Of a stretch of DNA of 64,000 bases, positions 1 to 64,000 are shown in pieces. The stretch is from an uncultured Caulobacterales bacterium. Its GTDB lineage: Bacteria; Pseudomonadota; Alphaproteobacteria; Caulobacterales; Caulobacteraceae. The stretch is taken from contig CAIOYC010000030.1 in assembly GCA_903862425.1 (NCBI GenBank), positions 62,001 to 126,000 on the forward strand. The letters run 5' to 3'. The position numbers and the translations under genes were made by a program. Every line of letters starts with the position of its first letter. Position 1 is the stretch's first letter. The notes under the pieces are model-generated. The model was not told the origin of the DNA. It saw only the letters and a list, made by a program, of their open reading frames with translations, and did not search any database.

Positions 1-41
1 TCGACGAAGGCCCAGAGCTTCGAATTGCCCACCTGTTCCAT
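1..41 (-). CDS. 5' end of an unidentified phage-type gene (cut by window edge)
   Basis: Only the first 13 codons are inside the window (protein begins MEQVGNSKLWAFV). The ATG is preceded by GGAGG at a spacing of 5, a near-ideal ribosome-binding site, and the gene lies downstream of the large terminase in the same direction. That suggests the next gene of the phage packaging cluster. About 195 bp (42-236) separate it from the terminase stop and I see no gene there. Function not recognised. Confidence 0.5.
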   Translation of the reverse strand, partial: MEQVGNSKLWAFV

Positions 42-236
42 CGCGCCCTCCACGTACCAGCGTGACCGCTCGTTTGGGCCGCCGCAAGGGTTTAGAAGCT
101 TCGGAGCCTGTCTGGATCAGTTCGATCCTGGTGCAGGTGTCGGTTGGCGTCTCGAAGCTCGCGCGCCAAGCCCAGCCGAGCGTCTTGAATCTGGAGCGAT
201 CTCAAAGGCAGCTATGAGCGCGGAGCTGCCGCCACT

Positions 237-1718
237 TCAACCCTCGTACTCTTCCTGCTTTTTCTTCTCCAAGTACTCGTTCGCCAAATCGAGCCAGCCC
301 TGCGATGCGCTCCGGGTGTAGATGTGGTCGAGCGCTTGAGACGTGGAGTCGACCTGGTCGTCGTGCTTGCCGTTCGGAAAGACTGAAAGCTCGTGCAGCA
401 GATCGTCTAGCCACGGCGCCTCCCTGGGAAGGAACACAAAGCCATTTTCGATAGCTGCCGTCTGGTTCTCCATCCGCGTCTGCTTGTCGTTGCGCGGTTT
501 GATGGGGCGTACTCGACCGAAGTTCTCACTCTTCAGCTGCTGAACGAGCGAAGTGCCGGAGTTCACCTCCTCAATCAGTACGATCGACGCGTTGTGCTGA
601 AAGGCAAGGTCGACGACAGCGCGCTTGAGATCTGGAAACAGCAGCCTTTTTCGGAAGACGTGAAGCAGATAGGCGTTCTTGCCCTTGACCCCCCAGGTCG
701 TGCAGACGCTCCAATCGCTTTTGCCGTTAGTCGTGCTTGCGGTGTCCCACGACTGGATCTTCCGGTCGAAGACGGGCGCATTTGAGAGGTCAAAACGCGC
801 GAACCAGGCGGTGTTGACGACACCGCCGCCGGCCGGCGCGGGGCGCTGTTGGTACTGGGTCGCCCAGCCCGACTCTCCCATGGATTGGCGGATTGCTGCG
901 AGCGCCTGCAACGGCACTCGTCGTGGATGTAACGCCTCGCCTTCCTTCCGACTATATAGGCGTGGTCCAAATACATCTTCGTAGCGGACCGCCTCATCTT
1001 CCTCAGCGATCGCGGGAAAATTCAAAACCTCCCAGTCACCGCCAAGGCCGAGCACGTGGCTCACGAAATCGTCTTCGTGCAAACGCTGCATGACGATGAC
1101 GATACGAGTGCTTTCCGGGTTGTTGCCGCGGCTAGCGAAGGTGTTTTCGAAAGCAGAATTGGTCGCCCGGCGGATGGTATCGGACAGTGCTTCTCCTGGC
1201 TTTTGGGGATCGTCGAAGACCAGAAGATCTCCGCCCACGCCGGTGGCGGTGCCATCCAAAGATGTCGCCCGCCTAACGCCACCTTGCTTCGTGCGTAGCA
1301 GGTGCAGGGGCTGTTTGGCGCCGACAAGCACATCCCCGAAGATCTGGCGATAGGCATCGCTCAGCATAATGCTTGCCGACTGGCGGGCCAGGTCCTTGGA
1401 AAGTTCCTGGGCGTACGAGACGGCCATGATGTCCTGGTGTGGGTAGTGGCCAAGAACGAATGCGGGCAGCGCTGCGCTTACCAGAAAGGACTTCAGGTGG
1501 CGTGGGGGCAGGGTGATGATCAAACGCTTGCGCTGCCCATGCGCCACATCCTGCAGCCGAGCACAAATCAGGCTGAGATAGTGCGCCCAGACAAGGTCGG
1601 TGCCGGGGTTCACGACGTCGAACATCAACTGCACGAAAGTCGCGAAATCACTCAGCGCGAGCGCATTGAACTCCTCCTCACTAAGTTCGCCGAGCCGGCG
1701 TAGACGCTGGCTATTCAT
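237..1718 (-). CDS. Phage terminase large subunit (TerL)
   Basis: ATPase-nuclease that drives DNA packaging into a phage procapsid. About 493 aa. The N-terminal ATPase domain shows a Walker-A variant PPRHLKS (residues 71-77), typical of Terminase_6 proteins, and Walker B LLVFDDP (about 165-171). The C-terminal RNase H-like nuclease domain shows the acidic series SWDTAS, LIEEVNSG and HDDQVDS. The start at 1718 is chosen because GAGG lies 6 bases upstream; an in-frame ATG at 1724 is possible, and both overlap the end of the DUF5681 gene. It follows the small-terminase-like gene directly, as in phage packaging cassettes. No truncation is visible, so the protein could be functional; the rest of the prophage, if any, is left of the window. 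Confidence 0.93.
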   Translation of the reverse strand: MNSQRLRRLGELSEEEFNALALSDFATFVQLMFDVVNPGTDLVWAHYLSLICARLQDVAHGQRKRLIITLPPRHLKSFLVSAALPAFVLGHYPHQDIMAVSYAQELSKDLARQSASIMLSDAYRQIFGDVLVGAKQPLHLLRTKQGGVRRATSLDGTATGVGGDLLVFDDPQKPGEALSDTIRRATNSAFENTFASRGNNPESTRIVIVMQRLHEDDFVSHVLGLGGDWEVLNFPAIAEEDEAVRYEDVFGPRLYSRKEGEALHPRRVPLQALAAIRQSMGESGWATQYQQRPAPAGGGVVNTAWFARFDLSNAPVFDRKIQSWDTASTTNGKSDWSVCTTWGVKGKNAYLLHVFRKRLLFPDLKRAVVDLAFQHNASIVLIEEVNSGTSLVQQLKSENFGRVRPIKPRNDKQTRMENQTAAIENGFVFLPREAPWLDDLLHELSVFPNGKHDDQVDSTSQALDHIYTRSASQGWLDLANEYLEKKKQEEYEG

Positions 1719-2100
1719 CGTCATCCTCAATCCTGGCCTTGAGGATCGCCAATGCCTTGGCGCTACGAGCCCGGCGCTCCGCTGGTGTAAGATCAGCCTG
1801 CGACTGGCCTCCGCGCTCATGCGACTCTGAGGCGTGAAGTAGCTCCATCATCAGCTTGGTGGCTTTGAGGTCACCGCCGGCGGCTTTGGTCGACTGCTGC
1901 AAGAACGCAGCTTCCATTTTCGATATAGATCGGCGCTTTCCGCCCGTGTTGACGACAACCTTCTCCTCCAGCGCCTTTCGGATGAGAGTGGAGATGTTCT
2001 GCGATCCTTTCTTACGACCGTCGGTGTTGCCTGACTTGCCAGGCTTGAAGCGCGTGCTTATCGGGGGCTTGCCATAGCCAACCTCGTAGTCGTCGCTCAT
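1711..2100 (-). CDS. DUF5681 protein, probable small terminase-like subunit
   Basis: 129 aa. The N-terminus carries the DUF5681 signature (VGYGKPP, then FKPGKSGN and GRKKGS), a basic glycine-rich motif found in proteins encoded just before TerL in many alphaproteobacterial prophages. The position between a ParB-methylase and TerL, with 4-bp ATGA overlap upstream and overlap downstream, indicates translational coupling. Family position suggests a role in recognising phage DNA for packaging, but this is inference; the molecular function of DUF5681 is not settled. The longer reading frame upstream of ATG 2100 overlaps the methylase and is not coding. Confidence 0.8.
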   Translation of the reverse strand: MSDDYEVGYGKPPISTRFKPGKSGNTDGRKKGSQNISTLIRKALEEKVVVNTGGKRRSISKMEAAFLQQSTKAAGGDLKATKLMMELLHASESHERGGQSQADLTPAERRARSAKALAILKARIEDDDE

Positions 2101-3452
2101 TGGACGCACTCCAGGGTGCTGGCCACTTCGTCGAAGCTCTTGGACGTGCTCTCCAAGATGGCGGCTTCGCCGGTCATCCGCTGCCAACGACGAACTGTCA
2201 GGTCCACGTACTGCGGATCCCGCTCGATGCCCCGACAACGCCGGCCGATCCGTTCGCAGGCCATCAGCGTGCTTCCCGTCCCCAGGAAGTTGTCGAGGAC
2301 GCGATCGCCACGCGCGGTAACATCGAGCAAGGCGTCGGCAATCATCTTCACCGGCTTGGGCGTGGCGTGCTCGGCCAAGAGGTCCGCTTCCTCAGAGCTG
2401 CGCATGAAAGTGTTGGCGCCAGGATACTTCCAAACATTCGTCCGGTTGCGGCCGTGCTTGCCCAGCTGAACATTGTTGCGGTGACGGCCGCGCCCTTTTT
2501 TGAGCACCAGAATTAGCTCGTGCTCTGAACGGTACAACGACCCCATGCCGGCGTTGTTCTTTGCCCAAACGACGATGTTGAGAAGCTCGTCGAACGCCTT
2601 GCCGGACGCGGCCAGCATCTCTGGAAGATGGCGCCAATCGGTGCAGGAAAAGCCGATGGCCCCGTCTGCGAAATGGTCTGCAGCCAGTGAAAACGCCTGA
2701 TCGAAAAACGTCGCCAGCCCGGCTTCGTCGAGCTCACCAGAGCACGAGACGAACTCGCGATACTTGCCCTTGCCGAAATAAAAGGCGACCGAGCTTCCGT
2801 AAGGCGGGTCGGAGAACCCTCCATCCACCCTCTCGCCTCTCAGTAGCTTCGCGTACGCGGTAGCGTCCAGCGCGTCTCCGCAAATGATCCGGTGTTTGCC
2901 CAGAAGCCAAACATCGCCGGTCCTGGACACGGCTGGTCCGGGCGCGGGGAGGGCGTCGTCTGGATCCGCGGCCTCTGTGGTATCGGCCTCCAGTCCTTCG
3001 ATCTTGATATCGATTTCCGCCATCGAGAAGCCGACGGCCTCGATATCGAAGTCGAGGTCTATGACGGCAAGCTCCTTCAAGCTGATGGCGAGTAGGCGCT
3101 CATCGAATGACGAGGTGTCGCCGCTTCGATTTTCAGCGATAGCGAAGCCTCGAACCTGGGTTGGAGTCAGGTCGTCAATGCAGATAGTGGGAACCTGCTC
3201 TCGACCAATCACCTCGCAGGCCAGCAGTCTGCCGTGACCGCAGATGACGTTGTCATCCCGGTCGATCAAGACAGGGACATTGAATCCAAAATTGAGGATG
3301 CTTTGGCCAATCTGTTTGATCTGGCTGCGGCTGTGCTTGCGCTCGTTCGACGGATTGAGCCTTAGCTCCTTCACGTTCCGGATCCTGAAGCTCATGCGCT
3401 CTAGGTCGTTTGGCTGGTCACCGCTTGGCGACGTCCGCTTTGTGCGAGTCAT
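2097..3452 (-). CDS. ParB-like nuclease domain / DNA methyltransferase fusion
   Basis: About 451 aa. Residues about 20-110 form a ParB/sulfiredoxin-like N-terminal domain with the CGHGR motif (71-75). The C-terminal half is an N6-adenine/N4-cytosine DNA methylase with catalytic SDPPYG (DPPY at 215-218) and the AdoMet-binding motif DNFLGTGS (387-394; more often DPFxGxG). Such fusions are common in temperate phages, where they methylate phage DNA, perhaps protecting it or marking packaging sites. The start at 3452 has AAGGAGA about 8 bases upstream; the longer frame upstream lacks a ribosome-binding site. It is the first gene of the leftward packaging operon; the repeats at 3586-3756 lie in its upstream region. 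Confidence 0.9.
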   Translation of the reverse strand: MTRTKRTSPSGDQPNDLERMSFRIRNVKELRLNPSNERKHSRSQIKQIGQSILNFGFNVPVLIDRDDNVICGHGRLLACEVIGREQVPTICIDDLTPTQVRGFAIAENRSGDTSSFDERLLAISLKELAVIDLDFDIEAVGFSMAEIDIKIEGLEADTTEAADPDDALPAPGPAVSRTGDVWLLGKHRIICGDALDATAYAKLLRGERVDGGFSDPPYGSSVAFYFGKGKYREFVSCSGELDEAGLATFFDQAFSLAADHFADGAIGFSCTDWRHLPEMLAASGKAFDELLNIVVWAKNNAGMGSLYRSEHELILVLKKGRGRHRNNVQLGKHGRNRTNVWKYPGANTFMRSSEEADLLAEHATPKPVKMIADALLDVTARGDRVLDNFLGTGSTLMACERIGRRCRGIERDPQYVDLTVRRWQRMTGEAAILESTSKSFDEVASTLECVQ

Positions 3453-3585
3453 TTTCGAATCTCCTTTCCTCGGGAGGATTGGAAAAAATCCCTTTGGATG
3501 ATCTGCGGCACTCTGACTCATGCCAATTCGCTGACATTCTTGGCCGGTCAAGGCAGCGCCGCGCTATCCGCCAAGCGTCGCAAAA

Positions 3586-3756
3586 TTCCCTGCACGACAC
3601 CTAGTCTTTCGCTGATCCGGCGCGAGCAGGGAAAAGGTCAGGGGGGAATTTTTATCACTCTGAAAAGGCTAGAGTTTCTATTGGGCGCGGCTCCCACCAG
3701 CCAACTTAAAGGTCGGTTTTGGCAGTTTTTCCCTGCAGAAATCCCTGCATCAGGGA
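3586..3756. repeat. Cluster of TCCCTGC motifs in both orientations
   Basis: Copies: TTCCCTGCA at 3586-3594, the reverse form GCAGGGAAAA at 3626-3635, TTTTTCCCTGCA at 3726-3737, and TCCCTGCA at 3742-3749, the last forming a perfect inverted repeat TCCCTG-CAT-CAGGGA (3742-3756). They lie 130-300 bp upstream of the methylase start. This fits multiple binding sites for a phage repressor or integrase, but no binding protein is identified. Confidence 0.55.
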
Positions 3757-4079
3757 AACTCCACTAGATCGTGATGGGCCAGAGACCGGCGCCTCCAGAC
3801 GGCGCGGAATAGCGGGTTATGGGTCGGCTTGGTGGGATGCGCGAACGGGTGTGGGCGCCGATAGCGGCGTGATTACCGTGGCATCGCCTCGGAGCGTTCG
3901 TTCGGAGAATGGTCTGGAAAATGGCTGGCGGGCACTCAGCGATTCACACCGGGGATATGGTTTGATGCGAATCTAAGTCGCGGACTTTCGGCCGCTATTG
4001 AGCGAGCAAAACGGACCGAGAGATTCGATTTGCGATAACAGGGAGAAAGGCGTTTTCCAAAACGGATCTAGTGGAGTTT
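3756..4079. repeat. Pair of perfect 15-bp inverted repeats 294 bp apart
   Basis: AAACTCCACTAGATC (3756-3770) recurs exactly as its reverse complement at 4065-4079. A second related pair lies beside it: GGGCCAGA and CGGCGCC at 3776-3792, again in reverse complement at 4081-4099, but in permuted order relative to the 15-bp repeats. No flanking target duplication is evident, so a simple MITE is not proven. Confidence 0.6.
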
Positions 4080-4140
4080 TGGCGCCGATTTTCTGGCCCG
4101 CGAAAAATCAGAAAAAGTGGAGACAAATCAGACATTTAGA

Positions 4141-4230
4141 TGGCGGTGACGCAGGGATTCGAACCCTGGATACGCTTTCACGTATGACGATTTAGCAAAC
4201 CGTTGCCTTCAGCCACTCGGCCACGTCACC
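4141..4230 (-). tRNA. tRNA-Ser(GCU)
   Basis: 90-nt class II tRNA with encoded CCA (4141-4143). Acceptor stem GGTGACG/CGTCACC; anticodon stem ACGGT/ATCGT around loop TTGCTAA, giving anticodon GCU for AGC/AGU codons; long variable arm; T-loop TTCGAAT. Its 3' end faces the phage module, the usual side for tRNA-targeted integration. I found no second copy of the tRNA 3' end within the window. Confidence 0.96.
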
Positions 4231-4332
4231 TCAGGGCGGGGTGGATAGCGGGTTCGGACAAAGCTTGCAACGCGGTCTTGGCGCCGGATTGTCACAAGCC
4301 GGGCGAACCCGCCCCGCTATCACGCGCCAACC

Positions 4333-5066
4333 TTAGCTGGGCTTCTTGAACCGAAGCAGGAACTGGTCCGTCTTGCCACGGATGGCGGGGTCGAACACCA
4401 TCTTGGTATGGTCGTCCGCTGGATTGGCCAGGATCTGGCTCTCCGCGTCGAGCACGAACCCGGCGGCCAGCACATCGGCCCTGACGCGCGCTTCGTCGAT
4501 CCGGTGCAGGGTCTCGGTATGCGTCAGACCCGCGCCCGGCGCGTCGGCGTGGTCGAGCACCACATAGACGCCGCCGGGCTTCAGCGCGGCGAAGACCCCT
4601 TTGTTGAAGGCAGCCACGTCGGCCGGGCCCATGAACTTGTCGTAGAGGTCGTGATAGTTCTGGCGGATGAACACCGCATCCAGACCCTTGGGCAGGGGCG
4701 TCGCGACGGGGTCGGCGCTCGCCTTTACATTGGCATAGGCCGGGTCGGCGGCCACCATGCTCATGACCTTCATCACCTCAGGGTGGATTTTCACGACCTC
4801 GGCCGTCTCCACCGCATAGACCGTGCCCGTCGGTCCCACAGCCTGGCTGAGCGAGCGGACGAAGCGGCCGCCGACGATGTCGGCCACCTTGTCGCCCGGC
4901 TTCAGCCCGATGAAGGCGATCACCTCCGGCGACTTCAGCGACGGGTCCTTCAGCGCATCCGCCGGCAGCTTTGCGGCATCGGTCTGGGCTGAAGCGGCGG
5001 GGCCATGGCAAGGGCAAGCAGGCAGACGCCCAGAGCCATGGGGCCAATGGCCGTAGTGATGCGCAC
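4333..5066 (-). pseudogene. Secreted class I methyltransferase-like protein (COG4798 type), frameshifted in the signal peptide
   Basis: The body (frame ending 4333) resembles predicted periplasmic methyltransferases: KPGDKVADIVGG in place of motif I, GTVYAVE, then FIRQNYHDLY and LKPGGVYVVLDH. The N-terminal signal peptide (ITTAIGPMALGVCLLALAMA) is in a different frame, starting at a GTG (5066) with GGAGG 6 bases upstream. The two frames join perfectly, giving ...AMAPAASAQTDA with an ASA cleavage site, if one base is added to the G run at 4999-5002 (C run on the coding strand). It is therefore either a real 1-bp deletion, a slippage-prone phase switch, or a sequencing error. Motif I is atypical, so activity is doubtful. 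It is divergent from recQ. Confidence 0.75.
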
Positions 5067-5147
5067 GACAATCCTCCACATATTTTTGGCCGACCTTAGC
5101 CGCATGCTGGGTTTTGGCCAGCGCCCATCCTCCGGCATAAGGCGGCC

Positions 5148-6968
<1,821 letters not shown>

Positions 6969-7037
6969 TACAGGTCCCTTTGCGCTTGCGCCGGCCGGAC
7001 CCTCCTATAGAACCGCGCGCTTGATCCGAGGGCTGAG

Positions 7038-8324
7038 ATGGACCGTATCGCCATCACCGGCGGGACCGAGCTGAGGGGCGAAATCCCCATTTCGGGCGCC
7101 AAGAATTCCGCCATCAAGCTGATGGCCGCGAGCCTTTTGACCGACCAGCCGCTGCGCCTCACCAACATGCCGCGCCTGGCCGACACGCGCATCCTCGCCA
7201 AGCTCCTGAACCGTCTGGGAACCGAGACGGAGGAGGTCGATGACGCGGACGGGCAGGGGATGGTTCTGCGCACGCCGGAGATCGTCTCCGCCATCGCCTC
7301 CTATGATCTGGTGCGCCAGATGCGGGCTTCCTTCAACGTGCTTGGACCGCTGCTGGCCCGTTCACGCCAGGCCAAGGTCAGCCTGCCCGGCGGGGATCCC
7401 ATCGGGGCGCGGCCGCTTAACTTCCACCTCGACGCTCTGGCCGAGCTTGGGGCGACCATCGACCTGAACGGCGGCTATGTGTTCGCCCAGGCGCCGCGCG
7501 GGCTGAAGGGCGGGCACGTGGTGTTTCCCGCTGTGTCGGTCGGCGCCACCGAACACACCATGCTCGCCGCCGTTCTGGCGCGGGGCGAGACCCTGATCGA
7601 GAACGCCGCCATGGAGCCGGAGATCGTCGACCTGGCGGACTGTCTGAACGCCATGGGCGCCAGGATCGAAGGGGCGGGTACGCCTACCCTGCAGATCCAG
7701 GGCGTCAGTCACCTGAACGGCGCGACCCATGCGGTGATGCCGGACCGGATCGAGGCGGGCACCTACGCCATGGCCGTGGCGATGGCGGGTGGGGATGTAA
7801 CCCTCAAGGGCGTGCGATGTGAGCATCTCCTGCCGCTGATCGAGCGCCTCAAGGCCGCGGGCGTGGAGGTCGTGCCCGAGGGCTCGACCATCGCCGTGCG
7901 GCGAAAGGCGGGCGAGCGCCTGCGAGCTGTCGATGTGGAGACCGCACCGTTTCCCGGTTTCGCCACCGACCTGCAGGCCCAGTTCATGGCTCTGATGACC
8001 TTGGCCGACGGGGAAAGCGTGATCCGCGAGACCATCTTCGAGAACCGCTTCATCCATGCCGCCGAACTGGCGCGCATGGGCGCCGATATCTCCGTCCAGG
8101 GCGGCGAGGCGCGGGTGTCGGGCGTCAACGGGCTGACCGGCGCGCAGGTGGCGGCCTCCGACGTTCGGGCCGGTGTGTCGCTGGTGATCGCCGGCCTGGC
8201 CGCGCGGGGCCGGACCTTGGTGGAAGGCGTCTATCATCTGGACCGGGGCTTCGAACGCCTGGAGGAAAAGCTGCAGGCCTGCGGCGCACAGGTCGAGCGG
8301 GTGTCGTCGGAGATGGCGGCATGA
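7038..8324 (+). CDS. murA: UDP-N-acetylglucosamine 1-carboxyvinyltransferase MurA
   Basis: 428 aa. Cytosolic first committed enzyme of peptidoglycan synthesis: transfers enolpyruvate from PEP to UDP-GlcNAc. N-terminus ITGGTELRGEIPISGAKNS is the family signature. The catalytic loop reads LPGGDPIGARP, so the residue equivalent to E. coli Cys115 (the fosfomycin target) is Asp120 (codon 7395-7397). Asp-type MurA enzymes are known to be active and fosfomycin-insensitive. It heads the conserved cluster murA-DUF2948-hisD-UPF0262-phosphatase-infA and overlaps the next gene by 4 bp (ATGA). Confidence 0.97.
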   Translation: MDRIAITGGTELRGEIPISGAKNSAIKLMAASLLTDQPLRLTNMPRLADTRILAKLLNRLGTETEEVDDADGQGMVLRTPEIVSAIASYDLVRQMRASFNVLGPLLARSRQAKVSLPGGDPIGARPLNFHLDALAELGATIDLNGGYVFAQAPRGLKGGHVVFPAVSVGATEHTMLAAVLARGETLIENAAMEPEIVDLADCLNAMGARIEGAGTPTLQIQGVSHLNGATHAVMPDRIEAGTYAMAVAMAGGDVTLKGVRCEHLLPLIERLKAAGVEVVPEGSTIAVRRKAGERLRAVDVETAPFPGFATDLQAQFMALMTLADGESVIRETIFENRFIHAAELARMGADISVQGGEARVSGVNGLTGAQVAASDVRAGVSLVIAGLAARGRTLVEGVYHLDRGFERLEEKLQACGAQVERVSSEMAA

Positions 8325-8770
8325 GCGGCGGCGCGGTCTGCAAACCCCTGCGCCTCCTGGCCGAGGACGCCGACGATCTCGCGGTCATTTCCGCTGCGCT
8401 TCAGGACGCGGTGGCCAAGGTCGGCGACCTTTCGTTCGAGGCATCCCCGCGCTGTTTCACCCTGGTGGCCAACCGCTTCCGCTGGGAGGGCGGGCGCAGG
8501 TCAGCCGAACGCGTGCGCTCGGCGCTACGTTTTTCCGGTGTGCTCGGTGTGAAATCGCGCGGCGTGCTGATGGGCGATGCTTCGAGCGTGATCTCCATCC
8601 TCGCCATCGGCTTCGAACCTTGCGGCGAGGTGGAGAACCCCTCCGGCGCGGTGAATCTGCGCCTTGCGGGGGGCGGCGACATCCGGCTCGACGTGGAATG
8701 CCTCGACGCCGTACTGGCCGACGTATCCGAACCCTGGGCCGCCATGCGCACACCCAAGCACCGGGTTTAG
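8321..8770 (+). CDS. DUF2948 family protein
   Basis: 149 aa conserved alphaproteobacterial protein of unknown function. The N-terminal LLAEDADDLAVISAALQDAV and the C-terminal LDVECLDAVLADVSEPW are typical of DUF2948. It starts inside the murA stop (ATGA), indicating translational coupling, and sits in the conserved murA-hisD interval. No signal peptide or membrane segment is seen, so probably cytosolic. Function cannot be stated. Confidence 0.88.
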   Translation: MSGGAVCKPLRLLAEDADDLAVISAALQDAVAKVGDLSFEASPRCFTLVANRFRWEGGRRSAERVRSALRFSGVLGVKSRGVLMGDASSVISILAIGFEPCGEVENPSGAVNLRLAGGGDIRLDVECLDAVLADVSEPWAAMRTPKHRV

Positions 8771-8826
8771 TCGTCCGAGGCAATCGGTGGGATGACAGGG
8801 CAGGGCGGGGGCTCTACAGGACCGCC

Positions 8827-10119
8827 ATGCGCCGCTTCAACGCTTCAGACGCCGGCTTCGACCAGGCCTTCGCCGCCTTCCTCGACGAGCGCCGGGGTCA
8901 GCCCGAGGCCGTGGACGCCGCGGCGGCCGACATCATCGAGCAGGTCAAGGTGCGCGGCATCGACGCCCTGCTCGAACTCGCCCTGCGCTTCGACAAGGTC
9001 GAGCTGACGGCTGAGACCCTGCGTGTCTCGGCCGAGGAGATCGAGGCCGGCGCGGCGGCCTGTGAACCTGAGGTGCGTGCGGCCATCGCCTTCGCCGCCG
9101 CACGTATCCGCAGCTATCACGCGCGCCAGCGTCCCGCGGACCAGCGCTGGACCGACGACACCGGTACGACCCTCGGCTGGCGCTGGGGCGCGCTGGAGGC
9201 CGTGGGCGTCTATGTGCCGGGGGGGCGCGCCGCCTATCCGTCAACGGTGCTGATGAATGCTGTTCCGGCCCAGGTCGCTGGGGTGGAGCGCATCGCCATG
9301 GTGACCCCACCCGGTAAGCTGCAGCCCGCCGTGCTCGCCGCCGCCAAGGAGGCCGGTATCACTGAGATCTGGCGCGTGGGCGGGGCGCAGGCCGTGGCCG
9401 CCCTGGCCTATGGGGCGGGCCCGATCCGGCCCGTGGACAAGATCGTCGGCCCCGGCAACGCCTTCGTCACCGCCGCCAAGCGCCGGGTCTATGGCGTGGT
9501 CGGCATCGACGCCCTGGCCGGCCCGTCGGAGATCGTGGTGGTGGCCGACGCCAGGAACGACCCGGACTGGATCGCCGCCGACCTGCTCAGCCAGGCCGAG
9601 CACGATCCCGCCGCCCAGTCGATCCTGATCACCGACGACGCCGGGTTCGCCCAGGCGGTGGCCCAGGCCGTGGAAGGTCAGTTGAAGACCCTGGCCACGG
9701 GTAAGGACGCCGCCGCCAGCTGGCGCGACCACGGCGCCGTCATCCTCGCCCCCCTGGACCGCGCCGTCGCCCTGGTGGACGCCATTGCGCCGGAGCACGT
9801 GGAGTTCGCCATGGACGATCCGCATCGCCTGGCCGACGCCGTGCGCCATGCCGGGGCGATCTTCATCGGCCGCCGGACGCCCGAGGCGATCGGCGACTAT
9901 GTAGCCGGCTCCAACCACGTGCTGCCGACGAGCCGCGCCGCGCGGTTCTCCTCGGGTCTGTCGCTGTACGACTTCCTCAAGCGCACCTCGATCGTGGAAT
10001 GCACCGAGGCCAGCTTCGCCATCCTCGGACCCCACACCGTGGCCCTGGCTGAGGCGGAAGGGTTGCCCGCCCACGCCCGCTCCGCCGCCATTCGCCTCAA
10101 CGCCCGACGGGACGGCTGA
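8827..10119 (+). CDS. hisD: Histidinol dehydrogenase
   Basis: 430 aa. Catalyses the last two steps of histidine synthesis, oxidising L-histidinol to histidine with two NAD+ and Zn2+. Signatures: YVPGGRAAYPS, VGPGNAFVTAAKR, IDALAGPSEI, LLSQAEHDP (zinc/active-site region) and GSNHVLPT. ATG 8827 gives a standard N-terminus (MRRFNASDAGFDQAF); longer in-frame starts would run into DUF2948. Other his genes are not nearby, as is usual for this murA-linked copy. Confidence 0.97.
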   Translation: MRRFNASDAGFDQAFAAFLDERRGQPEAVDAAAADIIEQVKVRGIDALLELALRFDKVELTAETLRVSAEEIEAGAAACEPEVRAAIAFAAARIRSYHARQRPADQRWTDDTGTTLGWRWGALEAVGVYVPGGRAAYPSTVLMNAVPAQVAGVERIAMVTPPGKLQPAVLAAAKEAGITEIWRVGGAQAVAALAYGAGPIRPVDKIVGPGNAFVTAAKRRVYGVVGIDALAGPSEIVVVADARNDPDWIAADLLSQAEHDPAAQSILITDDAGFAQAVAQAVEGQLKTLATGKDAAASWRDHGAVILAPLDRAVALVDAIAPEHVEFAMDDPHRLADAVRHAGAIFIGRRTPEAIGDYVAGSNHVLPTSRAARFSSGLSLYDFLKRTSIVECTEASFAILGPHTVALAEAEGLPAHARSAAIRLNARRDG

Positions 10120-10122
10120 AGC

Positions 10123-10611
10123 ATGGCGGGGGGCGATCACCGGCTGGCCTCGATCGTCATCGACGAACGCTCGCTGGCCGCCGCCACGCGAGAGGCGGAG
10201 CACGAGCGGCAGGTGGCCATCTTCGACCTGCTCGAGGCCAATCTGTTCGAGCCCGAGGGCGCGCCCGGCGGGCCTTATGATCTGGTTCTGTCTCTGATCG
10301 ACGGGCGGCTGGCCTTCGATATCGGCACGGAGGCCGAGGGCGGCCGGCGGGCGTTCGAGCGGCGGCACCTGTTGTCACTCACGCCGTTCCGACCGTTGAT
10401 CAAAGACTATTTCATGCACTGCGACAGCTATTACGCGGCGATCCGCAATGCCTCTCCGAACCAGATCGAGGTGCTCGACATGGGCCGCCGCGCTCTGCAC
10501 AACGAGGGCTCCGAACTGCTGCGCGAACGGCTGGCCGGCAAGGTGACCACCGACCTCGATACCGCCCGGCGCCTGTTCACTCTGATCTGCGCCCTCTACC
10601 GGCGGCCGTGA
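10123..10611 (+). CDS. UPF0262 family protein
   Basis: 162 aa conserved alphaproteobacterial protein, known only as family UPF0262. Recognisable segments: SIVIDERSL near the N-terminus, ERQVAIFDLLEAN, LTPFRPLIKDYFMHCDSYY and EVLDMGRRALHNEGSELL. It follows hisD after 3 bp and is surely co-transcribed. No membrane segment or known catalytic motif is visible. Function unknown. Confidence 0.9.
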   Translation: MAGGDHRLASIVIDERSLAAATREAEHERQVAIFDLLEANLFEPEGAPGGPYDLVLSLIDGRLAFDIGTEAEGGRRAFERRHLLSLTPFRPLIKDYFMHCDSYYAAIRNASPNQIEVLDMGRRALHNEGSELLRERLAGKVTTDLDTARRLFTLICALYRRP

Positions 10612-10618
10612 GGGCGGG

Positions 10619-11080
10619 GTGAGCGGCGCCTTCGATCCCGCCGAGATCGGCGCGGTGCTGTTCGCCTGCAGCATGAACAGGGTGCGTTCGCCCATGGCCG
10701 CCGCCATGCTCCGCCAGCGCTGGGGTAATCGCATCTTCGTCGACAGCTGCGGCCTGCGAGCGGGGAGGGAGCCCGATCCCTTCGCCCAAGCGGTGATGGA
10801 CGAGATCGGTCTCGACCTCACCGATCATCGCGCCAAGACGTTCAACGATCTGGAGGACGGCTCCTACGACCTCGTCATATCGCTGTCGCCCCAGGCTCAG
10901 CACGGCGCGGTGGAGCTGTCGCGCGGCAAGGCCATGGAGCTCGAATACTGGCCCACCTTCGATCCCACCATGATCGAGGGATCGCGTGAACAGCGCCTCG
11001 ACGCCTATCGCCGCATGCGCGACGAGCTGGAGCGCCGGATCAGCGAGCGGTTCCCTCGCCCATCGACCTTCGGGGGCTGA
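10619..11080 (+). CDS. Low-molecular-weight protein-tyrosine-phosphatase-like protein
   Basis: 153 aa, GTG start, 7 bp after the UPF0262 gene. The N-terminus holds the phosphatase P-loop C-X5-R as FACSMNRVRSPMA and the C-terminal half an Asp-Pro pair (YWPTFDPT) where the general-acid Asp of the family lies. The fold is shared with arsenate reductases, so database names vary; the gene always travels with hisD and infA in alphaproteobacteria and is not in an arsenic cluster, which argues against a specific arsenate role. Substrate unknown. Confidence 0.85.
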   Translation: MSGAFDPAEIGAVLFACSMNRVRSPMAAAMLRQRWGNRIFVDSCGLRAGREPDPFAQAVMDEIGLDLTDHRAKTFNDLEDGSYDLVISLSPQAQHGAVELSRGKAMELEYWPTFDPTMIEGSREQRLDAYRRMRDELERRISERFPRPSTFGG

Positions 11081-11126
11081 TCTGCCATACGGGAACGGAG
11101 TGAATCGCCCGGGTTAGAGAGGCCAA

Positions 11127-11345
11127 ATGGCGAAAGAGGAATTGCTCGAATTTCCGGGCGCCGTGTCCGAATTGCTACCCAACGCCACCTTCCGGGTCCT
11201 GCTGGAGAGTGGCCACGAGATCATCGCCCACACCGCGGGCAAGATGCGCAAGAACCGCATCCGCGTATTGGCCGGCGACAAGGTTCTCGTTGAAATGACC
11301 CCCTATGATCTGACCAAGGGCCGGATCACCTACCGTTTCAAATAA
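11127..11345 (+). CDS. infA: Translation initiation factor IF-1
   Basis: 72 aa single-domain S1/OB-fold protein, full length. Binds the A site of the 30S subunit during initiation. Family residues: [30 protein letters not shown] and a C-terminal [13 protein letters not shown]. It lies 46 bp after the phosphatase gene and 43 bp before maf. Confidence 0.98.
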
Positions 11346-11388
11346 CCCCTGGGGCGCCCGTGCCCCATACCCTCGGGCGACCCTCCGA

Positions 11389-11976
11389 ATGTCCCATTCC
11401 GCAAAACTCGTCCTGGCTTCGTCCAGCCCTCGCCGCCTTGAGCTGCTCAGGCAGATCGGCGTCGAGCCGAACCTGGTGGATCCCGCCGACATCGACGAAA
11501 CGCCCGCCAAGGACGAGACGCCGCGCCGTCTGGCCCTGCGCCTCGCCCTCGGCAAGGCCGCCACCGTCGCCGCGCGTCATCCCGACGCCTATGTGCTCGG
11601 CTCCGATACCCTGGTGGCGGTGGGGCGGCGTATCCTCAACAAGCCCGACGACGCGGGGGAGGCGCGCAAGATGCTGACCCTGCTCTCCGGCCGGGCGCAC
11701 CAGGTGTTGACCGGCGTGGCCGTGATTGCCCCCGGCGGCGCCACGGCGAGCCGGGTGGTGGAGACGCGCGTGCGCTTCAAGCGCCTGTCGCTCCAGGAGA
11801 TGGACGCCTTCATCGACAGCCGCGAGTGGGAGGGCGCCGCGGGCGCCTACAAGATTCATCAGCAGGCGGGTGGTTTCGTCATAGACCTGTCCGGCTCTTT
11901 CTCCGCCGTGGTCGGCCTGCCGCTCTATGAGACCCGCATGATGCTGGAGGGGCTGGGCTGGCGCCAGGACGCATGA
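11389..11976 (+). CDS. maf: Maf-family nucleotide pyrophosphatase
   Basis: 195 aa. Maf proteins hydrolyse nucleoside triphosphates (dTTP/UTP or modified nucleotides) to monophosphates. The signature LVLASSSPRRLELL is at residues 7-20, followed by DETP, GSDTLVAV with the catalytic Asp, and the C-terminal GLPLYET. The loop KIHQQAGGFV replaces the common IQGRA motif, so substrate preference cannot be assigned. The stop overlaps the RNase gene by 4 bp. Confidence 0.93.
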   Translation: MSHSAKLVLASSSPRRLELLRQIGVEPNLVDPADIDETPAKDETPRRLALRLALGKAATVAARHPDAYVLGSDTLVAVGRRILNKPDDAGEARKMLTLLSGRAHQVLTGVAVIAPGGATASRVVETRVRFKRLSLQEMDAFIDSREWEGAAGAYKIHQQAGGFVIDLSGSFSAVVGLPLYETRMMLEGLGWRQDA

Positions 11977-13013
11977 GCCGCCGCCTTTTCCTGGACGAGG
12001 GGCCGGGCGAGACGCGCGGCGTCGTGGTGCTGGACGGCCAGCCGGAACGCCTTTTGATCGAGCGGGCGACGGACAGGCCGGAACACCGGCCCGGCGCGAG
12101 ACTGGCGGCGCGGGTCCGGCGGATCGACAAGGCCCTGGCCACCGCCTTTCTCGATGTGGGGTCCGAGCCCGACGCCGTCCTGCCCCTTGCGGGCGATGCC
12201 GTCCGTCTCGCCGAGGGCGCGCGCATCGAGGTCGAGATCGTCGCGCCGCCGCGCCGGGAAAAAGGCGCCGTCGCTCGCCTGATCGGACTGACCGAGGGCG
12301 AGCCGCGCCTGCTCAGGGTCGCTGCGTCCCTGACCGACCGGCTGCAATCTTTCGACAACGCCGCCAAAATTGTGCGCGGAGCGGATGCACGCGGCGCGGC
12401 CGACGTCGCGGAGGATCAGGTTCTGGCCATCGCGCACCGCCTGCCGTCGGGCGGCTCGATCTTCATCGAACCGACCCGCGCGCTCGTCGCCATCGATATA
12501 GATGTGGGGCAGGCAAGCGGCGACGCCCGCCGCGTGGCCGTCCGCGCCAATCGCGAGGCCATCGCCGCCGCCGCGCGCCTGCTTCGGTTGAAAGGTCTCG
12601 GCGGGCCGGTAGCCATCGACCTGGCGGGCAGGGGCCATGACGGCGAGGCGCTGAAATCGGCAGGGGAGGCGGCCTTCGCTCTTGACCAGCCGGGCGTCGC
12701 CTTCGGTCCGATCACGCGGTTCGGCCTGTGGACGCTCACCCTGCCGCGGCGGGCGACGCCGGTGGCGGAGCTGATGTGCGACGCCGAGGGGCGCCCGACG
12801 ACCGAGACCCTCGCCCTGCGCCTGCTCCGGCTTGTCGAGGCGGCCGCCGGTCCGGGTGAGCGTATCGAAGCCCGCGCTATTCCCGAAGTCGCCGAACGGG
12901 CTCAGGCGCTGGCGCCCCACCTCGCCTCCCGGATCGGGGCCCGCTTTCGGATCGTCGCCGACGCCGCGATCGCGCGCGAGACACCGATGGTCAAGCCATG
13001 GGAGAATGGGTGA
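11973..13013 (+). CDS. Short RNase E/G-family ribonuclease
   Basis: 346 aa, much shorter than RNase G (about 490) or RNase E. An S1-like segment (VRRIDKALATAFLDVG) is followed by the catalytic DNase-I-like region: GGSIFIEPTRALVAIDID and GPVAIDLAG, matching the two Mg2+-binding Asp sites of RNase E. The cysteine zinc link (CPxC) that joins RNase E dimers is absent. It may therefore be a minimal variant acting on few substrates. This short form is usual beside maf and yacG in alphaproteobacteria; the main RNase E would be elsewhere. It shares its stop with the yacG start. Confidence 0.85.
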   Translation: MSRRLFLDEGPGETRGVVVLDGQPERLLIERATDRPEHRPGARLAARVRRIDKALATAFLDVGSEPDAVLPLAGDAVRLAEGARIEVEIVAPPRREKGAVARLIGLTEGEPRLLRVAASLTDRLQSFDNAAKIVRGADARGAADVAEDQVLAIAHRLPSGGSIFIEPTRALVAIDIDVGQASGDARRVAVRANREAIAAAARLLRLKGLGGPVAIDLAGRGHDGEALKSAGEAAFALDQPGVAFGPITRFGLWTLTLPRRATPVAELMCDAEGRPTTETLALRLLRLVEAAAGPGERIEARAIPEVAERAQALAPHLASRIGARFRIVADAAIARETPMVKPWENG

Positions 13014-13189
13014 TGCCCACCGAACGTCCATCCGCCGAGAAACCCTGCCCGATCTGTCGGCGCCCCGCAGAGGCGGACTTCCGCCCCTTCTGCTCGCGGC
13101 GCTGCGCCGATCAGGATCTGCAGCGCTGGTTCTCCGGAAGCTACGCCATCCCCGGCGCTGCGCCGAGCGACGAAGATCAGGACGAGTAG
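13013..13189 (+). CDS. yacG: DNA gyrase inhibitor YacG (zinc ribbon)
   Basis: 58 aa. Zinc-ribbon protein with four cysteines (CPIC at 12-15, C27 and C31 in FCSRRC), followed by ADQDLQRWFSGSYAIPG, the YacG family core. E. coli YacG binds GyrB and inhibits gyrase. The start at 13013 overlaps the RNase stop by one base (TGATG), which favours MPTERP over the upstream in-frame ATG at 12998. Acidic tail (DEDQDE). Confidence 0.92.
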   Translation: MPTERPSAEKPCPICRRPAEADFRPFCSRRCADQDLQRWFSGSYAIPGAAPSDEDQDE

Positions 13190-13278
13190 CCGTCGCCAGC
13201 CATAGTTCCGCTAGACAGCTTGGATGCGCTTCCTTATACGACGCGCCTCCGATCCGAACGGCCAGTCCGTCGGTGTGG

Positions 13279-13354
13279 GCCTGGGTAGCTCAGTTGGTAG
13301 AGCAGCGGATTGAAAATCCGCGTGTCGGTGGTTCGAATCCGCCCCCAGGCACCA
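13279..13354 (+). tRNA. tRNA-Phe(GAA)
   Basis: 76 nt with encoded CCA. Acceptor GCCTGGG/CCCAGGC, D-arm AGCTCAGTTGGTAGAGC, anticodon stem CGGAT/ATCCG with loop TGAAAA-type giving anticodon GAA, T-arm GTTCGAATC. It stands alone after yacG. Confidence 0.97.
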
Positions 13355-13819
13355 TCTTTTTGTCATCCATGGCTCTGTCCCTTCCCTTAAGGGAAATTCG
13401 GGCAAAGGTGCTGCATTGCACCGCAAATTCTCCTCACCGTTGAAAACGGCGCTCTCTCAGGGGGCATTCGCACCCCAGGGGAGTTTGTGCGCCGCAGCAT
13501 GTCTACGCTCCGCTACAAACACCGTTACATCTTCCGCTTGACGGGGAGGAGAGTGGTTGCCAAAGGGGACGGGACCGCAATTCTAACACTGCGGTAAGAC
13601 TTTTGTCGCTTGCGGCGGGGGTCGCGCAGGCTCCGGCCTTGGAAGCCGGCGCGTCGCTTTTTGGGCGATGTGTCGAAATCCCGGGCGGCGCAGCGAATAG
13701 CGGCTCGAGGCGAAAACTTTAGGGGCTGACGCCTCGGGCATGATCTGAGTAGGGTAGAGACGCTGTCGCGCGACGACCCTCGTTCTTCAACGAGTTGACC
13801 AACCAGGAATTGGCGAAAG
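13355..13819. other. Gene-free 465-bp region upstream of exbB
   Basis: No credible gene on either strand. It contains a perfect palindrome TTCCCTTAAGGGAA (13382-13395) 28 bp after tRNA-Phe, and presumably the promoter of the exbB-exbD-tonB operon. No clear sigma-70 pair or metal-regulator box could be recognised by eye. Confidence 0.6.
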
Positions 13820-14719
13820 ATGCTGGACATTAAACGACCCACCCCCCTCCTCGCGGTCCTCGGCGCCTGTGCGCTGATGATGGCCAGCGCGCCGGCGTTC
13901 GCTCAGGCGCCCGCCGACCCGGCCCCGGCCGCGGCTCCCGCCGCCGCCCCGGCTGCTGCTCCGGCCCCCGATGCCGGCCTCAACAACGGCGGCGCCGAAG
14001 CGGCCCCGACCTCCATCGGCGGCAAGAGCGCCGGCGCCCTCAACCCCGTGAAGATGTTCCTGAACGCCAACCCGGTGGTTAAGGTCGTGATGATCGGCCT
14101 GCTGTTGGCTTCGGTTCTCTCCTGGACCCTGCTGATCCTCAAGCTTCTCGAGTTCGCCCGTCTCAGCGGCTCGTCGAACCGCTTCGTGGAAGCCTTCCGC
14201 GGCGCCCGCTCCATCGCGGACATCAACCGCATCGCCACCTCCGAAGAGTTCGAAGGCAACCCGCTGGCCGACATGGCCGCCGCGGCTTCGGGCGAAGTGG
14301 AGCTGTCCCGTCAGGCCGGCCTCGCCGTCACCGGCGCCGACAAGAACTCCACCCTGAACCGCGCCCAATCGGCCGTTTCGGCGGTGCAGTCGGGTCTGGC
14401 CCGTCGCCTTTCGGGCGGCATGACCTTCCTCGCCTCGGTGGGTTCGTCCGGTCCGTTCGTCGGTCTGTTCGGTACGGTTTACGGGATCATGAACTCGTTC
14501 ATCGGTATCGCGAATACCAACACCACCAACCTCGCCGTCGTGGCGCCGGGTATCGCCGAAGCGCTGCTCGCCACCGGTATCGGCCTCTTCGCCGCTATCC
14601 CGGCCGTGGTCTTCTATAACGTCTTCCAGGTGCAGATCTCCGGTTTCGGCACCCGCACGGACGGCTTCATCGCTGAACTGATGAACGCCATCTCGCGTCA
14701 GCTCGACAAGGGAGCGTAA
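13820..14719 (+). CDS. exbB: Biopolymer transporter ExbB (MotA/TolQ/ExbB proton channel)
   Basis: 299 aa inner-membrane proton-channel subunit that, with ExbD, energises TonB. A signal peptide (ending PAFAQA) and an Ala/Pro-rich periplasmic stretch (about 29-60) precede the first channel helix (VVKVVMIGLLLASVLSWTLL). The conserved MotA/TolQ/ExbB block follows: FLASVGSSGPFVGLFGTVYGI and the helix IAEALLATGIGLFAAIPAVV. The N-terminal extension makes it longer than E. coli ExbB (244 aa). Ribosome-binding site AGGAATTGGCGAAAG is weak. It heads a tight three-gene operon. Confidence 0.95.
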   Translation: MLDIKRPTPLLAVLGACALMMASAPAFAQAPADPAPAAAPAAAPAAAPAPDAGLNNGGAEAAPTSIGGKSAGALNPVKMFLNANPVVKVVMIGLLLASVLSWTLLILKLLEFARLSGSSNRFVEAFRGARSIADINRIATSEEFEGNPLADMAAAASGEVELSRQAGLAVTGADKNSTLNRAQSAVSAVQSGLARRLSGGMTFLASVGSSGPFVGLFGTVYGIMNSFIGIANTNTTNLAVVAPGIAEALLATGIGLFAAIPAVVFYNVFQVQISGFGTRTDGFIAELMNAISRQLDKGA

Positions 14720-14724
14720 CCCCG

Positions 14725-15162
14725 ATGGCGGCCCAACTTGCAGGGCCTGCTGCGGGTAGTAAGTACTCGATCAAGCAGAACAGCGAGATCAACGTCACAC
14801 CCTTCGTGGACGTCATGCTTGTTCTGCTGATCATCTTCATGGTGGCCGCGCCTTTGGCTTCCGTGTCGGTGAAGGTCGATCTTCCTACAGCTGTGGCCCC
14901 TCCGGCGACCACTCCGCCGAAGCCCATCTACATCTCGATCCAGAAGGACGGCGGCCTGTTCATCGGTGACTTCCATACCACCAAGGACACCCTGGCCGAC
15001 GACCTGAAGAAGCAGATCGTGAAGCGGGACCCGACCAAGGAACGGATCTATATCCGCGCCGACAAGCAGACTCGATATGGCGCCTTCATGGACGTCATGG
15101 TGAAACTGCAGGATGCCGCCTTCTACAGTGTCGCCCTGGTGGGCGAAGACAACGCGAAATAG
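14725..15162 (+). CDS. exbD: Biopolymer transporter ExbD
   Basis: 145 aa, one N-terminal transmembrane helix (VMLVLLIIFMVAAPLAS) preceded by INVTPFVDVM, which carries the conserved membrane Asp used in proton translocation, and a periplasmic domain (YIRADKQTRYGAFMDVM). Stator partner of ExbB. Only 5 bp after exbB. Confidence 0.95.
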   Translation: MAAQLAGPAAGSKYSIKQNSEINVTPFVDVMLVLLIIFMVAAPLASVSVKVDLPTAVAPPATTPPKPIYISIQKDGGLFIGDFHTTKDTLADDLKKQIVKRDPTKERIYIRADKQTRYGAFMDVMVKLQDAAFYSVALVGEDNAK

Positions 15163-15171
15163 GGAGCAGGC

Positions 15172-15891
15172 ATGTCAGACGACTCGCAAACTCCCACGCA
15201 CAGGTACGATCCGCTGTGGGATGCGCCTCGGCGTAGCAAGGGATCGACGACGCGCAACTTCATCGCCGGTGGTATCATCATCGGTCTGCATGTCGCGCTG
15301 ATCATCTACCTCTACTATACCAAGATCGTGCCTCACTACGTCGCCTACGAGGACACGGCCGTGAAGGTGGAGCTGCGCAAGAACGCGCCGCCGCCGCCTC
15401 CACCCCCGCCGCCGCCGCCGCCGCCTCCGCCCAAGAACCTGCCGCCTCCGCCGCCGGTTCAAGTGCACGAGACGCCGCTGCCGCCGGCGAACATTGCGCC
15501 GCCGCCGCCGCTGAATATCGCGCCGTCGCCGCCGCAACCGCCGCGTCCGCCCGAGCCTCCGGTCGTGTCGCCCCCGGCTCCGCCGGTATCGCACACGATC
15601 ACCAATGCGCAGCTCATCCGCACGCCTAGTGCGGACGACATGGCCCGGGAATATCCGGACCGTGCGCAGCGGCTGGAGAAGACGGGCACGGCGACGATCC
15701 GCTGTACGGTGACCGCCCGAGGCACTCTGACGGGTTGTGCGGTGACGAACGAGGACCCCTCAGGCTACGGGTTCGGCGACGCCGCCCTCAAACTGGCCCG
15801 CAGCTTCCAGATGAAGGCTCAGGCTCAGGACGGTACCCCCGTCGACGGCGGCACCTGGTCGACAACGATCCGGTTCAGGTTGGCTGACTAA
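15172..15891 (+). CDS. tonB: Energy transducer TonB
   Basis: 239 aa. Cytoplasmic N-tail, one membrane anchor (FIAGGIIIGLHVALIIYLYY, about 30-49), a long proline-rich spacer (about 70-145, many consecutive prolines) and a C-terminal TonB domain (about 150-239) ending in STTIRFRLAD. It carries proton-motive energy to outer-membrane TonB-dependent receptors. It is the last gene of the exbB-exbD-tonB operon and is followed by a strong terminator. Confidence 0.94.
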   Translation: MSDDSQTPTHRYDPLWDAPRRSKGSTTRNFIAGGIIIGLHVALIIYLYYTKIVPHYVAYEDTAVKVELRKNAPPPPPPPPPPPPPPPKNLPPPPPVQVHETPLPPANIAPPPPLNIAPSPPQPPRPPEPPVVSPPAPPVSHTITNAQLIRTPSADDMAREYPDRAQRLEKTGTATIRCTVTARGTLTGCAVTNEDPSGYGFGDAALKLARSFQMKAQAQDGTPVDGGTWSTTIRFRLAD

Positions 15892-15914
15892 GGCTGATCT
15901 GATCCAGCATATTG

Positions 15915-15950
15915 GGGCCGTTCGCTTCTGCGAGCGGCCCTTTTGCTTTT
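15915..15950 (+). terminator. Rho-independent terminator of exbBD-tonB
   Basis: GGGCCGTTCGC (15915-15925) pairs with GCGAGCGGCCC (15930-15940) across a TTCT loop, one G-U pair, followed by TTTTGCTTTT. Confidence 0.9.
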
Positions 15951-16012
15951 TAGAGCCGGTGCGTGTTGATCAGCGCGCCATCCTTGCCTAGAAGAACGCC
16001 TCGCTTTGCGAT

Positions 16013-16089
16013 GCCGCCTTAGCTCAGTTGGTTAGAGCGCCGGTTTGTGGAACCGGAGGTCCTCAGTTCAAGCCTGAGAGGCGGTACCA
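16013..16089 (+). tRNA. tRNA-His(GUG)
   Basis: 77 nt with CCA. Anticodon stem CCGGT/ACCGG, loop TTGTGGA, anticodon GUG. Acceptor GCCGCCT pairs with AGGCGGT, so the first pair is G1:U72, and position 73 is A. A -1 G paired with C73, nearly universal in tRNA-His, is absent. This is the known alphaproteobacterial variant, read by a divergent HisRS. Confidence 0.95.
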
Positions 16090-16251
16090 TTCCGATATCG
16101 GTTAGCGCCTGCAAACCCGGCAGATCGCTGCTCCGGCGGGCAGATCATCCACTCATGCTGCGCTGCGCAATTTTATCTGGACTCGCAATGGCCGACGGTA
16201 TGAACTCGCGCTTGGATCGATTTCCGATCCCGGTACGGGGGTGCTGCCATC

Positions 16252-16524
16252 ATGACCGATGTGGTTCTCAGGCTGCCCATTCAGCCTGGCCTGGAGGCGC
16301 AGGAATTTGGCCTCTATCTGAGCGAGTTCATGGAGCAGCGGAGCCCGTGGGCCGAGCAGCACGCCGCCGAAGCGGACGCTCCGTTCATGATGATCCGCGG
16401 CGATCCAGCCTCCGGCGAGGAGGCAAAGGTGGTGATCTTTCAGGAGCATCGCCTCGCCTCCTCATTTTCGGCTGGTTGGGAGCGCCGCCGAGCGCAGGCA
16501 GGCGAGATCAACCCGACGCCCTGA
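16252..16524 (+). CDS. Hypothetical protein (90 aa)
   Basis: Small acidic protein (MTDVVLRLPIQPGLEAQEF...) not recognised. Codon use looks like the host, and a G-rich stretch (ACGGGGGTGC) precedes the ATG at a slightly long spacing. It lies between tRNA-His and the FAD oxidoreductase, 42 bp upstream of the latter, so may be cotranscribed with it. No membrane segment, signal peptide or motif is visible. The preceding 16090-16251 shows nothing notable. Confidence 0.5.
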   Translation: MTDVVLRLPIQPGLEAQEFGLYLSEFMEQRSPWAEQHAAEADAPFMMIRGDPASGEEAKVVIFQEHRLASSFSAGWERRRAQAGEINPTP

Positions 16525-16566
16525 TCGACAGACCCGGCGGCTCTTTTGAGCCGTGAGGCGCAGATC

Positions 16567-17511
16567 ATGGTCGCCGGGGGCGGTGTCTTCGGCCTCGCCT
16601 GTGCGCTAGCGGCGGCCGAGCGTGGGCTGTCCGTCACCCTGTTCGACCCGCTCTCCGCTTCGCCAAACGCCTCGGCGGTCGCTGCAGGCCTGCTGGCGCC
16701 GATCGGCGAGGCTGTGTTCGATCCGGTCGCGGCGCCCCACTATCCGCTGATGGCCCAGGCCCTGGACCTGTGGCCCGAGTTTGCGAGGCGATACGACCTG
16801 GGCTTGGTTCGAAGCGGCCTGCGCCTGGTGGGCGATCACGCGCCCGCCCTGCGTGGGATCGGGGCGCAGTTCTCGCCCGATGGGCCTGACCTGTTCGTTC
16901 CCGGTGAGGCCTTGGTCACTGATCCCGCGAGCGCTCTCATCAAGCTTAGCGACGCGCTGGTAAAACGCGGTGGGCGCATCGAGCCGCGGACGTTTGCCGC
17001 TCAGGATGTTGCGCCACAGACAACTACGGTCCTTGCCACCGGCCCCGGAAGTGGCATGGCTCCGGAACTTGCATGTCTGGAGCCGGTCAAGGGCCAGATC
17101 GCCGTCCTCCCGCGCGGACCCGCGGATGGTCCCGTGATCCGATGGTCCGGCGGCTACCTCGCTCCGCAGCCCGGCGGCGCAAGGCTGGGGGCCACCATGG
17201 AGGTCGGTGTCCGGGACACTCATGTGCAGCCCGCCGCCATCGAGGGCCTGATAGCCGGCGGCCTCGCCCACGTCCCGAACCTGGATGTCCGCGGCGCATA
17301 CGGCGAGGCGGCCGTGCGGATGCAGAGCCCGGACGGTCTCCCGCTGGCCGGTCCATCCATGCTGCAAAACACCCTGCTCGCGGTCGGGGCGCGGCGGAAC
17401 GGGTGGCTGTTCGCGCCGCTTGTGGGGGCCATGATTGCGGCCTACTGCATGGGCGAGGATCCGGGGCCGTGGGCGGTGGCGCTGCATCCCGGACGTTTCG
17501 ATAAGAGCTGA
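16567..17511 (+). CDS. FAD-dependent oxidoreductase, glycine oxidase (ThiO)-like
   Basis: About 314 aa. N-terminal Rossmann motif MVAGGGVFGLACALAAAERG binds FAD; AAGLLAPIGEA follows, as in DAO-family glycine oxidases; near the C-terminus are SPDGLPLAGPS and ARRNGWLFAPLVG. ThiO makes the glycine imine for thiamine thiazole synthesis, but no thi genes are adjacent, so the substrate is uncertain among D-amino acids and glycine. ATG 16567 has GAGG about 9 bases upstream; an in-frame TTG at 16546 is the alternative. The acyl-CoA dehydrogenase follows after 10 bp. Confidence 0.8.
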   Translation: MVAGGGVFGLACALAAAERGLSVTLFDPLSASPNASAVAAGLLAPIGEAVFDPVAAPHYPLMAQALDLWPEFARRYDLGLVRSGLRLVGDHAPALRGIGAQFSPDGPDLFVPGEALVTDPASALIKLSDALVKRGGRIEPRTFAAQDVAPQTTTVLATGPGSGMAPELACLEPVKGQIAVLPRGPADGPVIRWSGGYLAPQPGGARLGATMEVGVRDTHVQPAAIEGLIAGGLAHVPNLDVRGAYGEAAVRMQSPDGLPLAGPSMLQNTLLAVGARRNGWLFAPLVGAMIAAYCMGEDPGPWAVALHPGRFDKS

Positions 17512-17521
17512 GAGGGCGGGA

Positions 17522-18691
17522 ATGTCGGCGTTCTGGTTAAGCGAGGAACAGGAAGCGATCCGCGAAGGCGTCCAGAAGGTGATGGATGGTTTCGGCGACG
17601 AATACTGGCGCAAGACGGACGAGACCGGGACCTTCCCTGAGGAATTCGTGGCCGAGATGGCGGCGGGCGGCTGGCTCGGCGTCGCCATGCCCGAAAGCGT
17701 CGGCGGGGCGGGGCTTGGCCTGACCGAAGCGTCCATCGTCATGCAGACCGTGGCGCAGTCGGGAGCGGCCTTCACCGGCGCCTCGGCCATCCATCTCAAC
17801 ATCTTCGGTCCCATGCCGATCGTTAAGTTCGGTACGCAGGCGCAGAAGGACGCTTTCCTGCCGCGCATCATCGCCGGCGAGGACAAGATGTGTTTCGCCG
17901 TCACCGAGCCGAATTCGGGCCTGGACACATCCAGCCTGGAGACCCGGGCCGAGCGCACCAATGACGGTTATCGCATCAACGGGCGGAAGATCTGGACCAC
18001 CTCGGCCCAGCGCGCCAACAAGGTGCTGATCATCGCTCGCACCACGCCGAAGGCCGAGGCGAAGAAGCCGACCGAGGGCCTTTCTCTATTCTATGCGGAC
18101 TTCGACCGTTCGGCCATCGAGGCCAAGCCGATCCCCAAGATGGGGCGTAAAGCCGTTGAATGTAATACGCTTTTCATCGACGATCTGCATGTGCCCGCCG
18201 ACGCGCTGATCGGCGAGGAGGGGCAGGGGTTCAAATATCTGCTGCAGGGCCTCAATCCCGAGCGCGTGCTGTTCGCGGTGGAGGCCATCGGCATCGGCCG
18301 CATCGCCATCGCCAAGGCGGCGCAGTACGCCAAGGAGCGGGTGGTGTTCGGCCGCCCCATCGGTCAGAACCAGGGCATCCAGCACCCGCTCGCCAAGGCC
18401 TGGGCCGAGCTCGAGGCCGCCAATCTGATGGCCTTCAAGGCGGCGGCGCTCTACGACGCCGGGCGCGAGTGCGGGGCGGAGGCCAATGCCGCCAAATACC
18501 TGGGCGCGGAGGCGGGCTTCCGCGCCTGCGAGGCCTCGGTGCTGGCGCACGGCGGCATGGGCTATGCCAGGGAATACGATGTGGAGCGCTATTTCCGCGA
18601 GGCCATGATCGCCCGTATCGCGCCCGTCAGCCGCGAGATGATCCTGAACTTCGTCGCCGAGCGCGTGCTGGGCCTGCCCAAGAGCTACTGA
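17522..18691 (+). CDS. Acyl-CoA dehydrogenase
   Basis: 389 aa flavoenzyme oxidising an acyl-CoA to the enoyl-CoA and passing electrons to ETF. Shows the three-part fold: N-terminal helical domain (WLSEEQEAIREGVQKVM), middle beta domain with CFAVTEPNSGLDTSS, and C-terminal helices with ERVVFGRPIGQNQGIQHPLA and AHGGMGYAREYDVERYFRE. The chain-length specificity cannot be read. Downstream in the same direction of the FAD oxidoreductase, ended by a two-way terminator. Confidence 0.93.
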   Translation: MSAFWLSEEQEAIREGVQKVMDGFGDEYWRKTDETGTFPEEFVAEMAAGGWLGVAMPESVGGAGLGLTEASIVMQTVAQSGAAFTGASAIHLNIFGPMPIVKFGTQAQKDAFLPRIIAGEDKMCFAVTEPNSGLDTSSLETRAERTNDGYRINGRKIWTTSAQRANKVLIIARTTPKAEAKKPTEGLSLFYADFDRSAIEAKPIPKMGRKAVECNTLFIDDLHVPADALIGEEGQGFKYLLQGLNPERVLFAVEAIGIGRIAIAKAAQYAKERVVFGRPIGQNQGIQHPLAKAWAELEAANLMAFKAAALYDAGRECGAEANAAKYLGAEAGFRACEASVLAHGGMGYAREYDVERYFREAMIARIAPVSREMILNFVAERVLGLPKSY

Positions 18692-18704
18692 TCACGCACG
18701 AAAA

Positions 18705-18733
18705 AGCCCGAGGGCGGGATCGCACCTCGGGCT
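18705..18733. terminator. Bidirectional terminator
   Basis: AGCCCGAGG (18705-18713) pairs with CCTCGGGCT (18725-18733). On the plus strand it is followed by CCTTTGT, and on the minus strand by TTTTT, so it serves both the acyl-CoA dehydrogenase and the convergent glycine-zipper gene. Confidence 0.88.
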
Positions 18734-18765
18734 CCTTTGTCTTTCAGGGAGTCGCCGCCTGTAAG

Positions 18766-19062
18766 CTAGCGGTTCTCGGTGACCGTGACGGTCTTTTTCA
18801 TCACATGATGATGGTGATGCCTGTGATGATGGCGGTGGCCCGGCGCCAGGGGACCGCCCGGCTTGGAGGCTTCATGGCCCGCCACGCCGCCGACCACGCC
18901 GCCGACCACGGCGCCTACGGGGCCGCCGACCACCGCACCGGTCACGGCGCCGGCGACGATGCCGCCCTTGGTCGGGCCAGGCGCGGCCTGGGCTTGGGCG
19001 ATCACGGCGCCAGTGGCGAGGGCGGCGATCACGCCGGCGCGAATGAGGTGGAGAGTCTTCAT
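18766..19062 (-). CDS. Secreted glycine-zipper protein with His-rich tail
   Basis: 98 aa. Signal peptide with AQA cleavage near residue 27, then a Gly/Ala/Val glycine-zipper segment (about 33-62, many GxxxG-type repeats) that could insert in or lie on a membrane, then a histidine cluster (HRHHHRHHHHH, about 76-86) and a Lys/Thr tail. The His run suggests divalent-metal binding, perhaps in the periplasm; this is inference. ATG 19062 starts the signal peptide; the longer frame is unlikely. Family resembles small glycine-zipper 2TM proteins. Monocistronic. Confidence 0.82.
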   Translation of the reverse strand: MKTLHLIRAGVIAALATGAVIAQAQAAPGPTKGGIVAGAVTGAVVGGPVGAVVGGVVGGVAGHEASKPGGPLAPGHRHHHRHHHHHVMKKTVTVTENR

Positions 19063-19186
19063 GTTGGGGCTCCGTAAGGCCAAGGTTCTGCTCGAAACGT
19101 CGCTTCGCGGCAAAGGTTGCGGGCGCGGCGTGGTTTCAAACCCTCGCCGCCGATCCTATGTGCCCGGACTGACCCGGAGATTTCCC

Positions 19187-20050
19187 ATGACCAAAGCCCA
19201 GACCCTCGGCGGCCGTTTTGCGCTGGCTTCGGACTTGACCGTCAACCGCATGGGCTACGGCGCCATGCAGTTGGCGGGACCACACGTGTGGGGCCCGCCC
19301 CGCGACCCCGACGCTGCGGTGGCGGTGCTTCGCGAAGCGATCGAGGCGGGCGTCGATCATATCGACACCTCCGACTTTTACGGCCCGCACGTCACCAATC
19401 ACATCATCAGGCAGGCCCTGCACCCCTATCCGGACCACCTCGTCATCGTCACCAAGGTGGGCGCCAAGCGGGGCGAGGATTCCTCCTGGAACATCGCGGA
19501 TACGCCGGAAGAGCTGACCAGCGCCGTGCACGACAACCTGCGCAATCTGGGGCTCGAACGCCTCGACGTGGTCAATATGCGCTTCATGTCGCCCGAGACG
19601 CAGGTCGAGCCGCGCCTGGAGCCGCTGATCAAGTTGAAGGAACAGGGGCTGATCCGTCACATCGGCCTCAGCAACGTCTCCGCCGCCCAGGTCGCCAAGG
19701 CGCGCGAGATGATCGATATCGCCGGGGTGCAGAACCAGTACAACCTGGCGCATCGCGAGGACGACGCCCTGATCGACGATCTCAAGGCGGCGGGCATCGC
19801 CTATGTGCCCTTCTTTCCGCTCGGCGGTTTCTCGCCGCTGCAGTCCTCGACGTTGGAGGCGGCGGCCAAGGCGGTCGACGCCACGACCATGCAGGTGGCC
19901 CTCGCCTGGCTGCTGCGGCGTTCGCCCAACATCCTGCTGATCCCCGGCACCTCTTCGGTGGAGCATCTTCGCCAGAACCTGGCGGCCGCCGCGCTGACGC
20001 TTTCGCCGGAGATACTGGCGCAGTTGGACGGGATCGGCGCCAGGGCCTGA
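19187..20050 (+). CDS. Aldo/keto reductase family oxidoreductase
   Basis: 287 aa NADPH-dependent (beta/alpha)8-barrel reductase. Family landmarks: MGYGAMQL, the catalytic DTSDFYG (Asp/Tyr), VTKVG with the catalytic Lys, IGLSNVSAAQ and a C-terminal NADP-binding RRSPNILLIPGTSSVEHLRQN. ATG 19187 follows GGAG at moderate spacing. Substrate unknown. Transcribed alone. Confidence 0.92.
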   Translation: MTKAQTLGGRFALASDLTVNRMGYGAMQLAGPHVWGPPRDPDAAVAVLREAIEAGVDHIDTSDFYGPHVTNHIIRQALHPYPDHLVIVTKVGAKRGEDSSWNIADTPEELTSAVHDNLRNLGLERLDVVNMRFMSPETQVEPRLEPLIKLKEQGLIRHIGLSNVSAAQVAKAREMIDIAGVQNQYNLAHREDDALIDDLKAAGIAYVPFFPLGGFSPLQSSTLEAAAKAVDATTMQVALAWLLRRSPNILLIPGTSSVEHLRQNLAAAALTLSPEILAQLDGIGARA

Positions 20051-20344
20051 TCCCGCGCGGCTATCCGACAGGTGGGGGTAGATTTCCGCTGATAAACCAA
20101 AGCGCTCGCAGAAAATTCGGCGAACTTGCCCCCACCGCTTTCCCCCGCCTTATGATGGGTCGATGCGAGTCCGCCATAACGACCTCCACCATCTGTCTCG
20201 CGGGCCTAGTCGCCGACCGCGGAGGCCGCGAGTCCGGACTCCTTGCGGACTGAGTTCGTTCTCACAACGCTTTGTAAAGGCGAGGTTATCCCGTTTGATC
20301 CGGACTCCGCGGACAGTTCGCATGGATCCGAACTCGCCGTCCGG
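20051..20344. other. Convergent intergenic region (no gene seen)
   Basis: Lies between the ends of the aldo/keto reductase and parE. It holds an 8-bp inverted repeat GGTGGGGG (20071-20078) / CCCCCACC (20129-20136) and AGTCCG (20231) / CGGACT (20246). Neither has a T run, so they are weak terminator candidates at best. Confidence 0.5.
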
Positions 20345-22381
<2,037 letters not shown>

Positions 22382-22524
22382 GGCTACAAAATGGGTTGAT
22401 TCGGCAGGCTCCGGGTATGGTCGCGCAACGGTCACAGGGCAAGCGTGATGGCCGTGACGTAATGGGCTGCGGGTCGGATAGGGTCGAAGATGCGATGGGT
22501 TTGGTTCACCCTGTTCTGATCGCC

Positions 22525-23148
22525 TCAGCGCTTGGGCGCGAGTTCGGCGAACAAGGGATAGAGCGAGGCGACCAGCAGCAACGCCATGGCGATATTGAAG
22601 GTCCGCAGCACCGCCGGGCGATCCAGGAAGCGGCGCAGGCCGACCCCGAACGCCGTCCAGGTGAACACCGTGGCGATATTGGTCACGAGGAAGATCAGCA
22701 GGGCCACCGCGAGGTTGGGCAGGAAGCCCTTGGCCGGCACGTAGGTGGAGACCGTGCCGAGCGCCATGGCCCAGCCTTTGGGATTGATGAACTGGAAGCT
22801 GACGGCCTGCCCGAAGGTCAGGGGCTTGGCGCCCGCCGCTTTGGCGCCGACGCCCCTGGCCGTGCCGATCCTGAAAGCGAGATAGAGCAGGTAGGCCGCC
22901 CCGCCCCATTTCAGGATGGCGTGCAGGATAGGGGAGGCGGTGAACACACCCGCAAGGCCCAGGCCACACAGAGCGATCAGGCCGATGAAGCCCACAGTGA
23001 CGCCCCACATGTGCGGCAGGCTGGCGCGCAGGCCGAAATTCGCCCCGGAGGCCAGCAGCATGGTGTTGTTCGGCCCCGGCGTAATCGAGGAGGCGAAGGC
23101 GAACACAGCCAGCGCGCTTAGAAGGTCGGGCGTATAGGTGGGCGACAT
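22525..23148 (-). CDS. LysE/RhtB-family amino acid exporter
   Basis: 207 aa inner-membrane protein with about six hydrophobic segments. The N-terminal SSITPGPNNTMLLASGANFG is the LysE family hallmark, with FINPKGWAMALG in the middle. Likely exports an amino acid or derivative; substrate cannot be told. It is 143 bp upstream of parE in the same direction, with nothing clear between. Confidence 0.93.
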   Translation of the reverse strand: MSPTYTPDLLSALAVFAFASSITPGPNNTMLLASGANFGLRASLPHMWGVTVGFIGLIALCGLGLAGVFTASPILHAILKWGGAAYLLYLAFRIGTARGVGAKAAGAKPLTFGQAVSFQFINPKGWAMALGTVSTYVPAKGFLPNLAVALLIFLVTNIATVFTWTAFGVGLRRFLDRPAVLRTFNIAMALLLVASLYPLFAELAPKR

Positions 23149-23229
23149 GTCCGTGGGCCTTGCCGAAGAGAATGGGCGGCGGACGGGCGATGCGATCCCC
23201 TCCGCGGCGGGAGGGGGAGGAGGATCGGC

Positions 23230-23328
23230 CTAGCGGCGGATCATGCTCTTAACACCCTCGCACGCCCGCATGGCCCAGGCGTGGGCCTGGGCTGCGCGGG
23301 CGATTACGATGGCGTTGCGGTTCAGCAT
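23230..23328 (-). CDS. Possible 32-aa protein
   Basis: Short frame MLNRNAIVIARAAQAHAW...MIRR, rich in C/G at third positions as in host genes, with an Ala-rich amphipathic look. No good ribosome-binding site precedes it and no family is recognised. It fills the gap between the LysE gene and the amidohydrolase operon. Weak call. Confidence 0.35.
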   Translation of the reverse strand: MLNRNAIVIARAAQAHAWAMRACEGVKSMIRR

Positions 23329-23373
23329 CGGAATGCGCCTAGCACGCCTGCCAAGGCCAAGCTAGGGGTCCGA

Positions 23374-24726
23374 CTAGTTGTACTGGCGCGGATAGGGACC
23401 GGCGGGTTTGGCGTAGCGGTCGCGAAGCTTCAGAATCCGCGCATCCTGAGGCTGCTGCTTGCCGCCGATGAAAACCGCGACGGGATAGGTCTGGGTCTCC
23501 AGCGGGTCGCCTGACCAGAGGACGAGATCCGCCTCCTTGCCTACCTCGATGGAGCCGGCCTTGTCGGCGAAGCCCCAGATCTTAGCCGGGTTCAGCGTGA
23601 TCGAGGCGATGGCGGCCGGATAACTCATGCCGTTGGCCACGGCGGTGCCGGCGTTGAAACGCGCCTGGCGAACATTGTTGAAGCCGCGCGACCCTTCGAT
23701 AGCCACCAGCACGCCAGCCGCCTGCAGCCGGGCGGCGTTGTCGAGGCGCGAGCCCAGGGCTTCGAAGCTCTCAGGCAGGTCGGCTTCGCTGTCGATCAGC
23801 ACCGGTACACCGGCGGCGGCGAGATCGGGCGCCACCATCCAGCCCTCCTCGGCGCCTTCCAGGATCAGCTTCAGGCGCTCCTCCCTGGCCAGGCGCAGGA
23901 TCAGGCGGATGTCGGAGGCGCGGTGAACACGGACGAGGAGCGGCGTGCGCCCCTCCACCACCGGGATCAGGGCTTCCAGATCGTCGCGGGTGAGGGCGGA
24001 GGGGATTTCCGCGCCCCGGTCGAACACCGAACGATTACGCTGGAACCGGCGCACGTCCTCAAGGGCGCTCTTGAGCAGCACGATGGCCGAACCGCGCGAG
24101 CCCGCCACGCGGGCCCCGGCCTCGCCGAGATCCACCACCATGGCGGCGTTGGATTTGAATACCGGGTCGGTGTCGCCCGAAGCCGTACGGATCATCGCCG
24201 CCTGGCCCTCGAACAGGCTGGCGCCCGAGCTCTTGGCTTCCTTGCCGGCGGTGAGGGTGGAGGTGTCCTGCACCGTCTCGTCCTCGTCCCCCCCGCCGCC
24301 GCGCGCGGGCACCGGGGTAATCACCGCGCGGGTGACGCCGTGCTCGCGGGAGAGGGGGATCAGGGTCGATTCCGGGTTAACCCCGTATGAGATGTCGAAC
24401 GCCGCGCCGATCTCCGAGCCCGAGCCCACATCGACGGTGGAGCGTACCCCCTCCACCTCTTCGACGCCGAGGCTGGAGGAGGCGGCAATGACGCCTGGCG
24501 ACAGCACTTGCCCGCGCGCGTCGATCACCCGCGCCCCGGCAGGGGCGGCGAGGCCCGCGCCAACGGCGACGATCTTGCCGTCCCTGATCACCACGGTGCC
24601 GTTGGCGATCTCCCCCGCCGGTCCGGCGGTTTCGATCTTCGCGTTGGTGAAGGCGAGGGTCTCGGCCGAAGCCGCAAGGGGCGCTGCGCTCAGCAGGAGC
24701 GCCGTCAGAAGGATGCCGCGGCTCAT
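23374..24726 (-). CDS. Secreted amidohydrolase-family protein lacking the HxH metal motif
   Basis: 450 aa with a signal peptide (LLTALLLSAAPLAASA). Amidohydrolase superfamily fold: VVIRDGKIVAVG and PGVI at the N-terminal beta domain, and a C-terminal ITLNPAKIWGFADKAGSIEVGKEADLVLW. Where catalytic members have PGxIDxHxH this protein reads PGVIAASSSLGVEEVEG, so the first pair of metal ligands is missing. It is the second gene of a two-gene unit with a paralogue that has the motif, and they overlap by 4 bp. Possibly a non-catalytic or altered partner. Its frame continues upstream, but ATG 24726 starts the signal peptide. Confidence 0.88.
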   Translation of the reverse strand: MSRGILLTALLLSAAPLAASAETLAFTNAKIETAGPAGEIANGTVVIRDGKIVAVGAGLAAPAGARVIDARGQVLSPGVIAASSSLGVEEVEGVRSTVDVGSGSEIGAAFDISYGVNPESTLIPLSREHGVTRAVITPVPARGGGGDEDETVQDTSTLTAGKEAKSSGASLFEGQAAMIRTASGDTDPVFKSNAAMVVDLGEAGARVAGSRGSAIVLLKSALEDVRRFQRNRSVFDRGAEIPSALTRDDLEALIPVVEGRTPLLVRVHRASDIRLILRLAREERLKLILEGAEEGWMVAPDLAAAGVPVLIDSEADLPESFEALGSRLDNAARLQAAGVLVAIEGSRGFNNVRQARFNAGTAVANGMSYPAAIASITLNPAKIWGFADKAGSIEVGKEADLVLWSGDPLETQTYPVAVFIGGKQQPQDARILKLRDRYAKPAGPYPRQYN

Positions 24727-26207
24727 TGGAAGGCTCCTTCGCCGGGCTGGCCGAGCTCGAAATCGGATTTGGGCTGGAAGCGCGGGTCCTTGCGATCGAA
24801 CACCAGGGCGCCGTCGAGGAAGACCTTGTCGGCCTTGGCGTAGATGGAGAAGGGATTGGCGCTCCACAGCACCACGTCGGCCATCTTGCCGACCTCCAGC
24901 GAGCCGGTCTTGTCGGCCACGCCCGCCGCCTTGGCGGGGTTGAGGGTGATCCAGGCGATCGCCTCCCCCGGGGTGATGTTCAAACCAATCCGGTTGCCTG
25001 CGCCCATGGCGATGCCCGCCTCCTGGTTCAGGTGCTGGGTGATCACCGGATCGTCTGAGTGAATGATGACGCAGGCGCCGGCCCGGTGCGACAGGGCGGC
25101 GTTGGCCTGGATGCCGTCCAGGCTCTCCATCTTGAAGCCGGCCCAGTCGGCCCAGGTGTGCATGCAGATGCCTTCCTTGGCCAGGAGCGGCGCGATCTTG
25201 TAGCCCTCCGAAGTGTGGTGGAAGGCGGCGATGTGGAAGCCGAACTCGTGGGAGATATCGATCATTGTCGCCATCTCATAGGCCCGGTAGCAGTGGTTCT
25301 GGATCCGGATCTCGCCGTTCAGCACGCCCATCAGGGTGTCGAGCTGCAGGTCGCGCTTGGGCGCATCGGCCTTTTCGCCGCGACCGACCTTGGCGCGATA
25401 GTCGTCCCAGCGGCGTTTGTAGTCCGCCGCGTCGATCCAGGCTTTGCGATAGCCGGCGACGTTGCCCATCTCGGTGGAAGGCGCGCGGCCCTTGGAGCCG
25501 TACACCCGCTTGGGGTTCTCGCCGCAAGCCATCTTCAGTCCATAGGGCGCGCCGGGGAATTTCATCGCCTGGGCGGTGATGGCGGGGATGTTCTTCAGGA
25601 AGACCGAGCGACCGCCGAACAGGTTGCCGGAGCCGGGGAGGATCTGCAGGCCGGTGACGCCGCCGGCGCGGGCGCGGTCGAAGCCTGGATCAGACGGCCA
25701 TACGGAGTGCTCGGCCCACACATTGGCCGTGTTGGGGTCGGTCAGCTCATTGCCGTCCGACAAGGCGGGCACGCTCGGCGAGGGATAGACGCCGAGGTGG
25801 GAGTGACCGTCGATGACGCCAGGTGTCACCCACCGGCCCTTGCCGTCCACCACGTCCGCGCCCTCGGGCACCGGCGTCCCGGCCGGGCCGACGGCGGCGA
25901 TCAACCCGCCAGACATGATCACCACGCCGTTGTCGATCTCCTGACCGGTGGCGGTCAGCACATTGGCGCCGACGATCGCTGTCGGCCGCGAGGGCAGGGG
26001 TTTGTAGGTCGACGGGAAAGGATCGCGATCGGCCGCCGGGTCCAGCCCCATGGGCAGGGGCTTTGCCTCCTGCTTCGACGGGGCGGCGGTGTTCGCCGCG
26101 TGCGGCGCGCCTACAGTCGTGGATGTCCCGCCATCCAGCCCGGCGCATCCGGTGGTCGAGAACAATAGCCCAGCCGCCAGTGCGACCCCAGCCCAAGACG
26201 CCCGCAT
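24723..26207 (-). CDS. Lipoprotein amidohydrolase (metal-dependent hydrolase)
   Basis: 494 aa. N-terminal lipoprotein signal ending in lipobox FSTTGC. Amidohydrolase domain: VVIMSGGLIAAVG, then TPGVIDGHSHLG with the HxH metal pair, AAFHHTSEG, HTWADWAG, IIHSDDP with the catalytic Asp, and ITLNPAKAAGVADKTGS. Likely cleaves a cyclic amide, peptide-like or imidazolone substrate outside the cytoplasm; identity not inferable. ATG 26207 is preceded by GGGAG at spacing 6. First gene of the pair; ATGA overlap with the next gene implies coupled translation. Confidence 0.92.
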   Translation of the reverse strand: MRASWAGVALAAGLLFSTTGCAGLDGGTSTTVGAPHAANTAAPSKQEAKPLPMGLDPAADRDPFPSTYKPLPSRPTAIVGANVLTATGQEIDNGVVIMSGGLIAAVGPAGTPVPEGADVVDGKGRWVTPGVIDGHSHLGVYPSPSVPALSDGNELTDPNTANVWAEHSVWPSDPGFDRARAGGVTGLQILPGSGNLFGGRSVFLKNIPAITAQAMKFPGAPYGLKMACGENPKRVYGSKGRAPSTEMGNVAGYRKAWIDAADYKRRWDDYRAKVGRGEKADAPKRDLQLDTLMGVLNGEIRIQNHCYRAYEMATMIDISHEFGFHIAAFHHTSEGYKIAPLLAKEGICMHTWADWAGFKMESLDGIQANAALSHRAGACVIIHSDDPVITQHLNQEAGIAMGAGNRIGLNITPGEAIAWITLNPAKAAGVADKTGSLEVGKMADVVLWSANPFSIYAKADKVFLDGALVFDRKDPRFQPKSDFELGQPGEGAFQ

Positions 26208-26271
26208 CCCCCGCTCCCGTAACGCTTCGTCGTCAGGGTTAGGACGAAACCGGACGGGTTTCCAGAGCCTC

Positions 26272-26988
26272 TCAGTCGTCAAGCTCGGGATAGTGGCGGA
26301 AGATGCCTTCCTCGTTGAAGGGGATGCGGCGCGGGCTCGAAAGATAGGCGGCGATGCGGGGCAGGGCGGCGACGCGGTCGTGCAGGGCGACCAGCCTGGG
26401 CGTTTTCGCCAGCGCCCGTCCTGCGGCCTTGGGGAAGGCGTAGCGCAGGCCCTCCACGACCTGGAAGGCGGAGGTGTCGGCATAGGTCATGGTCTCGCCC
26501 ACAAGCCAATCCGAGCCGATATTGTGAGTCAGGATCTGCTCCAGCCAGCCGAGGAAGCGCGGAAGGCGCTCCTCCCGAAACCCCGCCGCGTAGCGTTTAG
26601 CTTCCGCTTTCTGGTCTTCGTAATAAAGGCCGCCGCCCAAGGGGTGGTGGGTGTCGTGAACCTCCTTCACCAGATCGGCGATGGTCAGCTGGATCTGATG
26701 GCCCCACAGCCGGTCCGCCTCGCCTTTGGGCGCAAGGTCGTGCTTGGCGCCGAGATGCAGCAAGATCGTCGCCGTCTGGCCGATCAGCTGGTCGCCGTCC
26801 TCCAGATAGGGCGGGGCGAAGGGAGGGCGCGGGCGATCCTTGCGCATCCAGTCCCTGACCAGTTCGTCCTCGCCGTCGTCACCCTCCCTCGCCACGTCCT
26901 CATAAGCCGCACCCGCCGCCTCCAGCGCGAGACGCACGAACTCGCCTCGGCCCTGAATGCCGGGCCAGTAGTACAGGCGGTAGGTCAT
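26272..26988 (-). CDS. Glutathione S-transferase family protein
   Basis: 238 aa. N-terminal thioredoxin-like domain (MTYRLYYWPGIQGRGEFVRL, with the Tyr and GRGE region as in sigma/alpha-like GSTs) with IGQTATILLHLG, and an all-helical C-terminal domain (GETMTYADTSAFQVVEGL contains the N-capping box). Cytosolic detoxification or isomerase role; substrate unknown. ATG 26988 follows GGAG. It is 64 bp upstream of the amidohydrolase pair and could share its transcript. Confidence 0.9.
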   Translation of the reverse strand: MTYRLYYWPGIQGRGEFVRLALEAAGAAYEDVAREGDDGEDELVRDWMRKDRPRPPFAPPYLEDGDQLIGQTATILLHLGAKHDLAPKGEADRLWGHQIQLTIADLVKEVHDTHHPLGGGLYYEDQKAEAKRYAAGFREERLPRFLGWLEQILTHNIGSDWLVGETMTYADTSAFQVVEGLRYAFPKAAGRALAKTPRLVALHDRVAALPRIAAYLSSPRRIPFNEEGIFRHYPELDD

Positions 26989-27276
26989 GGAAGGCTCCGG
27001 TTGCGTTGCAGCGAGGTTTGTTGTAAACGCGCCGCCTTCCCGAGAGGTCCGCCTTTCGGGTCCTGTCCTAGAGCTGCGAGGTCCGATGGCCATTCGGACC
27101 GTAAATACGGAGGAGCCCCTCCGTGTCGTAGGGAGATGGGGATGAAAGGTTTCACGCTCCAGCCGCCAGCGGCCGGGCGCGGCCTGCGATCCTTATGGAC
27201 AGTTTGAGCGATACGAAGCCGCCGGGGCGACCTGACGGCTGCGTATCGTTTCGGCGTTCGCAATCCCGCGTTCGCC
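26989..27276. other. Intergenic region between GST and rplJ leader
   Basis: No gene seen. This divergent interval should contain promoters for the GST (leftward) and for rplJL (rightward). I could not pick a confident -35/-10 pair. Confidence 0.5.
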
Positions 27277-27380
27277 AGGGGCATGATCGCTGTCGATGGG
27301 TCCATCGCCAGCGTGAATCATGCCCCTAGATAAAGTCGGAGCCTGATCCACGGTCGCCGTACCGTGAACCGATCAGGCTC
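27277..27380 (+). promoter_or_regulatory. Structured rplJ leader (L10-leader type)
   Basis: Two strong hairpins precede rplJ. The first is long: AGGGGCATGAT-CGCTG-CGATGG (27277-27299) pairs with CCATCG-CAGCG-ATCATGCCCCT (27302-27327) with only small internal loops. The second is GAGCCTGATC-CACGGT (27339-27354) with ACCGTG...GATCAGGCTC (27361-27380). Position fits autoregulation by the L10-L12 complex on its own mRNA. Assignment to the known L10 leader family rests on position and structure, not a covariance search. Confidence 0.75.
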
Positions 27381-27400
27381 CCGCCGTAACGGAGTCCGCT

Positions 27401-27916
27401 ATGGACCGCGCTGATAAGGCCCAGTCGATCGAAACGCTCAAGGGCGTTTTCGCTGACGCCGGGGCCGTCGTGGTGACCCATTATATGGGCCTCACCGTTG
27501 CGGAAATGACTGACCTCAGGGGCCGCCTCCGCAAGGAAGGCGCCTCGCTGAAGGTGGTGAAGAACACTCTGGTCCAGAAGGCCCTGAACGGCTCGGTCGG
27601 CGAAGCGGGCGAAGCCCTCTTCAAAGGCCCGGTCGCCATCGCTTATGGCCCGGATGTTTCCGCCGCCGCCAAGGTCTCGACCCAGTACGCCAAGGAGAAC
27701 GACAAGTTCACCCTCGTCGGCGCGCTGATGGGCGATACCGTGCTCGACGCTGCCGGCGTGGGGGCCCTGGCCACCCTGCCGACGCTCGACGAAGTCCGCA
27801 GCCAGCTGATCGGCCTCCTCAACGCGCCCGCGACCAAGATCGCGGCCGTGGTGCAGGCGCCGGCAGGCCAGCTCGCCCGGGTGTTCAACGCCTATGCGAC
27901 CAAGGATGCGGCGTAA
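27401..27916 (+). CDS. rplJ: 50S ribosomal protein L10
   Basis: 171 aa. Stalk base protein that binds 23S rRNA and the L7/L12 dimers. MDRADKAQSIETLKGVFADAG at the start, VVKNTLVQKAL and FKGPVAIAYG are typical. C-terminal helix binds L12. GGAG lies about 7 bases before the ATG. In this window it is not next to rplK-rplA or rpoB. Confidence 0.97.
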   Translation: MDRADKAQSIETLKGVFADAGAVVVTHYMGLTVAEMTDLRGRLRKEGASLKVVKNTLVQKALNGSVGEAGEALFKGPVAIAYGPDVSAAAKVSTQYAKENDKFTLVGALMGDTVLDAAGVGALATLPTLDEVRSQLIGLLNAPATKIAAVVQAPAGQLARVFNAYATKDAA

Positions 27917-27988
27917 GCCACTGAGCGCACCAGTCATTTCCCCGACCAAGACCTTCATCCTCATCTCAATCTATAGGAAATCATTCCA

Positions 27989-28372
27989 ATGACCGACCTG
28001 ACCAAGATCGTCGAAGACCTGTCCAAGCTGACCGTTTTGGAAGCCGCTGAGCTCTCCAAGATGCTTGAAGAGAAGTGGGGCGTCTCCGCCGCCGCGCCCG
28101 TCGCCATGGCCGCCGTCGGTGGCGGCGCCGCTGCTCCGGCCGCCGCTGTCGAAGAGCAGACCGAGTTCACCGTTGTTCTGACCGCCGGTGGCGACAAGAA
28201 GATCAACGTGATCAAGGAAGTGCGCGGCCTGCGTTCGGACCTCGGCCTGAAGGAAGCCAAGGACCTGGTCGAAGGCGCGCCGCAGAACGTTCTCGAAAAC
28301 GTCTCCAAGCAGGTCGCCGAAGACGCCAAGAAGAAGCTGGAAGAAGCCGGCGCCTCGATCACCATCAAGTAA
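27989..28372 (+). CDS. rplL: 50S ribosomal protein L7/L12
   Basis: 127 aa. N-terminal dimerisation helix ([21 protein letters not shown]), Ala-rich hinge (about 38-53), and the globular C-terminal domain ([24 protein letters not shown]) that contacts GTPase factors. 72 bp after rplJ; followed by a strong terminator, so the unit is rplJL only. Confidence 0.98.
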
Positions 28373-28401
28373 GACCTACGGCGTCGCTTGCGACGTCAGG
28401 C

Positions 28402-28437
28402 CGGGCCCCGGGAGCGATCCCGGGGCCCGTTTTTTTT
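28402..28437 (+). terminator. Rho-independent terminator of rplJL
   Basis: CGGGCCCCGGG (28402-28412) pairs perfectly with CCCGGGGCCCG (28419-28429), six-base loop, then eight T's (28430-28437). Confidence 0.96.
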
Positions 28438-28458
28438 GTGCTCCTCGACCCTCGCCGC

Positions 28459-28929
28459 TCAGAAGGCGGGCTTGGCGACCATGAACCAGAGAATGCCGAG
28501 CACGGCGGCGAAGGCCGGGAAGCCGAAGGCGAACCAGGTCCTCCATAGTCGGTAATAGGCCGGCGGCAGGACCGCTCCCTCGGCGACCGCCGCGCGGGCC
28601 AAGTCTCGCATCTTCAACTGCATCCATACAACCGGCAGCCAGAAAGCCCCAGTGACAATGTAGAGGATCAGGCTGAGCCCGATCCAGCCGCGCATGATGG
28701 GATATCCCTCCATCAGGGCCAAGGTCGCGCCGGTGATGGGCTGAGCCACGACGGCGGTGGCGGTGAAAACCGTGTCGGCGACGACCACGATCCCCGCCGT
28801 ATGGGCGATCAGCTTCGCGTCGCCCGTGCGGTGGGCCATCAGCATGAAGAAGGCGATCCCCGCACCCGTGCCGAACAGCACCGTGGCCCCGATCACGTGG
28901 GCCAGCTTGACCAGCAGGAACAGGGTCAT
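28459..28929 (-). CDS. DUF2269 family integral membrane protein
   Basis: 156 aa, four hydrophobic helices (LVKLAHVIGATVLFGTG; IVVVADTVFTATAVVA; WIGLSLILYIVTGAFWLPV; FGFPAFAAVLGILWFMV). Matches the DUF2269 pattern. Probably inner membrane. It overlaps the upstream SDR-DoxX gene by 4 bp, so the two are translated together and may work together; in related genomes DUF2269 genes also pair with such SDR proteins. Function unknown. Confidence 0.85.
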   Translation of the reverse strand: MTLFLLVKLAHVIGATVLFGTGAGIAFFMLMAHRTGDAKLIAHTAGIVVVADTVFTATAVVAQPITGATLALMEGYPIMRGWIGLSLILYIVTGAFWLPVVWMQLKMRDLARAAVAEGAVLPPAYYRLWRTWFAFGFPAFAAVLGILWFMVAKPAF

Positions 28930-30215
28930 CTTTCCTCCATCACCGCCAGAAGCATTAGGGCCAGGATGATCGAGGGCAGGACCTTGATCATGGGCCCCAG
29001 CGGGTCGGCCCAAAGGTCGGGTCGCCAGATGCTCGCTCCAGCGAGATAGGCCGAGGATACCGCGATCATGCCTCTGAGCGCGGCCCAGGCGGTGCGGCGA
29101 TGGCAGACTAGGAGGGCCAGAAGGATGTCCGCCGTTGCGCCGCCGAGCACCGCGACTTTGGCGGGCGCAACGGGAAAGCCGGCAGTGGTCAGCACAAGCT
29201 CGGCCTGATCGAGGCGAAGCAAACCTCCGAGCCCGGACGTCAGCCAGAACAGGCAGAGTGTAGCCAGTCCCAAAGGTTTCAGGAAATAGAGCCGGGCGAA
29301 CCAGCGCTCCTGCACACCGGATGGCGATGCTGAAAGGATTTGTGCGAGCGAGCGGATCCGCAAACCGGGCAGGACCGCCGCCTCGTTAGCCTCGCCGCGA
29401 ACCCCGTGTCGGAGTTGGACGATGGCGGTGGAGCGCATGGGACTTCGCCAGCCAAGCCAGGCGAGAGCGTCGGCGCCTTTGGCGGACAGCGTCGCCAGCG
29501 CGGGCGGCAGGGTCAGGAGCGGCGCCGGCGTGAAGCCCATCCAGGCCCGCAGCCGCATCAGGATGTCGCGCAGTGGGTAGACTTCGACAGAGACGAGATC
29601 GATCGCCACACGGCGGGGCGCATCGGGCGCAAGGGCCAGTCGCACCGCGTCCGCCACGTCCTCGACGCTGACGACCTGGATCAAGCTGTCGGGGTAAACG
29701 GCGGGAATCACGAGCGGCAAGCCGGCTAGCCCGCGTAACAGCGCGCTGCCGCCGAAGGCCGCCGGGGCCAGGACGAGACCGGGCCGCAGGATGGTCCAGG
29801 CTATGGTCTCGGCGGCGAGGGCGGCCTCGGCCTCGAGTTTGGTTCGGCCAAAGTCGCCTGGCGCACCGGCCATACCTGCGGCTGAGATGTGAACCAGCCG
29901 CGAGACCCCCGCAGTAGGTGCCGCCCGCGCGAGGGTGATGAGGCCGCTGACGTGGAGAGACTGGAGATCGTCGCGGGGATTGTCCTGCAACGCCCCGGCG
30001 CAATTAACGATTGCCTCGATCCCTTCCAACAGGGGAGCCCAGTCCTTCGCCTTGAAGCGCGCAAGGTCCGCGCGTCGCCATGCCGCCTGCGGATACCGGA
30101 TGGTGGCGAGACGGATGTCACGGCCCGCGCCGATTACTTCGTGCCCCGCCGCAGCGAGGGCGGCGACGACATAGCCGCCGATCAGTCCGTATCCACCGAG
30201 GACCAGAACGCGCAT
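28926..30215 (-). CDS. NAD(P)-binding SDR/epimerase fused to DoxX-like membrane domain
   Basis: 429 aa. Residues 1-about 290 are an atypical SDR/NmrA-like Rossmann domain (MRVLVLGGYGLIGGYVV; VNCAGAL; VHISAAGM; RPGLVLAP). Residues about 300-429 contain four hydrophobic helices resembling DoxX-like domains (SAYLAGASIWRPDLWADPLGPM is typical). The arrangement suggests a membrane-tethered nucleotide-sugar- or quinone-related oxidoreductase, but substrate is unknown. ATG 30215 starts at the Rossmann motif. Confidence 0.86.
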   Translation of the reverse strand: MRVLVLGGYGLIGGYVVAALAAAGHEVIGAGRDIRLATIRYPQAAWRRADLARFKAKDWAPLLEGIEAIVNCAGALQDNPRDDLQSLHVSGLITLARAAPTAGVSRLVHISAAGMAGAPGDFGRTKLEAEAALAAETIAWTILRPGLVLAPAAFGGSALLRGLAGLPLVIPAVYPDSLIQVVSVEDVADAVRLALAPDAPRRVAIDLVSVEVYPLRDILMRLRAWMGFTPAPLLTLPPALATLSAKGADALAWLGWRSPMRSTAIVQLRHGVRGEANEAAVLPGLRIRSLAQILSASPSGVQERWFARLYFLKPLGLATLCLFWLTSGLGGLLRLDQAELVLTTAGFPVAPAKVAVLGGATADILLALLVCHRRTAWAALRGMIAVSSAYLAGASIWRPDLWADPLGPMIKVLPSIILALMLLAVMEER

Positions 30216-30862
30216 CCGGACCCCCCTGGATGACAGGATGGGCATGTTCGCTCGGCGAATCCACATCGACGCGCGAGCGGACGAAGGAGGCCAGCCGTGA
30301 CCCCGCCTATGTAGGCTTGAACGCCTACAGCATTGGCTTGCTCGCCGGCGGTGGCGACCCTAAAGTCCACAACGCAAAAACGCCCCAGGTTGCCCAGAGG
30401 CGCTTAAGCCTGTTCCCCAACAGGGTGGATCGCAGGCCTTGGGCCGCGCTCCGGAATGACGAGCGGCTTTTGCCTTATTGCGGCCTCATCCGGAACGTGA
30501 CGCACGGACGCAGGCGCCCAAGATGGGGCGAGCGACGAAATTCAACTCAGATCGTGCGCGTCGCGGAACGCTTCATCGGGTCAGGCCTTTTAAGAATGTT
30601 CGTCGCGAGACGGACCGCTGGCCCGGCGTTGACGCCCCCCCGATACCGCCGGGCCAGCCCCCTTATCCCCCGCTTGGCCCTTTGGCTTGTGCGAAAATCG
30701 CCCGCCCTTGATTTTTCTGCCTTTCGCGACTACATCGCGACCATCTCACACGCAGGTGTTCGGTGCGGCCGGGTCAATCCCCGGTCTTCGCCGTTCCGGT
30801 CCTGAGCCATCCAGCTCGGGGATTACCTGCGGAGGACGAACCGGAAGAAGGAACAAGGTTCA
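30216..30862. other. 647-bp intergenic region upstream of rpsB
   Basis: No credible protein gene. It contains several hairpins: TGTAGGC/GCCTACA (30310-30329), CCTGTT/AACAGG around 30410-30425 nested in a larger imperfect stem (about 30400-30452), and the rpsB-proximal stem below. It must hold the promoter of the long rpsB operon, and could encode a small RNA; none is recognised. Confidence 0.5.
30776..30824 (+). promoter_or_regulatory. Hairpin in rpsB leader
   Basis: AATCCCCG (30776-30783) pairs with CGGGGATT (30817-30824), ending 38 bases before the rpsB ATG. A ribosomal-protein leader role (S2 autoregulation) is inferred from position only. Confidence 0.45.
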
Positions 30863-31735
30863 ATGGCACTGCCCGATTTCTCTATGCGTCAGCTCCTGGA
30901 AGCCGGCGCCCACTTCGGCCACCAGACCCACCGCTGGAACCCGAAGATGCAGAAGTACATCTTCGGCTCGCGCGCCAACATCCACATCATCGACCTGTCG
31001 CAGTCGATCCCGCTGCTGCACCAGGCCCTGCTGAAGGTGCGTGAAGTGGCGGCCGGCGGCGGTCGTATCCTGTTCGTCGGCACCAAGCGCCAGGCGCAGG
31101 ATCCTGTGGCCCAGGCCGCCAAGCGTTGCGCCCAGTATTATGTGAACCACCGCTGGCTCGGCGGCACGCTCACCAACTGGCGCACCATCTCCGGCTCCAT
31201 CGCCCGTCTGCGCGAGCTGGAAGGCCTGCTGGACGGCGGCGAGAGCGCCGGCCGCTCCAAGAAGGAGCTGCTGACCCTGACCCGAGAGCGTGAAAAGCTC
31301 GAACTGTCGCTGGGCGGCATCAAGGACATGGGCGGCATCCCCGACCTGATGTTCGTGATCGATACGAACAAGGAAGGCATCGCCATCCAGGAAGCCCGCA
31401 AGCTGAACATTCCGGTGATCGGCATCCTGGACACCAATTCCGATCCGGACGGCATCGCCTATCCGATCCCGGGCAATGACGATGCGGCGCGCGCGCTGCA
31501 GCTCTATTGCGACCTGATCGCCGATTCGGTGCTCGACGGCCTCGCCGCCGGCCAGTCGGCCTCGGGTGTGGATCTCGGCGCCGCCGCTGACCCGGTTGAG
31601 CCGGCCCTGCGCACCCAGGCCGCCGCCCCTGCCGCCGAAGCCGCTCCGCCGGCTGCGGTCGAGGCGCCGGCCGAAGCTGAAGCCAGCACCGAAGCGGCGC
31701 TGGACGCCGTCTCGGAAGAGCCGGCCCAGCTCTAA
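30863..31735 (+). CDS. rpsB: 30S ribosomal protein S2
   Basis: 290 aa. [35 protein letters not shown] and [14 protein letters not shown] are S2 signatures. The last 55 residues are an Ala/Glu/Pro-rich acidic extension beyond the E. coli length (241 aa), common in this group. First gene of the rpsB-to-lpxB block. Confidence 0.98.
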
Positions 31736-31785
31736 ACACTGTCATCCGCCTGCCGTATGGGCGGGTTGGAATACACACTGAATCA

Positions 31786-31813
31786 CGGACGCTCGCGATC
31801 TCGCGGGCGTCCG
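31786..31813 (+). promoter_or_regulatory. Strong hairpin between rpsB and tsf
   Basis: CGGACGCTCGCGA (31786-31798) pairs with TCGCGGGCGTCCG (31801-31813), one G-U pair. ATTTTA follows 9 bases later, so it may be a partial terminator or an mRNA-processing/stability element that sets S2:EF-Ts ratio. Confidence 0.55.
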
Positions 31814-31842
31814 CTTCGCCATTTTACTAACGGAGGTCGGCC

Positions 31843-32787
31843 ATGGCCGAGATCACAGCTCAGCTCGTGAAAGAGCTACGCGACACCACGGGCGTGGGCA
31901 TGATGGACTGCAAGAAGGCCTTGCAGGAAACCGGCGGGGACATGGAAGCCGCCATCGACTGGCTTCGCGCCAAGGGCCTCAGCAAGGCCGCCAAGAAGGC
32001 CGACCGCGTTGCGGCCGAGGGCCTCGTCGCCGTCGTTCTGCGCGATGACGGTAAGGGCATGACCGGTGCGGTCATCGAGCTGAACGCCGAGACCGACTTC
32101 GTGTCGCGCAACGACCTGTTCCAGGCTGCCGCCCGCAAGGTCGCCACCGCCGCCCTCGACATCGAAGGCGCGGACATCCAGGCGCTGAACGCCGCGACCC
32201 TGCCCGACGGCCAGACCGCCGGGGACATGATCACCCAGCTGATCGCCACCATCGGCGAGAACATGATGGTGCGTCGCTCGGCCCGCTTCGTCGTGCCCGA
32301 AGGCGCGGTCGCCGCCTACATTCATAACGCCACCGCGCCTGATCTCGGCCGCATCGGCGTGCTCGTGGCGCTGAAGTCGGACGGCCCGCACGATCGGGTG
32401 CAGGACATCGGCCGCAAGGTGGCGATGCACATCGCCGCCACCCAGCCCCTCGCCCTGAAGACCGAAGAAGTCGATCCGGCGGCGGTGGAGCGCGAGCGCG
32501 CCATCTTCGCCGAACAGGCCGCCGCCTCGGGCAAGCCCCCGGCCGTGGTCGAAAAGATGATCGAAGGTCGCATCCGCAAGTTCTACGAGGAGGTCGTGCT
32601 GTTGAAGCAGGCCTTCGTCATGGAGCCGGAAGTGACCGTCGAAGCGTTCGTGACCAAGGCCGGCAAGGACATGGGCCATGCGGTCGAAGTCACCGGCTTC
32701 GTGCGCCTCGCTCTCGGCGAAGGTGTTGAGAAAGGCCCCGAAGCTGACTTCGCCGCCGAAGTCGCCTCGCTCACTGGCGCGGCCTAA
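31843..32787 (+). CDS. tsf: Elongation factor Ts
   Basis: 314 aa. Nucleotide exchange factor for EF-Tu. N-terminal UBA-like domain [20 protein letters not shown] and [12 protein letters not shown] (signature), with the coiled-coil and C-terminal module ([19 protein letters not shown]). Ribosome-binding site GGAGG at spacing about 7. Confidence 0.98.
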
Positions 32788-32840
32788 CACCCTCTAGAGA
32801 TTGGCGCGTGCTTTACGGCGCGTGCTTCGTCCCTATAAAG

Positions 32841-32871
32841 ACGGCCGGTCGCTCGCGCGGCCGGCCGTTTT
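32841..32871 (+). terminator. Terminator-like hairpin after tsf
   Basis: ACGGCCGG (32841-32848) pairs with CCGGCCGT (32861-32868), then TTTTGATT. Only 40 bp before pyrH, so it may be leaky or pyrH may have its own promoter. Confidence 0.7.
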
Positions 32872-32907
32872 GATTCCCCTCCGAGTTTCGCGCCAAAAGG
32901 GTCCGCC

Positions 32908-33651
32908 ATGACCAGCTCTCCCCCCGCGCTCCTTTACAAACGCGTGCTTCTCAAGATTTCAGGTGAAGCGGCGCTCGGCGGAGAGGCCGGGCATGGAATC
33001 GACATCGCCAATGTGGACAAGGTTGCGGCGGACATCGCGGAAATTGTCCGCCAGGGCACGCAGGTCTGCCTGGTGATCGGCGGCGGCAACATCTTCCGCG
33101 GGCTCGCCGGCGCCGCCCAGGGCATGGAGCGCGCCCAGGCGGACTATATGGGCATGCTGGCGACGGTGATTAACGCCCTGGCCATGCAGAGCGCCCTGGA
33201 GCGCGCCGGGGTGGATACCCGCGTCCAGTCGGCCATTCCCATGCAGACCATCTGCGAGCCCTATATCCGCCGCCGCGCGGTACGGCATCTGGAGAAGGGC
33301 AGGGTGGTGATCTTCGCCGCCGGCACCGGCAGCCCCTACTTCACTACCGATACCACCGCCGCCTTGCGCGCCGCCGAGATGAATTGCGAGGCCCTGCTGA
33401 AGGGCACCAGCGTCGACGGCATCTATACTGCCGACCCGAAGCGCAAGCCGGACGCCGAGCGGCTGGATCGCCTCACCTATCTCGAATATCTCTCCAAGGA
33501 CCTGCGGGTTATGGACGCTTCCGCCATTGCTATGATGCGCGACAGCTCCATTCCTATCGTGGTCTTCTCCATTCGCCGTCCGGGCGCGTTGATGGATGTG
33601 ATGACGGGGCAAGGCGCCCACAGCGTCATCACCGAATCGCCCGCAGCCTGA
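32908..33651 (+). CDS. pyrH: UMP kinase
   Basis: 247 aa hexameric amino-acid-kinase-fold enzyme making UDP from [16 protein letters not shown] (P-loop-like), [27 protein letters not shown] and DGIYTADPK are diagnostic. Placed as usual between tsf and frr. Confidence 0.98.
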
Positions 33652-33677
33652 CCCTTTAGCCAACAGGACCCTCCCTC

Positions 33678-34235
33678 ATGGCCAAGCCAGAACTGACCCA
33701 CTATCGCGACCGGATGGACAAGGCGATCGAGGCCCTAAAGGCCGAATTTGCCGGGCTGCGCACGGGCCGCGCCAATGTCGGCCTGCTCGATCCGGTCATG
33801 GTGGAGGCCTATGGATCCTCCACGCCGCTCAACGCTGTCGCCGCCATCAGCGTCCCCGAGCCGCGCCTGATCACCGTCAGCGTCTGGGACAAGGGCGTGG
33901 TCGTTTCTGTGGAGAAAGCGATCCGCGCCGCCGGCCTCGGCCTCAACCCCATCGTCGACGGCACCACCCTGCGCATCCCCGTGCCGCCTTTGACCGAGGA
34001 GCGCCGCAAGGACCTCGCCAAGCTGGCCGGCAAATATGCGGAAACCCAGAAGATCGCTGTACGCAATGTTCGCCGCGACGCCAACGACGACCTGAAGAAG
34101 GCCGAAAAGGCTGGCGATATCTCCCAGGACGATCTGAAGAAGATGGAGACGGAGGTTCAGGGCTTCACCGATGGGGCGATCAAGCGCATCGACGAAGCCT
34201 TGAAAACAAAAGAGCAAGAGATCATGCAGGTTTAA
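33678..34235 (+). CDS. frr: Ribosome recycling factor
   Basis: 185 aa, standard length. With EF-G it splits post-termination ribosomes. Signatures: [36 protein letters not shown] and the C-terminal helix ending KEQEIMQV. 26 bp after pyrH. Confidence 0.98.
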
Positions 34236-34314
34236 GGCTCATAGTGCTTTTGGTGCTTGAGCCGAACCGTCGGGGCGGTTCTGGCGGCAGGGTGGGCCGC
34301 GTCGGGAGAAGTGT

Positions 34315-35103
34315 ATGGGCGTGATGTCGCCGACCAAGCAGCCCGAGGGGCGCAGCGACCGCACAGTCCCGGCTGAGCGTGTCGGCGCCCGTCACGTGGC
34401 CATCATCATGGACGGCAATGGGCGCTGGGCGAAACAGCGCGGAATGCCGCGCGTGTTCGGTCACCGCGCAGGGGTCAACGCTTTGAAGCGCACGGTCGAG
34501 GGCGCTCCCGATCTTGGCGTCGAGTGGATGACCGTGTTCGGCTTCTCCACCGAAAACTGGACCCGGCCGGCTGCCGAAGTGGCCGAGTTGATGGGGATAC
34601 TGAAGAATTATCTGCGCTCCGATCTCGCCCGCATGGAGCGCGAAGGCGTGCGCTTGCGGGTGATCGGTCGTCGCAACGGCCTGGACGCCGAGGTGCTGGA
34701 TATCATCGCCCACGCCGAGGCGCGGACGCGCCATAACGACCGCTTCCACCTGCAGGTCGCCTTCAATTATGGCGGTCGAGCCGATATCGCCGACGCCGCG
34801 CGCCGCTATGCTGAGGCGGTGGTGGAGGGCCGGGAGGATTTGAAGGGCTTCGACGAGGCCGGTTTCGAACGCTATCTGTCTACCGCCCATGGACCGCCGC
34901 CGGATCTGATCGTGCGGACCTCTGGCGAGCAGCGGATATCCAACTTCCTGCTATGGGAAGCGGCCTATGCCGAACTGGTGTTCCAGGACGTCCTGTGGCC
35001 CGACTACGGCCCCGAATATCTGGGCGCCGCTATCGAGGAGTTCAGGCGCCGGGATCGCCGTTACGGCGGAGCGGAGGCCGATGGCGTCCTCGCAACCGGG
35101 TAA
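34315..35103 (+). CDS. uppS: Undecaprenyl diphosphate synthase
   Basis: 262 aa cis-prenyltransferase making the C55 lipid carrier for peptidoglycan. VAIIMDGNGRWAKQRG (catalytic Asp and phosphate-binding), FGFSTENWTRP, LQVAFNYGGRADI and DLIVRTSGEQRISNFLLWE are all present. Two hairpins (GGCTCA/TGAGCC, GAACCG/CGGTTC) lie in the 79-bp gap after frr. Overlaps cdsA by 23 bp. Confidence 0.98.
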   Translation: MGVMSPTKQPEGRSDRTVPAERVGARHVAIIMDGNGRWAKQRGMPRVFGHRAGVNALKRTVEGAPDLGVEWMTVFGFSTENWTRPAAEVAELMGILKNYLRSDLARMEREGVRLRVIGRRNGLDAEVLDIIAHAEARTRHNDRFHLQVAFNYGGRADIADAARRYAEAVVEGREDLKGFDEAGFERYLSTAHGPPPDLIVRTSGEQRISNFLLWEAAYAELVFQDVLWPDYGPEYLGAAIEEFRRRDRRYGGAEADGVLATG

Positions 35104-35920
35104 GCGTTTCGACTGGAGCAATCTGGGCGTGAGGGCGATGTCGGGAGTGATCCTGGCGCCGCTCGCGCTTCTGGCTGTCTGGTTCGGCGGCTGGGCCTTT
35201 CTCGTCATGATCGCCGTGGGCGTGGCCCTGCTCACCATCGAATGGGGCGGCATGGCCGACAAGGAGACGCCGGTCCGTGCGGCGGCGGTCATGTCTGTCG
35301 CCATTCTTGGCTCGGTCTTCGTCGCCTATCAGGGCCATCCGTGGATGGGCTGGCTGGTGGTGGCGCTGGGCGCCGTGCTGGGCGGCGTCTTCACCCTGCT
35401 ACGCGGCAAGATCGACCGCCCGGCCGACATCGCCTTCGGCGTCCTTTATATCGGTGCGCCCTCCGTGGCCCTGGTCTGGCTGCGCGGTTCGCCGGGCGGG
35501 CGGGAGTGGACACTGATCCTTCTCGCTGTGGTCTGGGCGGCGGATATCGCCGCCTTCCTGGTGGGTAGTGCGCTGAAGGGGCCTAAGCTCTGGCCGCGGT
35601 TCTCTCCCAACAAGACCTGGACCGGCTTCTTCGGCGGGCTTCTCGGCGGGGCGCTGGCGGGGGTGGGCGTCGCCGCCTTGCCGCTGGGCGCCGGCGGGCC
35701 GAGCCTGATGCACGCGGCCTGGATCGGGCTTTTGGCGGCGCTGGCGGCGATGGCGGGCGATTTATGGGAGTCGATGCTGAAGAGGCGGTTCGGGGTCAAG
35801 GATTCCGGCGATCTGATCCCTGGCCATGGCGGCTTGCTTGATCGGGTCGACGGGTTGATGTTCGCCGCCGTTCTGGTTGCAGGGGTGCGGCTGTTGTTCT
35901 TTCAGGGTCTGATCGCTTGA
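35081..35920 (+). CDS. cdsA: Phosphatidate cytidylyltransferase
   Basis: 279 aa integral membrane enzyme forming CDP-diacylglycerol. Several hydrophobic helices and the C-terminal CTP-transferase signature [20 protein letters not shown], with [16 protein letters not shown] upstream. ATG 35081 ([10 protein letters not shown]) lies inside uppS; this start agrees with family length and the first membrane helix. Confidence 0.95.
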
Positions 35921-37101
35921 GCGTGCGTCGTGTAACAGTATTGGGCTCGACCGGGTCGGTCGGGATATCGACGCTCGACCTGATCGAGAAGAGCGGCGAG
36001 GCGGTTGAGGTCGTCGCCCTGGTCGCGGGGCGCAACGTTGCCATGCTGGCCGAGCAAGCGAAGCGCTGGCGGCCGAAGATTGCTGTGATCTCCGACGAGC
36101 ACTGTCTTCCCGATCTCCGCGCCGCGCTGGCTGGTACGGGCATAGAGGTGGCCGCGGGCGCCGAAGCGGTGGTCGAGGCAGCGGCGCGGCCGGCCGACTG
36201 GGTCATGTGCGCCATCGTCGGCATCGCCGGCCTTCGCCCCACCATGGCGGCGGCCAGGAACGGCGTGATGCTGGCGGTGGCCAACAAGGAGAGCGTGGTC
36301 TGCACCGGCCGGCTGATGATCGATATGGTGGTGGCCGCCGGCGGACAGCTGCTCCCGGTCGATTCCGAGCATTCGGCCATCTTCCAGGGCCTGGGCGGTC
36401 TGGACGCCAGCCAGGCGTCGAAGCTGATTCTCACCTCGTCCGGCGGTCCGTTCCGGGGCTGGACGCGTCAACAGATGTCCGCCGCGACGCTGGAGCAGGC
36501 CACCAGCCATCCCAACTTCGCCATGGGGCCGAAGATCACCGTCGACAGCGCGCAGATGATGAACAAGGGCCTGGAGATCATCGAGGCGGCCTACCTGTTC
36601 GATACCCCCGCCGAGCGCATCGAGGTGCTGGTCCACCCGCAGCAGATCATCCACTCTATGGTCGAGTTCAAGGACGGCTCCACCATGGCCCAGCTGTCCC
36701 CGCCCGACATGCGCGGCCCCATCGCCTGCGCCTACGCCTGGCCAGCCCGGCTGGATTGGCCGGCGCCTAGGCTCGACCTCGCCGCGCTGAAGGCTCTGAC
36801 CTTCGAAGCCCCGGACGAAGACAGGTTTCCGGCGCTCGGTCTGGCGCGCGAGGCCATCCGCCTCGGCGGCCGTGCGCCGGCAGCGCTTAATGCGGCTAAC
36901 GAGTGCGCCGTGGCCGCCTTCCTTGACCGTCGCATCGGCTTTCTGGATATTGCCCGCACGGTCGCCGAGACGCTGGAAAAAATGCAGGCGGCCGGCGAAC
37001 TCAAGGGCGAAGGCGGCCTCGACGGGGCGCTTGAGACGGATCGCCGCGCCCGAGCGGTAGCGGAGGCCATTATCTTGCCATCGGCGCATAGGACGACCTG
37101 A
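35917..37101 (+). CDS. dxr: 1-deoxy-D-xylulose-5-phosphate reductoisomerase
   Basis: 394 aa. Second step of the MEP isoprenoid pathway. N-terminal NADPH motif [41 protein letters not shown] (metal-binding Asp/Glu), SSGGPFRGW, and [23 protein letters not shown] region. Starts TTG at 35917, overlapping the cdsA stop; GTG at 35923 is an alternative. Supplies precursor to UppS in the same block. Confidence 0.97.
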
Positions 37102-37122
37102 GCAGGGGCCACCGGACATTCC

Positions 37123-38343
37123 ATGCTCGCATTGCTGCAAAACATCCTGCTGACCGTCCTGCCGTGGCTTTTCGTGCTCACGGTGGTCGTTGTCGTTCAT
37201 GAACTGGGTCACTTCCTGATCGCCAAGATGTTCGGCGTGGCGGTGGACCGCTTTTCCATCGGCTTTGGGAAGACCCTGTGGAGCCGACGGGACCGTAGCG
37301 GCGTTGAGTGGCGCCTGGCCGCCCTGCCGCTCGGCGGCTATGTGCGCTTTTCTGGGGATGCCGACGCCTCGTCCTCAGTTCCCGACGCCGACGACCTTGC
37401 CGATCTGAAGCAGCAGATCGTCGCCAGGCAGGGCGCCGAGGCGGTGAGCCGTTATTTCCACTTCAAACCGCTGTGGCAGCGGGCTCTGGTGGTGGCGGGC
37501 GGCCCATTCGCCAACTTCGTGCTGGCTGTGGTGATCTTCGCCGGCATCGCGATGACCAGCGGGGTTATGACCGCCAAGCCTCTGATCTCCGGCGTTCTGC
37601 CCAACAGCCCCGCCGCCGCCGCCGGCTTCCAAGCTGGCGACCTGATCGTGCGCATGAACGGCCAGCCGTTAGACAACTTTTTCAAGGTGGGCAGGTACGC
37701 CGCCTATCATCCCGGCCATCCCATGAGCTTCGTGGTGCAGCGAGGCGGCAAGGATGTAGCGCTGGATGCGACGCCCCAGAACCGTGTCCGCCCCGATCCC
37801 CTGTTCGGGCGCCCGATGAAGGTGGGCATGCTCGGTCTTGCGGGTCCTACCGATCGATCCATGGTCAGTTTCCAGCGCCTCAATCCCGTCGCCGCGGTCG
37901 GTGAGGGGGTAGGGGAGACCGTCGAGACCCTCGACGTCACCTTGCGCTATCTCGGTCGCATGATCGTGGGACGCGAATCAGGCGACCAGCTGGGCGGGCC
38001 GATCCGCACCGCGCTCATGTCCAAGGCCGTGACCGAAGCCAACGCGGCGGCTCCTGGCACCCTTGGGGAAAAGAGCCTTAATGTCGCAGCGGGGCTGATC
38101 GGCTTCGCTGCGGTCATCTCCATCGGTATCGGCTTCATGAACCTGCTGCCCATACCCATGCTCGATGGCGGTCACCTGTTGTTTTATGGATACGAAGCGG
38201 TGGCCCGGCGCCCCGTTACGGCTCGGTTCCAGGCCGCAAGCTACAGGGTGGGCCTTGCTTTGGTGGTCGGATTGATGTTGTTCGCCACCTGGAACGATCT
38301 CCAGCTTCCAGTTCTGAAAATCCTCGGAGGGCATGTCTCTTGA
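37123..38343 (+). CDS. rseP: Site-2 zinc metalloprotease RseP
   Basis: 406 aa inner-membrane intramembrane protease that cleaves anti-sigma factors in envelope stress. Zinc motif HELGH (residues 26-30) in the first helix, one PDZ domain (VLPNSPAAAAGFQAGDLIVRMNG), and the conserved NLLPIPMLDGGHLLFY near the C-terminus. Between dxr and bamA as in most proteobacteria. E. coli RseP has two PDZ domains; here one is clear. Confidence 0.96.
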   Translation: MLALLQNILLTVLPWLFVLTVVVVVHELGHFLIAKMFGVAVDRFSIGFGKTLWSRRDRSGVEWRLAALPLGGYVRFSGDADASSSVPDADDLADLKQQIVARQGAEAVSRYFHFKPLWQRALVVAGGPFANFVLAVVIFAGIAMTSGVMTAKPLISGVLPNSPAAAAGFQAGDLIVRMNGQPLDNFFKVGRYAAYHPGHPMSFVVQRGGKDVALDATPQNRVRPDPLFGRPMKVGMLGLAGPTDRSMVSFQRLNPVAAVGEGVGETVETLDVTLRYLGRMIVGRESGDQLGGPIRTALMSKAVTEANAAAPGTLGEKSLNVAAGLIGFAAVISIGIGFMNLLPIPMLDGGHLLFYGYEAVARRPVTARFQAASYRVGLALVVGLMLFATWNDLQLPVLKILGGHVS

Positions 38344-38369
38344 GCCCGCCCCCCGCAGACGGTTCATCG

Positions 38370-40856
38370 ATGCCTCATAATCGCGTTCGCCGCCCAATCG
38401 CTCGGGCCATGACCCTTCTCGCCACGGCGGCGGCTCTGTCCGCGCTGGCGTTGCAGGGGGCGTCCGCCCAGCCCGCGGCTGCGGGCGGCACTGCCGATTC
38501 GACCCGTACCCAGGCGGCGACCACGCCCCCCACCACCTCCAAGCCCGCCGCGGCCAATCCGCCGACCGGTGGCGCGCCCGCCGCCGCGCCGGCCGTCGAT
38601 GCGCCGATCGCCACCCGCCCGGTCCAGTCCGTCACCATCCGCCGCATCGTCGTGCAGGGGAACGAACGGATCGAAAGCGGTACGGTCATATCTTACATGC
38701 CCATCGCGCCGGGCGATTCGGTTGACAGCGCCAAGCTCGACCTGGCCATCAAGACCCTGAACCGCACGGACCTGTTTTCCGATGTTCGCATGGAAGTGGA
38801 CGGCACGGACCTGATCGTGCGCGTGGTCGAAAATCCGATCATCAACCAGGTGATCTTCGAGGGAAACTCCTCGATCAATAACGACAAGCTGCGCGACGAG
38901 ACCAACCTCCACCCGCGCTCTATCTTCACCAAGGCCCATGTGCAGGCCGATGTGCAGAAGATGGTCGAACTCTATCGTCGGGGCGGCCGGATCTCGGCCC
39001 AGATCACGCCGAAGGTGGTGGAACTGCCGCAGAAGCGCGTGGATCTGGTCTACGAAATCTATGAAGGACCGAAGACCGGCATCCTTCGCGTCAACTTCCT
39101 CGGCAACAAGGCGTTCAACGACGCCGCCCTGCGCGACGTGGTGGTGACCAAGGAATCGTCCTGGTACAAGTTCTTTGCCTCGAACGATAACTACGATCCG
39201 GACCGGATCGAGTACGACCGCGAACAATTGCGCAAGTACTATACGAACAAAGGCTATTACGATTTCCACATCGTGTCTTCGATCGCGGAACTCGAGCCCA
39301 ACCAACGCAACTTCGTCGTCACCTACACGATGGACGAGGGCGCCAAATATAAGTTCGGCAAGCTGACGGTCAAAACCGACCTGAAGAAGCTGAACGGCGA
39401 CGTACTGAAGGTGTTGCTGCCCATCCGTGAAGGTCAGACCTACCAGTCCGACCGGATCGAGAACGCGGTCGATTCGCTGACCTTCGCCGCCGGCGCCGCG
39501 GGCTTCGCCTTCGTGGACATCCGCCCGCGTTACACCGCCAACAAGGCCAGCAAGACCGTCGATGTGGTGTTCGAGGTCAAGGAAGGCCCGCGAGTCTATA
39601 TCGAGCGCATCGACATCATCGGCAACACCCGCACGCTCGATCCAGTGATCCGGCGCGAAATGCGCCTGGCCGAGGGCGACGCCTATAACCGCGTGCTGGT
39701 CGATCGGTCCAAGACCGAGATCAAGCGCCTCGACTTCTTCAAGACCGTCGATGTGGAGCAGTTGCCCGGCAGCGCGGCCGACAAGACCATCCTGCGCGTG
39801 AAGGTGCAGGAGCAGCCCACCGGGACGCTCTCCTTCGGCGCGGGCTATTCGTCGGTGGACAAACTGCTGCTCGACGCGGGCATCACCGAGAGCAATTTCC
39901 GCGGCCGTGGCCAGGATGTGCGCCTGCGCGCTTCGGTCGGATCGCTGCGTCAGCAGATCGACTTCGCCTTCACCGAGCCGCGCTTCCAGGGTCGGGATCT
40001 GCGCGCCGGCTTTACGCTCTACTACACGAAATACGATTTTACCTCTCAGGCCGGGTTCAATTCGGAGTCGCTGGGCGGCGGACTCAACCTCGGCTTCCCG
40101 CTGAGCGTGAATACGTTCCTGCAGGGCCGTTACCTGATCCACACGGACAAGGTGCTGGTGGATTCCAGCCTGTGTGCCGAAGGGGCCATTTCGATCACCA
40201 TCTGCGACCAGCGCGGTTCGAGCCTCACGTCACAGGTCGGCTATTCGCTTTATCTCGACCAGCGGAACGATCCGATCCATCCGACCCGTGGGTTCGTGAT
40301 GACTCTCAAGCAGGACTTTGCCGGCCTCGGCGGGACCGTCCGCTACCTGAAGACCGAACTCGAAGGCTCAACCTATTACGGGATCGCGCCCGGCTGGACG
40401 GCGTCCTTCGTCGGATCGGGCGGCTACATCATGGGCTGGGGCAACGACGACATCCGCATCAACGACCGCTTCTTCAAGGGCGGCAATACCTTCCGCGGGT
40501 TCGAGATCGCCGGCATCGGTCCTCGCGACACCAATCCGAACCTGCAGGAAGCCCTGGGCGGCAAGATGTACATCATCGGCACGACCGAGCTGACCCTGCC
40601 CAACTATCTGCCCGAGCAGTATGGCATCCGCACCTCGCTGTTCTCCGACTTCGGCACTCTTGGTCTCGTCGATAAGGACGTGAAGCAGGGCAACCCGACG
40701 GTGAAGGACGATCTGGGCCTTCGCGCCTCCGCCGGCCTCAGCGTGTTCTGGACTTCGCCCATGGGGCCGATCCGCCTCGATTTCAGCCAAGTTCTCGCCA
40801 AAGAAGACTACGACAAGACCGAAACCTTCCGTTTCTCCACATCCACCCAATTCTGA
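38370..40856 (+). CDS. bamA: Outer-membrane assembly factor BamA
   Basis: 828 aa. Signal peptide (AMTLLATAAALSALALQGASAQ), a Pro/Ala/Thr-rich linker to about residue 80, five POTRA domains (repeats beginning ...IRRIVVQGNERI, INQVIFEGNSSI, GILRVNFLGNKAF, YKFGKLTV, IERIDIIGNTRT) and a C-terminal 16-strand barrel ending in Phe (STSTQF). The barrel contains GGNTFRGFE-like VRGF/Y motif (FKGGNTFRGFEIAGIGPRD). Inserts beta-barrel proteins in the outer membrane. ATG 38370 is preferred; an in-frame TTG at 38340 overlaps rseP. Confidence 0.97.
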   Translation: MPHNRVRRPIARAMTLLATAAALSALALQGASAQPAAAGGTADSTRTQAATTPPTTSKPAAANPPTGGAPAAAPAVDAPIATRPVQSVTIRRIVVQGNERIESGTVISYMPIAPGDSVDSAKLDLAIKTLNRTDLFSDVRMEVDGTDLIVRVVENPIINQVIFEGNSSINNDKLRDETNLHPRSIFTKAHVQADVQKMVELYRRGGRISAQITPKVVELPQKRVDLVYEIYEGPKTGILRVNFLGNKAFNDAALRDVVVTKESSWYKFFASNDNYDPDRIEYDREQLRKYYTNKGYYDFHIVSSIAELEPNQRNFVVTYTMDEGAKYKFGKLTVKTDLKKLNGDVLKVLLPIREGQTYQSDRIENAVDSLTFAAGAAGFAFVDIRPRYTANKASKTVDVVFEVKEGPRVYIERIDIIGNTRTLDPVIRREMRLAEGDAYNRVLVDRSKTEIKRLDFFKTVDVEQLPGSAADKTILRVKVQEQPTGTLSFGAGYSSVDKLLLDAGITESNFRGRGQDVRLRASVGSLRQQIDFAFTEPRFQGRDLRAGFTLYYTKYDFTSQAGFNSESLGGGLNLGFPLSVNTFLQGRYLIHTDKVLVDSSLCAEGAISITICDQRGSSLTSQVGYSLYLDQRNDPIHPTRGFVMTLKQDFAGLGGTVRYLKTELEGSTYYGIAPGWTASFVGSGGYIMGWGNDDIRINDRFFKGGNTFRGFEIAGIGPRDTNPNLQEALGGKMYIIGTTELTLPNYLPEQYGIRTSLFSDFGTLGLVDKDVKQGNPTVKDDLGLRASAGLSVFWTSPMGPIRLDFSQVLAKEDYDKTETFRFSTSTQF

Positions 40857-40867
40857 TCTGAGACCCC

Positions 40868-41521
40868 ATGATCCGCTTGACGACCAGCGCCGCCGCGGCC
40901 GCGCTCATCTTCGCCATCGCCGGTACGGCCGTGGCCGCTCCCGCCAAGAAGGCCGACGGCCCCGTCGCCACCCAAGCCACCGCGCCGCGTCCCGCCGCCG
41001 CAAACCTGCCGCCCGTGACGCACGGCCCGCCGATCGCCAACATGTGCGTCTATGCGGACGAACGCGCCATCGGCACCTCCTCGGTCGGCAAGGCGGCCGC
41101 GACCCGCATGCAGCAGTTGCGCGCCCAGGTCTCGGCCGAGCTGCAGGCCGAGCAGACAGCCCTGCAGACCGATATCTCCGCCTTCAACGCCAAGCGCGCC
41201 ACCCTCTCGCCTGAGCAATTGCAGGCGCAAGGACAGCCCCTTCAACAGCGTGCTCAAGCCCTCGACGCCAAGGCCGCGCAGCGCCAGCGCGAGCTCGAAG
41301 CCACCGGCGCGGATGCCCTGCAGCAGATTCACCAGCGCGTGGACGGCATTCTGCGCACCATCTATCAGCAACGCGGTTGCAGCATCCTGCTCAACGGCGA
41401 GAGCGTCTATCTGGCCAATCCGGCGATGGATGTGACCGAAGGCGTGGTGGCCCAACTGAACACCGCCATGCCGTCGATCAGCTTCGATCGCAAGACGCTG
41501 CCGGCGCAACAGGCCCAGTAG
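40868..41521 (+). CDS. OmpH/Skp-family periplasmic chaperone
   Basis: 217 aa. Signal peptide (ALIFAIAGTAVAAP), then a short Pro/Ala stretch, then two long Gln/Ala-rich helices (about 75-160, coiled-coil tentacles as in Skp) and a C-terminal beta part (GCSILLNGESVYLANPAMDVTEGVV). It would chaperone outer-membrane proteins on their way to BamA. 11 bp after bamA. Confidence 0.9.
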   Translation: MIRLTTSAAAAALIFAIAGTAVAAPAKKADGPVATQATAPRPAAANLPPVTHGPPIANMCVYADERAIGTSSVGKAAATRMQQLRAQVSAELQAEQTALQTDISAFNAKRATLSPEQLQAQGQPLQQRAQALDAKAAQRQRELEATGADALQQIHQRVDGILRTIYQQRGCSILLNGESVYLANPAMDVTEGVVAQLNTAMPSISFDRKTLPAQQAQ

Positions 41522-41583
41522 GGCCCGGCCAGCTAGGTCATCGGGACGTCGGCGCGGCGTCCCTTCCGTCGAGGAGGGGCGCC

Positions 41584-42627
41584 ATGCCCGATACACGGTT
41601 TTTCGAGGCGCTCGGTCCCGTCACGCTCGGTGAGCTGGCGACGATTACGGGTGCGACCCTGGTCGATCCGTCGCTGAGCTCGCGCCCGATCCAGAGCGTT
41701 GCGCCGCTGAACATCGCCGGGGCCGATGCGATCGGCTATCTCAGCGACCGGCGCTATCTCGATGACCTGCGGGCGACTAAGGCCGCCGCCTGCTTCCTGA
41801 GGGAAGACATGGCGGGCCAGGCGCCCGAAGGGTGTGTGCTGCTTTTCACCCGGGAGCCACAGGCCGCCTTCGCACGCGCGGCCAATCGGCTGCATCAGCC
41901 CATCCTGCATCCAGCCGACGCGCCCTCGATCCATCCGGAGGCTGAACTCGAACACGGTGTTCGCCTCGCCCCTGGCGTGGTGATCGGTCAGGGCGCGAAA
42001 ATCGGTTCAGGTACGGAGATCGGCGCCAATGCCGTGATCGGGCCGGGCGTCGCCATCGGCCGCAACTGCCGCATCGGCGCTAACGTCACCATCGGTTTCG
42101 CCCTGCTCGGCGACCGGGTCTATATCCTGCCCGGCGCCGCCGTTGGCCAGGCCGGCTTCGGTGTCGCCGCCAGCGCCCAGGGTTCCATGGACCTGCCCCA
42201 GCTCGGTCGGGTGATCTTGCAGGACGACGTCACCGTAGGCGCGTGCAGTTGCATCGACCGCGGCGCCTACAACGACACGGTGATCGGGGAGCGGACCAAG
42301 ATCGACAACCTGGTCCAGATTGCCCATAACGTGGTGATCGGTCGAAACTGCGCCCTGGCGGCGCAAACCGGCCTGTCTGGCAGTGTCACTGTGGGAGATG
42401 GCGTGCAGTTTGGCGGCAAGGCGGGGGTTGGGGACCACCTGACCCTGCACGACGGTGCCCGTCTGGCGGCCGGCGCTCTGGCCATGCGCGACATTCCCGC
42501 CGGCGATACTCAGTGCGGCGTTCCCGCCCGCTCGATCCGCCGCTTCATGCGCGAACTTGCCTGGGTCAGTCAGCAGATGGACAAGGACTACAGGCAGAAG
42601 CGTGAAGGAGCCAAGGATGGAGAATGA
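41584..42627 (+). CDS. lpxD: UDP-3-O-(3-hydroxyacyl)glucosamine N-acyltransferase LpxD
   Basis: 347 aa. Third enzyme of lipid A synthesis. N-terminal uridine-binding domain, then left-handed beta-helix of hexapeptide repeats (IGQGAKIGSGTEIGANAVIG) and catalytic His in NLVQIAHNVVIGRN; FGGKAGVGDHLTL and a C-terminal helix. GAGGAGG precedes ATG 41584. Overlaps fabZ by 11 bp. Confidence 0.97.
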   Translation: MPDTRFFEALGPVTLGELATITGATLVDPSLSSRPIQSVAPLNIAGADAIGYLSDRRYLDDLRATKAAACFLREDMAGQAPEGCVLLFTREPQAAFARAANRLHQPILHPADAPSIHPEAELEHGVRLAPGVVIGQGAKIGSGTEIGANAVIGPGVAIGRNCRIGANVTIGFALLGDRVYILPGAAVGQAGFGVAASAQGSMDLPQLGRVILQDDVTVGACSCIDRGAYNDTVIGERTKIDNLVQIAHNVVIGRNCALAAQTGLSGSVTVGDGVQFGGKAGVGDHLTLHDGARLAAGALAMRDIPAGDTQCGVPARSIRRFMRELAWVSQQMDKDYRQKREGAKDGE

Positions 42628-43087
42628 GGCCGAGGAAGATGTCGGCGCCTCCATCGACATGCAGGAGATCCTGAAGCGGATCCCGCATCGGTTCCCCTTC
42701 CTGCTCATCGACAGGGCCGAGGCCTATAGGGCTCACACGTCGATGGTTGGCATCAAGTGCGTCACCGCCAACGAGCCGTTCTTTCAGGGCCACTTTCCCG
42801 GCAACCCGGTGATGCCGGGCGTGCTGATCATCGAGGCGCTGGGGCAGACCGGCGGTGTCCTAATGTCCAAGTCCCTGAACGCGGACGTGAGCGGCAAGAC
42901 CATCTTCTTCGCCAGCGTAGAGAACTGCCGCTTCCGCCATCCGGTGCGTCCCGGCGACGTCCTGCGCATGCATGTAGACGTGCTCAAGTATCGGGGCGAT
43001 CTCTACAAATTCGCCGGCAAGGCCTATGTAGACGGTAAGATAGCCGCCGAGTGCGAGTTCGCCGCCATGGTGGTGGAGAACCGCTGA
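42617..43087 (+). CDS. fabZ: 3-hydroxyacyl-ACP dehydratase FabZ
   Basis: 156 aa hot-dog-fold enzyme of fatty-acid elongation. Catalytic His in [16 protein letters not shown] and Glu in [11 protein letters not shown]-terminal [21 protein letters not shown] precedes the ATG. Competes with LpxA/LpxD for hydroxyacyl-ACP, hence the linkage. Confidence 0.98.
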
Positions 43088-43881
43088 TGGCCACCATACA
43101 TCCCACCGCTATAGTTGACGCGGGCGCCCGGCTTGGTGGGGACGTCGTGATCGGCCCCTACTGCATCATCGGCGAGCACGTCACCCTGCACGACCGGGTC
43201 TCGCTCACTTCGCACGTCGTGATCGAGGGTATGACCGAGATCGGCGAGGACACCACGGTGGGCCCCTTCGCCATGCTAGGCGGCGTGCCCCAGCATCTGG
43301 CGTACAAGGGCGAGCCAACCCGGCTGACCATCGGTCCACGCAATCGCATTCGCGAGCACGTGACCATGCATACCGGTACGGTCGGCGGCGGCGGTGTCAC
43401 CAGCGTGGGTTCGGACGGCCTCTATATGGTGGCTAGCCATGTAGCGCACGACTGTCACGTCGGCGACCACGTGGTGTTCGCCAACAACGCTACCCTCGGC
43501 GGCCATGTCACCATCGGCAATTACGTCTTCATGGGTGGCCTGTCCGCAGTGCACCAGTTCACCCGCGTCGGTCCCTATTCCTTCGCCGGGGGCGGGGCGA
43601 TTATCACCAAGGACGTGATCCCATATGGGTCGGTCTGGGGTAATCACGCCCATTTGGAGGGGCTGAACCTGGTGGGCCTGAAGCGCCGGGGCTTCCCGCG
43701 CGAGACGGTAAATGACCTGCGCGCCGCCTATCGCCTGCTGTTCGCCGACGAAGGCACGTTCCAGGAGCGGGTGGAGGATACGGCGCGGGTCTTCGCCGGT
43801 TCGGCGGCCGTCATGGAAATCGTCGGCTTCATCCGCAACGAGGCCAACCGCCCGCTGTGCCTGCCGGCGCGAGACCTTTAG
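43087..43881 (+). CDS. lpxA: UDP-N-acetylglucosamine O-acyltransferase LpxA
   Basis: 264 aa. First enzyme of lipid A synthesis. Begins [20 protein letters not shown], hexapeptide-repeat beta-helix, catalytic His within [15 protein letters not shown], and C-terminal helical domain with [20 protein letters not shown]. Starts in TGATG overlap with fabZ. Confidence 0.98.
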
Positions 43882-43888
43882 CGGCGCC

Positions 43889-44725
43889 GTGAAGAAGCTT
43901 GGCCTGATCGCCGGCGGCGGGCCGCTGCCGATCACCCTCGCCGAGCATTGCCGGGCCGCCGGCCGGGCTCTCTACGTGATCCGCCTGCGCGGGTTCGCCG
44001 ATGCGGATATGGCCCGGTTCGAGGGCGCCGAAGCGGGCATAGCCGAACTCGGCAAGGTGTTCGACCTTTTGAAACGTGTCGGGTGCTCAGCCGTGTGCAT
44101 GGCCGGCAATGTCAGCCGTCCGGACTTTTCCGCCCTCAAGCCAGACCTGCGCGGCTTGCGCAGCCTTCCCGCCGCCATCGCCGCCGCCCGCAAGGGTGAC
44201 GACGCCCTGCTGCGCTTCGTGCTCGGCGAGTTCGAGAAGGAGGGCTTCGCCATCGAGGGCGCGGACGCCGTGGCGGAGGATCTGAAAATCGGTGAAGGCT
44301 CGCTCGGGTCAGTGGCCGCCGACGAGGCCCATGCAGCCGACATCGCGCTCGCCGTGCAGGTAGCGGAGGCCATCGGCGCCCTCGACATCGGCCAGGCCGC
44401 CATCGTCGCCAACGGCGTCGTGCTGGCGGTGGAGGCGCAGGAGGGGACGGAGGCTCTGCTCGCCCGCTGCCGCGCGCTCCCCGCAGCGCTGAAAGGCGCC
44501 GCCGACAACCCGCTCGGCGTACTGATCAAGTGGCCCAAGGCCATCCAGGACCGGCGGGTCGACTTACCCGTGGTCGGCGTGCGCACAGTGGAGGACGCTG
44601 CCGCCTGCGGCCTCGCCGGTATCGTCGTGCAGGCTGGCGCTTCCCTGGCCCTCGACAAGGCGGCGGTGCGCGCGGCGGCCGACCGGCTTGGCCTCTTCAT
44701 CGTCGGCCTGCCGCTTCATGGCTGA
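43889..44725 (+). CDS. lpxI: UDP-2,3-diacylglucosamine diphosphatase LpxI
   Basis: 278 aa, GTG start 7 bp after lpxA. Hydrolyses UDP-2,3-diacylglucosamine to lipid X; the alphaproteobacterial substitute for LpxH (formerly DUF1009). KLGLIAGGGPLPITLAEHCR at the start, then CMAGNVSRPDF, and C-terminal LIKWPKAIQDRRVDLPVVG. Supplies LpxB, which overlaps its end by 8 bp. Confidence 0.95.
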   Translation: MKKLGLIAGGGPLPITLAEHCRAAGRALYVIRLRGFADADMARFEGAEAGIAELGKVFDLLKRVGCSAVCMAGNVSRPDFSALKPDLRGLRSLPAAIAAARKGDDALLRFVLGEFEKEGFAIEGADAVAEDLKIGEGSLGSVAADEAHAADIALAVQVAEAIGALDIGQAAIVANGVVLAVEAQEGTEALLARCRALPAALKGAADNPLGVLIKWPKAIQDRRVDLPVVGVRTVEDAAACGLAGIVVQAGASLALDKAAVRAAADRLGLFIVGLPLHG

Positions 44726-45926
44726 ACGCCCACTCGCCGTCATGCTGGTCGCGGCGGAAGCCTCGGGCGACATGTTGGGTGCGGGCCTGATCAGGGTGCT
44801 GCGCGCCCGGCTGGGCGGCGCCGTGCGTTTCGTCGGTGTGGGCGGTTCCGCCATGGCGACCGAGGGAGTCACAAGCCCCTTCGATATCGGCGATCTTTCC
44901 GTGCTCGGTTTGGTGGAAGGCTTGATGGCCTACCCGCACGTCCTGCGCCTCGCCAGGGAAACGGCGGCGCTGGCGGTGCGAGAGCGGCCGGACGTGGCCA
45001 TCCTCATTGATAGCTGGGGTTTCAACCTGCGTGTCGCCCATCGTCTGCGCGCCGCCCTGCCGAGCTTGCTGCTCGTCAAATACGTGGCGCCCCAGGTGTG
45101 GGCTTCGCGACCCGGCCGGGCGAAGACCCTGGCCAAGGCCGTCGATCACCTCTTGTCCATCAATGCTCTCGACGCCGCTTATTTCGAGCCGGAAGGCCTA
45201 CCCACCACCTTCGTCGGCAATCCGGCGCTGGCGCGGGAGATCAACGATGCTGATCCCGCCGGTTTGCGCGCTCGTATCGGTGCGGGGGCAGGCGATCCCG
45301 TGCTGCTCATCGCCCCTGGCAGCCGGCCCGGTGAGATCGCCCGCATAGGACCCGCCTTCGCAGACGCCGCTCGTCGCCTTGCCGTTACCCACCCAGCCCT
45401 GAAGGTCGTCGTACCGGTTGCCCAGAGCGTGGACGGCCCCATCCGCGCCTGGGCTGAGGGCCTGCCGCCGGGGACCACTCTGGTTGAGGGGCTCTCCGCC
45501 AAGCAGGACGCCATGGTCGCCGCCACCGTCGCCCTGGCATGCTCCGGTACGGTGACCACCGAGCTCGCCTTGGCTGGCTGCCCTATGGTGGTGGGGTATC
45601 GTCTGGGCGCGCTGACCTACGCCATTCTCAGCCGAATGCTCACGGCCAAGTACATCACCCTGTTCAATCTGGCCGCAGACGCGGAAGTCGCGCCCGAATT
45701 GGTCCAGAATGACTGCACGGGCCCTAAGCTGGCGGCCGCTCTGGCGGCGCGGATTGACGACGCAGCGCTCCGGCAGACTCAGATCGAACGCCAGAATGTG
45801 GCCCTCGCCGGCATGGGCCGCGGCGCGCCCGACCCCGCCGAACTGGCCGCGGACACGGTGCTCCGCCTGATCAGGACAAAGCCCGGCGCAGACGCGCAAA
45901 TTCAGGCCAAGATCGACAGCGTTTGA
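44718..45926 (+). CDS. lpxB: Lipid-A-disaccharide synthase
   Basis: 402 aa GT19 glycosyltransferase. AVMLVAAEASGDMLGAGLI at the N-terminus, DSWGFNLRVAHR, KYVAPQVWASRPGRAKTLAK, LLIAPGSRPGEIARIGP, and SGTVTTELALAGCPMVVGYR. Last gene of the rpsB-to-lpxB block; its 3' end overlaps the convergent DUF2239-kinase gene by 25 bp, with no terminator between. Confidence 0.97.
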   Translation: MAERPLAVMLVAAEASGDMLGAGLIRVLRARLGGAVRFVGVGGSAMATEGVTSPFDIGDLSVLGLVEGLMAYPHVLRLARETAALAVRERPDVAILIDSWGFNLRVAHRLRAALPSLLLVKYVAPQVWASRPGRAKTLAKAVDHLLSINALDAAYFEPEGLPTTFVGNPALAREINDADPAGLRARIGAGAGDPVLLIAPGSRPGEIARIGPAFADAARRLAVTHPALKVVVPVAQSVDGPIRAWAEGLPPGTTLVEGLSAKQDAMVAATVALACSGTVTTELALAGCPMVVGYRLGALTYAILSRMLTAKYITLFNLAADAEVAPELVQNDCTGPKLAAALAARIDDAALRQTQIERQNVALAGMGRGAPDPAELAADTVLRLIRTKPGADAQIQAKIDSV

Positions 45927-47452
45927 TCGAACGCCGGATCGGCCATTCCCGCGACGCCTTCCTTGAAGAAGGCGCAGCCCAAGCGGCGTTGGCCCTCCGC
46001 CGTGGAGAGACTCGCCATCTCGTGACGGATGTTTGAGAAGGGTGGAATCGCCGCCCACTCCTTATCGCCCACTGTCTGGCCCTGGCCGCGCTGCATCGCC
46101 GCCATCAGCAGCATGCTGCCGTAGAACAGCCGGTTCACCTGACGCATGAGATAGGCGCGCGCCGCCTCCCGTGCGTCGGGCTTTTGGCCTAGATAGGTGG
46201 TGAGTAAGTTCAACGCTTCATCCTCATCGGCGGCGAACCAGTTCGTCACACCCGCGACATCCACAAACCGGTCGGCGCGGGAGGCCGTCTCCCAGTCCAC
46301 GAAGACAGGTGTCTCGCCAGCGAACAAGACATTGCCGGGATTTAGGTCATGGTGGGTGGAGACGAGATCCTGCGCCGGATAGCCGCCCTTCACCCGCTGG
46401 TAGCCATCGAGGCCGGACTCGAGCGTCGCGGCCGGCAAGATGGCCGCTTGGCCGACCCCGCCTAAGATCATGTCCATGGCGTCGAAATAGGGCAGGGACT
46501 CCGCGAACAGTGGCGTCTGATGCAGCCGCCGGATCGCTTGGCCCAGCGCCGGGATCATCACATCGCGTGTAGGCCAGGGCGAAGCTTCTACAAAGCGTGA
46601 CAGCGAGATTTTCGCCTCGGCGTCGGCATAAAGCAGGGCGGGCGCCACGCCGGCTTCGGCGGCGGCTGCCTGGCAGGCATATTGACGCGTGGGGTTGCTA
46701 CACGGGCCGGTCGGATTGTCCAGCCGCAAAAGATAGGGCGCGCCGCGCAATACCACTTTGAATACGCCAGCGCCCGATAGGCCCATCGACATGCGCTCCG
46801 CCACCTCGATCTCGCGACCGGGCAGGGCGGCTTCTAGGACGCGACGCACCTCGGCTAGGCGATCCTTCGGGATTACGGCGTCAAGCGGCGAGGGTGTCAG
46901 GCCAAGGGCGGCTGGAAGCAAGGCAAGGGCATGGTCGCGCACGTCGGACGGCCATGCGTTACTCTCCTCGTCGAATCGCGCCTGGTTATTGGCGAACAGG
47001 GCGCGCACGGCTTCCTCATAGCCCGGCGCATCGCCTGCCATGGCGGTGATGAAGCGGTAGAGCGACTCCTTGCCCTCACGCATGGCGCCGGCGGCGGCAT
47101 TGGCGTTCCGTGCGGCCTCAACCAGCCGACGCAGAGTGGCCGATGCGCCGCCGCGCTGGCCGTTCAGCCATTCCCAATGTCGAGGCAGGAGGGTGATTTC
47201 TCTAGCTTCGACTCCAAGCTTGGGCCGGCCACGTCCCCGCGCGGCCGCCTCGGCCTCCGATGGCGGGGCGAAGGCGGCTGGCGCAGCCTCTGTCCGTAGG
47301 TCGAGTTCGACCGGCCGACTAGTGACGGCATCAAAGGCAAGAATAGAGCTGGTCGCATCCGACGCCAACGCCTGACGAGCGACGGAGATCACATCCGCCA
47401 ATGGCCCTTCAGCCAGCAGACGGGTCCCGACAAAGGCGATGACGGACGACAT
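45902..47452 (-). CDS. DUF2239-phosphotransferase (APH/choline-kinase-like) fusion
   Basis: 516 aa. Residues 1-about 190 are a DUF2239 domain (SSILAFDAVTSRPVELDLR; GRGRPKLGVEAREITLLPRH; ALFANN...WPSDVRDHAL). Residues about 195-516 are an aminoglycoside/choline-kinase-like fold: SMGLSGAGVFKVVLRG as the nucleotide loop, catalytic HHDLNPGNVLF (367-377) and metal-binding FVDWETAS. DUF2239 proteins are normally free-standing at about 190 aa. A small-molecule kinase activity is likely; substrate unknown. ATG 47452 is chosen because AGGAG lies 6 bases upstream, though inside a hairpin; GTG 47479 is an alternative. It follows gltA on the same strand. Confidence 0.85.
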   Translation of the reverse strand: MSSVIAFVGTRLLAEGPLADVISVARQALASDATSSILAFDAVTSRPVELDLRTEAAPAAFAPPSEAEAAARGRGRPKLGVEAREITLLPRHWEWLNGQRGGASATLRRLVEAARNANAAAGAMREGKESLYRFITAMAGDAPGYEEAVRALFANNQARFDEESNAWPSDVRDHALALLPAALGLTPSPLDAVIPKDRLAEVRRVLEAALPGREIEVAERMSMGLSGAGVFKVVLRGAPYLLRLDNPTGPCSNPTRQYACQAAAAEAGVAPALLYADAEAKISLSRFVEASPWPTRDVMIPALGQAIRRLHQTPLFAESLPYFDAMDMILGGVGQAAILPAATLESGLDGYQRVKGGYPAQDLVSTHHDLNPGNVLFAGETPVFVDWETASRADRFVDVAGVTNWFAADEDEALNLLTTYLGQKPDAREAARAYLMRQVNRLFYGSMLLMAAMQRGQGQTVGDKEWAAIPPFSNIRHEMASLSTAEGQRRLGCAFFKEGVAGMADPAFDQTLSILA

Positions 47453-47479
47453 GTGGCGCTCCTTTCTGAGGAGCGCCAC
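47453..47479 (-). promoter_or_regulatory. Perfect hairpin burying the ribosome-binding site of the DUF2239-kinase gene
   Basis: In the mRNA GUGGCGCUCCU (47479-47469) pairs with AGGAGCGCCAC (47463-47453) over a CAGAA loop: 11 uninterrupted pairs. The AGGAG Shine-Dalgarno is in the 3' arm and the AUG (47452) follows immediately. Translation should be low unless the stem is opened. Confidence 0.8.
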
Positions 47480-47505
47480 CTAACGCGCCTAGCCATTCAT
47501 GTAAA

Positions 47506-47544
47506 TATCACCCGGATTAAATATCCTAATTTATCCGGGTGATA
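47506..47544. promoter_or_regulatory. Palindromic operator candidate between gltA and DUF2239-kinase gene
   Basis: TATCACCCGGAT (47506-47517) and ATCCGGGTGATA (47533-47544) are perfect inverted 12-mers, 15 bp apart, AT-rich between. Each arm is itself near-palindromic (TTATC-N5-GATAA). It lies 4 bp beyond the gltA stop and 54 bp upstream of the DUF2239-kinase ATG. A paired dimer-binding site for a repressor is the best guess; no T run follows, so it is a poor terminator. Confidence 0.6.
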
Positions 47545-47547
47545 AAA

Positions 47548-48852
47548 TCAGCGCTTTTCGACCGGAACGAACTGACGCGACGGGGCGCCGGTGTAGATCT
47601 GCCGCGGACGGCTGATCTTTTGCGACGGGTCGGAGATCATCTCGTTCCACTGAGCGATCCAGCCCACCGTGCGCGAGACCGCGAACAGCACGGTAAACAT
47701 GTCGGCCGGGAAGCCGAGGGCGTTCATGGTGATGCCCGAATAGAAGTCGACATTCGGATAGAGCTTGCGATCAATGAAGTACTGGTCGGAGAGGGCAATG
47801 CGCTCCAACTCCATGGCCACTTTCATCAGCGGATCGTCGTGCTTGCCGAAAGCATCCAAAACCTCGTGGGTCGTCTTTTGCATCACCTTGGCGCGGGGGT
47901 CATACGACTTGTAGACCCGGTGGCCAAAGCCCATCAGCTTCACACCGCTGTTTTTGTCCTTCACCTTCTCGATGAAGGCCGGGATGTTCTCGACCGTACC
48001 TATCTCCTTCAGCATGTTCAGCGCCGCCTCGTTGGCGCCGCCGTGCAACGGACCCCACAGGCAGGCGATGCCAGCGGCGATACAGGCGAAGGGATTGGCT
48101 TCGGACGAGCCAGCCTGGCGCACAGTGGAGGTAGAGGCGTTCTGCTCGTGGTCCGCCTGCAGGATCATCAGGTGGTTCATGGCTTTGATGGCCACCGGAT
48201 GGGGCTTGTAGTCCTCCGCCGGCACGGTGAAGCACATGCGCAGGAAGTTCTCTGCATAGCCGAACTCGTTGCGCGGATAGACAAAGGGCTGGCCGACCGA
48301 ATACTTGAACGCCTGGGCGGCGATGGTCGGCATCTTCGCTATCATGCGGTGGGCGCTGATCTCGCGCTGCTTCGGATCATGGATGTTGGTGCTGTCGTGA
48401 TAGAAGGCCGAAAGCGCGCCCACCGCGGCCACCATGACCGCCATGGGCGGCGCATCGCGACGGAAGCCCTGGAAAAAGCGGTGGAACTGGTCGTGCACCA
48501 TGGTGTGGTGGGTGATGGTGGTCTCGAACTCGGTCAACTCGGCGGCGTTCGGCAGTTCGCCGTTCAGCAGCAGGTAGCAGACCTCCAGGAAGCTGCAGTT
48601 CTCGGCCAGCTGATCGATGGGATAGCCACGATAGAGCAAGATGCCCTGGTCGCCGTCGATATAGGTGATCTGGCTTTCGCAGCTCGCCGTCGAGGTGAAG
48701 CCAGGGTCGTAAGTGAAGGTATCCGTCTCGGCGTACATCTTCCGGATATCCACCACATCGGGACCGACCGAGCCCTTGAGCACGGGCAGTTCGACCGATT
48801 TGCCGTTCACGGTCAGCGTGGCGGTACCGCCCTTGACGACCTTATTCTCCAT
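47548..48852 (-). CDS. gltA: Citrate synthase
   Basis: 434 aa type II (hexameric) citrate synthase, TCA-cycle entry. Catalytic residues: His in [13 protein letters not shown], His in [12 protein letters not shown] and Asp in PNVDFYSGI. The start MENKVVKGG at 48852 (or ATG 48855) follows GAAGGG. Upstream gltX is on the same strand 72 bp away. Confidence 0.97.
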
Positions 48853-48924
48853 CATCCAACCCTTCTCATCGTTCGGTTCGCGCATGGGAGGGCGAGACCG
48901 TATTTTCGAGCCGCTTATAGACCT

Positions 48925-50322
48925 TTACTGCACCTGCGAAAGGGCGTCGTCGATCCGTCCCAACGCTTCCTCGCGGCCCAGTGAGACCAGGGTCGACGCC
49001 AGGTCTGGCGCAGGCGCACCACCGGACAGAACCCCCCGAAGCGCCGGACCGAACTTACCAATGCCGATGCCCTCCGCCTCGGCGAACGCGCGGATTTCGA
49101 CCTCGAGCGCCGGAACTTCCCATTTTGACGCGGTAAGCCTGTCACGCAGCCTGGCCAAACGTTCGCGCGTCTCCTCGCCGAGTTGGGCCTGAGTCTTCGA
49201 GTCGAGCGCCAGGGGGCGGGACTTCAGGGCGAACAGCGTCAGGTCGGCGAGCTGCAGAGTAGTCTGTGCCCCTTCCTTTACCAACGCCACAACGGCGGGC
49301 AGCGACGCAAGGCGATCGGCGGACACCTGCACGCCCCGACCTTGGTGAACGGCTAGCGTCAACTCGGTCAGGCGGTCGTTGTCGGCCTCGCGGATATATT
49401 GCTGGTTGATGTGGTTCAGCTTGGCCCAGTCGAGGCGGGCGGGAGCCTTCACCACATCCTTGACATCGAACCAAGCCTCCGCCTGGGAGTCGCTGAAAAT
49501 CTCGTCGTCGCCATGACCCCAGCCGAGCCGAGCCAGATAGTTTCGCAGGGCTTCGGGGAGGTAGCCGAGATCGGCGAACTCACCCACTGCCTGCGCCCCG
49601 TGGCGCTTGGAAAGCTTTGCTCCGTCCGGGCCGTGGATTAACGGAAGGTGGGCAAAGGCAGGAACCTCCCAGCCCAACGCCTGATAGATCAGACTTTGGC
49701 GGGCGGCGTTGTTCAGGTGGTCGTCGCCGCGTATCACGTGGGTGACGCCCATGTCGTGGTCGTCAGCAACCACGGCGAGATTGTAGGTCGGCGATCCGTC
49801 CGTGCGCAGCACGACGAGATCGTCGAGTTCCCGGTTCTGGAAGGTGACCTGCCCCTTGATCAGGTCATCGACCACCGTTTCGCCGTCCAGCGGGGCCTTC
49901 AGGCGAACCACGTGGGGCGCTCCGGGCGGGGCCTCGGAAGGATCGCGGTCGCGCCAGGCGGACCGCACCACACGGCCCTCAGCGCGGGCGCGTTCGCGCT
50001 CGGCGTCTTGTTCCGCTGGCGGGGTGAAATCGCGATAGGCGCCGCCATTGGCCAACATTGCGGCCACGGCCTCGCGGTGCCGATCAGCGCGCGCGAACTG
50101 GAACACAGGCTCCGCGTCGGGCGTGACGCCGAGCCAACTCAGCCCGTCGAGTATGATCTGGACATTAGCCTCGGTCGAGCGCTCGCGATCGGTATCTTCA
50201 ATCCGAAGTAGGAATTTTCCACCCGTATGGCGCGCATAAAGCTGGTTAAACAGCGCAGTCCGTGCCCCTCCTATGTGGAGCGAGCCGGTGGGCGAAGGGG
50301 CAAAACGGGTGACGACGGTCAT
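48925..50322 (-). CDS. gltX: Glutamyl-tRNA synthetase
   Basis: 465 aa class I synthetase. HIGH motif as SPTGSLHIGGAR, KMSKS as KLSKRHG, DTDRERS and RGDDHLNN. Alphaproteobacteria often have two GluRS enzymes, one charging tRNA-Gln for the amidotransferase route; which this is cannot be told. ATG 50322 (MTVVTRFAPSP) has a weak ribosome-binding site; ATG 50352 is an alternative. Divergent from comEC. Confidence 0.96.
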   Translation of the reverse strand: MTVVTRFAPSPTGSLHIGGARTALFNQLYARHTGGKFLLRIEDTDRERSTEANVQIILDGLSWLGVTPDAEPVFQFARADRHREAVAAMLANGGAYRDFTPPAEQDAERERARAEGRVVRSAWRDRDPSEAPPGAPHVVRLKAPLDGETVVDDLIKGQVTFQNRELDDLVVLRTDGSPTYNLAVVADDHDMGVTHVIRGDDHLNNAARQSLIYQALGWEVPAFAHLPLIHGPDGAKLSKRHGAQAVGEFADLGYLPEALRNYLARLGWGHGDDEIFSDSQAEAWFDVKDVVKAPARLDWAKLNHINQQYIREADNDRLTELTLAVHQGRGVQVSADRLASLPAVVALVKEGAQTTLQLADLTLFALKSRPLALDSKTQAQLGEETRERLARLRDRLTASKWEVPALEVEIRAFAEAEGIGIGKFGPALRGVLSGGAPAPDLASTLVSLGREEALGRIDDALSQVQ

Positions 50323-50398
50323 CGGGTCGGGAAAGCCAGGGGAGAGGGCCATCGGCCCGGGCCGCGCTCTTAGCACGCGCGGCTGGCGCGCGCCTAGC

Positions 50399-52570
50399 TT
50401 GAGCGTTCTGATCAATGGATTGCGAGCCTGGGCCCGGGCGGAAGCTGGTGCGCAGGTTGACCGCTGGCCCCTATGGGCTCCGGTCGCCTTCGGCATTGGC
50501 GCCGCGAGCTATTTCGGACTGATGACTGAGCCAATCTGGTGGCTGGGCGTTGGCATGCTGACGGCGACCGTGCTGCTATTGATCGGCGCGCATCACTGGG
50601 GCCGTAGCCGCGCCCTGATCGCCGCATCTACCCTGCTCGCCTTCGGCGCTGCGGGCTTCTCCAATGGTGGGCTGGCCACGCATCTGGCAGACGCGCCACG
50701 CATTCCTGATAGCTACGGTGTAGGCAGCATCGAGGGGTGGGTAGTGGACGTCTCCAGCCCCTCAACTGATCGGGGGCGGATGCTGATCGCGCCGGTGCGT
50801 ATTTCCCATCTGCGTACGGAAGAATTGCCCCTGCGCGTTCGCGTGGTGGTCAAACCGGCGGATCTCGTCGGGCCAGGGGAGGCCGTGCGGCTGACCGCTC
50901 TGCTCAATCCACCGCCGCGCCCTGCGGCACCTGGCGCCTTCGACTTCGCCCGGGATGCCTACTTCGAGCGGATTGGTGGAGTCGGGCTGGCGCTGAAGCC
51001 GCCCATGGTGATCGACCTGCCCGAGCCCGCCAGCCTGCGCCTGCGCACTGAGTTTTCGCTCAACCGTCTGCGCTGGCGGGTGGCGCGCAACCTGGCCGAC
51101 GATATCGCCCGTTTCGTCCCTTCCGCCGGGCAGGGCGCACAGGGTCTGGCGGCGGCGGTGACCACCAGCCACGAGGCCTGGCTGCCGGCTGAGGATGCAG
51201 ACGGCCTGCGCGGCTCAGGCCTCGCCCACATGTTGGCCATTGCGGGGCTTCACACGGCGGCGGTGTGCGGTTTCGTTTTCGCCGCCTTGCGGTTGGCCAT
51301 CGCCGCGTGGCCGTGGCTGGCGCTTCGGGTCAGTGGCAAGAAGGTCGCGGCCGCCGGGGCGCTGATCGCGGTGCTCTGTTATCTGGCGCTCAGCGGCGCT
51401 CACCCACCGGCCAAGCGTGCGGCGATCACGGCGGGTGTGGCTTTTGTGGCCATGCTCCTCGACCGGCGCGCCATCAGCCTGCGCTCTTTGGCCATCGCCG
51501 CCCTGTTGGTGCTGTTGATCCAGCCAGAGGCCGTGGTGCAGCCCGGATTCCAGATGAGTTTTTCCGCGACCGGCGCCCTTGTAGCCCTGGCCGAGATCTG
51601 GCCGCACCGTTCGCGTCCCATCAACGCACCTTGGCCGATCCTGATGCTCCAGAGGGCCAAGGACTGGGCGTTGGCGCTGTTCATGGTCAGCTTTGTAGCA
51701 GGGGCGGCGACAGGGCCGTTTGCCTTGCAGCACTTCAACCGTATGGCCAATTACGGCGTGCCCGCCAACCTCACCGCGGATTTTGTCGCCTCGACGATCA
51801 TGATGCCATCCTTGGCGGTGTCATTGCCGTTCGAGGCGCTAGATTTAGGGCGCGACTGGCTCGTGGCTCCGCTCACCGTCGCCGGCTGGGCCGCGCGGGC
51901 GATCCTTGAGATCGGCCGCATCTGTTCCACCGCACCGGGCGCCAATGTTACATGGTCGAGCGCACCGCCCATCGCCATGCTGGTCGCGTTTCTTGGCATC
52001 GTGTTCGGCATACTGTGGAAGGGGCGCCTGCGCTGGATCGGCGCGCCGCTGGCCTTCGCCGTCATGCTATGGCCGCGCCCGCCCGCCCCGGTTGGGTGGA
52101 TCGCCAACGATGGCAACGGCGCCGCCATCGTCCAGAATGGGGTGATGATCGCGCTGAAGCCCACCCACACCGCCTATGCCACTGACCTATGGGCTGCCCG
52201 GCGGGGGCTCAAACATGCCGCCGATGACGAAGCCCAGCGCAACGCCCTGTTCGAATGCGACCTGAAGGGCTGCACGCCGCTTCCAGACACCCATCCAGCG
52301 ATCGGAACCTGGTGGAGCACACGCCCGCCGAACTTCGACCGGGCGGCTGACCTATGCGCACGGAGCGAGGTCGTGTTGTTCCGCGCCTTGGTCGATCCGC
52401 CTCCGGCGTGCGCGGGCAAGACCTTCATCGGAACAAATGAACTCAGGGACGGCGGCGCAGCGGAAATATATGCCGACCACGGCAAGCTAAGGCTGGTCTG
52501 GTCTGAGCCTATACGCGGCAATCGCCCCTGGACCGGCGCGAGCGACGAGATCAGTGATAGCGACGAATGA
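50399..52570 (+). CDS. comEC: ComEC/Rec2-family DNA uptake channel
   Basis: About 723 aa polytopic membrane protein. N-terminal DUF4131 region with two helices and an OB-like part ([19 protein letters not shown]), the Competence core ([50 protein letters not shown]) and a C-terminal part where the metallo-beta-lactamase-like domain is degenerate: no HxHxDH is seen. Mediates import of single-stranded DNA across the inner membrane. TTG 50399 is a plausible start; the frame is open from 50273 but that would cover the gltX start. Its 3' end overlaps convergent lexA by 20 bp. Confidence 0.87.
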
Positions 52571-53237
52571 GCCCCACCAACTTGCCCTGTACCTCAACCT
52601 GATCGGGGCCGAACACGCGGGTCTGGTATTTGGGATTGGCGGCTTCGAGAGCGATTGAGCCGGCCTTCTTGCGCAGGCGCTTCAGGGTGGCCTCCTCGCC
52701 CATCACCAGGGCGACGACGATCTCACCGGAGTTGGCGGTGTCGCCCTTCTTGATCACCACGTAGTCGCCGTCGAGAATACCGGCCTCGATCATCGAATCG
52801 CCCTGCACTTCGAGTACATAGTGATCGCCCGAGCCGAGGAGTTCGGCGGGCACCGTGATCCGTTCGCGCTCGTGCTGGATGGCCTCGATCGGCGTGCCGG
52901 CGGCGATGCGGCCAAGCACCGGCAGGGACTGACTGTCATTGGCGGCCACGGGAGGCGGCACGGAAGGGCGCGATCCCTGCACCACCTGCGGCTTGAACGG
53001 CGCACGCATCCTTGCGGCCGCAGTCTCCGGCAGTTTCACCACCTCCAACGCTCGCGCCCGATGGGCCAGGCGGCGCAGGAAGCCGCGCTCTTCCAGCGCC
53101 GTGATCAGGCGGTGGATGCCGGACTTGGACGCAAGGTCGAGCGCATCCTTCATCTCGTCGAACGAGGGCGAGACGCCGGTCTCCTTGATGCGCTCATGGA
53201 TGAACATGAGCAGTTCGTGCTGCTTCTTCGTAAGCAT
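52551..53237 (-). CDS. lexA: LexA repressor
   Basis: 228 aa. N-terminal winged helix ([17 protein letters not shown]...[17 protein letters not shown]), cleavage site AAG within [11 protein letters not shown], catalytic Ser in [11 protein letters not shown] and Lys in [13 protein letters not shown] master repressor. ATG 53237 has GGAG 8 bases upstream (an ATG at 53243 is also in frame). A perfect GTTC-N7-GTTC box lies 46 bp upstream. The transposon sits 76 bp upstream of the start. Confidence 0.98.
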
Positions 53238-53282
53238 CACCATCTCCGAACCGTCGCGGACAAATCGCGAACATGAGCGGAT

Positions 53283-53311
53283 GTTCTGTAAGTGTTCCGG
53301 GTTAATGTCAA
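53283..53311 (-). promoter_or_regulatory. lexA promoter: -35 TTGACA and SOS box
   Basis: SOS box GTTC-TGTAAGT-GTTC at 53283-53297 (plus-strand reading) matches the alphaproteobacterial LexA operator exactly. TTGACA is on the minus strand at 53311-53306, so the box covers the -10 region. A second half-match GTTC-N7-GTCC lies nearer the gene (53272-53258, minus). This implies autorepression. The -35 hexamer is within the transposon's target duplication. Confidence 0.85.
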
Positions 53312-53313
53312 GT
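53305..53313. repeat. Target-site duplication, lexA side
   Basis: ATGTCAAGT, identical to 55885-55893 on the other side of the transposon. IS1595-family elements usually duplicate about 8 bp; here 9 bp match. Confidence 0.9.
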
Positions 53314-53339
53314 GGCGATTATGCACTTGCCATACCAAG
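53314..53339 (+). repeat. Left terminal inverted repeat
   Basis: 26 bp starting GGCGATTATGCACTTGCC, exact reverse complement of 55859-55884. Confidence 0.95.
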
Positions 53340-53430
53340 CGAACGGAAATAAATCCATGACCGACGGGCCGGTATTTTACGAAAAAGTAAGAGAATCAAC
53401 GCGTCCCCGCCGTGGTATGGTGGGGGCGTT

Positions 53431-53628
53431 ATGAGCGCGCCAGATCAAATGGAGATTGAGCCAACACCCGCTATGATCGACGCGGGGGCATCGGCGTTGC
53501 TTTCTAGCTGCTATGCCAACGAATTTCGTCCAACCACGGCGGAGCAAGCCGTGCGGGAGGTCTGGGCGGCAATGGATCAGGCGTCACGCCAAGCTCAACA
53601 AGCAAAAGGCTGTGGGCGACCCAAGTAG
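53431..53628 (+). CDS. Transposon passenger: 65-aa protein
   Basis: Begins MSAPDQMEIEPTPAMIDAG and contains a helical TAEQAVREVWAAMDQA, a pattern seen in small phage and mobile-element proteins. GGTGGGGGCG precedes the ATG. Its 3' half overlaps the convergent HEPN-motif gene by 125 bp, so one of the two ends may be misjudged. No function recognised; a small partner protein for the adjacent gene is conceivable. Confidence 0.5.
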   Translation: MSAPDQMEIEPTPAMIDAGASALLSSCYANEFRPTTAEQAVREVWAAMDQASRQAQQAKGCGRPK

Positions 53629-54040
53629 CGTAGTGGGATTCAGATAGCATCTCGTCCAACTCCCCCAGACTGATAGCTTTAAGCTTCGATTGGGACCACG
53701 CGACAGCCCGATCCGGCGTGGCCGTTATAACGGCATGCGCCAGCATGTTCCGGTCGTTTCGGTAGTTTTCTGCGACATACACAAGCTCGATAACAAGCGT
53801 ATCCATCCCTTGGGGAAGATGCCCCCGCTTACGCCTTGCGTTGAGGAGATCGATTTTTCTCTTGAGGTCGATCACGTGGACCAAATCAGCGCCGTCTCGC
53901 GCGTCACTGATGCCCGATAGGCGCTGGATCAAATGGCCTATCTCATTGTCAATCATCGCCCAGTTAGCGATGATGGTCGCGATTTTTAGTCCCTGCTCAG
54001 GTGTGAGCCCAAATTCCCAGAGCGTCGGTGTAATGACCAC
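53504..54040 (-). CDS. Transposon passenger: helical protein with HEPN-type RNxxxH motif
   Basis: About 178 aa, predominantly helical. Contains YRNDRNMLAHA, in which RNMLAH fits the RNxxxH signature of HEPN RNases, after helices (IANWAMIDNEIGHLIQRL; DLKRKIDLLNARRK). The tail is proline-rich (DPLPPRPPARLAPPW). GTG 54040 has AGGAA about 9 bases upstream; the frame is open to 54175 with an ATG at 54109. Proteins of this shape occur as hypothetical genes on mobile elements. RNase or toxin/defence activity is inference from one motif. Confidence 0.55.
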   Translation of the reverse strand: MVITPTLWEFGLTPEQGLKIATIIANWAMIDNEIGHLIQRLSGISDARDGADLVHVIDLKRKIDLLNARRKRGHLPQGMDTLVIELVYVAENYRNDRNMLAHAVITATPDRAVAWSQSKLKAISLGELDEMLSESHYATWVAHSLLLVELGVTPDPLPPRPPARLAPPWLDEIRWHSS

Positions 54041-54214
54041 GAAGCTTATTCCTAATGATGAATCAGGCGCAGAGGACGCTAGGCGCCGCGACGAGATAAT
54101 CCGCCGCATGATCGCGACCCCTCCGCAACCTAAGCCGAGGGTTACTTGCGAGTCGATTCCCTCCAAGGGTGACAAAGCCGAGAAGTAGGCGCACCATCCG
54201 CGACGCTGCTTCTG

Positions 54215-54371
54215 GGTTTGATCACCCGGTCTCTAGCATTGCGCTGAACGTAGGTCCCCGCTTCGTCGGGCGGCCTGCCAATACAACACCTTCGGGGAAT
54301 ACGCAGGACGCGTCTTCCTACGTTCACGCGTGATCAACCGCCCGGCTTCGGACGGGCCTTGAACGTGGGGG
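54215..54371 (+). ncRNA. Structured RNA / riboswitch-like leader in the transposon
   Basis: Nested pairings: GGTTTGATCAC (54215-54225) with GTGATCAACC (54330-54339); TGAACGTAGG (54245-54254) with CCTACGTTCA (54317-54326); TCCCCG (54255-54260) with CGGGGA (54293-54298); then a GCCCG/CGGGC hairpin (54340-54357). CCTACGTTCA can instead pair with TGAACGTGGG (54360-54369), which overlaps the ribosome-binding site of the 151-aa gene (ATG 54376). Two exclusive folds are thus possible. No known riboswitch class recognised. Confidence 0.55.
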
Positions 54372-54375
54372 CTGT

Positions 54376-54831
54376 ATGCGTCGACTATTTCCTGTGGCGG
54401 GATTTCTGATCCTGTTCGCCATTGCGTGGCATTTGCTAACGCCGTCTCCAGAGACCAAGGCGGCTACAAACCATGCCGATGAGATCGCGCACTCGGTAGC
54501 GGCGTCCCTCCCTCCCGGAGCATCTGGCGCGACAGTGACCGTTGATGACAAAACCATCAGCAACAATACCTATTTCCTCACGATCAATTATCCACAGTCC
54601 TTCGACTGGAATACGGATGTCGTATTCGACAATGGAAAAACCGTGGTGCGGCGAGTGCTGGATAAGCTCATGGCTGACGGGAAACATCCGGCTGAGGATC
54701 GCACCATCATCCGCGCCTATTCCCAACAGGTGGGCGGCCGGGGTGAGGCGACCGGCGCGCCCATGGTGCATGTCTTCGGATACACCGAATATGACGCATC
54801 CTCAGACAGCATTCGCTGGGTGGATGACTAG
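54376..54831 (+). CDS. Transposon passenger: 151-aa secreted or membrane-anchored protein
   Basis: N-terminal hydrophobic segment (LFPVAGFLILFAIAWHLL) acts as a signal anchor or signal peptide, followed by a soluble domain of mixed alpha/beta character with DNGKTVVRRVLDKLMADGK and RTIIRAYSQQVGG. GGGGG is 4 bases before ATG 54376, partly within the alternative RNA pairing. Not recognised. It ends 45 bp before the convergent transposase stop. Confidence 0.65.
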   Translation: MRRLFPVAGFLILFAIAWHLLTPSPETKAATNHADEIAHSVAASLPPGASGATVTVDDKTISNNTYFLTINYPQSFDWNTDVVFDNGKTVVRRVLDKLMADGKHPAEDRTIIRAYSQQVGGRGEATGAPMVHVFGYTEYDASSDSIRWVDD

Positions 54832-54876
54832 CCCTTCGTCTTCCACCTAGATCGGCGTCGTTTGGCCCATGGCGGC

Positions 54877-55821
54877 TTAGGCGGCGGCTTTGAGGCCGTC
54901 AGTCCGCCGATAAGTCAGACGCTTGCCTACGGTGCCCGCAACCGCCGTACGGGCACGCATGGTATCGGTGATGCCCAGCGCAGTGCGGTTCGAGTATCGG
55001 AAGTCGAACTCGCGCATGTAGCGGTGCAGGTGTTGCTCGCCGCAGTGCTGATAGATGCCACGCATCCCGCGTTTGAAGATGGAGAAAAAGCCTTCAATCG
55101 TGTTCGTGTGGATCACGACGGGGGCGTATTTCACGTACTCGTCCTTGCCGTGGTTCACGACGCCGTGGGCTGAGAAGTTCCAGCCAACCGAGGTGTAGCG
55201 CGGAGCCTCATCGGTCATCAGATGGGCCTCCCGGCTCATATTGGCCTCAAGGATCGGCATAATGGTGGACAGCTTCAAATCTTTTACGACGGCAGATCGC
55301 GCACGGCCGGTGTTGCGCTCTACCAAGGTGACGATTTTCATCTTGTGACCAGCGCCGCCCTTCGCCTTGGCGCGTTCGCGCAGATTGCCGATGAAGGTTT
55401 CGTCCACTTCAACCGCGCCGCCATCATCACCCATCGGAGGATTGGCGTCGCCCTGGTTCATCGCCTCGCGGATACGATGCGCCATGAACCAGGCCGTGCG
55501 GTAAGAGCCAAATCCGAGCGAGCGGTAGAGCTGGTGCGCGCTCATGCCCTTCTTTGACGAGCAGAGCAGATGCGTTGCCAGCATCCACTTGTGCAGCGGG
55601 ATGTGCGATTTCTCATAGACGGTGCCCATCACAGCCGTGAAGGGCTTGCGGCAGTCCTTGCACTTGTAGAGGCCAGGACGCGTCGTGCGGCCTTGCATCA
55701 GCGTCGAGTTGCCGACCGTCCCACAGTGCGGGCAAACGCGACCTTCGGGCCAGCGAATCGCCTCGAAGTGAGCGCGGGCCTTTTCCTCGTCGTGGAAGAT
55801 GGGATCGGAAAGGGTCGTCAT
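54877..55821 (-). CDS. IS1595-family (ISXO2-like) transposase
   Basis: 314 aa, full length. N-terminal zinc ribbon (CPHCG...CKDCRKPF), helix-turn-helix region (MSAHQLYRSLGFGSYRTAWFM), and DDE-type catalytic core: VEVDETFIGN, MTDEAPRYT and HTNTIEGFFSIFKRGMRG, the ISXO2-like signature. It starts 38 bp from the right terminal repeat. No frameshift or truncation, so likely active. Confidence 0.95.
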   Translation of the reverse strand: MTTLSDPIFHDEEKARAHFEAIRWPEGRVCPHCGTVGNSTLMQGRTTRPGLYKCKDCRKPFTAVMGTVYEKSHIPLHKWMLATHLLCSSKKGMSAHQLYRSLGFGSYRTAWFMAHRIREAMNQGDANPPMGDDGGAVEVDETFIGNLRERAKAKGGAGHKMKIVTLVERNTGRARSAVVKDLKLSTIMPILEANMSREAHLMTDEAPRYTSVGWNFSAHGVVNHGKDEYVKYAPVVIHTNTIEGFFSIFKRGMRGIYQHCGEQHLHRYMREFDFRYSNRTALGITDTMRARTAVAGTVGKRLTYRRTDGLKAAA

Positions 55822-55858
55822 CGGGTCGTCTCCAGTGAGAAAACCCTACAGAATCAAT

Positions 55859-55884
55859 CTTGGTATGGCAAGTGCATAATCGCC
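55859..55884 (-). repeat. Right terminal inverted repeat
   Basis: 26 bp ending ...GTGCATAATCGCC, exact reverse complement of the left end. Confidence 0.95.
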
Positions 55885-55893
55885 ATGTCAAGT
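55885..55893. repeat. Target-site duplication, trpC side
   Basis: ATGTCAAGT, 8 bp from the trpC stop codon; matches 53305-53313. Confidence 0.9.
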
Positions 55894-55901
55894 GAACGCT
55901 G

Positions 55902-56687
55902 TCAGGCGTCCAGCAGCATCCTTGTGGCGGCCTCGACGTCGGCCTGGCGCATGAGGCTTTCGCCCACCAGCATGCCGGAGCAGCCGGCGGCGCTGATGCG
56001 AGCTGCGTCGGCGCGGGTGAAGATGCCGCTTTCTCCAACCAGGACAGCACCTTGCGGCTTCAGTGGGGCGAGGCGCTCGGTGACTGCTAAATCCACGTGG
56101 AAGGAACGCAGATCGCGGTTGTTGATGCCCACGAGGGTTGCGCCAAGATGACCCGCGCGAGCCATCTCGGCCTCGTCGTGGACCTCCACGAGCGCATCCA
56201 TTCCGAGTCGCGCAGCCTCGGTCATGAGGGCCTCGGCGAGCGAATCGTCGATCATGGCGAGGATGACGAGGATCGCGTCGGCGCCGAGCGCGCGCGATTC
56301 GGCCACCTGCCAGGGATCAACCAGGAAGTCCTTGCGGATGGCGGGGAGGGGGCAGGCGGCGCGGGCAGCGGCCAGATAGGCGTCGTCGCCCTGGAAACTC
56401 GGCCCGTCGGTCAGCACACTGAGGCAGGCCGCACCGGCGGCGGCATAGGCGCGGGCGAGGACGGGCGGATCGAAATCGGCGCGGATCAGGCCTTTGGACG
56501 GACTAGCCTTCTTGATCTCGGCAATGAGGGCCGGACGGCCGGGCGCGGCCTTGGCCTTAAGCGCGGCGGCGAACCCGCGCACCGGCGAGGCGGCCATGGC
56601 TGCAGCCTCGACGTTACGGCCGAGCGCCTTTCGCGCGGCGACTTCTTCCCGCTTGTAGGCGGCGATCCTGGCAAGGATATCGCTCAT
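55902..56687 (-). CDS. trpC: Indole-3-glycerol-phosphate synthase
   Basis: 261 aa TIM barrel, tryptophan synthesis. [20 protein letters not shown] (catalytic Lys/Glu), [31 protein letters not shown] and [10 protein letters not shown]. Free-standing (not fused to TrpF). ATG 56687 overlaps trpD by 4 bp. The transposon is inserted just past its stop, so read-through from trp toward lexA is now interrupted. Confidence 0.98.
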
Positions 56688-57715
56688 GCGCGGGAAAGCT
56701 CTACCAGCTTCGCGAGCGCCCCGTTGGCCTGGCCCTCGTCGATGGCGTCGTAGGCGGTCTCCACACCCTCGCGCAGCGTCTCGACCTTGTCGGCAATGAG
56801 TAGGGCGGCGGCGGCGTTCAGGCACACCACATCGCGATAGGCGCCTCGCTTGCCGTTCAGCAGATCGCGCACGGCCTGGGCGTTCTCGGCCGGGTCGCCG
56901 CCTCGCAGGTCGTCAAGCCCGGAGCGCGGCAGGCCCACGGCCTCGGGCGAGATGTTGAACAGGCGCACCCCGCCCATTTCTTCCCCCGCTCGCCATTCAG
57001 CCACCTGGTTGACGCCGGTGGTGGTCATCTCGTCAAGGCCCTCGCCATGCACCACCCAGGCGCGCTCAGCCCCGAGGGCGCCCAGAACCCGAGCCAGCGG
57101 CTCCAGCCGGCGCGGCTCGGCTACGCCCAGCACCTGACGCCTAGCGCCGGCCGGGTTGGAAAGAGGGCCGAGCAGGTTGAAAATAGTGCGAAAGCCAAGA
57201 TCGGCCCGTACCGGCAAAACATGGCGCATGGCGCCGTGGTGAGCCGGTGCGAACATGAAGCAGACATTGGCCTCATCCAGGCACCGACGCTGTGCCTCCG
57301 CCCCTGCCTCGATGTTGACGCCGAGCGCCGCGAGCACGTCTGAGGAGCCGGAGCGTGAGGAGAGGGCGCGAGTGCCGTGCTTGGCCACTTTCAGCCCCGC
57401 CCCGGCGGCCACCAGGGCGGCGGCGGTCGAGATGTTGTAGGTGTGTAGCCCGTCGCCGCCGGTGCCGCATGTGTCGACTACCTCATAGGGATGATCGAGG
57501 TGCACGGCGGTGCGACGCATAACCCGGGCGCAGGCGGTGATCTCGCCCACCGTCTCGCCGCGCATGCGCATGGCGGTGACGGCGCTGGCCACTTGGGCGG
57601 GCGACGCCTCGCCGCGCAGGCAGGCGGCGAAGAACACTTCCGCATCGTCCTCGGACAGCGTGGCGCCGTCGGCCAGCTTGGCCAGCAGCGGCTTGAAGGT
57701 GTCGATACTGGTCAA
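56684..57715 (-). CDS. trpD: Anthranilate phosphoribosyltransferase
   Basis: 343 aa. Adds PRPP-derived ribose phosphate to anthranilate. [20 protein letters not shown] (PRPP loop), [30 protein letters not shown] and [19 protein letters not shown] overlaps both sides couple it with trpG and trpC. Confidence 0.98.
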
Positions 57716-58308
57716 GCGGCCACGCCTTCACCGCGTGCGATGCCGGCCAGTGTAACGAAGTTAGCCAGCATGGCGTGGCCGCCCTCGGTAGCGATGGATT
57801 CGGGATGGAACTGTACGCCATGGATCGGCCGCGTGGCGTGGCGCAGACCCATCACCTCGCCGTCCTCGGTCCAGGCGTTCACCATCAGCGTGGCCGGCAG
57901 GGTTTCACGCGGCGTGGCCAGGGAGTGATAGCGGGTGGCTGTGACCGGGCTCGGTAGGCCCGCGAACACGCCGGTATTGTCGTTCAGGATCGGGCTGGTC
58001 TTGCCGTGCATGATCGACTTGGCGCGGGTGACCTTACCGCCGAACGCCTGCGCGATGGCCTGGTGACCAAGACAGACACCGAGGATCGGCAGGGTGGCCG
58101 GCGCCTTCGCGAGAATATCGAGGCAGATGCCCGCTTCGTTGGGCGTGCAGGGGCCGGGCGACAGCAGCACCGCCTGGGGCGCCATGGCCAGCGCTTCGTC
58201 CGCGGTCAGGGCGTCGTTGCGGCGCACCACCATCTGCGCCCCAAGCTCGGCCAGGTAGTGGACGAGATTATAGGTGAAGCTGTCGTAGTTATCGATGACC
58301 AGGATCAT
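57712..58308 (-). CDS. trpG: Anthranilate synthase glutamine amidotransferase component
   Basis: 198 aa class I glutamine amidotransferase. [30 protein letters not shown], catalytic Cys in [15 protein letters not shown], and the His-Glu pair in VQFHPESI. Provides ammonia to TrpE, which is not in the window. May also serve folate synthesis (PabA role). Confidence 0.97.
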
Positions 58309-58364
58309 GGCGGGTTCTGTAGGCCGCGCACACCGATCCGCCAAGCCGGGGGCATGGCGGCGCG

Positions 58365-59525
58365 TCAGGCCAGTGTCAGGCGAATCTGCTTTTCCATCAG
58401 GTGAGTGAGGGGCAGGGCGCGGTAGTCGATACGCTGGGCCTGGGACGAGAACTTGGCGATGACGATACGGTTGGCGCGGTCTACGAACAGGTTCTGACCG
58501 TGGATGCCCATGGCGAACATCACCTGAGGCGAATCGTCCACCATGTACCAGCCGCTACGGTAGCGCATGCGGGGGCTGATGAAGCTGAAGGCCTGACCCC
58601 ATTCGCCCTTGGCCCAGGCTTCCGGGTCGCCGCCTGCGGCGATGTCCTCGATCACCGCCGATGGGATCGCCTCGACACCGTCGCGTACGCCATCGTCCAC
58701 GATCAACTGGCCCAGCCGGGCGAAGTCTCGCGCCGTGGCCGACAGGCCGCCGGTGCAGCGCGGCGCGCCGTCGGGGGCAAGGGTGATGAAGGCGGAATGC
58801 TCGGCGCCCATGGGCCGCCAAAGATGCGTGCCCAGCAGGTCGGCCACGCTCATACCGGTGGCCCGCTCCATCACCCAGCCGAGTAGATCGGTATTAGGGG
58901 AGATGTAGCTGAACGGGCCGCCGTGGGGCCGGTGGGCTGCCTTTAGCCCGGCGAGGAAGGCGTGCAGGCCGGGCGGATCGTCGGGAGCGGGTGGGTCCCA
59001 GCCGCCGGCGCCGGCATAGTGAATAGACTCCGTCTCGTCGAGCATGACGCCGGTGCGCATGTCGAGCAGGTTGCGCACGGTGGCCCCCGCATAGGCGGTG
59101 TCAGCGACCTCGGGCACGTAGCGTGCGACCTCCGTCTCCAGGTCCAGCAGGTTGCGAGCGCCGAGGATATCCGCCAGGAGCCCGATCACCGCCTTGGTGG
59201 ACGACATCAGGATGTGCGGCGCCTCGGCCGTCATGCCGTGGGCATAGTGCTCGAACACCACCGCCCCGTCCTTCAACACGACTACGGCGTCGGTGGCGGT
59301 GGCGACCAAGGCGTCGGAGAGGCTGATCGGACCCTGGGAGGTTTGCAGGACGAGATCGGCCAGGGCCGGGACGCCGGGCGGCAAGGGCAGGGGCTTTCCC
59401 GCGCCCGGTGCGATCGGGGCCACAGGCATGATCGCGTCCGCGTGCTGGAAGGCCCATTGGTTGAAAGGGGCCTCGCGCCAGTTGGATAGAGTGGCCTGTT
59501 CAGGCCTTAAGGCTGTATCGGTCAC
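58365..59525 (-). CDS. Serine hydrolase, class C beta-lactamase family
   Basis: 386 aa. Active-site SxxK in [16 protein letters not shown], a conserved [16 protein letters not shown] where the YxN motif lies, and [10 protein letters not shown] near the C-terminus for the third element. No signal peptide, so probably cytosolic; family includes esterases and 6-aminohexanoate-dimer hydrolase types ([10 protein letters not shown] is typical). 56 bp upstream of trpG on the same strand. Confidence 0.88.
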
Positions 59526-59642
59526 AGAAGGCTCCGGCCACGATCTGGGCGAGGCTTCTTATCTAGGTTCGGCTCGTCCGACGCAAAGTTCCTCGGGTCA
59601 CGGGACTTGCGCCTGATCGGCCTGTCGCGGCACATCGGGCGC

Positions 59643-61313
59643 ATGAGCACCGATATCGAGATCGCCCAGTCGGCGGTGATGAGGCCCATCGCAGAAATCG
59701 CAGCGCGGGCAGGCGTTCCGTCCGACGTCCTGATCCCTTATGGCCATCACTTTGCCAAGCTCGACATGGCCTATGTGGAAAGCCTGCGCGCGCGGCCGCA
59801 GGGCAAGCTGATCCTGGTCACAGCTATCAATCCCACACCGCCGGGCGAGGGCAAGACCACCACCACCATCGGCCTCGGCGATGCGCTGAACCGGATCGGG
59901 CGGCGCGCTGTGATCGCCCTACGCGAACCGTCGCTAGGACCGGTGTTCGGTCGCAAGGGCGGGGCGACAGGCGGCGGCTATGCCCAGGTCGTGCCGATGG
60001 AGGCGATCAACCTGCACTTCACGGGCGATTTCCACGCCATCACGACGGCCCACAACCTGCTCTCGGCCCTGCTCGACAACCACCTCTACTGGGGTAATGC
60101 GCTCGACATCGATCCGCGGGCGGTGGTGTGGCGCCGGGTCCTGGACGTCAACGATCGCGCTTTACGGCAGGTGGTGGCGAGCCTCGGCGACGGGACCAAC
60201 GGCTCGCCGCGCGAGACCGGTTTCGACATCACCGTGGCTTCAGAGGTCATGGCGATTCTCTGCCTCGCCTCGGAACTCTCCGACCTGGAAAGGCGCCTCG
60301 CCGCCATCGTGGTGGCGCGCACGCGAATCGGCGATCCGGTCACCGCCGGCGATCTTGGCGCGGCCGGGGCTATGGCAGTGTTGCTTAAGGAGGCGATCCA
60401 GCCGAATCTGGCCCAGACGCTGGAGGGTTCGGCGGTGCTGGTCCACGGCGGCCCCTTCGCCAACATTGCACACGGCTGCAATTCGGTCCTGGCCACCCGC
60501 TCGGCGCTGGCGCTGGGCCAGTTTGCTGTGACAGAGGCCGGCTTCGGCGCGGATCTGGGCGCGGAGAAGTTCCTCGACATCAAGTGTCGCGCGGCGGATC
60601 TGAAGCCGGACGTGGCCGTGGTGGTCGCCACCCTGCGCGCCCTCAAATACCAGGGCGGCGCCGAGGCCAAGCGGGTGGGGGAGCCGGACGGGGCGGCCCT
60701 GGAACGCGGTCTCGCCAATCTCGGCCGTCACATGGAGAACCTGCGCGGGTTCGGCTTGCCGGTGGCGGTGGCGATCAACAACTTCGCCGGTGATACAGCC
60801 GACGAGCACGCCGCCGTGCAGGCCTACTGTGCCGCCCAAGGTGTAGAGGCCATCATCTGCACCCACTGGGCCGAGGGCGGAGCGGGGGCGGAAGCTCTGG
60901 CTCATCATGTGGTGGCGCTAGCCGAGGGCGGCACGGCGGCGTTTCAACCCCTCTACCCTCTCGAAATGCCGCTGCTGGACAAGATCGAGACCGTGGCCAA
61001 GCGCATCTACCGGGCCGGGGCCGTTTCCGTTTCGCCCCACGCCGCCAAGGCGCTGAAACGGTTCGAGGCCGAGGGGTGGGGCGACCTTCCGATCTGCATG
61101 GCCAAGACGCCCTATTCGTTCAGTGCCGACGAAGCCCTGCTCGGCGCGCCCGAAGGATTCGCCCTGCCGGTGCGCGAGGTGCGGCTTTCAGCGGGTGCAG
61201 GCTTTGTGGTGGCCATCTGCGGCGAGGTGATGACCATGCCCGGCCTGCCCAAAAGCCCCGCCGCCGCGCGTATCCGCCTGGGGGCCGGAGGGCGGATCGA
61301 AGGCCTTTCCTAG
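59643..61313 (+). CDS. fhs: Formate-tetrahydrofolate ligase
   Basis: 556 aa, standard length. ATP-dependent formylation of THF in one-carbon metabolism. P-loop region [42 protein letters not shown], and [17 protein letters not shown] 59643 (MSTDIEIAQ) is the family-like start. Divergent from the serine hydrolase across 117 bp. Confidence 0.97.
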
Positions 61314-61361
61314 CCAGCCGCGCCGGCGCGCCCTAATGCTGGGATTGTGGAGGACTACGCC

Positions 61362-62150
61362 ATGGCCAACTCTCCCGGCTGGGACGTCGAGCAGTACGAA
61401 CGATATAAGACCTATCGCGACCGGCCCGCCCTCGACCTCATGGTGCAGATTCCCGAGGATCTTAGGCCTAAGCAGATATGGGACCTCGGCTGTGGGGCCG
61501 GAGAGCATGCGGCCCTGTTGGCCCGGCGCCATCCCGGGGCTACGGTGCACGGGCTCGACTCCAGTCCGGACATGCTGGAAGCCGCCCGCGCTCGTAGCGC
61601 GGCGGTCGATTGGGTCGAGGCGTCCATCGACGATTTCGCCCCGGCCGTTCCGCCCGACCTGATCTTCACCAATGCCGCCCTGCAGTGGGTGGGCGAGCAC
61701 GCGACACTCTTCCCGCACCTGGTCTCCACCCTGGCGCCGGGCGGCATCTTCGCCTGCCAGATGCCGCTCGCCTGGTCGGAGCCGTGGCATCGGGCTGCCA
61801 GGGCCCTGGCAGCCGAGGCGCCGTGGGCCGAGCGGATGGGGGACATCGGCGAGTTTGCGGTGGTCGCCAAGCCCGAAGACTACTGGCGCTGGCTCTCGCC
61901 TCTGGCCGAGGTGGATGTCTGGGCCACCCGTTATCTGCACGTGCTCACCGGCGACGATCCGGTGGTGGAGTGGATGAAGGGCACGGGCCTGCGCCCCTAT
62001 CTCGCTCGGCTGGACGATCCGACCGAGCGCGAGGCCTTCCTCGCCGCCTACCGCGATCGCATCCGCGCCCTGTTCCCGCCCGAAGCCGACGGCTCCACCC
62101 TGTTAGACTTTCCGCGCCTGTTCATCCTGGCGCGCCGCTACGGCGGCTAG
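61362..62150 (+). CDS. tam: Trans-aconitate 2-methyltransferase-like
   Basis: 262 aa class I AdoMet methyltransferase. QIWDLGCGAGEHAALLA (motif I), GLDSSPDML, FTNAALQWVGEHATLFPHL and LAPGGIFACQMP, the Tam pattern. Would methylate trans-aconitate, a by-product inhibiting aconitase. ATG 61362 has GGAGG 9 bases upstream. 48 bp after fhs, likely one transcript. Confidence 0.9.
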   Translation: MANSPGWDVEQYERYKTYRDRPALDLMVQIPEDLRPKQIWDLGCGAGEHAALLARRHPGATVHGLDSSPDMLEAARARSAAVDWVEASIDDFAPAVPPDLIFTNAALQWVGEHATLFPHLVSTLAPGGIFACQMPLAWSEPWHRAARALAAEAPWAERMGDIGEFAVVAKPEDYWRWLSPLAEVDVWATRYLHVLTGDDPVVEWMKGTGLRPYLARLDDPTEREAFLAAYRDRIRALFPPEADGSTLLDFPRLFILARRYGG

Positions 62151-62153
62151 ACC

Positions 62154-63929
62154 CTAGAGCTCCGCCTCGTGGAGCGCGGTTTCGTGCAACTGGGTCAAGG
62201 GGCGGGTCAGGGTCTTCAGGGCCTCTGTCATAGCCTGGTGGCCGGCCTCGACGGCGGGATCGAAGGCCTTCCAGTCCTGCAGGCCCACCCCGTCGATCAT
62301 GGGCGTGACGAGCAGGTCCGTATCGCGCGCCAGGGTCTCGGGCGTACGGGCGCTGGAGAGGGTGGCGGCGCGGATCAGCAGGGCGACCACGGGCGGACCC
62401 TTGCGCCACTGACCCGAGGCCAGCCAGCGCCACATGGACTTGGGCCGGGCCACGTCCTGGGGTCGCAGCGCGCCCTCTTCGGCGACATCTACACCCACCA
62501 CGGCGCCGCGATGCCAGCGACGCATGATGTCCACCGGCAGGTTGTTGGTCACCGCCCCGTCCACCAGCACCGACCCATCCTCGATCTGCGGCGGCATCAC
62601 CCCAGGCAGGGACGCCGAGGCGCGCAAAGCCTTTCTCAGCTTGCCCCGCTCGTGCAGATGCGGCTCGCCTGAGGTGAGGTTGGAAGAGACGCAGAAGAAG
62701 GGCAGCCACAGGTCCTCGATCAGCACTTCGCCGAAATGCTCGGCCAGCCGGTCTCGCACCAGCCGCCCATGGGTCATGGCAAGCATGGGGAAGGCCACGT
62801 CGCCGAGGGGGCTGGTCTCCACAAAGGCGTGGCGGATGCGGCGCACGATCTCCTCGTCCGGCCAGCCCATGGAGACGCCCGCGGCGATGATCCCGCCCAT
62901 GGAAGTGCCGCCCAGGAAGTCGATGGGCGTGCCTGATTCCCTGAGCGCCCGGATCGCGCCGATATGGGCGTAGGCTCGCGCCCCGCCGCCGGACAGGACC
63001 AGTCCCACCGAGGCGCCGCACAGGGTACGGGCGATGCGCTCCGCGTCCTCGGCAGCGTCCTCGCGGATATTGTAATGTCGGGCGAAAGGGCCGGCGTCGA
63101 GCCAGGCGGTGGTTCCGCTCGGGGTCGAACCGGCTTGCGGGTGGATCAGTAGCAGGTCGATCAGCCGATGCTCGTGCATGGCCCGCCCGGCGAAGGCCGA
63201 GGGCTCGAAGGGCGGGGTCTGGTCCGCGCGGCCGACCACCAGCAGGCGATCCACCTGTCGCGCCACGAGGTGGATCCAGTTCGTCTCACCCCGGTCGGCG
63301 GCAAACAGCACGAAGTCGTGCCGCTGCTCTACAGTGGAGAACCACTCAGTGGGGGCATGCTCAGCCTCCGGGCCCAGAACGGCCACGGAATAGCCGAGGG
63401 TGGTCAGGGCGCGTTCGATCTTCTCCACCAGGGGGCGTATCGACGGGCCGTCTGCCGCGCTGATGAAGCCAAGTACCCGCGGGGCCGCCATGCCGGCGCT
63501 GGAGGTCGGCTGGCGGGTGCGAACGATCATCAGCCGGGCGAGTTCGGCCATGAGGGCCGGATCCTTGCGACAGGCGGCGAAGAAGGCGCGGCGGGGCAGG
63601 GCCAGCACTTCGGAGTCGCGCATGGCGACCACGGTGGCGGAGTGCGGCGTGCCGGCCACCAGCGCCATCTCGCCGGCCGGTTCGCCGGGCTTGATCACTC
63701 CCAGGAACTGGCTTTCGCCATTCTCGCCCTTGCGGATGGCTCCAAGACGCCCGGCGCGCACGAGATAGAGCAGGTCCGCCGCATCGCCCGCTGTATAGAG
63801 AGTGCGCCCGCCAGGCACCGAGAACCAGACCACTTCGGGAGACGCCTTGTCGCCGACAAATAGTCTCGCCAAAGCGCTGTGTCCGGTGTCATCGACCAGA
63901 CCATCGGTGAAGGCTGTGTGATCGGCCAT
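62154..63929 (-). CDS. Patatin-like phospholipase with N-terminal cyclic-nucleotide-binding domain
   Basis: 591 aa, NTE/RssA-type. Residues about 25-140 form a cNMP-binding-like domain (GDAADLLYLVRAGRLGAI; PGEPAGEMALVAGTPHSATV). A middle Rossmann-like region (about 150-290) is followed by the patatin domain: oxyanion loop SGGGARAYAHIGAI, nucleophile elbow GGTSMGG (GxSxG) and catalytic Asp in VDGAVTNNLP. Probably membrane-associated lysophospholipase or esterase. Convergent with tam (3 bp apart). The last 71 bp of the window (63930-64000) show nothing notable. Confidence 0.93.
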   Translation of the reverse strand: MADHTAFTDGLVDDTGHSALARLFVGDKASPEVVWFSVPGGRTLYTAGDAADLLYLVRAGRLGAIRKGENGESQFLGVIKPGEPAGEMALVAGTPHSATVVAMRDSEVLALPRRAFFAACRKDPALMAELARLMIVRTRQPTSSAGMAAPRVLGFISAADGPSIRPLVEKIERALTTLGYSVAVLGPEAEHAPTEWFSTVEQRHDFVLFAADRGETNWIHLVARQVDRLLVVGRADQTPPFEPSAFAGRAMHEHRLIDLLLIHPQAGSTPSGTTAWLDAGPFARHYNIREDAAEDAERIARTLCGASVGLVLSGGGARAYAHIGAIRALRESGTPIDFLGGTSMGGIIAAGVSMGWPDEEIVRRIRHAFVETSPLGDVAFPMLAMTHGRLVRDRLAEHFGEVLIEDLWLPFFCVSSNLTSGEPHLHERGKLRKALRASASLPGVMPPQIEDGSVLVDGAVTNNLPVDIMRRWHRGAVVGVDVAEEGALRPQDVARPKSMWRWLASGQWRKGPPVVALLIRAATLSSARTPETLARDTDLLVTPMIDGVGLQDWKAFDPAVEAGHQAMTEALKTLTRPLTQLHETALHEAEL

Positions 63930-64000
63930 CTGAATGCCTGTCGGCGCGCCCCTAAGCTTTCGGAGTCGGGTATGGGGTGCAAGACATAAGATTGGAAGGG

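Follow-up and report, generated by a model that had tools for sequence, protein, structure and literature searches.

Insertion sequences with targets near host control sites

Site choice by way of a host DNA-binding protein is known for few bacterial insertion sequences. By analogy, the nearest precedent for the elements considered here is provided by the IS1202-type elements found at XerC/dif sites. Members of the IS1202 family, including ISAjo2, insert at dif and pdif at a fixed distance of a few bp from the XerC site, and a direct contact between transposase and XerC has been proposed (PMC10132070). A different kind of regularity has been described for TnGBS, ISLre2 and ISKra4, which insert 15-17 bp upstream of the -35 box of sigma-A promoters (PMC3942029). 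The SOS operator of Caulobacter is given as GTTC-N7-GTTC (PMC9578287, citing da Rocha 2008), which is GAAC-N7-GAAC when read on the other strand. In the openly accessible full text that was searched there was no report of IS1595 or other insertion sequences targeting LexA operators.

An IS1595-family element between trpC and lexA

The window, by which is meant the whole 64-kb stretch of DNA analysed here, comes from a Caulobacteraceae genome and contains a 2,571-bp IS1595-family element at 53314-55884, between trpC and lexA, which is present as a single copy in its genome. The features of the locus, in window coordinates, are as follows.

52551-53243, minus strand: lexA (PF00717, PF01726, TIGR00498), start probably the ATG at 53237
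53283-53297, minus strand: perfect LexA operator GAACACTTACAGAAC (GAAC-N7-GAAC), read from the sequence and kept in relatives
53305-53313, unstranded: target-site duplication on the lexA side (ATGTCAAGT), 7 bp from the operator
53306-53311, minus strand: lexA -35 box TTGACA within the target duplication, read from the sequence and kept in insertion-free relatives
53314-53339, unstranded: lexA-proximal terminal inverted repeat, distal from the transposase start (repeat comparison)
53431-53628, plus strand: small passenger ORF, no family match (ORF list, profile searches)
53504-54175, minus strand: passenger ORF of 223 aa, no family match, HEPN-like R-x4-H by eye
54376-54831, plus strand: passenger ORF of 151 aa, no family match (ORF list, profile searches)
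54877-55821, minus strand: IS1595-family transposase (PF12762, PF12760, NF033547)
55859-55884, unstranded: terminal inverted repeat on the transposase-start side, towards trpC (repeat comparison)
55885-55893, unstranded: target-site duplication on the trpC side, the second ATGTCAAGT copy, with an isolated copy of the -35 box
55902-56687, minus strand: trpC (IGPS; PF00218), stop codon 8 bp from the trpC-side duplication

The transposase has an ISXO2/IS1595-type DDE domain and an N-terminal zinc ribbon (Pfam PF12762, E=1.6e-32, and PF12760, E=2.7e-13) and matches the NCBIfam model NF033547 with E=5e-58 and 196 bits against a cut-off of 75, and the GG with which its terminal inverted repeats start is common to the element and its relatives. 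The inverted repeats are perfect, extending over 26 nt within the element (GGCGATTATGCACTTGCCATACCAAG, 26/26 identical) or 27 nt if one base of the duplication is counted. The 9-bp target duplication is found at both ends of the element (53305-53313 and 55885-55893) and occurs exactly twice in the 64-kb window, where 0.18 occurrences would be expected. A duplication of 9 bp is shared with the element of genome G062, described below, whereas duplications of 8 bp are the norm in nearly all relatives for which both ends could be set. The passenger ORFs yielded no match in Pfam or PADLOC or, for two of the three, in NCBIfam; the protein encoded at 53504-54175 has a HEPN-like R-x4-H stretch (RNMLAH) that was recognised by eye. 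No LexA operator lies inside the window element and so there is no sign of an SOS-controlled transposase; internal LexA boxes were also rare and without pattern in other elements, and control of the transposase by this route was rejected.

The lexA promoter at the insertion

The first-pass annotation had proposed that the target duplication contains the lexA -35 box and that the SOS promoter had consequently survived the insertion. TTGACA at 53306-53311 does indeed fall inside the duplication, the lexA-side copy of which reads ACTTGACAT toward lexA, on the minus strand. The same annotation placed the operator 8 bp further in, a figure that is correct for the distance from TTGACA to the operator, but the distance from the duplication itself is 7 bp. 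Its identification of the neighbour on the other side as trpC was borne out by the match of the encoded IGPS to PF00218. The ATG at 53237 is the more likely start of lexA, because the proteins of relatives begin MLT.

Upstream of lexA, Caulobacteraceae that lack the insertion have ACTTGACATTAA followed by GAAC-N7-GAAC. Among the aligned lexA promoters with standard spacing, TTGAC is present in 32/32 and TTGACA in 31/32; two further promoters have TTGAC one base further off, and the arrangement is absent from a few divergent ones. A different -35 box in insertion-free relatives would have told against the original proposal; instead, the combination of TTGACA, 8 bp and GAAC-N7-GAAC is conserved across the Caulobacteraceae without the insertion. 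Because of this conservation the lexA promoter can be taken to have been duplicated intact: the -35 box, spacing and operator beside lexA all match those of the insertion-free relatives, the downstream part of the promoter is intact as well, and the lexA-side promoter is complete and presumably still LexA-controlled. The bases upstream of the duplication site, which are moderately conserved (GTT[C/A]), have been replaced by the element end. A partial, CtrA-like TTAA-N7-TTAA surrounds the lexA -35 box, both in the window (53306-53330) and in the lexA promoters of relatives; its left half has been replaced by the element and the motif is only partly conserved in relatives. A consensus scan detected no outward sigma-70-type promoter at the junction of element and flank. 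Near-normal SOS control of lexA would be the plain expectation.

A second insertion has occurred at this site. In G062, which belongs to a different genus of the same family, another IS1595 element is inserted between trpC and lexA at precisely the same 9 bp. It is about 1.0 kb long and is turned the other way with respect to lexA; a segment of its transposase is 75% identical to that of the window element. In G006, from the same genus as G062, the lexA site is empty with nearly identical flanks. The window genome and G062 were the only two of 390 family genomes with an element at the trpC/lexA junction, and the two insertions are independent events.

An insertion rule relative to the LexA operator

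The insertion sites of related elements were compared using an extended sample of transposase relatives from family genomes, together with 80 named loci and a few viral contigs; the named records among the relatives from the window's own family were from Caulobacter, Brevundimonas, Phenylobacterium and Peiella. Element ends were placed where inverted repeats could be paired and the duplications next to them were identical, giving 106 unique insertions and 195 flanks, with only one element end known in 17 sites. A perfect GAAC-N7-GAAC was found beside the duplication in 31 of the 106 insertions, at an offset of 4 bp in 25 cases, 7 bp in five and 1 bp in one, and there was one additional perfect operator at offset 13. 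In these flanks the motif has a background frequency of 5e-5 per position, against which the binomial probability of the offset 4 class alone is 2.7e-84. Near-match operators were present at offset 7 in a further three (L091, L268 and L269). The polarity of the operator is constant, with the element always on the 5' side of GAAC-N7-GAAC, and the opposite polarity was not encountered within 38 bp of any of the 106 insertions. The orientation of the element is unbiased, 13 versus 14.

The window element conforms to this pattern, with a perfect operator of the fixed polarity at offset 7 from its duplication at lexA, and its position there follows a family-wide rule and is not a chance near miss. 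Survival of the lexA promoter follows from the fact that the lexA operator points toward lexA.

The genes at the targeted operators are lexA (twice), recA, radC (twice), mmcB (twice), yifB (four times), mraZ and prophage terminase (three times), the assignments of two yifB, one mmcB and the G062 lexA having been read from translation. The four insertions at yifB/comM were in Caulobacteraceae, Rhizobiaceae, Rhizobium and Methylovirgula, and the one-mismatch operator of L091 precedes the gene for DNA polymerase III alpha. Where the operator is directed at the gene, as in the cases of lexA, recA and mmcB, the element is found upstream of the promoter. The polarity is reversed at yifB, mraZ, one radC and several genes that start right after the box, and there the element separates the gene from the operator. 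All that stays constant is how far the insertion is from the operator and on which side of it; gene direction and element orientation vary. The association recurs in many lineages.

This variation bears on two other ways of explaining the sites. One is that promoters, or TTGACA as the -35 box, are the true target, in the manner of TnGBS, and that the LexA box is incidental. TTGACA does lie inside the window element's duplication, sister elements are found at TGTCA-N8-TGACA and some offset-4 sites read GTTCTTGACA, but at lexA and recA the insertion precedes the promoter and at other sites it falls between operator and start codon, there is no TTGAC next to the box at L100, L108, L111, L125 and L128, and L091, the nearest relative outside lexA, keeps the operator at offset 7 with TTGAC in another register. 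Since the direction of gene and promoter varies and operator polarity does not, the promoter or -35 box was rejected as the constant reference, and promoter targeting is regarded as very unlikely. The other explanation is that insertion is random and is followed by selection or tolerance, those at SOS operators surviving as intergenic or beneficial. Many of the sites are intergenic, as this would predict, but selection on expression could not yield an offset exact to one base, together with a single polarity, in 25 cases irrespective of gene direction, and the explanation is scarcely credible. Nor is the operator carried by the transposon, since the boxes are found beyond the duplications and insertion-free relatives have the lexA operator too. 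Judged on these sequence comparisons, it is highly probable that a group of IS1595-family elements picks LexA operators as target sites.

Several genomes contain two different elements at two different operators. The targeted boxes also carry an extended motif, with A after the first GAAC in 29/32 of them versus 4/25 background occurrences (p=1e-8) and A after the box likewise enriched (p=5e-5), and because of this motif they look like functional operators. Targeted operators lie beside prophage terminase or portal genes at L098, L099, L120 and L124, which suggests that the elements also ride LexA-controlled prophages. At L100, L108, L125 and L128 a start codon follows right after the LexA box and the ORFs, of 175-251 aa, look alike by eye; those of L100 and L108 had no match to a Pfam family, and the four are possibly an unnamed SOS gene.

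Breadth and limits of the rule

Operator sites account for 26 of the 55 insertions in Caulobacteraceae, compared with five of the 51 elsewhere (p=3e-5). The remaining 29 in Caulobacteraceae and 46 elsewhere are without a perfect operator and the rule is therefore not absolute. The operator-site label is scattered over the transposase tree, with at least 14 changes forced, and this scatter rules out a single special subclade as the source of operator targeting. The element group seems to have several targeting modes, and some subclades seem to use other targets. The insertions L093, L094, L212 and L217 are in roughly palindromic targets, TGTCA-[8 bp]-TGACA, that resemble TTGACAT in the elements' own inverted repeats; L097, L102, L195, L224 and L232 are in T or A runs just after GC-rich, terminator-like hairpins; and L110, L121, L139, L204 and L222 are in CCCTCC/GGAGGG palindromes. 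The closely related elements of L085, L117 and L127 have another common target (ATGATCGATCTCCG... or similar) that appears to lie within a single gene family. Relatives in gamma- and betaproteobacteria were found in 6/369 genomes, and there are few in groups with different SOS boxes.

Does LexA guide the transposase?

The proposed sequence of events would involve a staggered cut on the 5' side of GAAC-N7-GAAC, leaving most commonly 4 bp, sometimes 7 and rarely 1 between operator and duplication, with the element inserting in either orientation. The choice of site would be made at the transposition step, most likely through contact between the transposase and operator-bound LexA, a parallel to the contact proposed for XerC at dif. 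At lexA the operator is directed at the gene, with the -35 box immediately beyond its edge, and such a cut would duplicate the -35 box and leave a complete promoter. Operators would offer a landing site that is conserved, is mostly intergenic and exists on chromosomes as well as on prophages.

That the transposase recognises operator-bound LexA, with insertion being guided by the SOS network, is a proposal held with moderate confidence. The competing possibility, which is tenable if less favoured, is that the transposase itself reads operator DNA, in the form of an extended GAACA-rich direct repeat, without the LexA protein. The targeted boxes have a base-level consensus, GAACAWA...GAACAT, there is a preference for NCAA just outside the box, and the fixed offset and polarity would fit as well. 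However, the same offsets are found with transposases only about 46-57% identical to that of the window and with different inverted repeats, and the targeted boxes resemble functional operators and not the commoner background occurrences, although neither point is decisive. It is because divergent transposases have the same offsets and the boxes look like functional operators that LexA protein is considered slightly more likely to be the guide than DNA reading by the transposase.

Elements at LexA operators have SOS genes as neighbours, among them lexA, recA, radC, mmcB, yifB and prophage operons, and may rewire them, and operator-targeting elements would link DNA-damage control to transposition. 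If guidance by LexA is correct, insertion could become more or less frequent with the cleavage of LexA that follows DNA damage. The insertions could also be used to chart, from natural events, where LexA operators are in the alphaproteobacteria.

Comparison with known systems

The window element resembles the IS1595 family in its transposase domains, GG-starting inverted repeats, short target duplication and passenger genes, and is unlike nearly all of its relatives in having a duplication of 9 bp in place of 8 bp. The operator at the targeted sites is exactly that of the Caulobacter SOS regulon, but the latter has been described as a regulon and not as a set of transposon targets. TnGBS, ISLre2 and ISKra4 share with the present elements insertion at a fixed distance near gene control regions, but their reference point is the promoter and here it is the LexA operator. 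The window insertion, moreover, duplicates the -35 box itself, which is not the TnGBS-type spacing, and its transposase matches the IS1595 model and no Mutator-type model. IS1202 and ISAjo2 have in common with the present elements a fixed distance of a few bp from the site of a host DNA-binding protein. They differ in belonging to another family, with another target, a 5-bp duplication and a single orientation, whereas the present elements are found in both orientations and the window element combines a 9-bp duplication and a LexA operator with an IS1595 transposase.

Follow-up and report, generated by a model that had tools for sequence, protein, structure and literature searches.

The 64,000-nucleotide stretch of DNA analysed here (the window) contains, at positions 53314-55884, a complete transposon of the IS1595 family. 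It is delimited by two terminal inverted repeats that are identical over 26 of 26 bp (sequence GGCGATTATGCACTTGCCATACCAAG). From left to right, the features of the locus are:

53305..53313, no strand: target duplication, left copy, ATGTCAAGT, 9 bp, direct reading
53314..53339, plus strand: left terminal inverted repeat, perfect over 26 bp; the ends of relatives are similar
53431..53628, plus strand: AG-family small protein, 65 aa (EIEPTPAMIDAGA...), recognised by family recurrence and codon pattern
53504..54040, minus strand: HEPN-type protein, 178 aa from GTG, motif RNMLAH; the reading frame opens at TTG 54175
54033..54188, plus strand: TPP-family small protein, 51 aa (RRMIATPPQPKP), absent from the first-pass annotation
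54246..54254, plus strand: GAACGTAGG, complement of CCTACGTTC by eye, with which the RNA loop might pair as an alternative
54265..54354, plus strand: structured RNA, sRNA-Xcc1-like (RF02221), Rfam match below the gathering score
54315..54326, plus strand: RNA loop UUCCUACGUUCA, complementary to the ribosome-binding region of the 151-aa gene
54360..54371, plus strand: ribosome-binding region for the 151-aa gene, TGAACGTGGGGG, complementary to the RNA loop
54376..54831, plus strand: 151-aa orphan protein with one N-terminal hydrophobic segment, no full-length homologue found
54877..55821, minus strand: IS1595-family transposase, 314 aa, zinc ribbon and ISXO2-like domain (PF12762, PF12760, NF033547)
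55859..55884, minus strand: right terminal inverted repeat, matching the left end over 26 bp
55885..55893, no strand: target duplication, right copy, ATGTCAAGT, direct reading

The insertion site is unoccupied in three relatives (L187-L189), where a single ATGTCAAGT lies between two flanks that are both similar to those in the window. With perfect repeats, a 9-bp duplication, an intact transposase and this empty site, the first-pass annotation of a complete IS1595-type transposon is borne out. One copy of the element was found in its own 42-contig draft genome, and the exact 26-bp end had no match in viral contigs. A target duplication of 8 bp is typical of the IS1595 family; 8 bp is found in most relatives of the element, and 9 bp, as in the window, in a few. 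The transposase scores above the cut-offs of PF12762 (E 1.6e-32), PF12760 and NF033547 (E 5.3e-58), and its residues D140, D204, N240 and K250 as well as C30/C33/C54/C57 are invariant in nine aligned rows. The features that define the IS1595 family are present, namely an ISXO2-like domain with an N-terminal zinc ribbon, terminal inverted repeats and a short target duplication. Passenger genes are also present and vary between the window element and its relatives; in transporter IS, such genes are dispensable for transposition. That this family includes elements with passenger genes, as had been claimed, is in print (PMC11891212, citing Siguier 2009 on such elements).

Three passenger genes had been described initially. 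The 65-aa, RNxxxH and 151-aa reading frames are indeed there, but a fourth gene, the one encoding the TPP protein, had been missed. Both small genes recur in related elements (E<0.001, window included), AG in 11 and TPP in 20 of 46. Among relatives, codon position 3 varies most in either gene, and in TPP position 2 varies least. The AG protein gave a weak match to phrog_5913 (E 0.0012). As TPP also accompanies other cargo (L010, L012, L089, L093, L106, L112, L113), a role as a HEPN-specific antitoxin is unlikely.

The HEPN-type gene probably starts with the GTG at 54040, since a longer N-terminal reading would be antisense to the small gene at 54033-54188. HEPN proteins carry an R-x4-6-H motif, and the RNMLAH of the window protein aligns with the R and H that are invariant in 24 cargo proteins; these were chosen by their RNxxxH motif, in which the N is near-invariant. 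When hhalign was used to compare it with the compact HEPN cargo family (13 proteins), the probability was 80.8 (E 1.3e-5). Even so, the window protein appears only weakly attested as a HEPN protein by its sequence: it matched nothing in Pfam, PHROG or NCBIfam, curated HEPN models included, and was missed by the compact HEPN profile, which at E 1e-4 had no match in the element's own genome (G000). Besides the protein itself, 240 genomes yielded one weak match (29%), and viral contigs none. A PDB search with the HEPN alignment returned three weak matches, none of them HEPN, and the single-sequence AlphaFold model, with a pLDDT of 42.3, was uninformative as to the helical HEPN fold. A type II HEPN/MNT pair was considered and rejected, as the cargo reading frames of the window contained no MNT or other nucleotidyltransferase above the cut-off. 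No antitoxin partner was identified beside the HEPN gene.

To place this cargo, related elements were compared. From 74 listed places, 60 regions were taken, representing 61 of the 73 non-window places; fragments, further copies and weaker matches were omitted. In all, 71 sources yielded 57 bounded elements, 48 in the window clade and nine in a sister clade, with 15 of the sources lacking a bounded element. L077 holds two elements, L085, L104 and L131 were retained though no duplication was seen, L114 (broken transposase) was assigned to the window clade by hand, and L016 was used for the end search and Rfam scan alone. All 57 bounded elements carry cargo, the filter having required >300 nt beyond the transposase; no shorter element with a good score showed in the end searches.

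In the window clade, cargo with the RNxxxH motif was found in 22 of 48 elements (window included), compared with 5 of 234 equal-length windows from the general flanks, which are not accessory DNA alone (Fisher p 4e-15). None of the nine sister-clade elements has it. Five further RD/RH/RVxxxH proteins recognised by eye (L014, L077.0, L079, L084, L110) raise the count to 27/48, a number obtained partly by eye, with RH and RV not counted in the flank control; for R[ND]xxxH the figures are 26/48 elements and 17/234 flanking windows. The 24 HEPN-type proteins match 12 Pfam families, four of them HEPN models with one member each. Other Pfam-matched cargo comprises PIN, NYN, DUF433, DUF5615, RelA_SpoT, SocA_Panacea, DUF3800, GmrSD_N, and N6_N4 MTase with Mrr. 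The sister clade carries DNA methyltransferases in five of nine elements, and restriction enzymes. Several cargo genes match no family. The cargo type is unnamed in 7 of the 48 elements, one of which, L114, was matched by the HEPN profile; the cargo of L112 and L113 is HNH-like by eye, with no Pfam match. A PADLOC scan of 46 non-HEPN reading frames gave 82 families, among the 25 listed NsnA, PD-T4-2_A, PDC-S33 and restriction-modification models, as a tally not tied to single elements. No nucleotidyltransferase antitoxin family was found among the scanned non-HEPN cargo reading frames (mostly those above about 140 aa).

A second sample of 18 regions and 14 bounded elements (10 of 26 reading frames scanned) showed a weaker enrichment, with RNxxxH in 3/14 elements and 2/42 windows (p 0.09). 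In the reverse direction, a search with the HEPN profile led to 11 new loci, with TPP nearby in six, AG in four and an IS1595 transposase in four; five of the 11 had no chassis gene. For the most part, the cargo is no chance fragment.

When HEPN cargo is mapped onto the tree of transposases, its distribution requires 15 changes, eight of them forced by starred branches. Closely related transposases with unrelated cargo indicate that the slot has been exchanged. Considering all cargo classes, 21 changes are needed compared with 26.6 after shuffling, and none of 200 shuffles was as low, so that exchange is limited. Among 14 element pairs, DNA similarity was seen on the transposase side in all 14 and at the far end in seven, while the middle was similar in short patches only. 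Recombination between the outer parts, which are conserved, is the probable mechanism of this exchange.

The window copy contains an extra unit between the transposase and TPP genes, the sRNA-Xcc1-like RNA followed by the anchored 151-aa protein. The first-pass annotation had described a structured RNA and a cargo matching nothing known. The RNA does have an Rfam counterpart: it scores 39.1 bits (E 1.1e-4) against RF02221, whose gathering score is 53, over the full model, 1-87, sharing the closing stem and an AATACAA...GGGAATA-like core, and by this match is to be regarded as a homologue and not a curated member. Its folding energy, however, is ordinary (z -1.07; 32 of 200 shuffles as good). 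The 151-aa protein remains an orphan, with no homologues in plasmids or viral contigs; besides itself, 148 relatives gave six weak matches, limited to the N-terminal segment. The idea that the transposon includes the RNA as a conserved component was rejected: a model of 30 RNAs, which includes the window RNA and so matches it by construction, found the window alone in 71 sources (default filters, second-sample loci left out). RF02221 was not detected at the gathering score in L006-L016. The refuting condition named in the first-pass annotation, passengers lost or decayed in all other copies or a chance fragment unique to this one, thus applies by half: genes of the HEPN type and of both small families are present in other elements, whereas the 151-aa protein and the RNA were seen in this copy alone. 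Elements of this kind do not in general include the RNA, whose family is mostly located immediately 5' of other genes.

This position was evaluated with 30 loci, one per genome, from 30 of 37 genomes with matches. A gene starts within 60 nt of the RNA in 23/30 loci, window included (6.4% for random positions), and in 0/30 on the antisense side. Pairing of the RNAs with their own ribosome-binding sites scored 364, above all 2000 permutations (mean 317). Two-sided changes occur in five of seven pairs of the closing stem, each pair being broken by 0-8 of the 30 sequences. In the window, the loop could form a 12-nt helix with the ribosome-binding site of the 151-aa gene, equalled by 114 of 5000 shuffled sequences and by 77 of 5000 20-mers drawn from the window; taken by itself, this RNA thus pairs only modestly better than expected by chance (about 2%). 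In the minimum free energy fold, the GAAC part alone of GAACGTAGG is paired, with GTTC. Such a putative action would resemble that of C4 antisense RNA, with a loop covering a downstream ribosome-binding site, but RF01695 was not among the Rfam matches up to E 5.

Since most RF02221 loci directly precede genes, with a tendency to pair with their ribosome-binding sites, this RNA probably works in cis as the leader of the orphan gene, its loop or 3' strand being able to cover the ribosome-binding site of that gene. An independent, trans-acting small RNA that merely adjoins the 151-aa gene seems to us rather unlikely. sRNA-Xcc1 was reportedly described as trans-acting by Chen 2011, and an 88-nt transcript has been mapped in Xanthomonas campestris (PMC2996969). 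Against this stand the location directly 5' of a same-strand gene in 23 loci and on the other side in none, the excess pairing with the gene's own ribosome-binding site, and the position of sRNA-Xcc1 upstream of symE that PMC12444791 describes for Xanthomonas integron cassettes. Since sRNA-Xcc1 occurs in cassettes, an integron-cassette origin was considered for the unit.

Taken together, the comparison suggests that the element family is a simple vehicle moving toxin-like and defence-like genes between bacteria. The reading we favour, and consider reasonably probable from sequence comparison, is that the IS1595 transposon serves as a compact chassis for such genes, here a putative RNase of HEPN type. 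The comparison shows the two ends, the transposase, the recurrent TPP and AG genes and a middle slot whose gene varies among related elements; in the window clade, a HEPN-type protein is the commonest occupant, and many of the remaining slots hold some other gene of toxin or nuclease type. On a trigger such as phage infection, the HEPN RNase may stop growth or cleave RNA, as in abortive infection, and the element might pay its way through host protection or addiction. The portable defence or toxin module proposed initially is supported for the element family as a whole, with its HEPN-motif enrichment, toxin-antitoxin and restriction-type families and varied cargo on related chassis, but less so for the window's own HEPN protein, which has no library match and was missed by the profile. 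A more far-reaching version, which we regard as doubtful, would make the whole clade a shuttle dedicated to HEPN genes and to other defence genes that attack nucleic acids, with a real exchange slot, bounded by the far end and the conserved side with transposase and TPP, in which one cargo replaces another, with TPP and AG as dedicated parts of the shuttle (e.g. general toxin silencers or exchange helpers), and with the sRNA-Xcc1 class as cis leaders of mobile genes instead of free trans-acting RNAs.

Alternatively, the toxin-like genes could serve the transposon itself without protecting the host, by restraining or timing transposition (e.g. cleaving transposase mRNA) or by killing cells that lose the element. 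For Tn3 elements, toxin-antitoxin genes have been proposed to belong to the transposition module (PMC7157771), and the cargo in 57/57 bounded elements would fit such a role; the filter did ask for >300 nt beyond the transposase, but no well-scored shorter element showed in the end searches. The slot activities are, however, very diverse, from DNA methyltransferases to GmrSD/Mrr-type proteins, which is hard to reconcile with one regulatory role, and no antitoxin was found beside the window HEPN gene; we consider this explanation unlikely. Ordinary passenger capture, with the slot taking up nearby genes and toxin or defence genes being common in accessory DNA, appears more improbable still. It gains from the cargo genes without a family, from the weak HEPN enrichment in the second sample and from the 151-aa gene and RNA, which look like a one-off capture; that the window protein was missed by the HEPN profile and that cargo partly tracks the tree also strengthen it and weaken the chassis reading. 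It is opposed by the 22/48 RNxxxH elements against 5/234 windows of general flanks, and by the chassis gene at 6/11 loci found from the HEPN side.

If the chassis reading is correct, small toxin or defence genes that are new could readily be found in this family, and anything between transposase and far end becomes a candidate. HEPN-like proteins, for the most part not matched by any HEPN model, would be present in about half of the window-clade elements (the 27/48, partly by eye), and the family would illustrate, in a simple natural setting, how a very small transposon exchanges its cargo. The function of sRNA-Xcc1 becomes directly testable as a cis leader.

HEPN-domain proteins are linked to abortive infection. 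The cargo proteins have RNxxxH in common with HEPN toxins and abortive-infection proteins, and a few match HEPN Pfam models; the window protein differs from known HEPN toxins in having neither a library match nor a detected partner gene. The window RNA precedes an orphan gene in an IS1595 transposon, whereas the sRNA-Xcc1 of PMC12444791 precedes symE in integron cassettes. IS1595 transporter IS (tIS) such as ISNha5 likewise combine an IS1595 transposase and inverted ends with adjoining passenger genes; the ISNha5 passenger is given as a transcription regulator (PMC11891212), whereas elements of the window family, 2-4 kb long, combine two small genes that recur with a varying slot of HEPN, toxin-antitoxin or restriction type. 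Toxin-type genes (PIN, HEPN and others) are also carried by Tn3-family transposons, through several independent acquisitions, with toxin-antitoxin pairs reported in 39 of 190 elements; these are type II pairs near res sites, one of them HEPN-MNT (PMC7157771). In the window family, by comparison, no MNT lies beside the window's HEPN gene, HEPN-type proteins are the commonest cargo, and the transposase belongs to another family.

The element at 53314-55884 is delimited by inverted repeats identical over 26 bp, and in the sequence ATGTCAAGT, the target duplication, flanks it at both ends. Three relatives (L187-L189), two congeneric and the third from the same family, have the target once and without the element, as ...TTAATGTCAAGTGAA...; hence the window insertion and its ends are real, as the first-pass annotation had claimed in describing perfect 26-bp terminal repeats and a target duplication. 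One copy was found in its own 42-contig genome. The transposase, described there as intact and ISXO2-like, deserves both terms: it scores above the cut-offs for PF12762, PF12760 and NF033547, and its zinc-ribbon cysteines as well as D140, D204, N240 and K250, which we take to be the catalytic residues, are invariant across nine aligned sequences.

The duplicated target starts 61 nt 5' of a gene on the minus strand from 53243, named lexA-like by eye (region 53243-53313), and lies just beyond a GTTCN7GTTC box at 53283-53297, presumably an SOS box; the window contains two such boxes, with 1.4 expected by chance. On the minus strand the target reads ACTTGACAT and contains TTGACA, so that a -35-like hexamer is kept by the duplication. 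TTGACA is conserved at the relatives' empty site.

A transposase scan of genome contigs gave 11 loci, most titled Alphaproteobacteria or genera thereof, the class to which the window was assigned on this basis. A transposase profile search of 385 Alphaproteobacteria genomes, with matches at E<=1e-70 in 47, provided 60 regions; with the loci L006-L015 and the window these make 71 sources, in which 57 elements were bounded, 48 belonging to the window clade and 9 to a sister clade. The bounded elements are 1.8-4.3 kb long, mostly with an 8-bp duplication, and all 57 carry cargo 3' of the transposase; the filter required >300 nt at this position, yet no well-scored shorter element turned up during bounding. 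In locus L077, two related elements with different cargo (3272-5553 and 5563-7915) stand head to head ca. 9 bp apart, and their target sequences match, CTTAAAAA or its complement.

The cargo of the window copy comprises:

53431-53628, AG-family gene, convergent on the 3' end of the HEPN gene
53504-54040, minus strand, HEPN-type protein with RNxxxH motif
54033-54188, TPP-family gene, divergent from the HEPN gene and overlapping its start
54265-54354, sRNA-Xcc1-like structured RNA (RF02221)
54376-54831, 151-aa protein gene, 3' of the RNA

RNxxxH is present in a main cargo ORF of 22 of the 48 window-clade elements, the window included, versus 5 of 234 equal-length flanking windows at these loci (Fisher p 4e-15), and in 0 of 9 sister-clade cargoes. 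The relaxed motif R[ND]xxxH gave 26/48 versus 17/234, with a motif-bearing ORF unlike HEPN in three of the 26 (L091, L092, L114). Beyond the 22 with RNxxxH, five elements are HEPN-like by eye (L014, L077.0, which is one of the two in L077, L079, L084 and L110), for a total of 27/48. In an alignment of 24 cargo proteins, selected for the motif, R and H are invariant and N nearly so, and four HEPN Pfam models were matched, by one member each. The window HEPN-type protein itself had no match in the Pfam, PHROG or NCBIfam libraries, was not recovered in its own genome by the compact HEPN profile at E 1e-4, and gave an unreliable single-sequence AlphaFold model (pLDDT 42); hhalign aligned it with the 13 compact HEPN cargo proteins behind that profile, over the stretch between first helix and motif (probability 80.8, E 1.3e-5).

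Besides the 27 HEPN-like cargoes, the window clade holds 14 that could be typed otherwise (by eye for L112 and L113) and 7 that could not be named; some cargo genes belong to no family. Other cargo assigned by Pfam match, unless stated otherwise, includes:

L094, PIN; the family tally counts two PIN ORFs in all
L089, NYN
L081, DUF433
L106, RelA_SpoT
L117, SocA_Panacea
L098, DUF3800; also L092, from sequence and family tally
L091, GmrSD_N with HNH
L102, N6_N4 methylase with Mrr
L093, DUF1828
L011, DUF5615, tied by sequence and family tally
L013, PIN, tied by sequence and family tally

Of five inspected plasmid copies, one has cargo annotated as VapC (L144) and another as PIN (L147). Sister-clade cargo matches methyltransferase and restriction-enzyme models of the NotI, BglII, C5, N6 and D12 types, with methyltransferases in 5/9 elements (L125, L128, L132, L135, L136; assigned by sequence). 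GIY-YIG and HNH models were likewise matched among this cargo, and these findings together suggest small transposons with restriction-modification systems.

A second sample was drawn across the phylum: 398 genomes were searched, 22 of them matched at E<=1e-100, and of the 18 new regions obtained, 14 yielded a bounded element. RNxxxH was found in 3/14 versus 2/42 control windows (p 0.09), and ten ORFs of the remaining elements matched DUF3800 (three), NYN, Beta protein and D12 methyltransferase (one each) or no family (four). Therefore, varied and partly defence-type cargo recurs, while these 14 elements alone do not bear out the HEPN excess. One of them, L154, has its Beta protein gene (PF14350) beside a 229-aa ORF without Pfam match. 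A reverse search with the compact HEPN profile hit 17 places in 13/142 genomes, six of them in loci already sampled (four profile members, L109 and L114). Inspection of the other eleven showed a TPP gene in six (one weak, E 9e-4), an AG gene in four and an IS1595 transposase nearby in four (three cut by contig ends, one ca. 3 kb off); five had no TPP, AG or IS1595 transposase nearby.

At E<0.001, small genes of the TPP family occur in 20 and of the AG family in 11 of 46 elements, and neither in the 8 sister elements among them. Both look like real genes, since variation peaks at codon position 3. Mapped onto a 55-transposase tree, the HEPN label needs 15 changes, of which starred branches force 8 (mean after shuffling 18.6, 31/500 as low), and all cargo classes together need 21 (26.6 shuffled, 0/200 as low); cargo is thus exchanged between elements, though not freely. 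Across 14 related pairs the transposase-side DNA is 69-81% similar, the far end is similar in seven, and similarity in the middle is limited to short stretches, TPP for instance; L106 (RelA_SpoT) and L112 (HNH-like by eye), for example, share 78% over the transposase.

The window RNA matches RF02221 over its full length with a score under the curated cut-off. At E<=0.01 the family was detected in 37 of the 240 genomes searched from this class (four scoring above the cut-off) and in 0/14 control genomes. Among 30 loci, window included, a gene with a ribosome-binding site starts within 60 nt downstream in 23 (random positions 6.4%) and on the antisense side in none. The 3' part of the RNA pairs with the ribosome-binding region of its own gene (23 loci) with a score of 364, versus 317 +/- 12 for swapped partners (0/2000 as high). 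The closing stem shows two-sided changes in 5/7 pairs, each pair being broken in 0-8 of the 30 sequences, and the window loop 54315-54326 can pair with 54360-54371 over 12 nt, on its own a ca. 2% event. Given this gene-proximal position, pairing excess, stem variation and loop pairing, we read the family as probable cis leaders, contrary to the published label: sRNA-Xcc1 was reportedly called trans-acting by Chen in 2011. Its placement upstream of symE in integron cassettes, described in PMC12444791, is in line with the cis-leader reading. RF02221 RNAs are widespread in this class, the highest count being 13, in the 1.4-Mb genome G094. They precede very varied genes in L017-L046, among them ORFs judged by eye to resemble antirepressors, lipoproteins and methyltransferases, and in L020 two divergent matches (1123-1206 and 1501-1585) lie within 500 bp.

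The RNA was found in none of the other sources (71 searched), and no convincing relative of the 151-aa protein turned up in plasmids, viral contigs or related genomes. Recurrence of the cargo in other elements holds for the HEPN-type, TPP and AG families, while the RNA and the 151-aa protein were found in the window copy alone.

No published description of an IS1595 chassis with such cargo was found, mainly among titles and abstract openings and largely outside subscription journals. TA pairs in Tn3 transposons have been published, according to PMC7157771. That the IS1595 family includes elements with passenger genes, as the first-pass annotation stated, agrees with PMC11891212, which cites Siguier 2009, ISNha5 being an example.

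Follow-up and report, generated by a model that had tools for sequence, protein, structure and literature searches.

The window, by which I mean the whole 64,000-nucleotide stretch of DNA that was analysed, carries an IS1595-family transposon of 2571 bp (53314-55884, no strand assigned). It is bounded by perfectly matching terminal inverted repeats of 26 bp (53314-53339 and 55859-55884), and outside these the direct repeat ATGTCAAGT stands on either side (53305-53313 and 55885-55893), a target duplication that reads as 9 bp, so that IS1595-type transposase, inverted repeats and target duplication are all present. The transposase, 314 aa long, is encoded on the reverse strand (54877-55821; DDE_Tnp_IS1595, 1.6e-32; NCBIfam transpos_IS1595, 5.3e-58), and its frame is open, as is that of a 151-aa cargo gene on the forward strand (54376-54831, ATG at 54376). 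The cargo protein has a hydrophobic N-terminus and no known domain: Pfam and NCBIfam gave no match, and the protein was not recognised as the antirepressor that a C4-type RNA controls. There was also no significant PDB match, and relatives of the protein were absent from the genome contigs searched and amounted to 2 weak ones in 385 genomes of the class. A further frame of 223 aa on the reverse strand (53504-54175), divergent from the RNA described below, had no match in Pfam or NCBIfam.

Upstream of the cargo gene and on the same strand lies a structured RNA element. A reading made from the letters alone (hereafter the sequence-only reading) had proposed that one strand of it, b' (CCTACGTTCA, 54317-54326), pairs either with an upstream strand, b1 (TGAACGTAGG, 54245-54254), or with a downstream strand, b2 (TGAACGTGGG, 54360-54369), that overlaps the 151-aa gene's ribosome-binding site. 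All three 10-mers were found exactly at these positions, the overlap of b2 with the ribosome-binding site was confirmed, and b' pairs equally well with both partners, the predicted energies of the isolated helices being -14.3 kcal/mol for b1:b' and -14.0 kcal/mol for b':b2. A third helix, an outer stem and a match to the sRNA-Xcc1 family (see below) go beyond that description. The third helix joins a1 (TTGATCAC, 54218-54225) to a second antisense strand, a' (GTGATCAA, 54330-54337), while the outer stem P3 (54265-54273/54338-54346) closes a predicted mature sRNA-Xcc1-like RNA (54265-54346). Inside P3 lie hairpin P4 (54274-54307), whose conserved core AATACAACACC...GGGGAATA has invariant columns among relatives, and hairpin P5 (54308-54331), which displays b' in its loop both in the predicted fold and in the alignment of relatives. 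An alternative 3' hairpin, Pt (54340-54357, GCCCG/CGGGC, -10.5 kcal/mol), competes with P3.

Folding of 54265-54350 in isolation predicted P3, P4 and P5 at -32.1 kcal/mol, and since P3 crosses both a1:a' and b1:b', the precursor would be a pseudoknot if all helices coexist. The b1-b'-b2 arrangement occurred once in the real 64 kb against a mean of 0.1 in 20 dinucleotide shuffles, and the folding energy of the segment alone was not unusual (z -0.67). The evidence from the window by itself is modest; the case rests on the relatives, which, judged by sequence comparison, make the pairing conclusive.

Loci resembling that of the window were termed type A, and 37 of them, all alphaproteobacterial, were aligned. 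The ON fold, made up of a1:a', b1:b', P3, P4 and P5, had 95.9% of its cells paired. Double-change cells numbered 131, where shuffles gave 34.6, the covariation score was 0.321 versus 0.159, and slid control structures reached 33-45% pairing over the same loci. Helix by helix, pairing stood at 97.3% for P3, 97.8% for P4 (compensatory change in 3 pairs), 93.3% for a1:a' (in 6 of 8 pairs) and 93.7% for b1:b' (in 7 of 10 pairs). The OFF fold, consisting of b':b2 and Pt, was 74% paired versus 70% when shuffled, with Pt weakly supported at 69.7%; its lower support on the alignment arises because b2 falls in a poorly aligned region. Co-variation conserves both of the mutually exclusive pairings that the sequence-only reading had placed around the ribosome-binding site of the passenger gene, and the homologues did not break both helices without compensation. 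The AATACAA..GGGGAATA core was highly conserved across relatives, an RCCA followed P3 in 21 of 39 type-A loci (background 0.044), and a TGnnATA -10 motif was present at -90 to -70 in 16 of 39 relatives.

The partners were also assayed in an alignment-free, own-versus-swapped manner, in which each loop region was set, by contiguous matching, against the flanking DNA of its own locus, upstream and downstream, and against the flanks of every other locus. A gapped RNAduplex version of this test was dominated by GC-rich stems and was replaced by contiguous matching for that reason. Own partners fitted far better than swapped ones. For 41 type-A loci the z values, which here and below overstate the evidence as loci of related organisms are not fully independent, were 14.6 upstream and 4.4 downstream; the other, non-type-A members gave 12.3 and 8.4. 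Split by site, type A yielded z 11.6 for a1, 14.4 for b1 and 4.2 for b2, a b2 signal weaker than that of phage members partly because the type-A loop is conserved. A second downstream strand, a2, which would complete the bipartite target known from C4, was absent from type A, the window included (a' against downstream DNA, z 1.4). The gamma/beta loci (L056-L084, a label taken from the phylum-level search) showed z 12.8 for a1, 4.9 for a2, 7.6 for b1 and 10.3 for b2. In an independent set of 88 unique viral loci from IMG/VR contigs the values were 10.4, 12.8, 17.1 and 19.6, respectively, with 0 of 5000 permutations reaching the observed ones. The address sequences clearly differ from locus to locus. 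In a small type-B group, located before HTH genes, a1 and b1 were detected and b2 was not by this measure; for members L006, L012, L013, L021 and L025, which lie upstream of small HTH genes, the ribosome-binding region (GGGGTTAG) appears to be the complement of the a'/P3' strand (CTAACTCCCC) and not of b'.

A permissive Rfam scan over 2.6 kb returned one match, to sRNA-Xcc1 (RF02221) at 54265-54354, with 39.1 bits and E 1e-4. This is below the gathering cut-off of 53 bits, and going by its sequence the window element is a divergent, sub-threshold match to the family; close alphaproteobacterial relatives scored 28-41 bits, and gamma/beta members up to 83. The window copy has the outer stem, P4 with the AAUACAA.ACC/GGGGAAU core and the P5 hairpin, and shares with sRNA-Xcc1 a transposon, plasmid or integron context. 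RF02221 covers the 87-nt mature part alone and belongs to no clan, whereas the loci described here add the partners a1, b1 and b2, without which the family has been described. Relatives were detected in 21 of 199 genomes of the family, 47 of 385 of the class and 58 of 398 of the phylum, and the window's own genome holds a single copy. A DNA pattern of the conserved core retrieved 51 stretches in named genomes, most of them real members from alphaproteobacteria; nine were excluded by eye, eight as spurious pattern matches and one (L095) as atypical. An integron attC reading of the element was considered by eye and dropped. Three genomes (G291, G487 and G834) contained about ten sRNA-Xcc1-like copies each, two of them being small genomes (1.4-1.6 Mb) of the window's class. 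Elsewhere in the window, an Rfam rpsB sRNA match at 30747-30858 (forward strand) scored 40.1 bits against a gathering cut-off of 40.

The genes downstream of the relatives were informative. Among 72 downstream proteins on viral contigs, the families that led were P22_AR_C (17), Bro-N (15), AntA (13), Rha (12), KilA-N (12), P22_AR_N (6) and ORF6N (6), all of them antirepressor-type and some proteins matching more than one; judged by domain matches, the downstream gene is mostly an antirepressor in viral relatives. Antirepressor families recurred at genomic loci, together with SymE (2) and HTH regulators. Type-A cargo differs: 23 of 39 had a hydrophobic N-terminus, one cargo protein (L003:1637-2116) carries the superinfection-immunity domain PF14373 (2.4e-19), and the rest of the type-A cargo often resembles lipoproteins. 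An IS1595-type transposase was found near 8 distinct type-A loci, including the window.

This layout matches that of the C4 system of phage P1, in which an antisense RNA silences an antirepressor. The P1 locus has promoter, a1, b1, C4 RNA (preceded by a hairpin and containing b' and a'), a2, b2 and icd/ant in the same order; in record AF234172 these correspond to a1 48255-48261, b1 48269-48276, C4 48343-48419, a2 48423-48429, b2 48452-48459 and icd at 48470. C4 of P1/P7 (RF01695; c4-a1b1, RF03163) and sRNA-Xcc1 loci share a1 followed by b1, an outer stem with an RCC(A)-like 3' end, two hairpins of which the second displays b' in its loop, a' on the strand that comes next, b2 at the ribosome-binding site and antirepressor genes downstream of relatives; phage and gamma/beta members further share a hairpin with a T run after b1. 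In the window, the loop is antisense to the ribosome-binding region of the gene that follows on that strand, and upstream a1 and b1 copies are present. Type A, by comparison with C4, lacks a2 and the T-run hairpin, has Pt as an additional hairpin and carries cargo other than antirepressors, and the first hairpin of C4 lacks the AATACAA..GGGGAATA core conserved in sRNA-Xcc1 members.

A covariance model of the sRNA-Xcc1 leader (a1, b1, hairpin, T run) had its sole match in 50 kb of P1 at 48251-48316 (E 0.004). RF02221 gave no match to the C4 of P1 with the threshold relaxed to E 10, a result that does not support common descent of the mature RNAs; at E 5 the Rfam C4 model RF01695 likewise matched nothing in 53300-55900. 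RNase P takes C4 as a substrate and cuts it at the 5' side of the outer stem, b' covers the ribosome-binding site partly, and a' confers specificity (PMC5320573). RNase P cleavage of a pseudoknot substrate was shown to depend on an RCCA end (PMC12710915). The gene order of P1, the leader match and the RCCA enrichment together argue that sRNA-Xcc1-type loci work like C4 and that the window carries a transposon-borne variant. The RNAs isrK (RF01394) and c4-2 (RF02944) likewise control prophage antirepressors, and neither of their models matched the window element. In P1, the a1/b1 leader of C4 is overlapped by the isrK model (L136, 48230-48311; 35.1 bits, below cut-off), an overlap in sequence which suggests that isrK may be the leader part of a C4-type system.

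I consider it probable that the IS1595-family transposon carries, in the window element, an antisense RNA unit of the C4 type that represses translation of the cargo. In this scheme I infer that the unit is transcribed, that it matures by an RNase P-type cut, that it represses and can act in trans, and that a physiological trigger exists. A transcript would begin upstream of a1 and b1 and extend through both, into the structured RNA and on through the cargo gene; from it the structured stretch, 54265 to about 54350, would be excised or stabilised as an sRNA closed by P3, with the P5 loop displaying b' and the joining strand carrying a'. Pairing of b' with b2 would hide the cargo gene's ribosome-binding site and keep the gene off, acting in cis and probably also in trans. 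In the precursor, b':b1 and a':a1 would form a competing state that leaves b2 free, the upstream copy acting as an internal competitor.

A rival reading is a translational switch acting purely in cis, a riboswitch or attenuator without a free sRNA, whose 5' UTR would flip between a1/b1/P3 pairing, with the ribosome-binding site free, and b':b2 plus Pt, with the site hidden, in response to a ligand, a protein or co-transcriptional timing. The near-equal energies of the two b' helices, the hairpin Pt that type A has in addition between b' and b2, and the strongly conserved core would suit such a switch, which nevertheless seems somewhat unlikely: sRNA-Xcc1 exists as a discrete 88-nt RNA (PMC2996969), phage homologues come, as is typical of C4, with a two-part target (a2 and b2) and antirepressor genes, and one metabolite signal could not serve so diverse a set of downstream genes. 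The element had no Rfam riboswitch match. The sequence-only reading had called it riboswitch-like, of which the two exclusive folds stand; the name is better replaced, as the C4 layout, the antirepressor neighbours of relatives and the shared leader fit better. No ligand domain is implied and the term riboswitch is neither needed nor the best name.

Another reading, which I hold unlikely, is that the window copy was once functional and has since lost its promoter and maturation signals. It has no TGnnATA motif and no RCCA after P3 and is alone in its genome, but a1, b1, b2 and P3 are intact, both the 151-aa and the transposase frames are open, and the terminal repeats are perfect. Given the missing a2, RCCA and TGnnATA motif, the window copy may be weakly active or decayed. 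The published view, that of a trans-acting virulence or regulatory sRNA under HrpG/HrpX control with many predicted chromosomal targets (PMC2996969, PMC12189769 and PMC12444791), would make the adjoining gene incidental; I regard this as improbable here, as the loop varies by locus and tracks the ribosome-binding region of its own neighbour, so that the target should be local. The idea that GC-rich DNA produced the inverted and direct repeats by chance, to which the single arrangement per 64 kb (0.1 expected) and the ordinary fold z might point, is contradicted by all comparative tests, refuted by co-variation and can safely be dismissed.

In Xanthomonas, RACE and Northern blotting defined sRNA-Xcc1 as a new sRNA of 88 nt (PMC2996969), and its expression as a discrete small RNA is known there and in Xylella (PMC12189769). 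Within the literature searched, PMC12189769 alone names both sRNA-Xcc1 and C4 antisense RNA, apparently as separate annotations, and a C4-like reading of the family appears to be unreported. The family is widespread and often listed as virulence-linked with a mechanism so far missing; the C4 layout offers a testable one, links sRNA-Xcc1 to the logic by which P1 controls lysis versus lysogeny and, on these data, predicts for most members a specific local target that is readable from sequence. More tentatively, the whole sRNA-Xcc1 family could form a third class of prophage immunity RNA of the C4 type, either independent or very diverged, which alphaproteobacterial IS1595 transposons took over as a portable silencing module. 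Cargo genes for small membrane or secreted proteins, one of them with a superinfection-immunity domain, would stay off in the carrier and come on when the element enters a naive cell. On the present data the C4 logic has moved into transposons and, from published context, into symE-bearing integron cassettes, where silencing of cargo could be its role; sRNA-Xcc1 has been reported beside symE in such cassettes, with a 'divergent regulatory mechanism' left open (PMC12444791). Two symE genes in the present set (L056 and L075) have a1/b1 and the RNA upstream as well as downstream copies of the target sites, a layout that may be an alternative to the control of SymE by SymR in E. coli.
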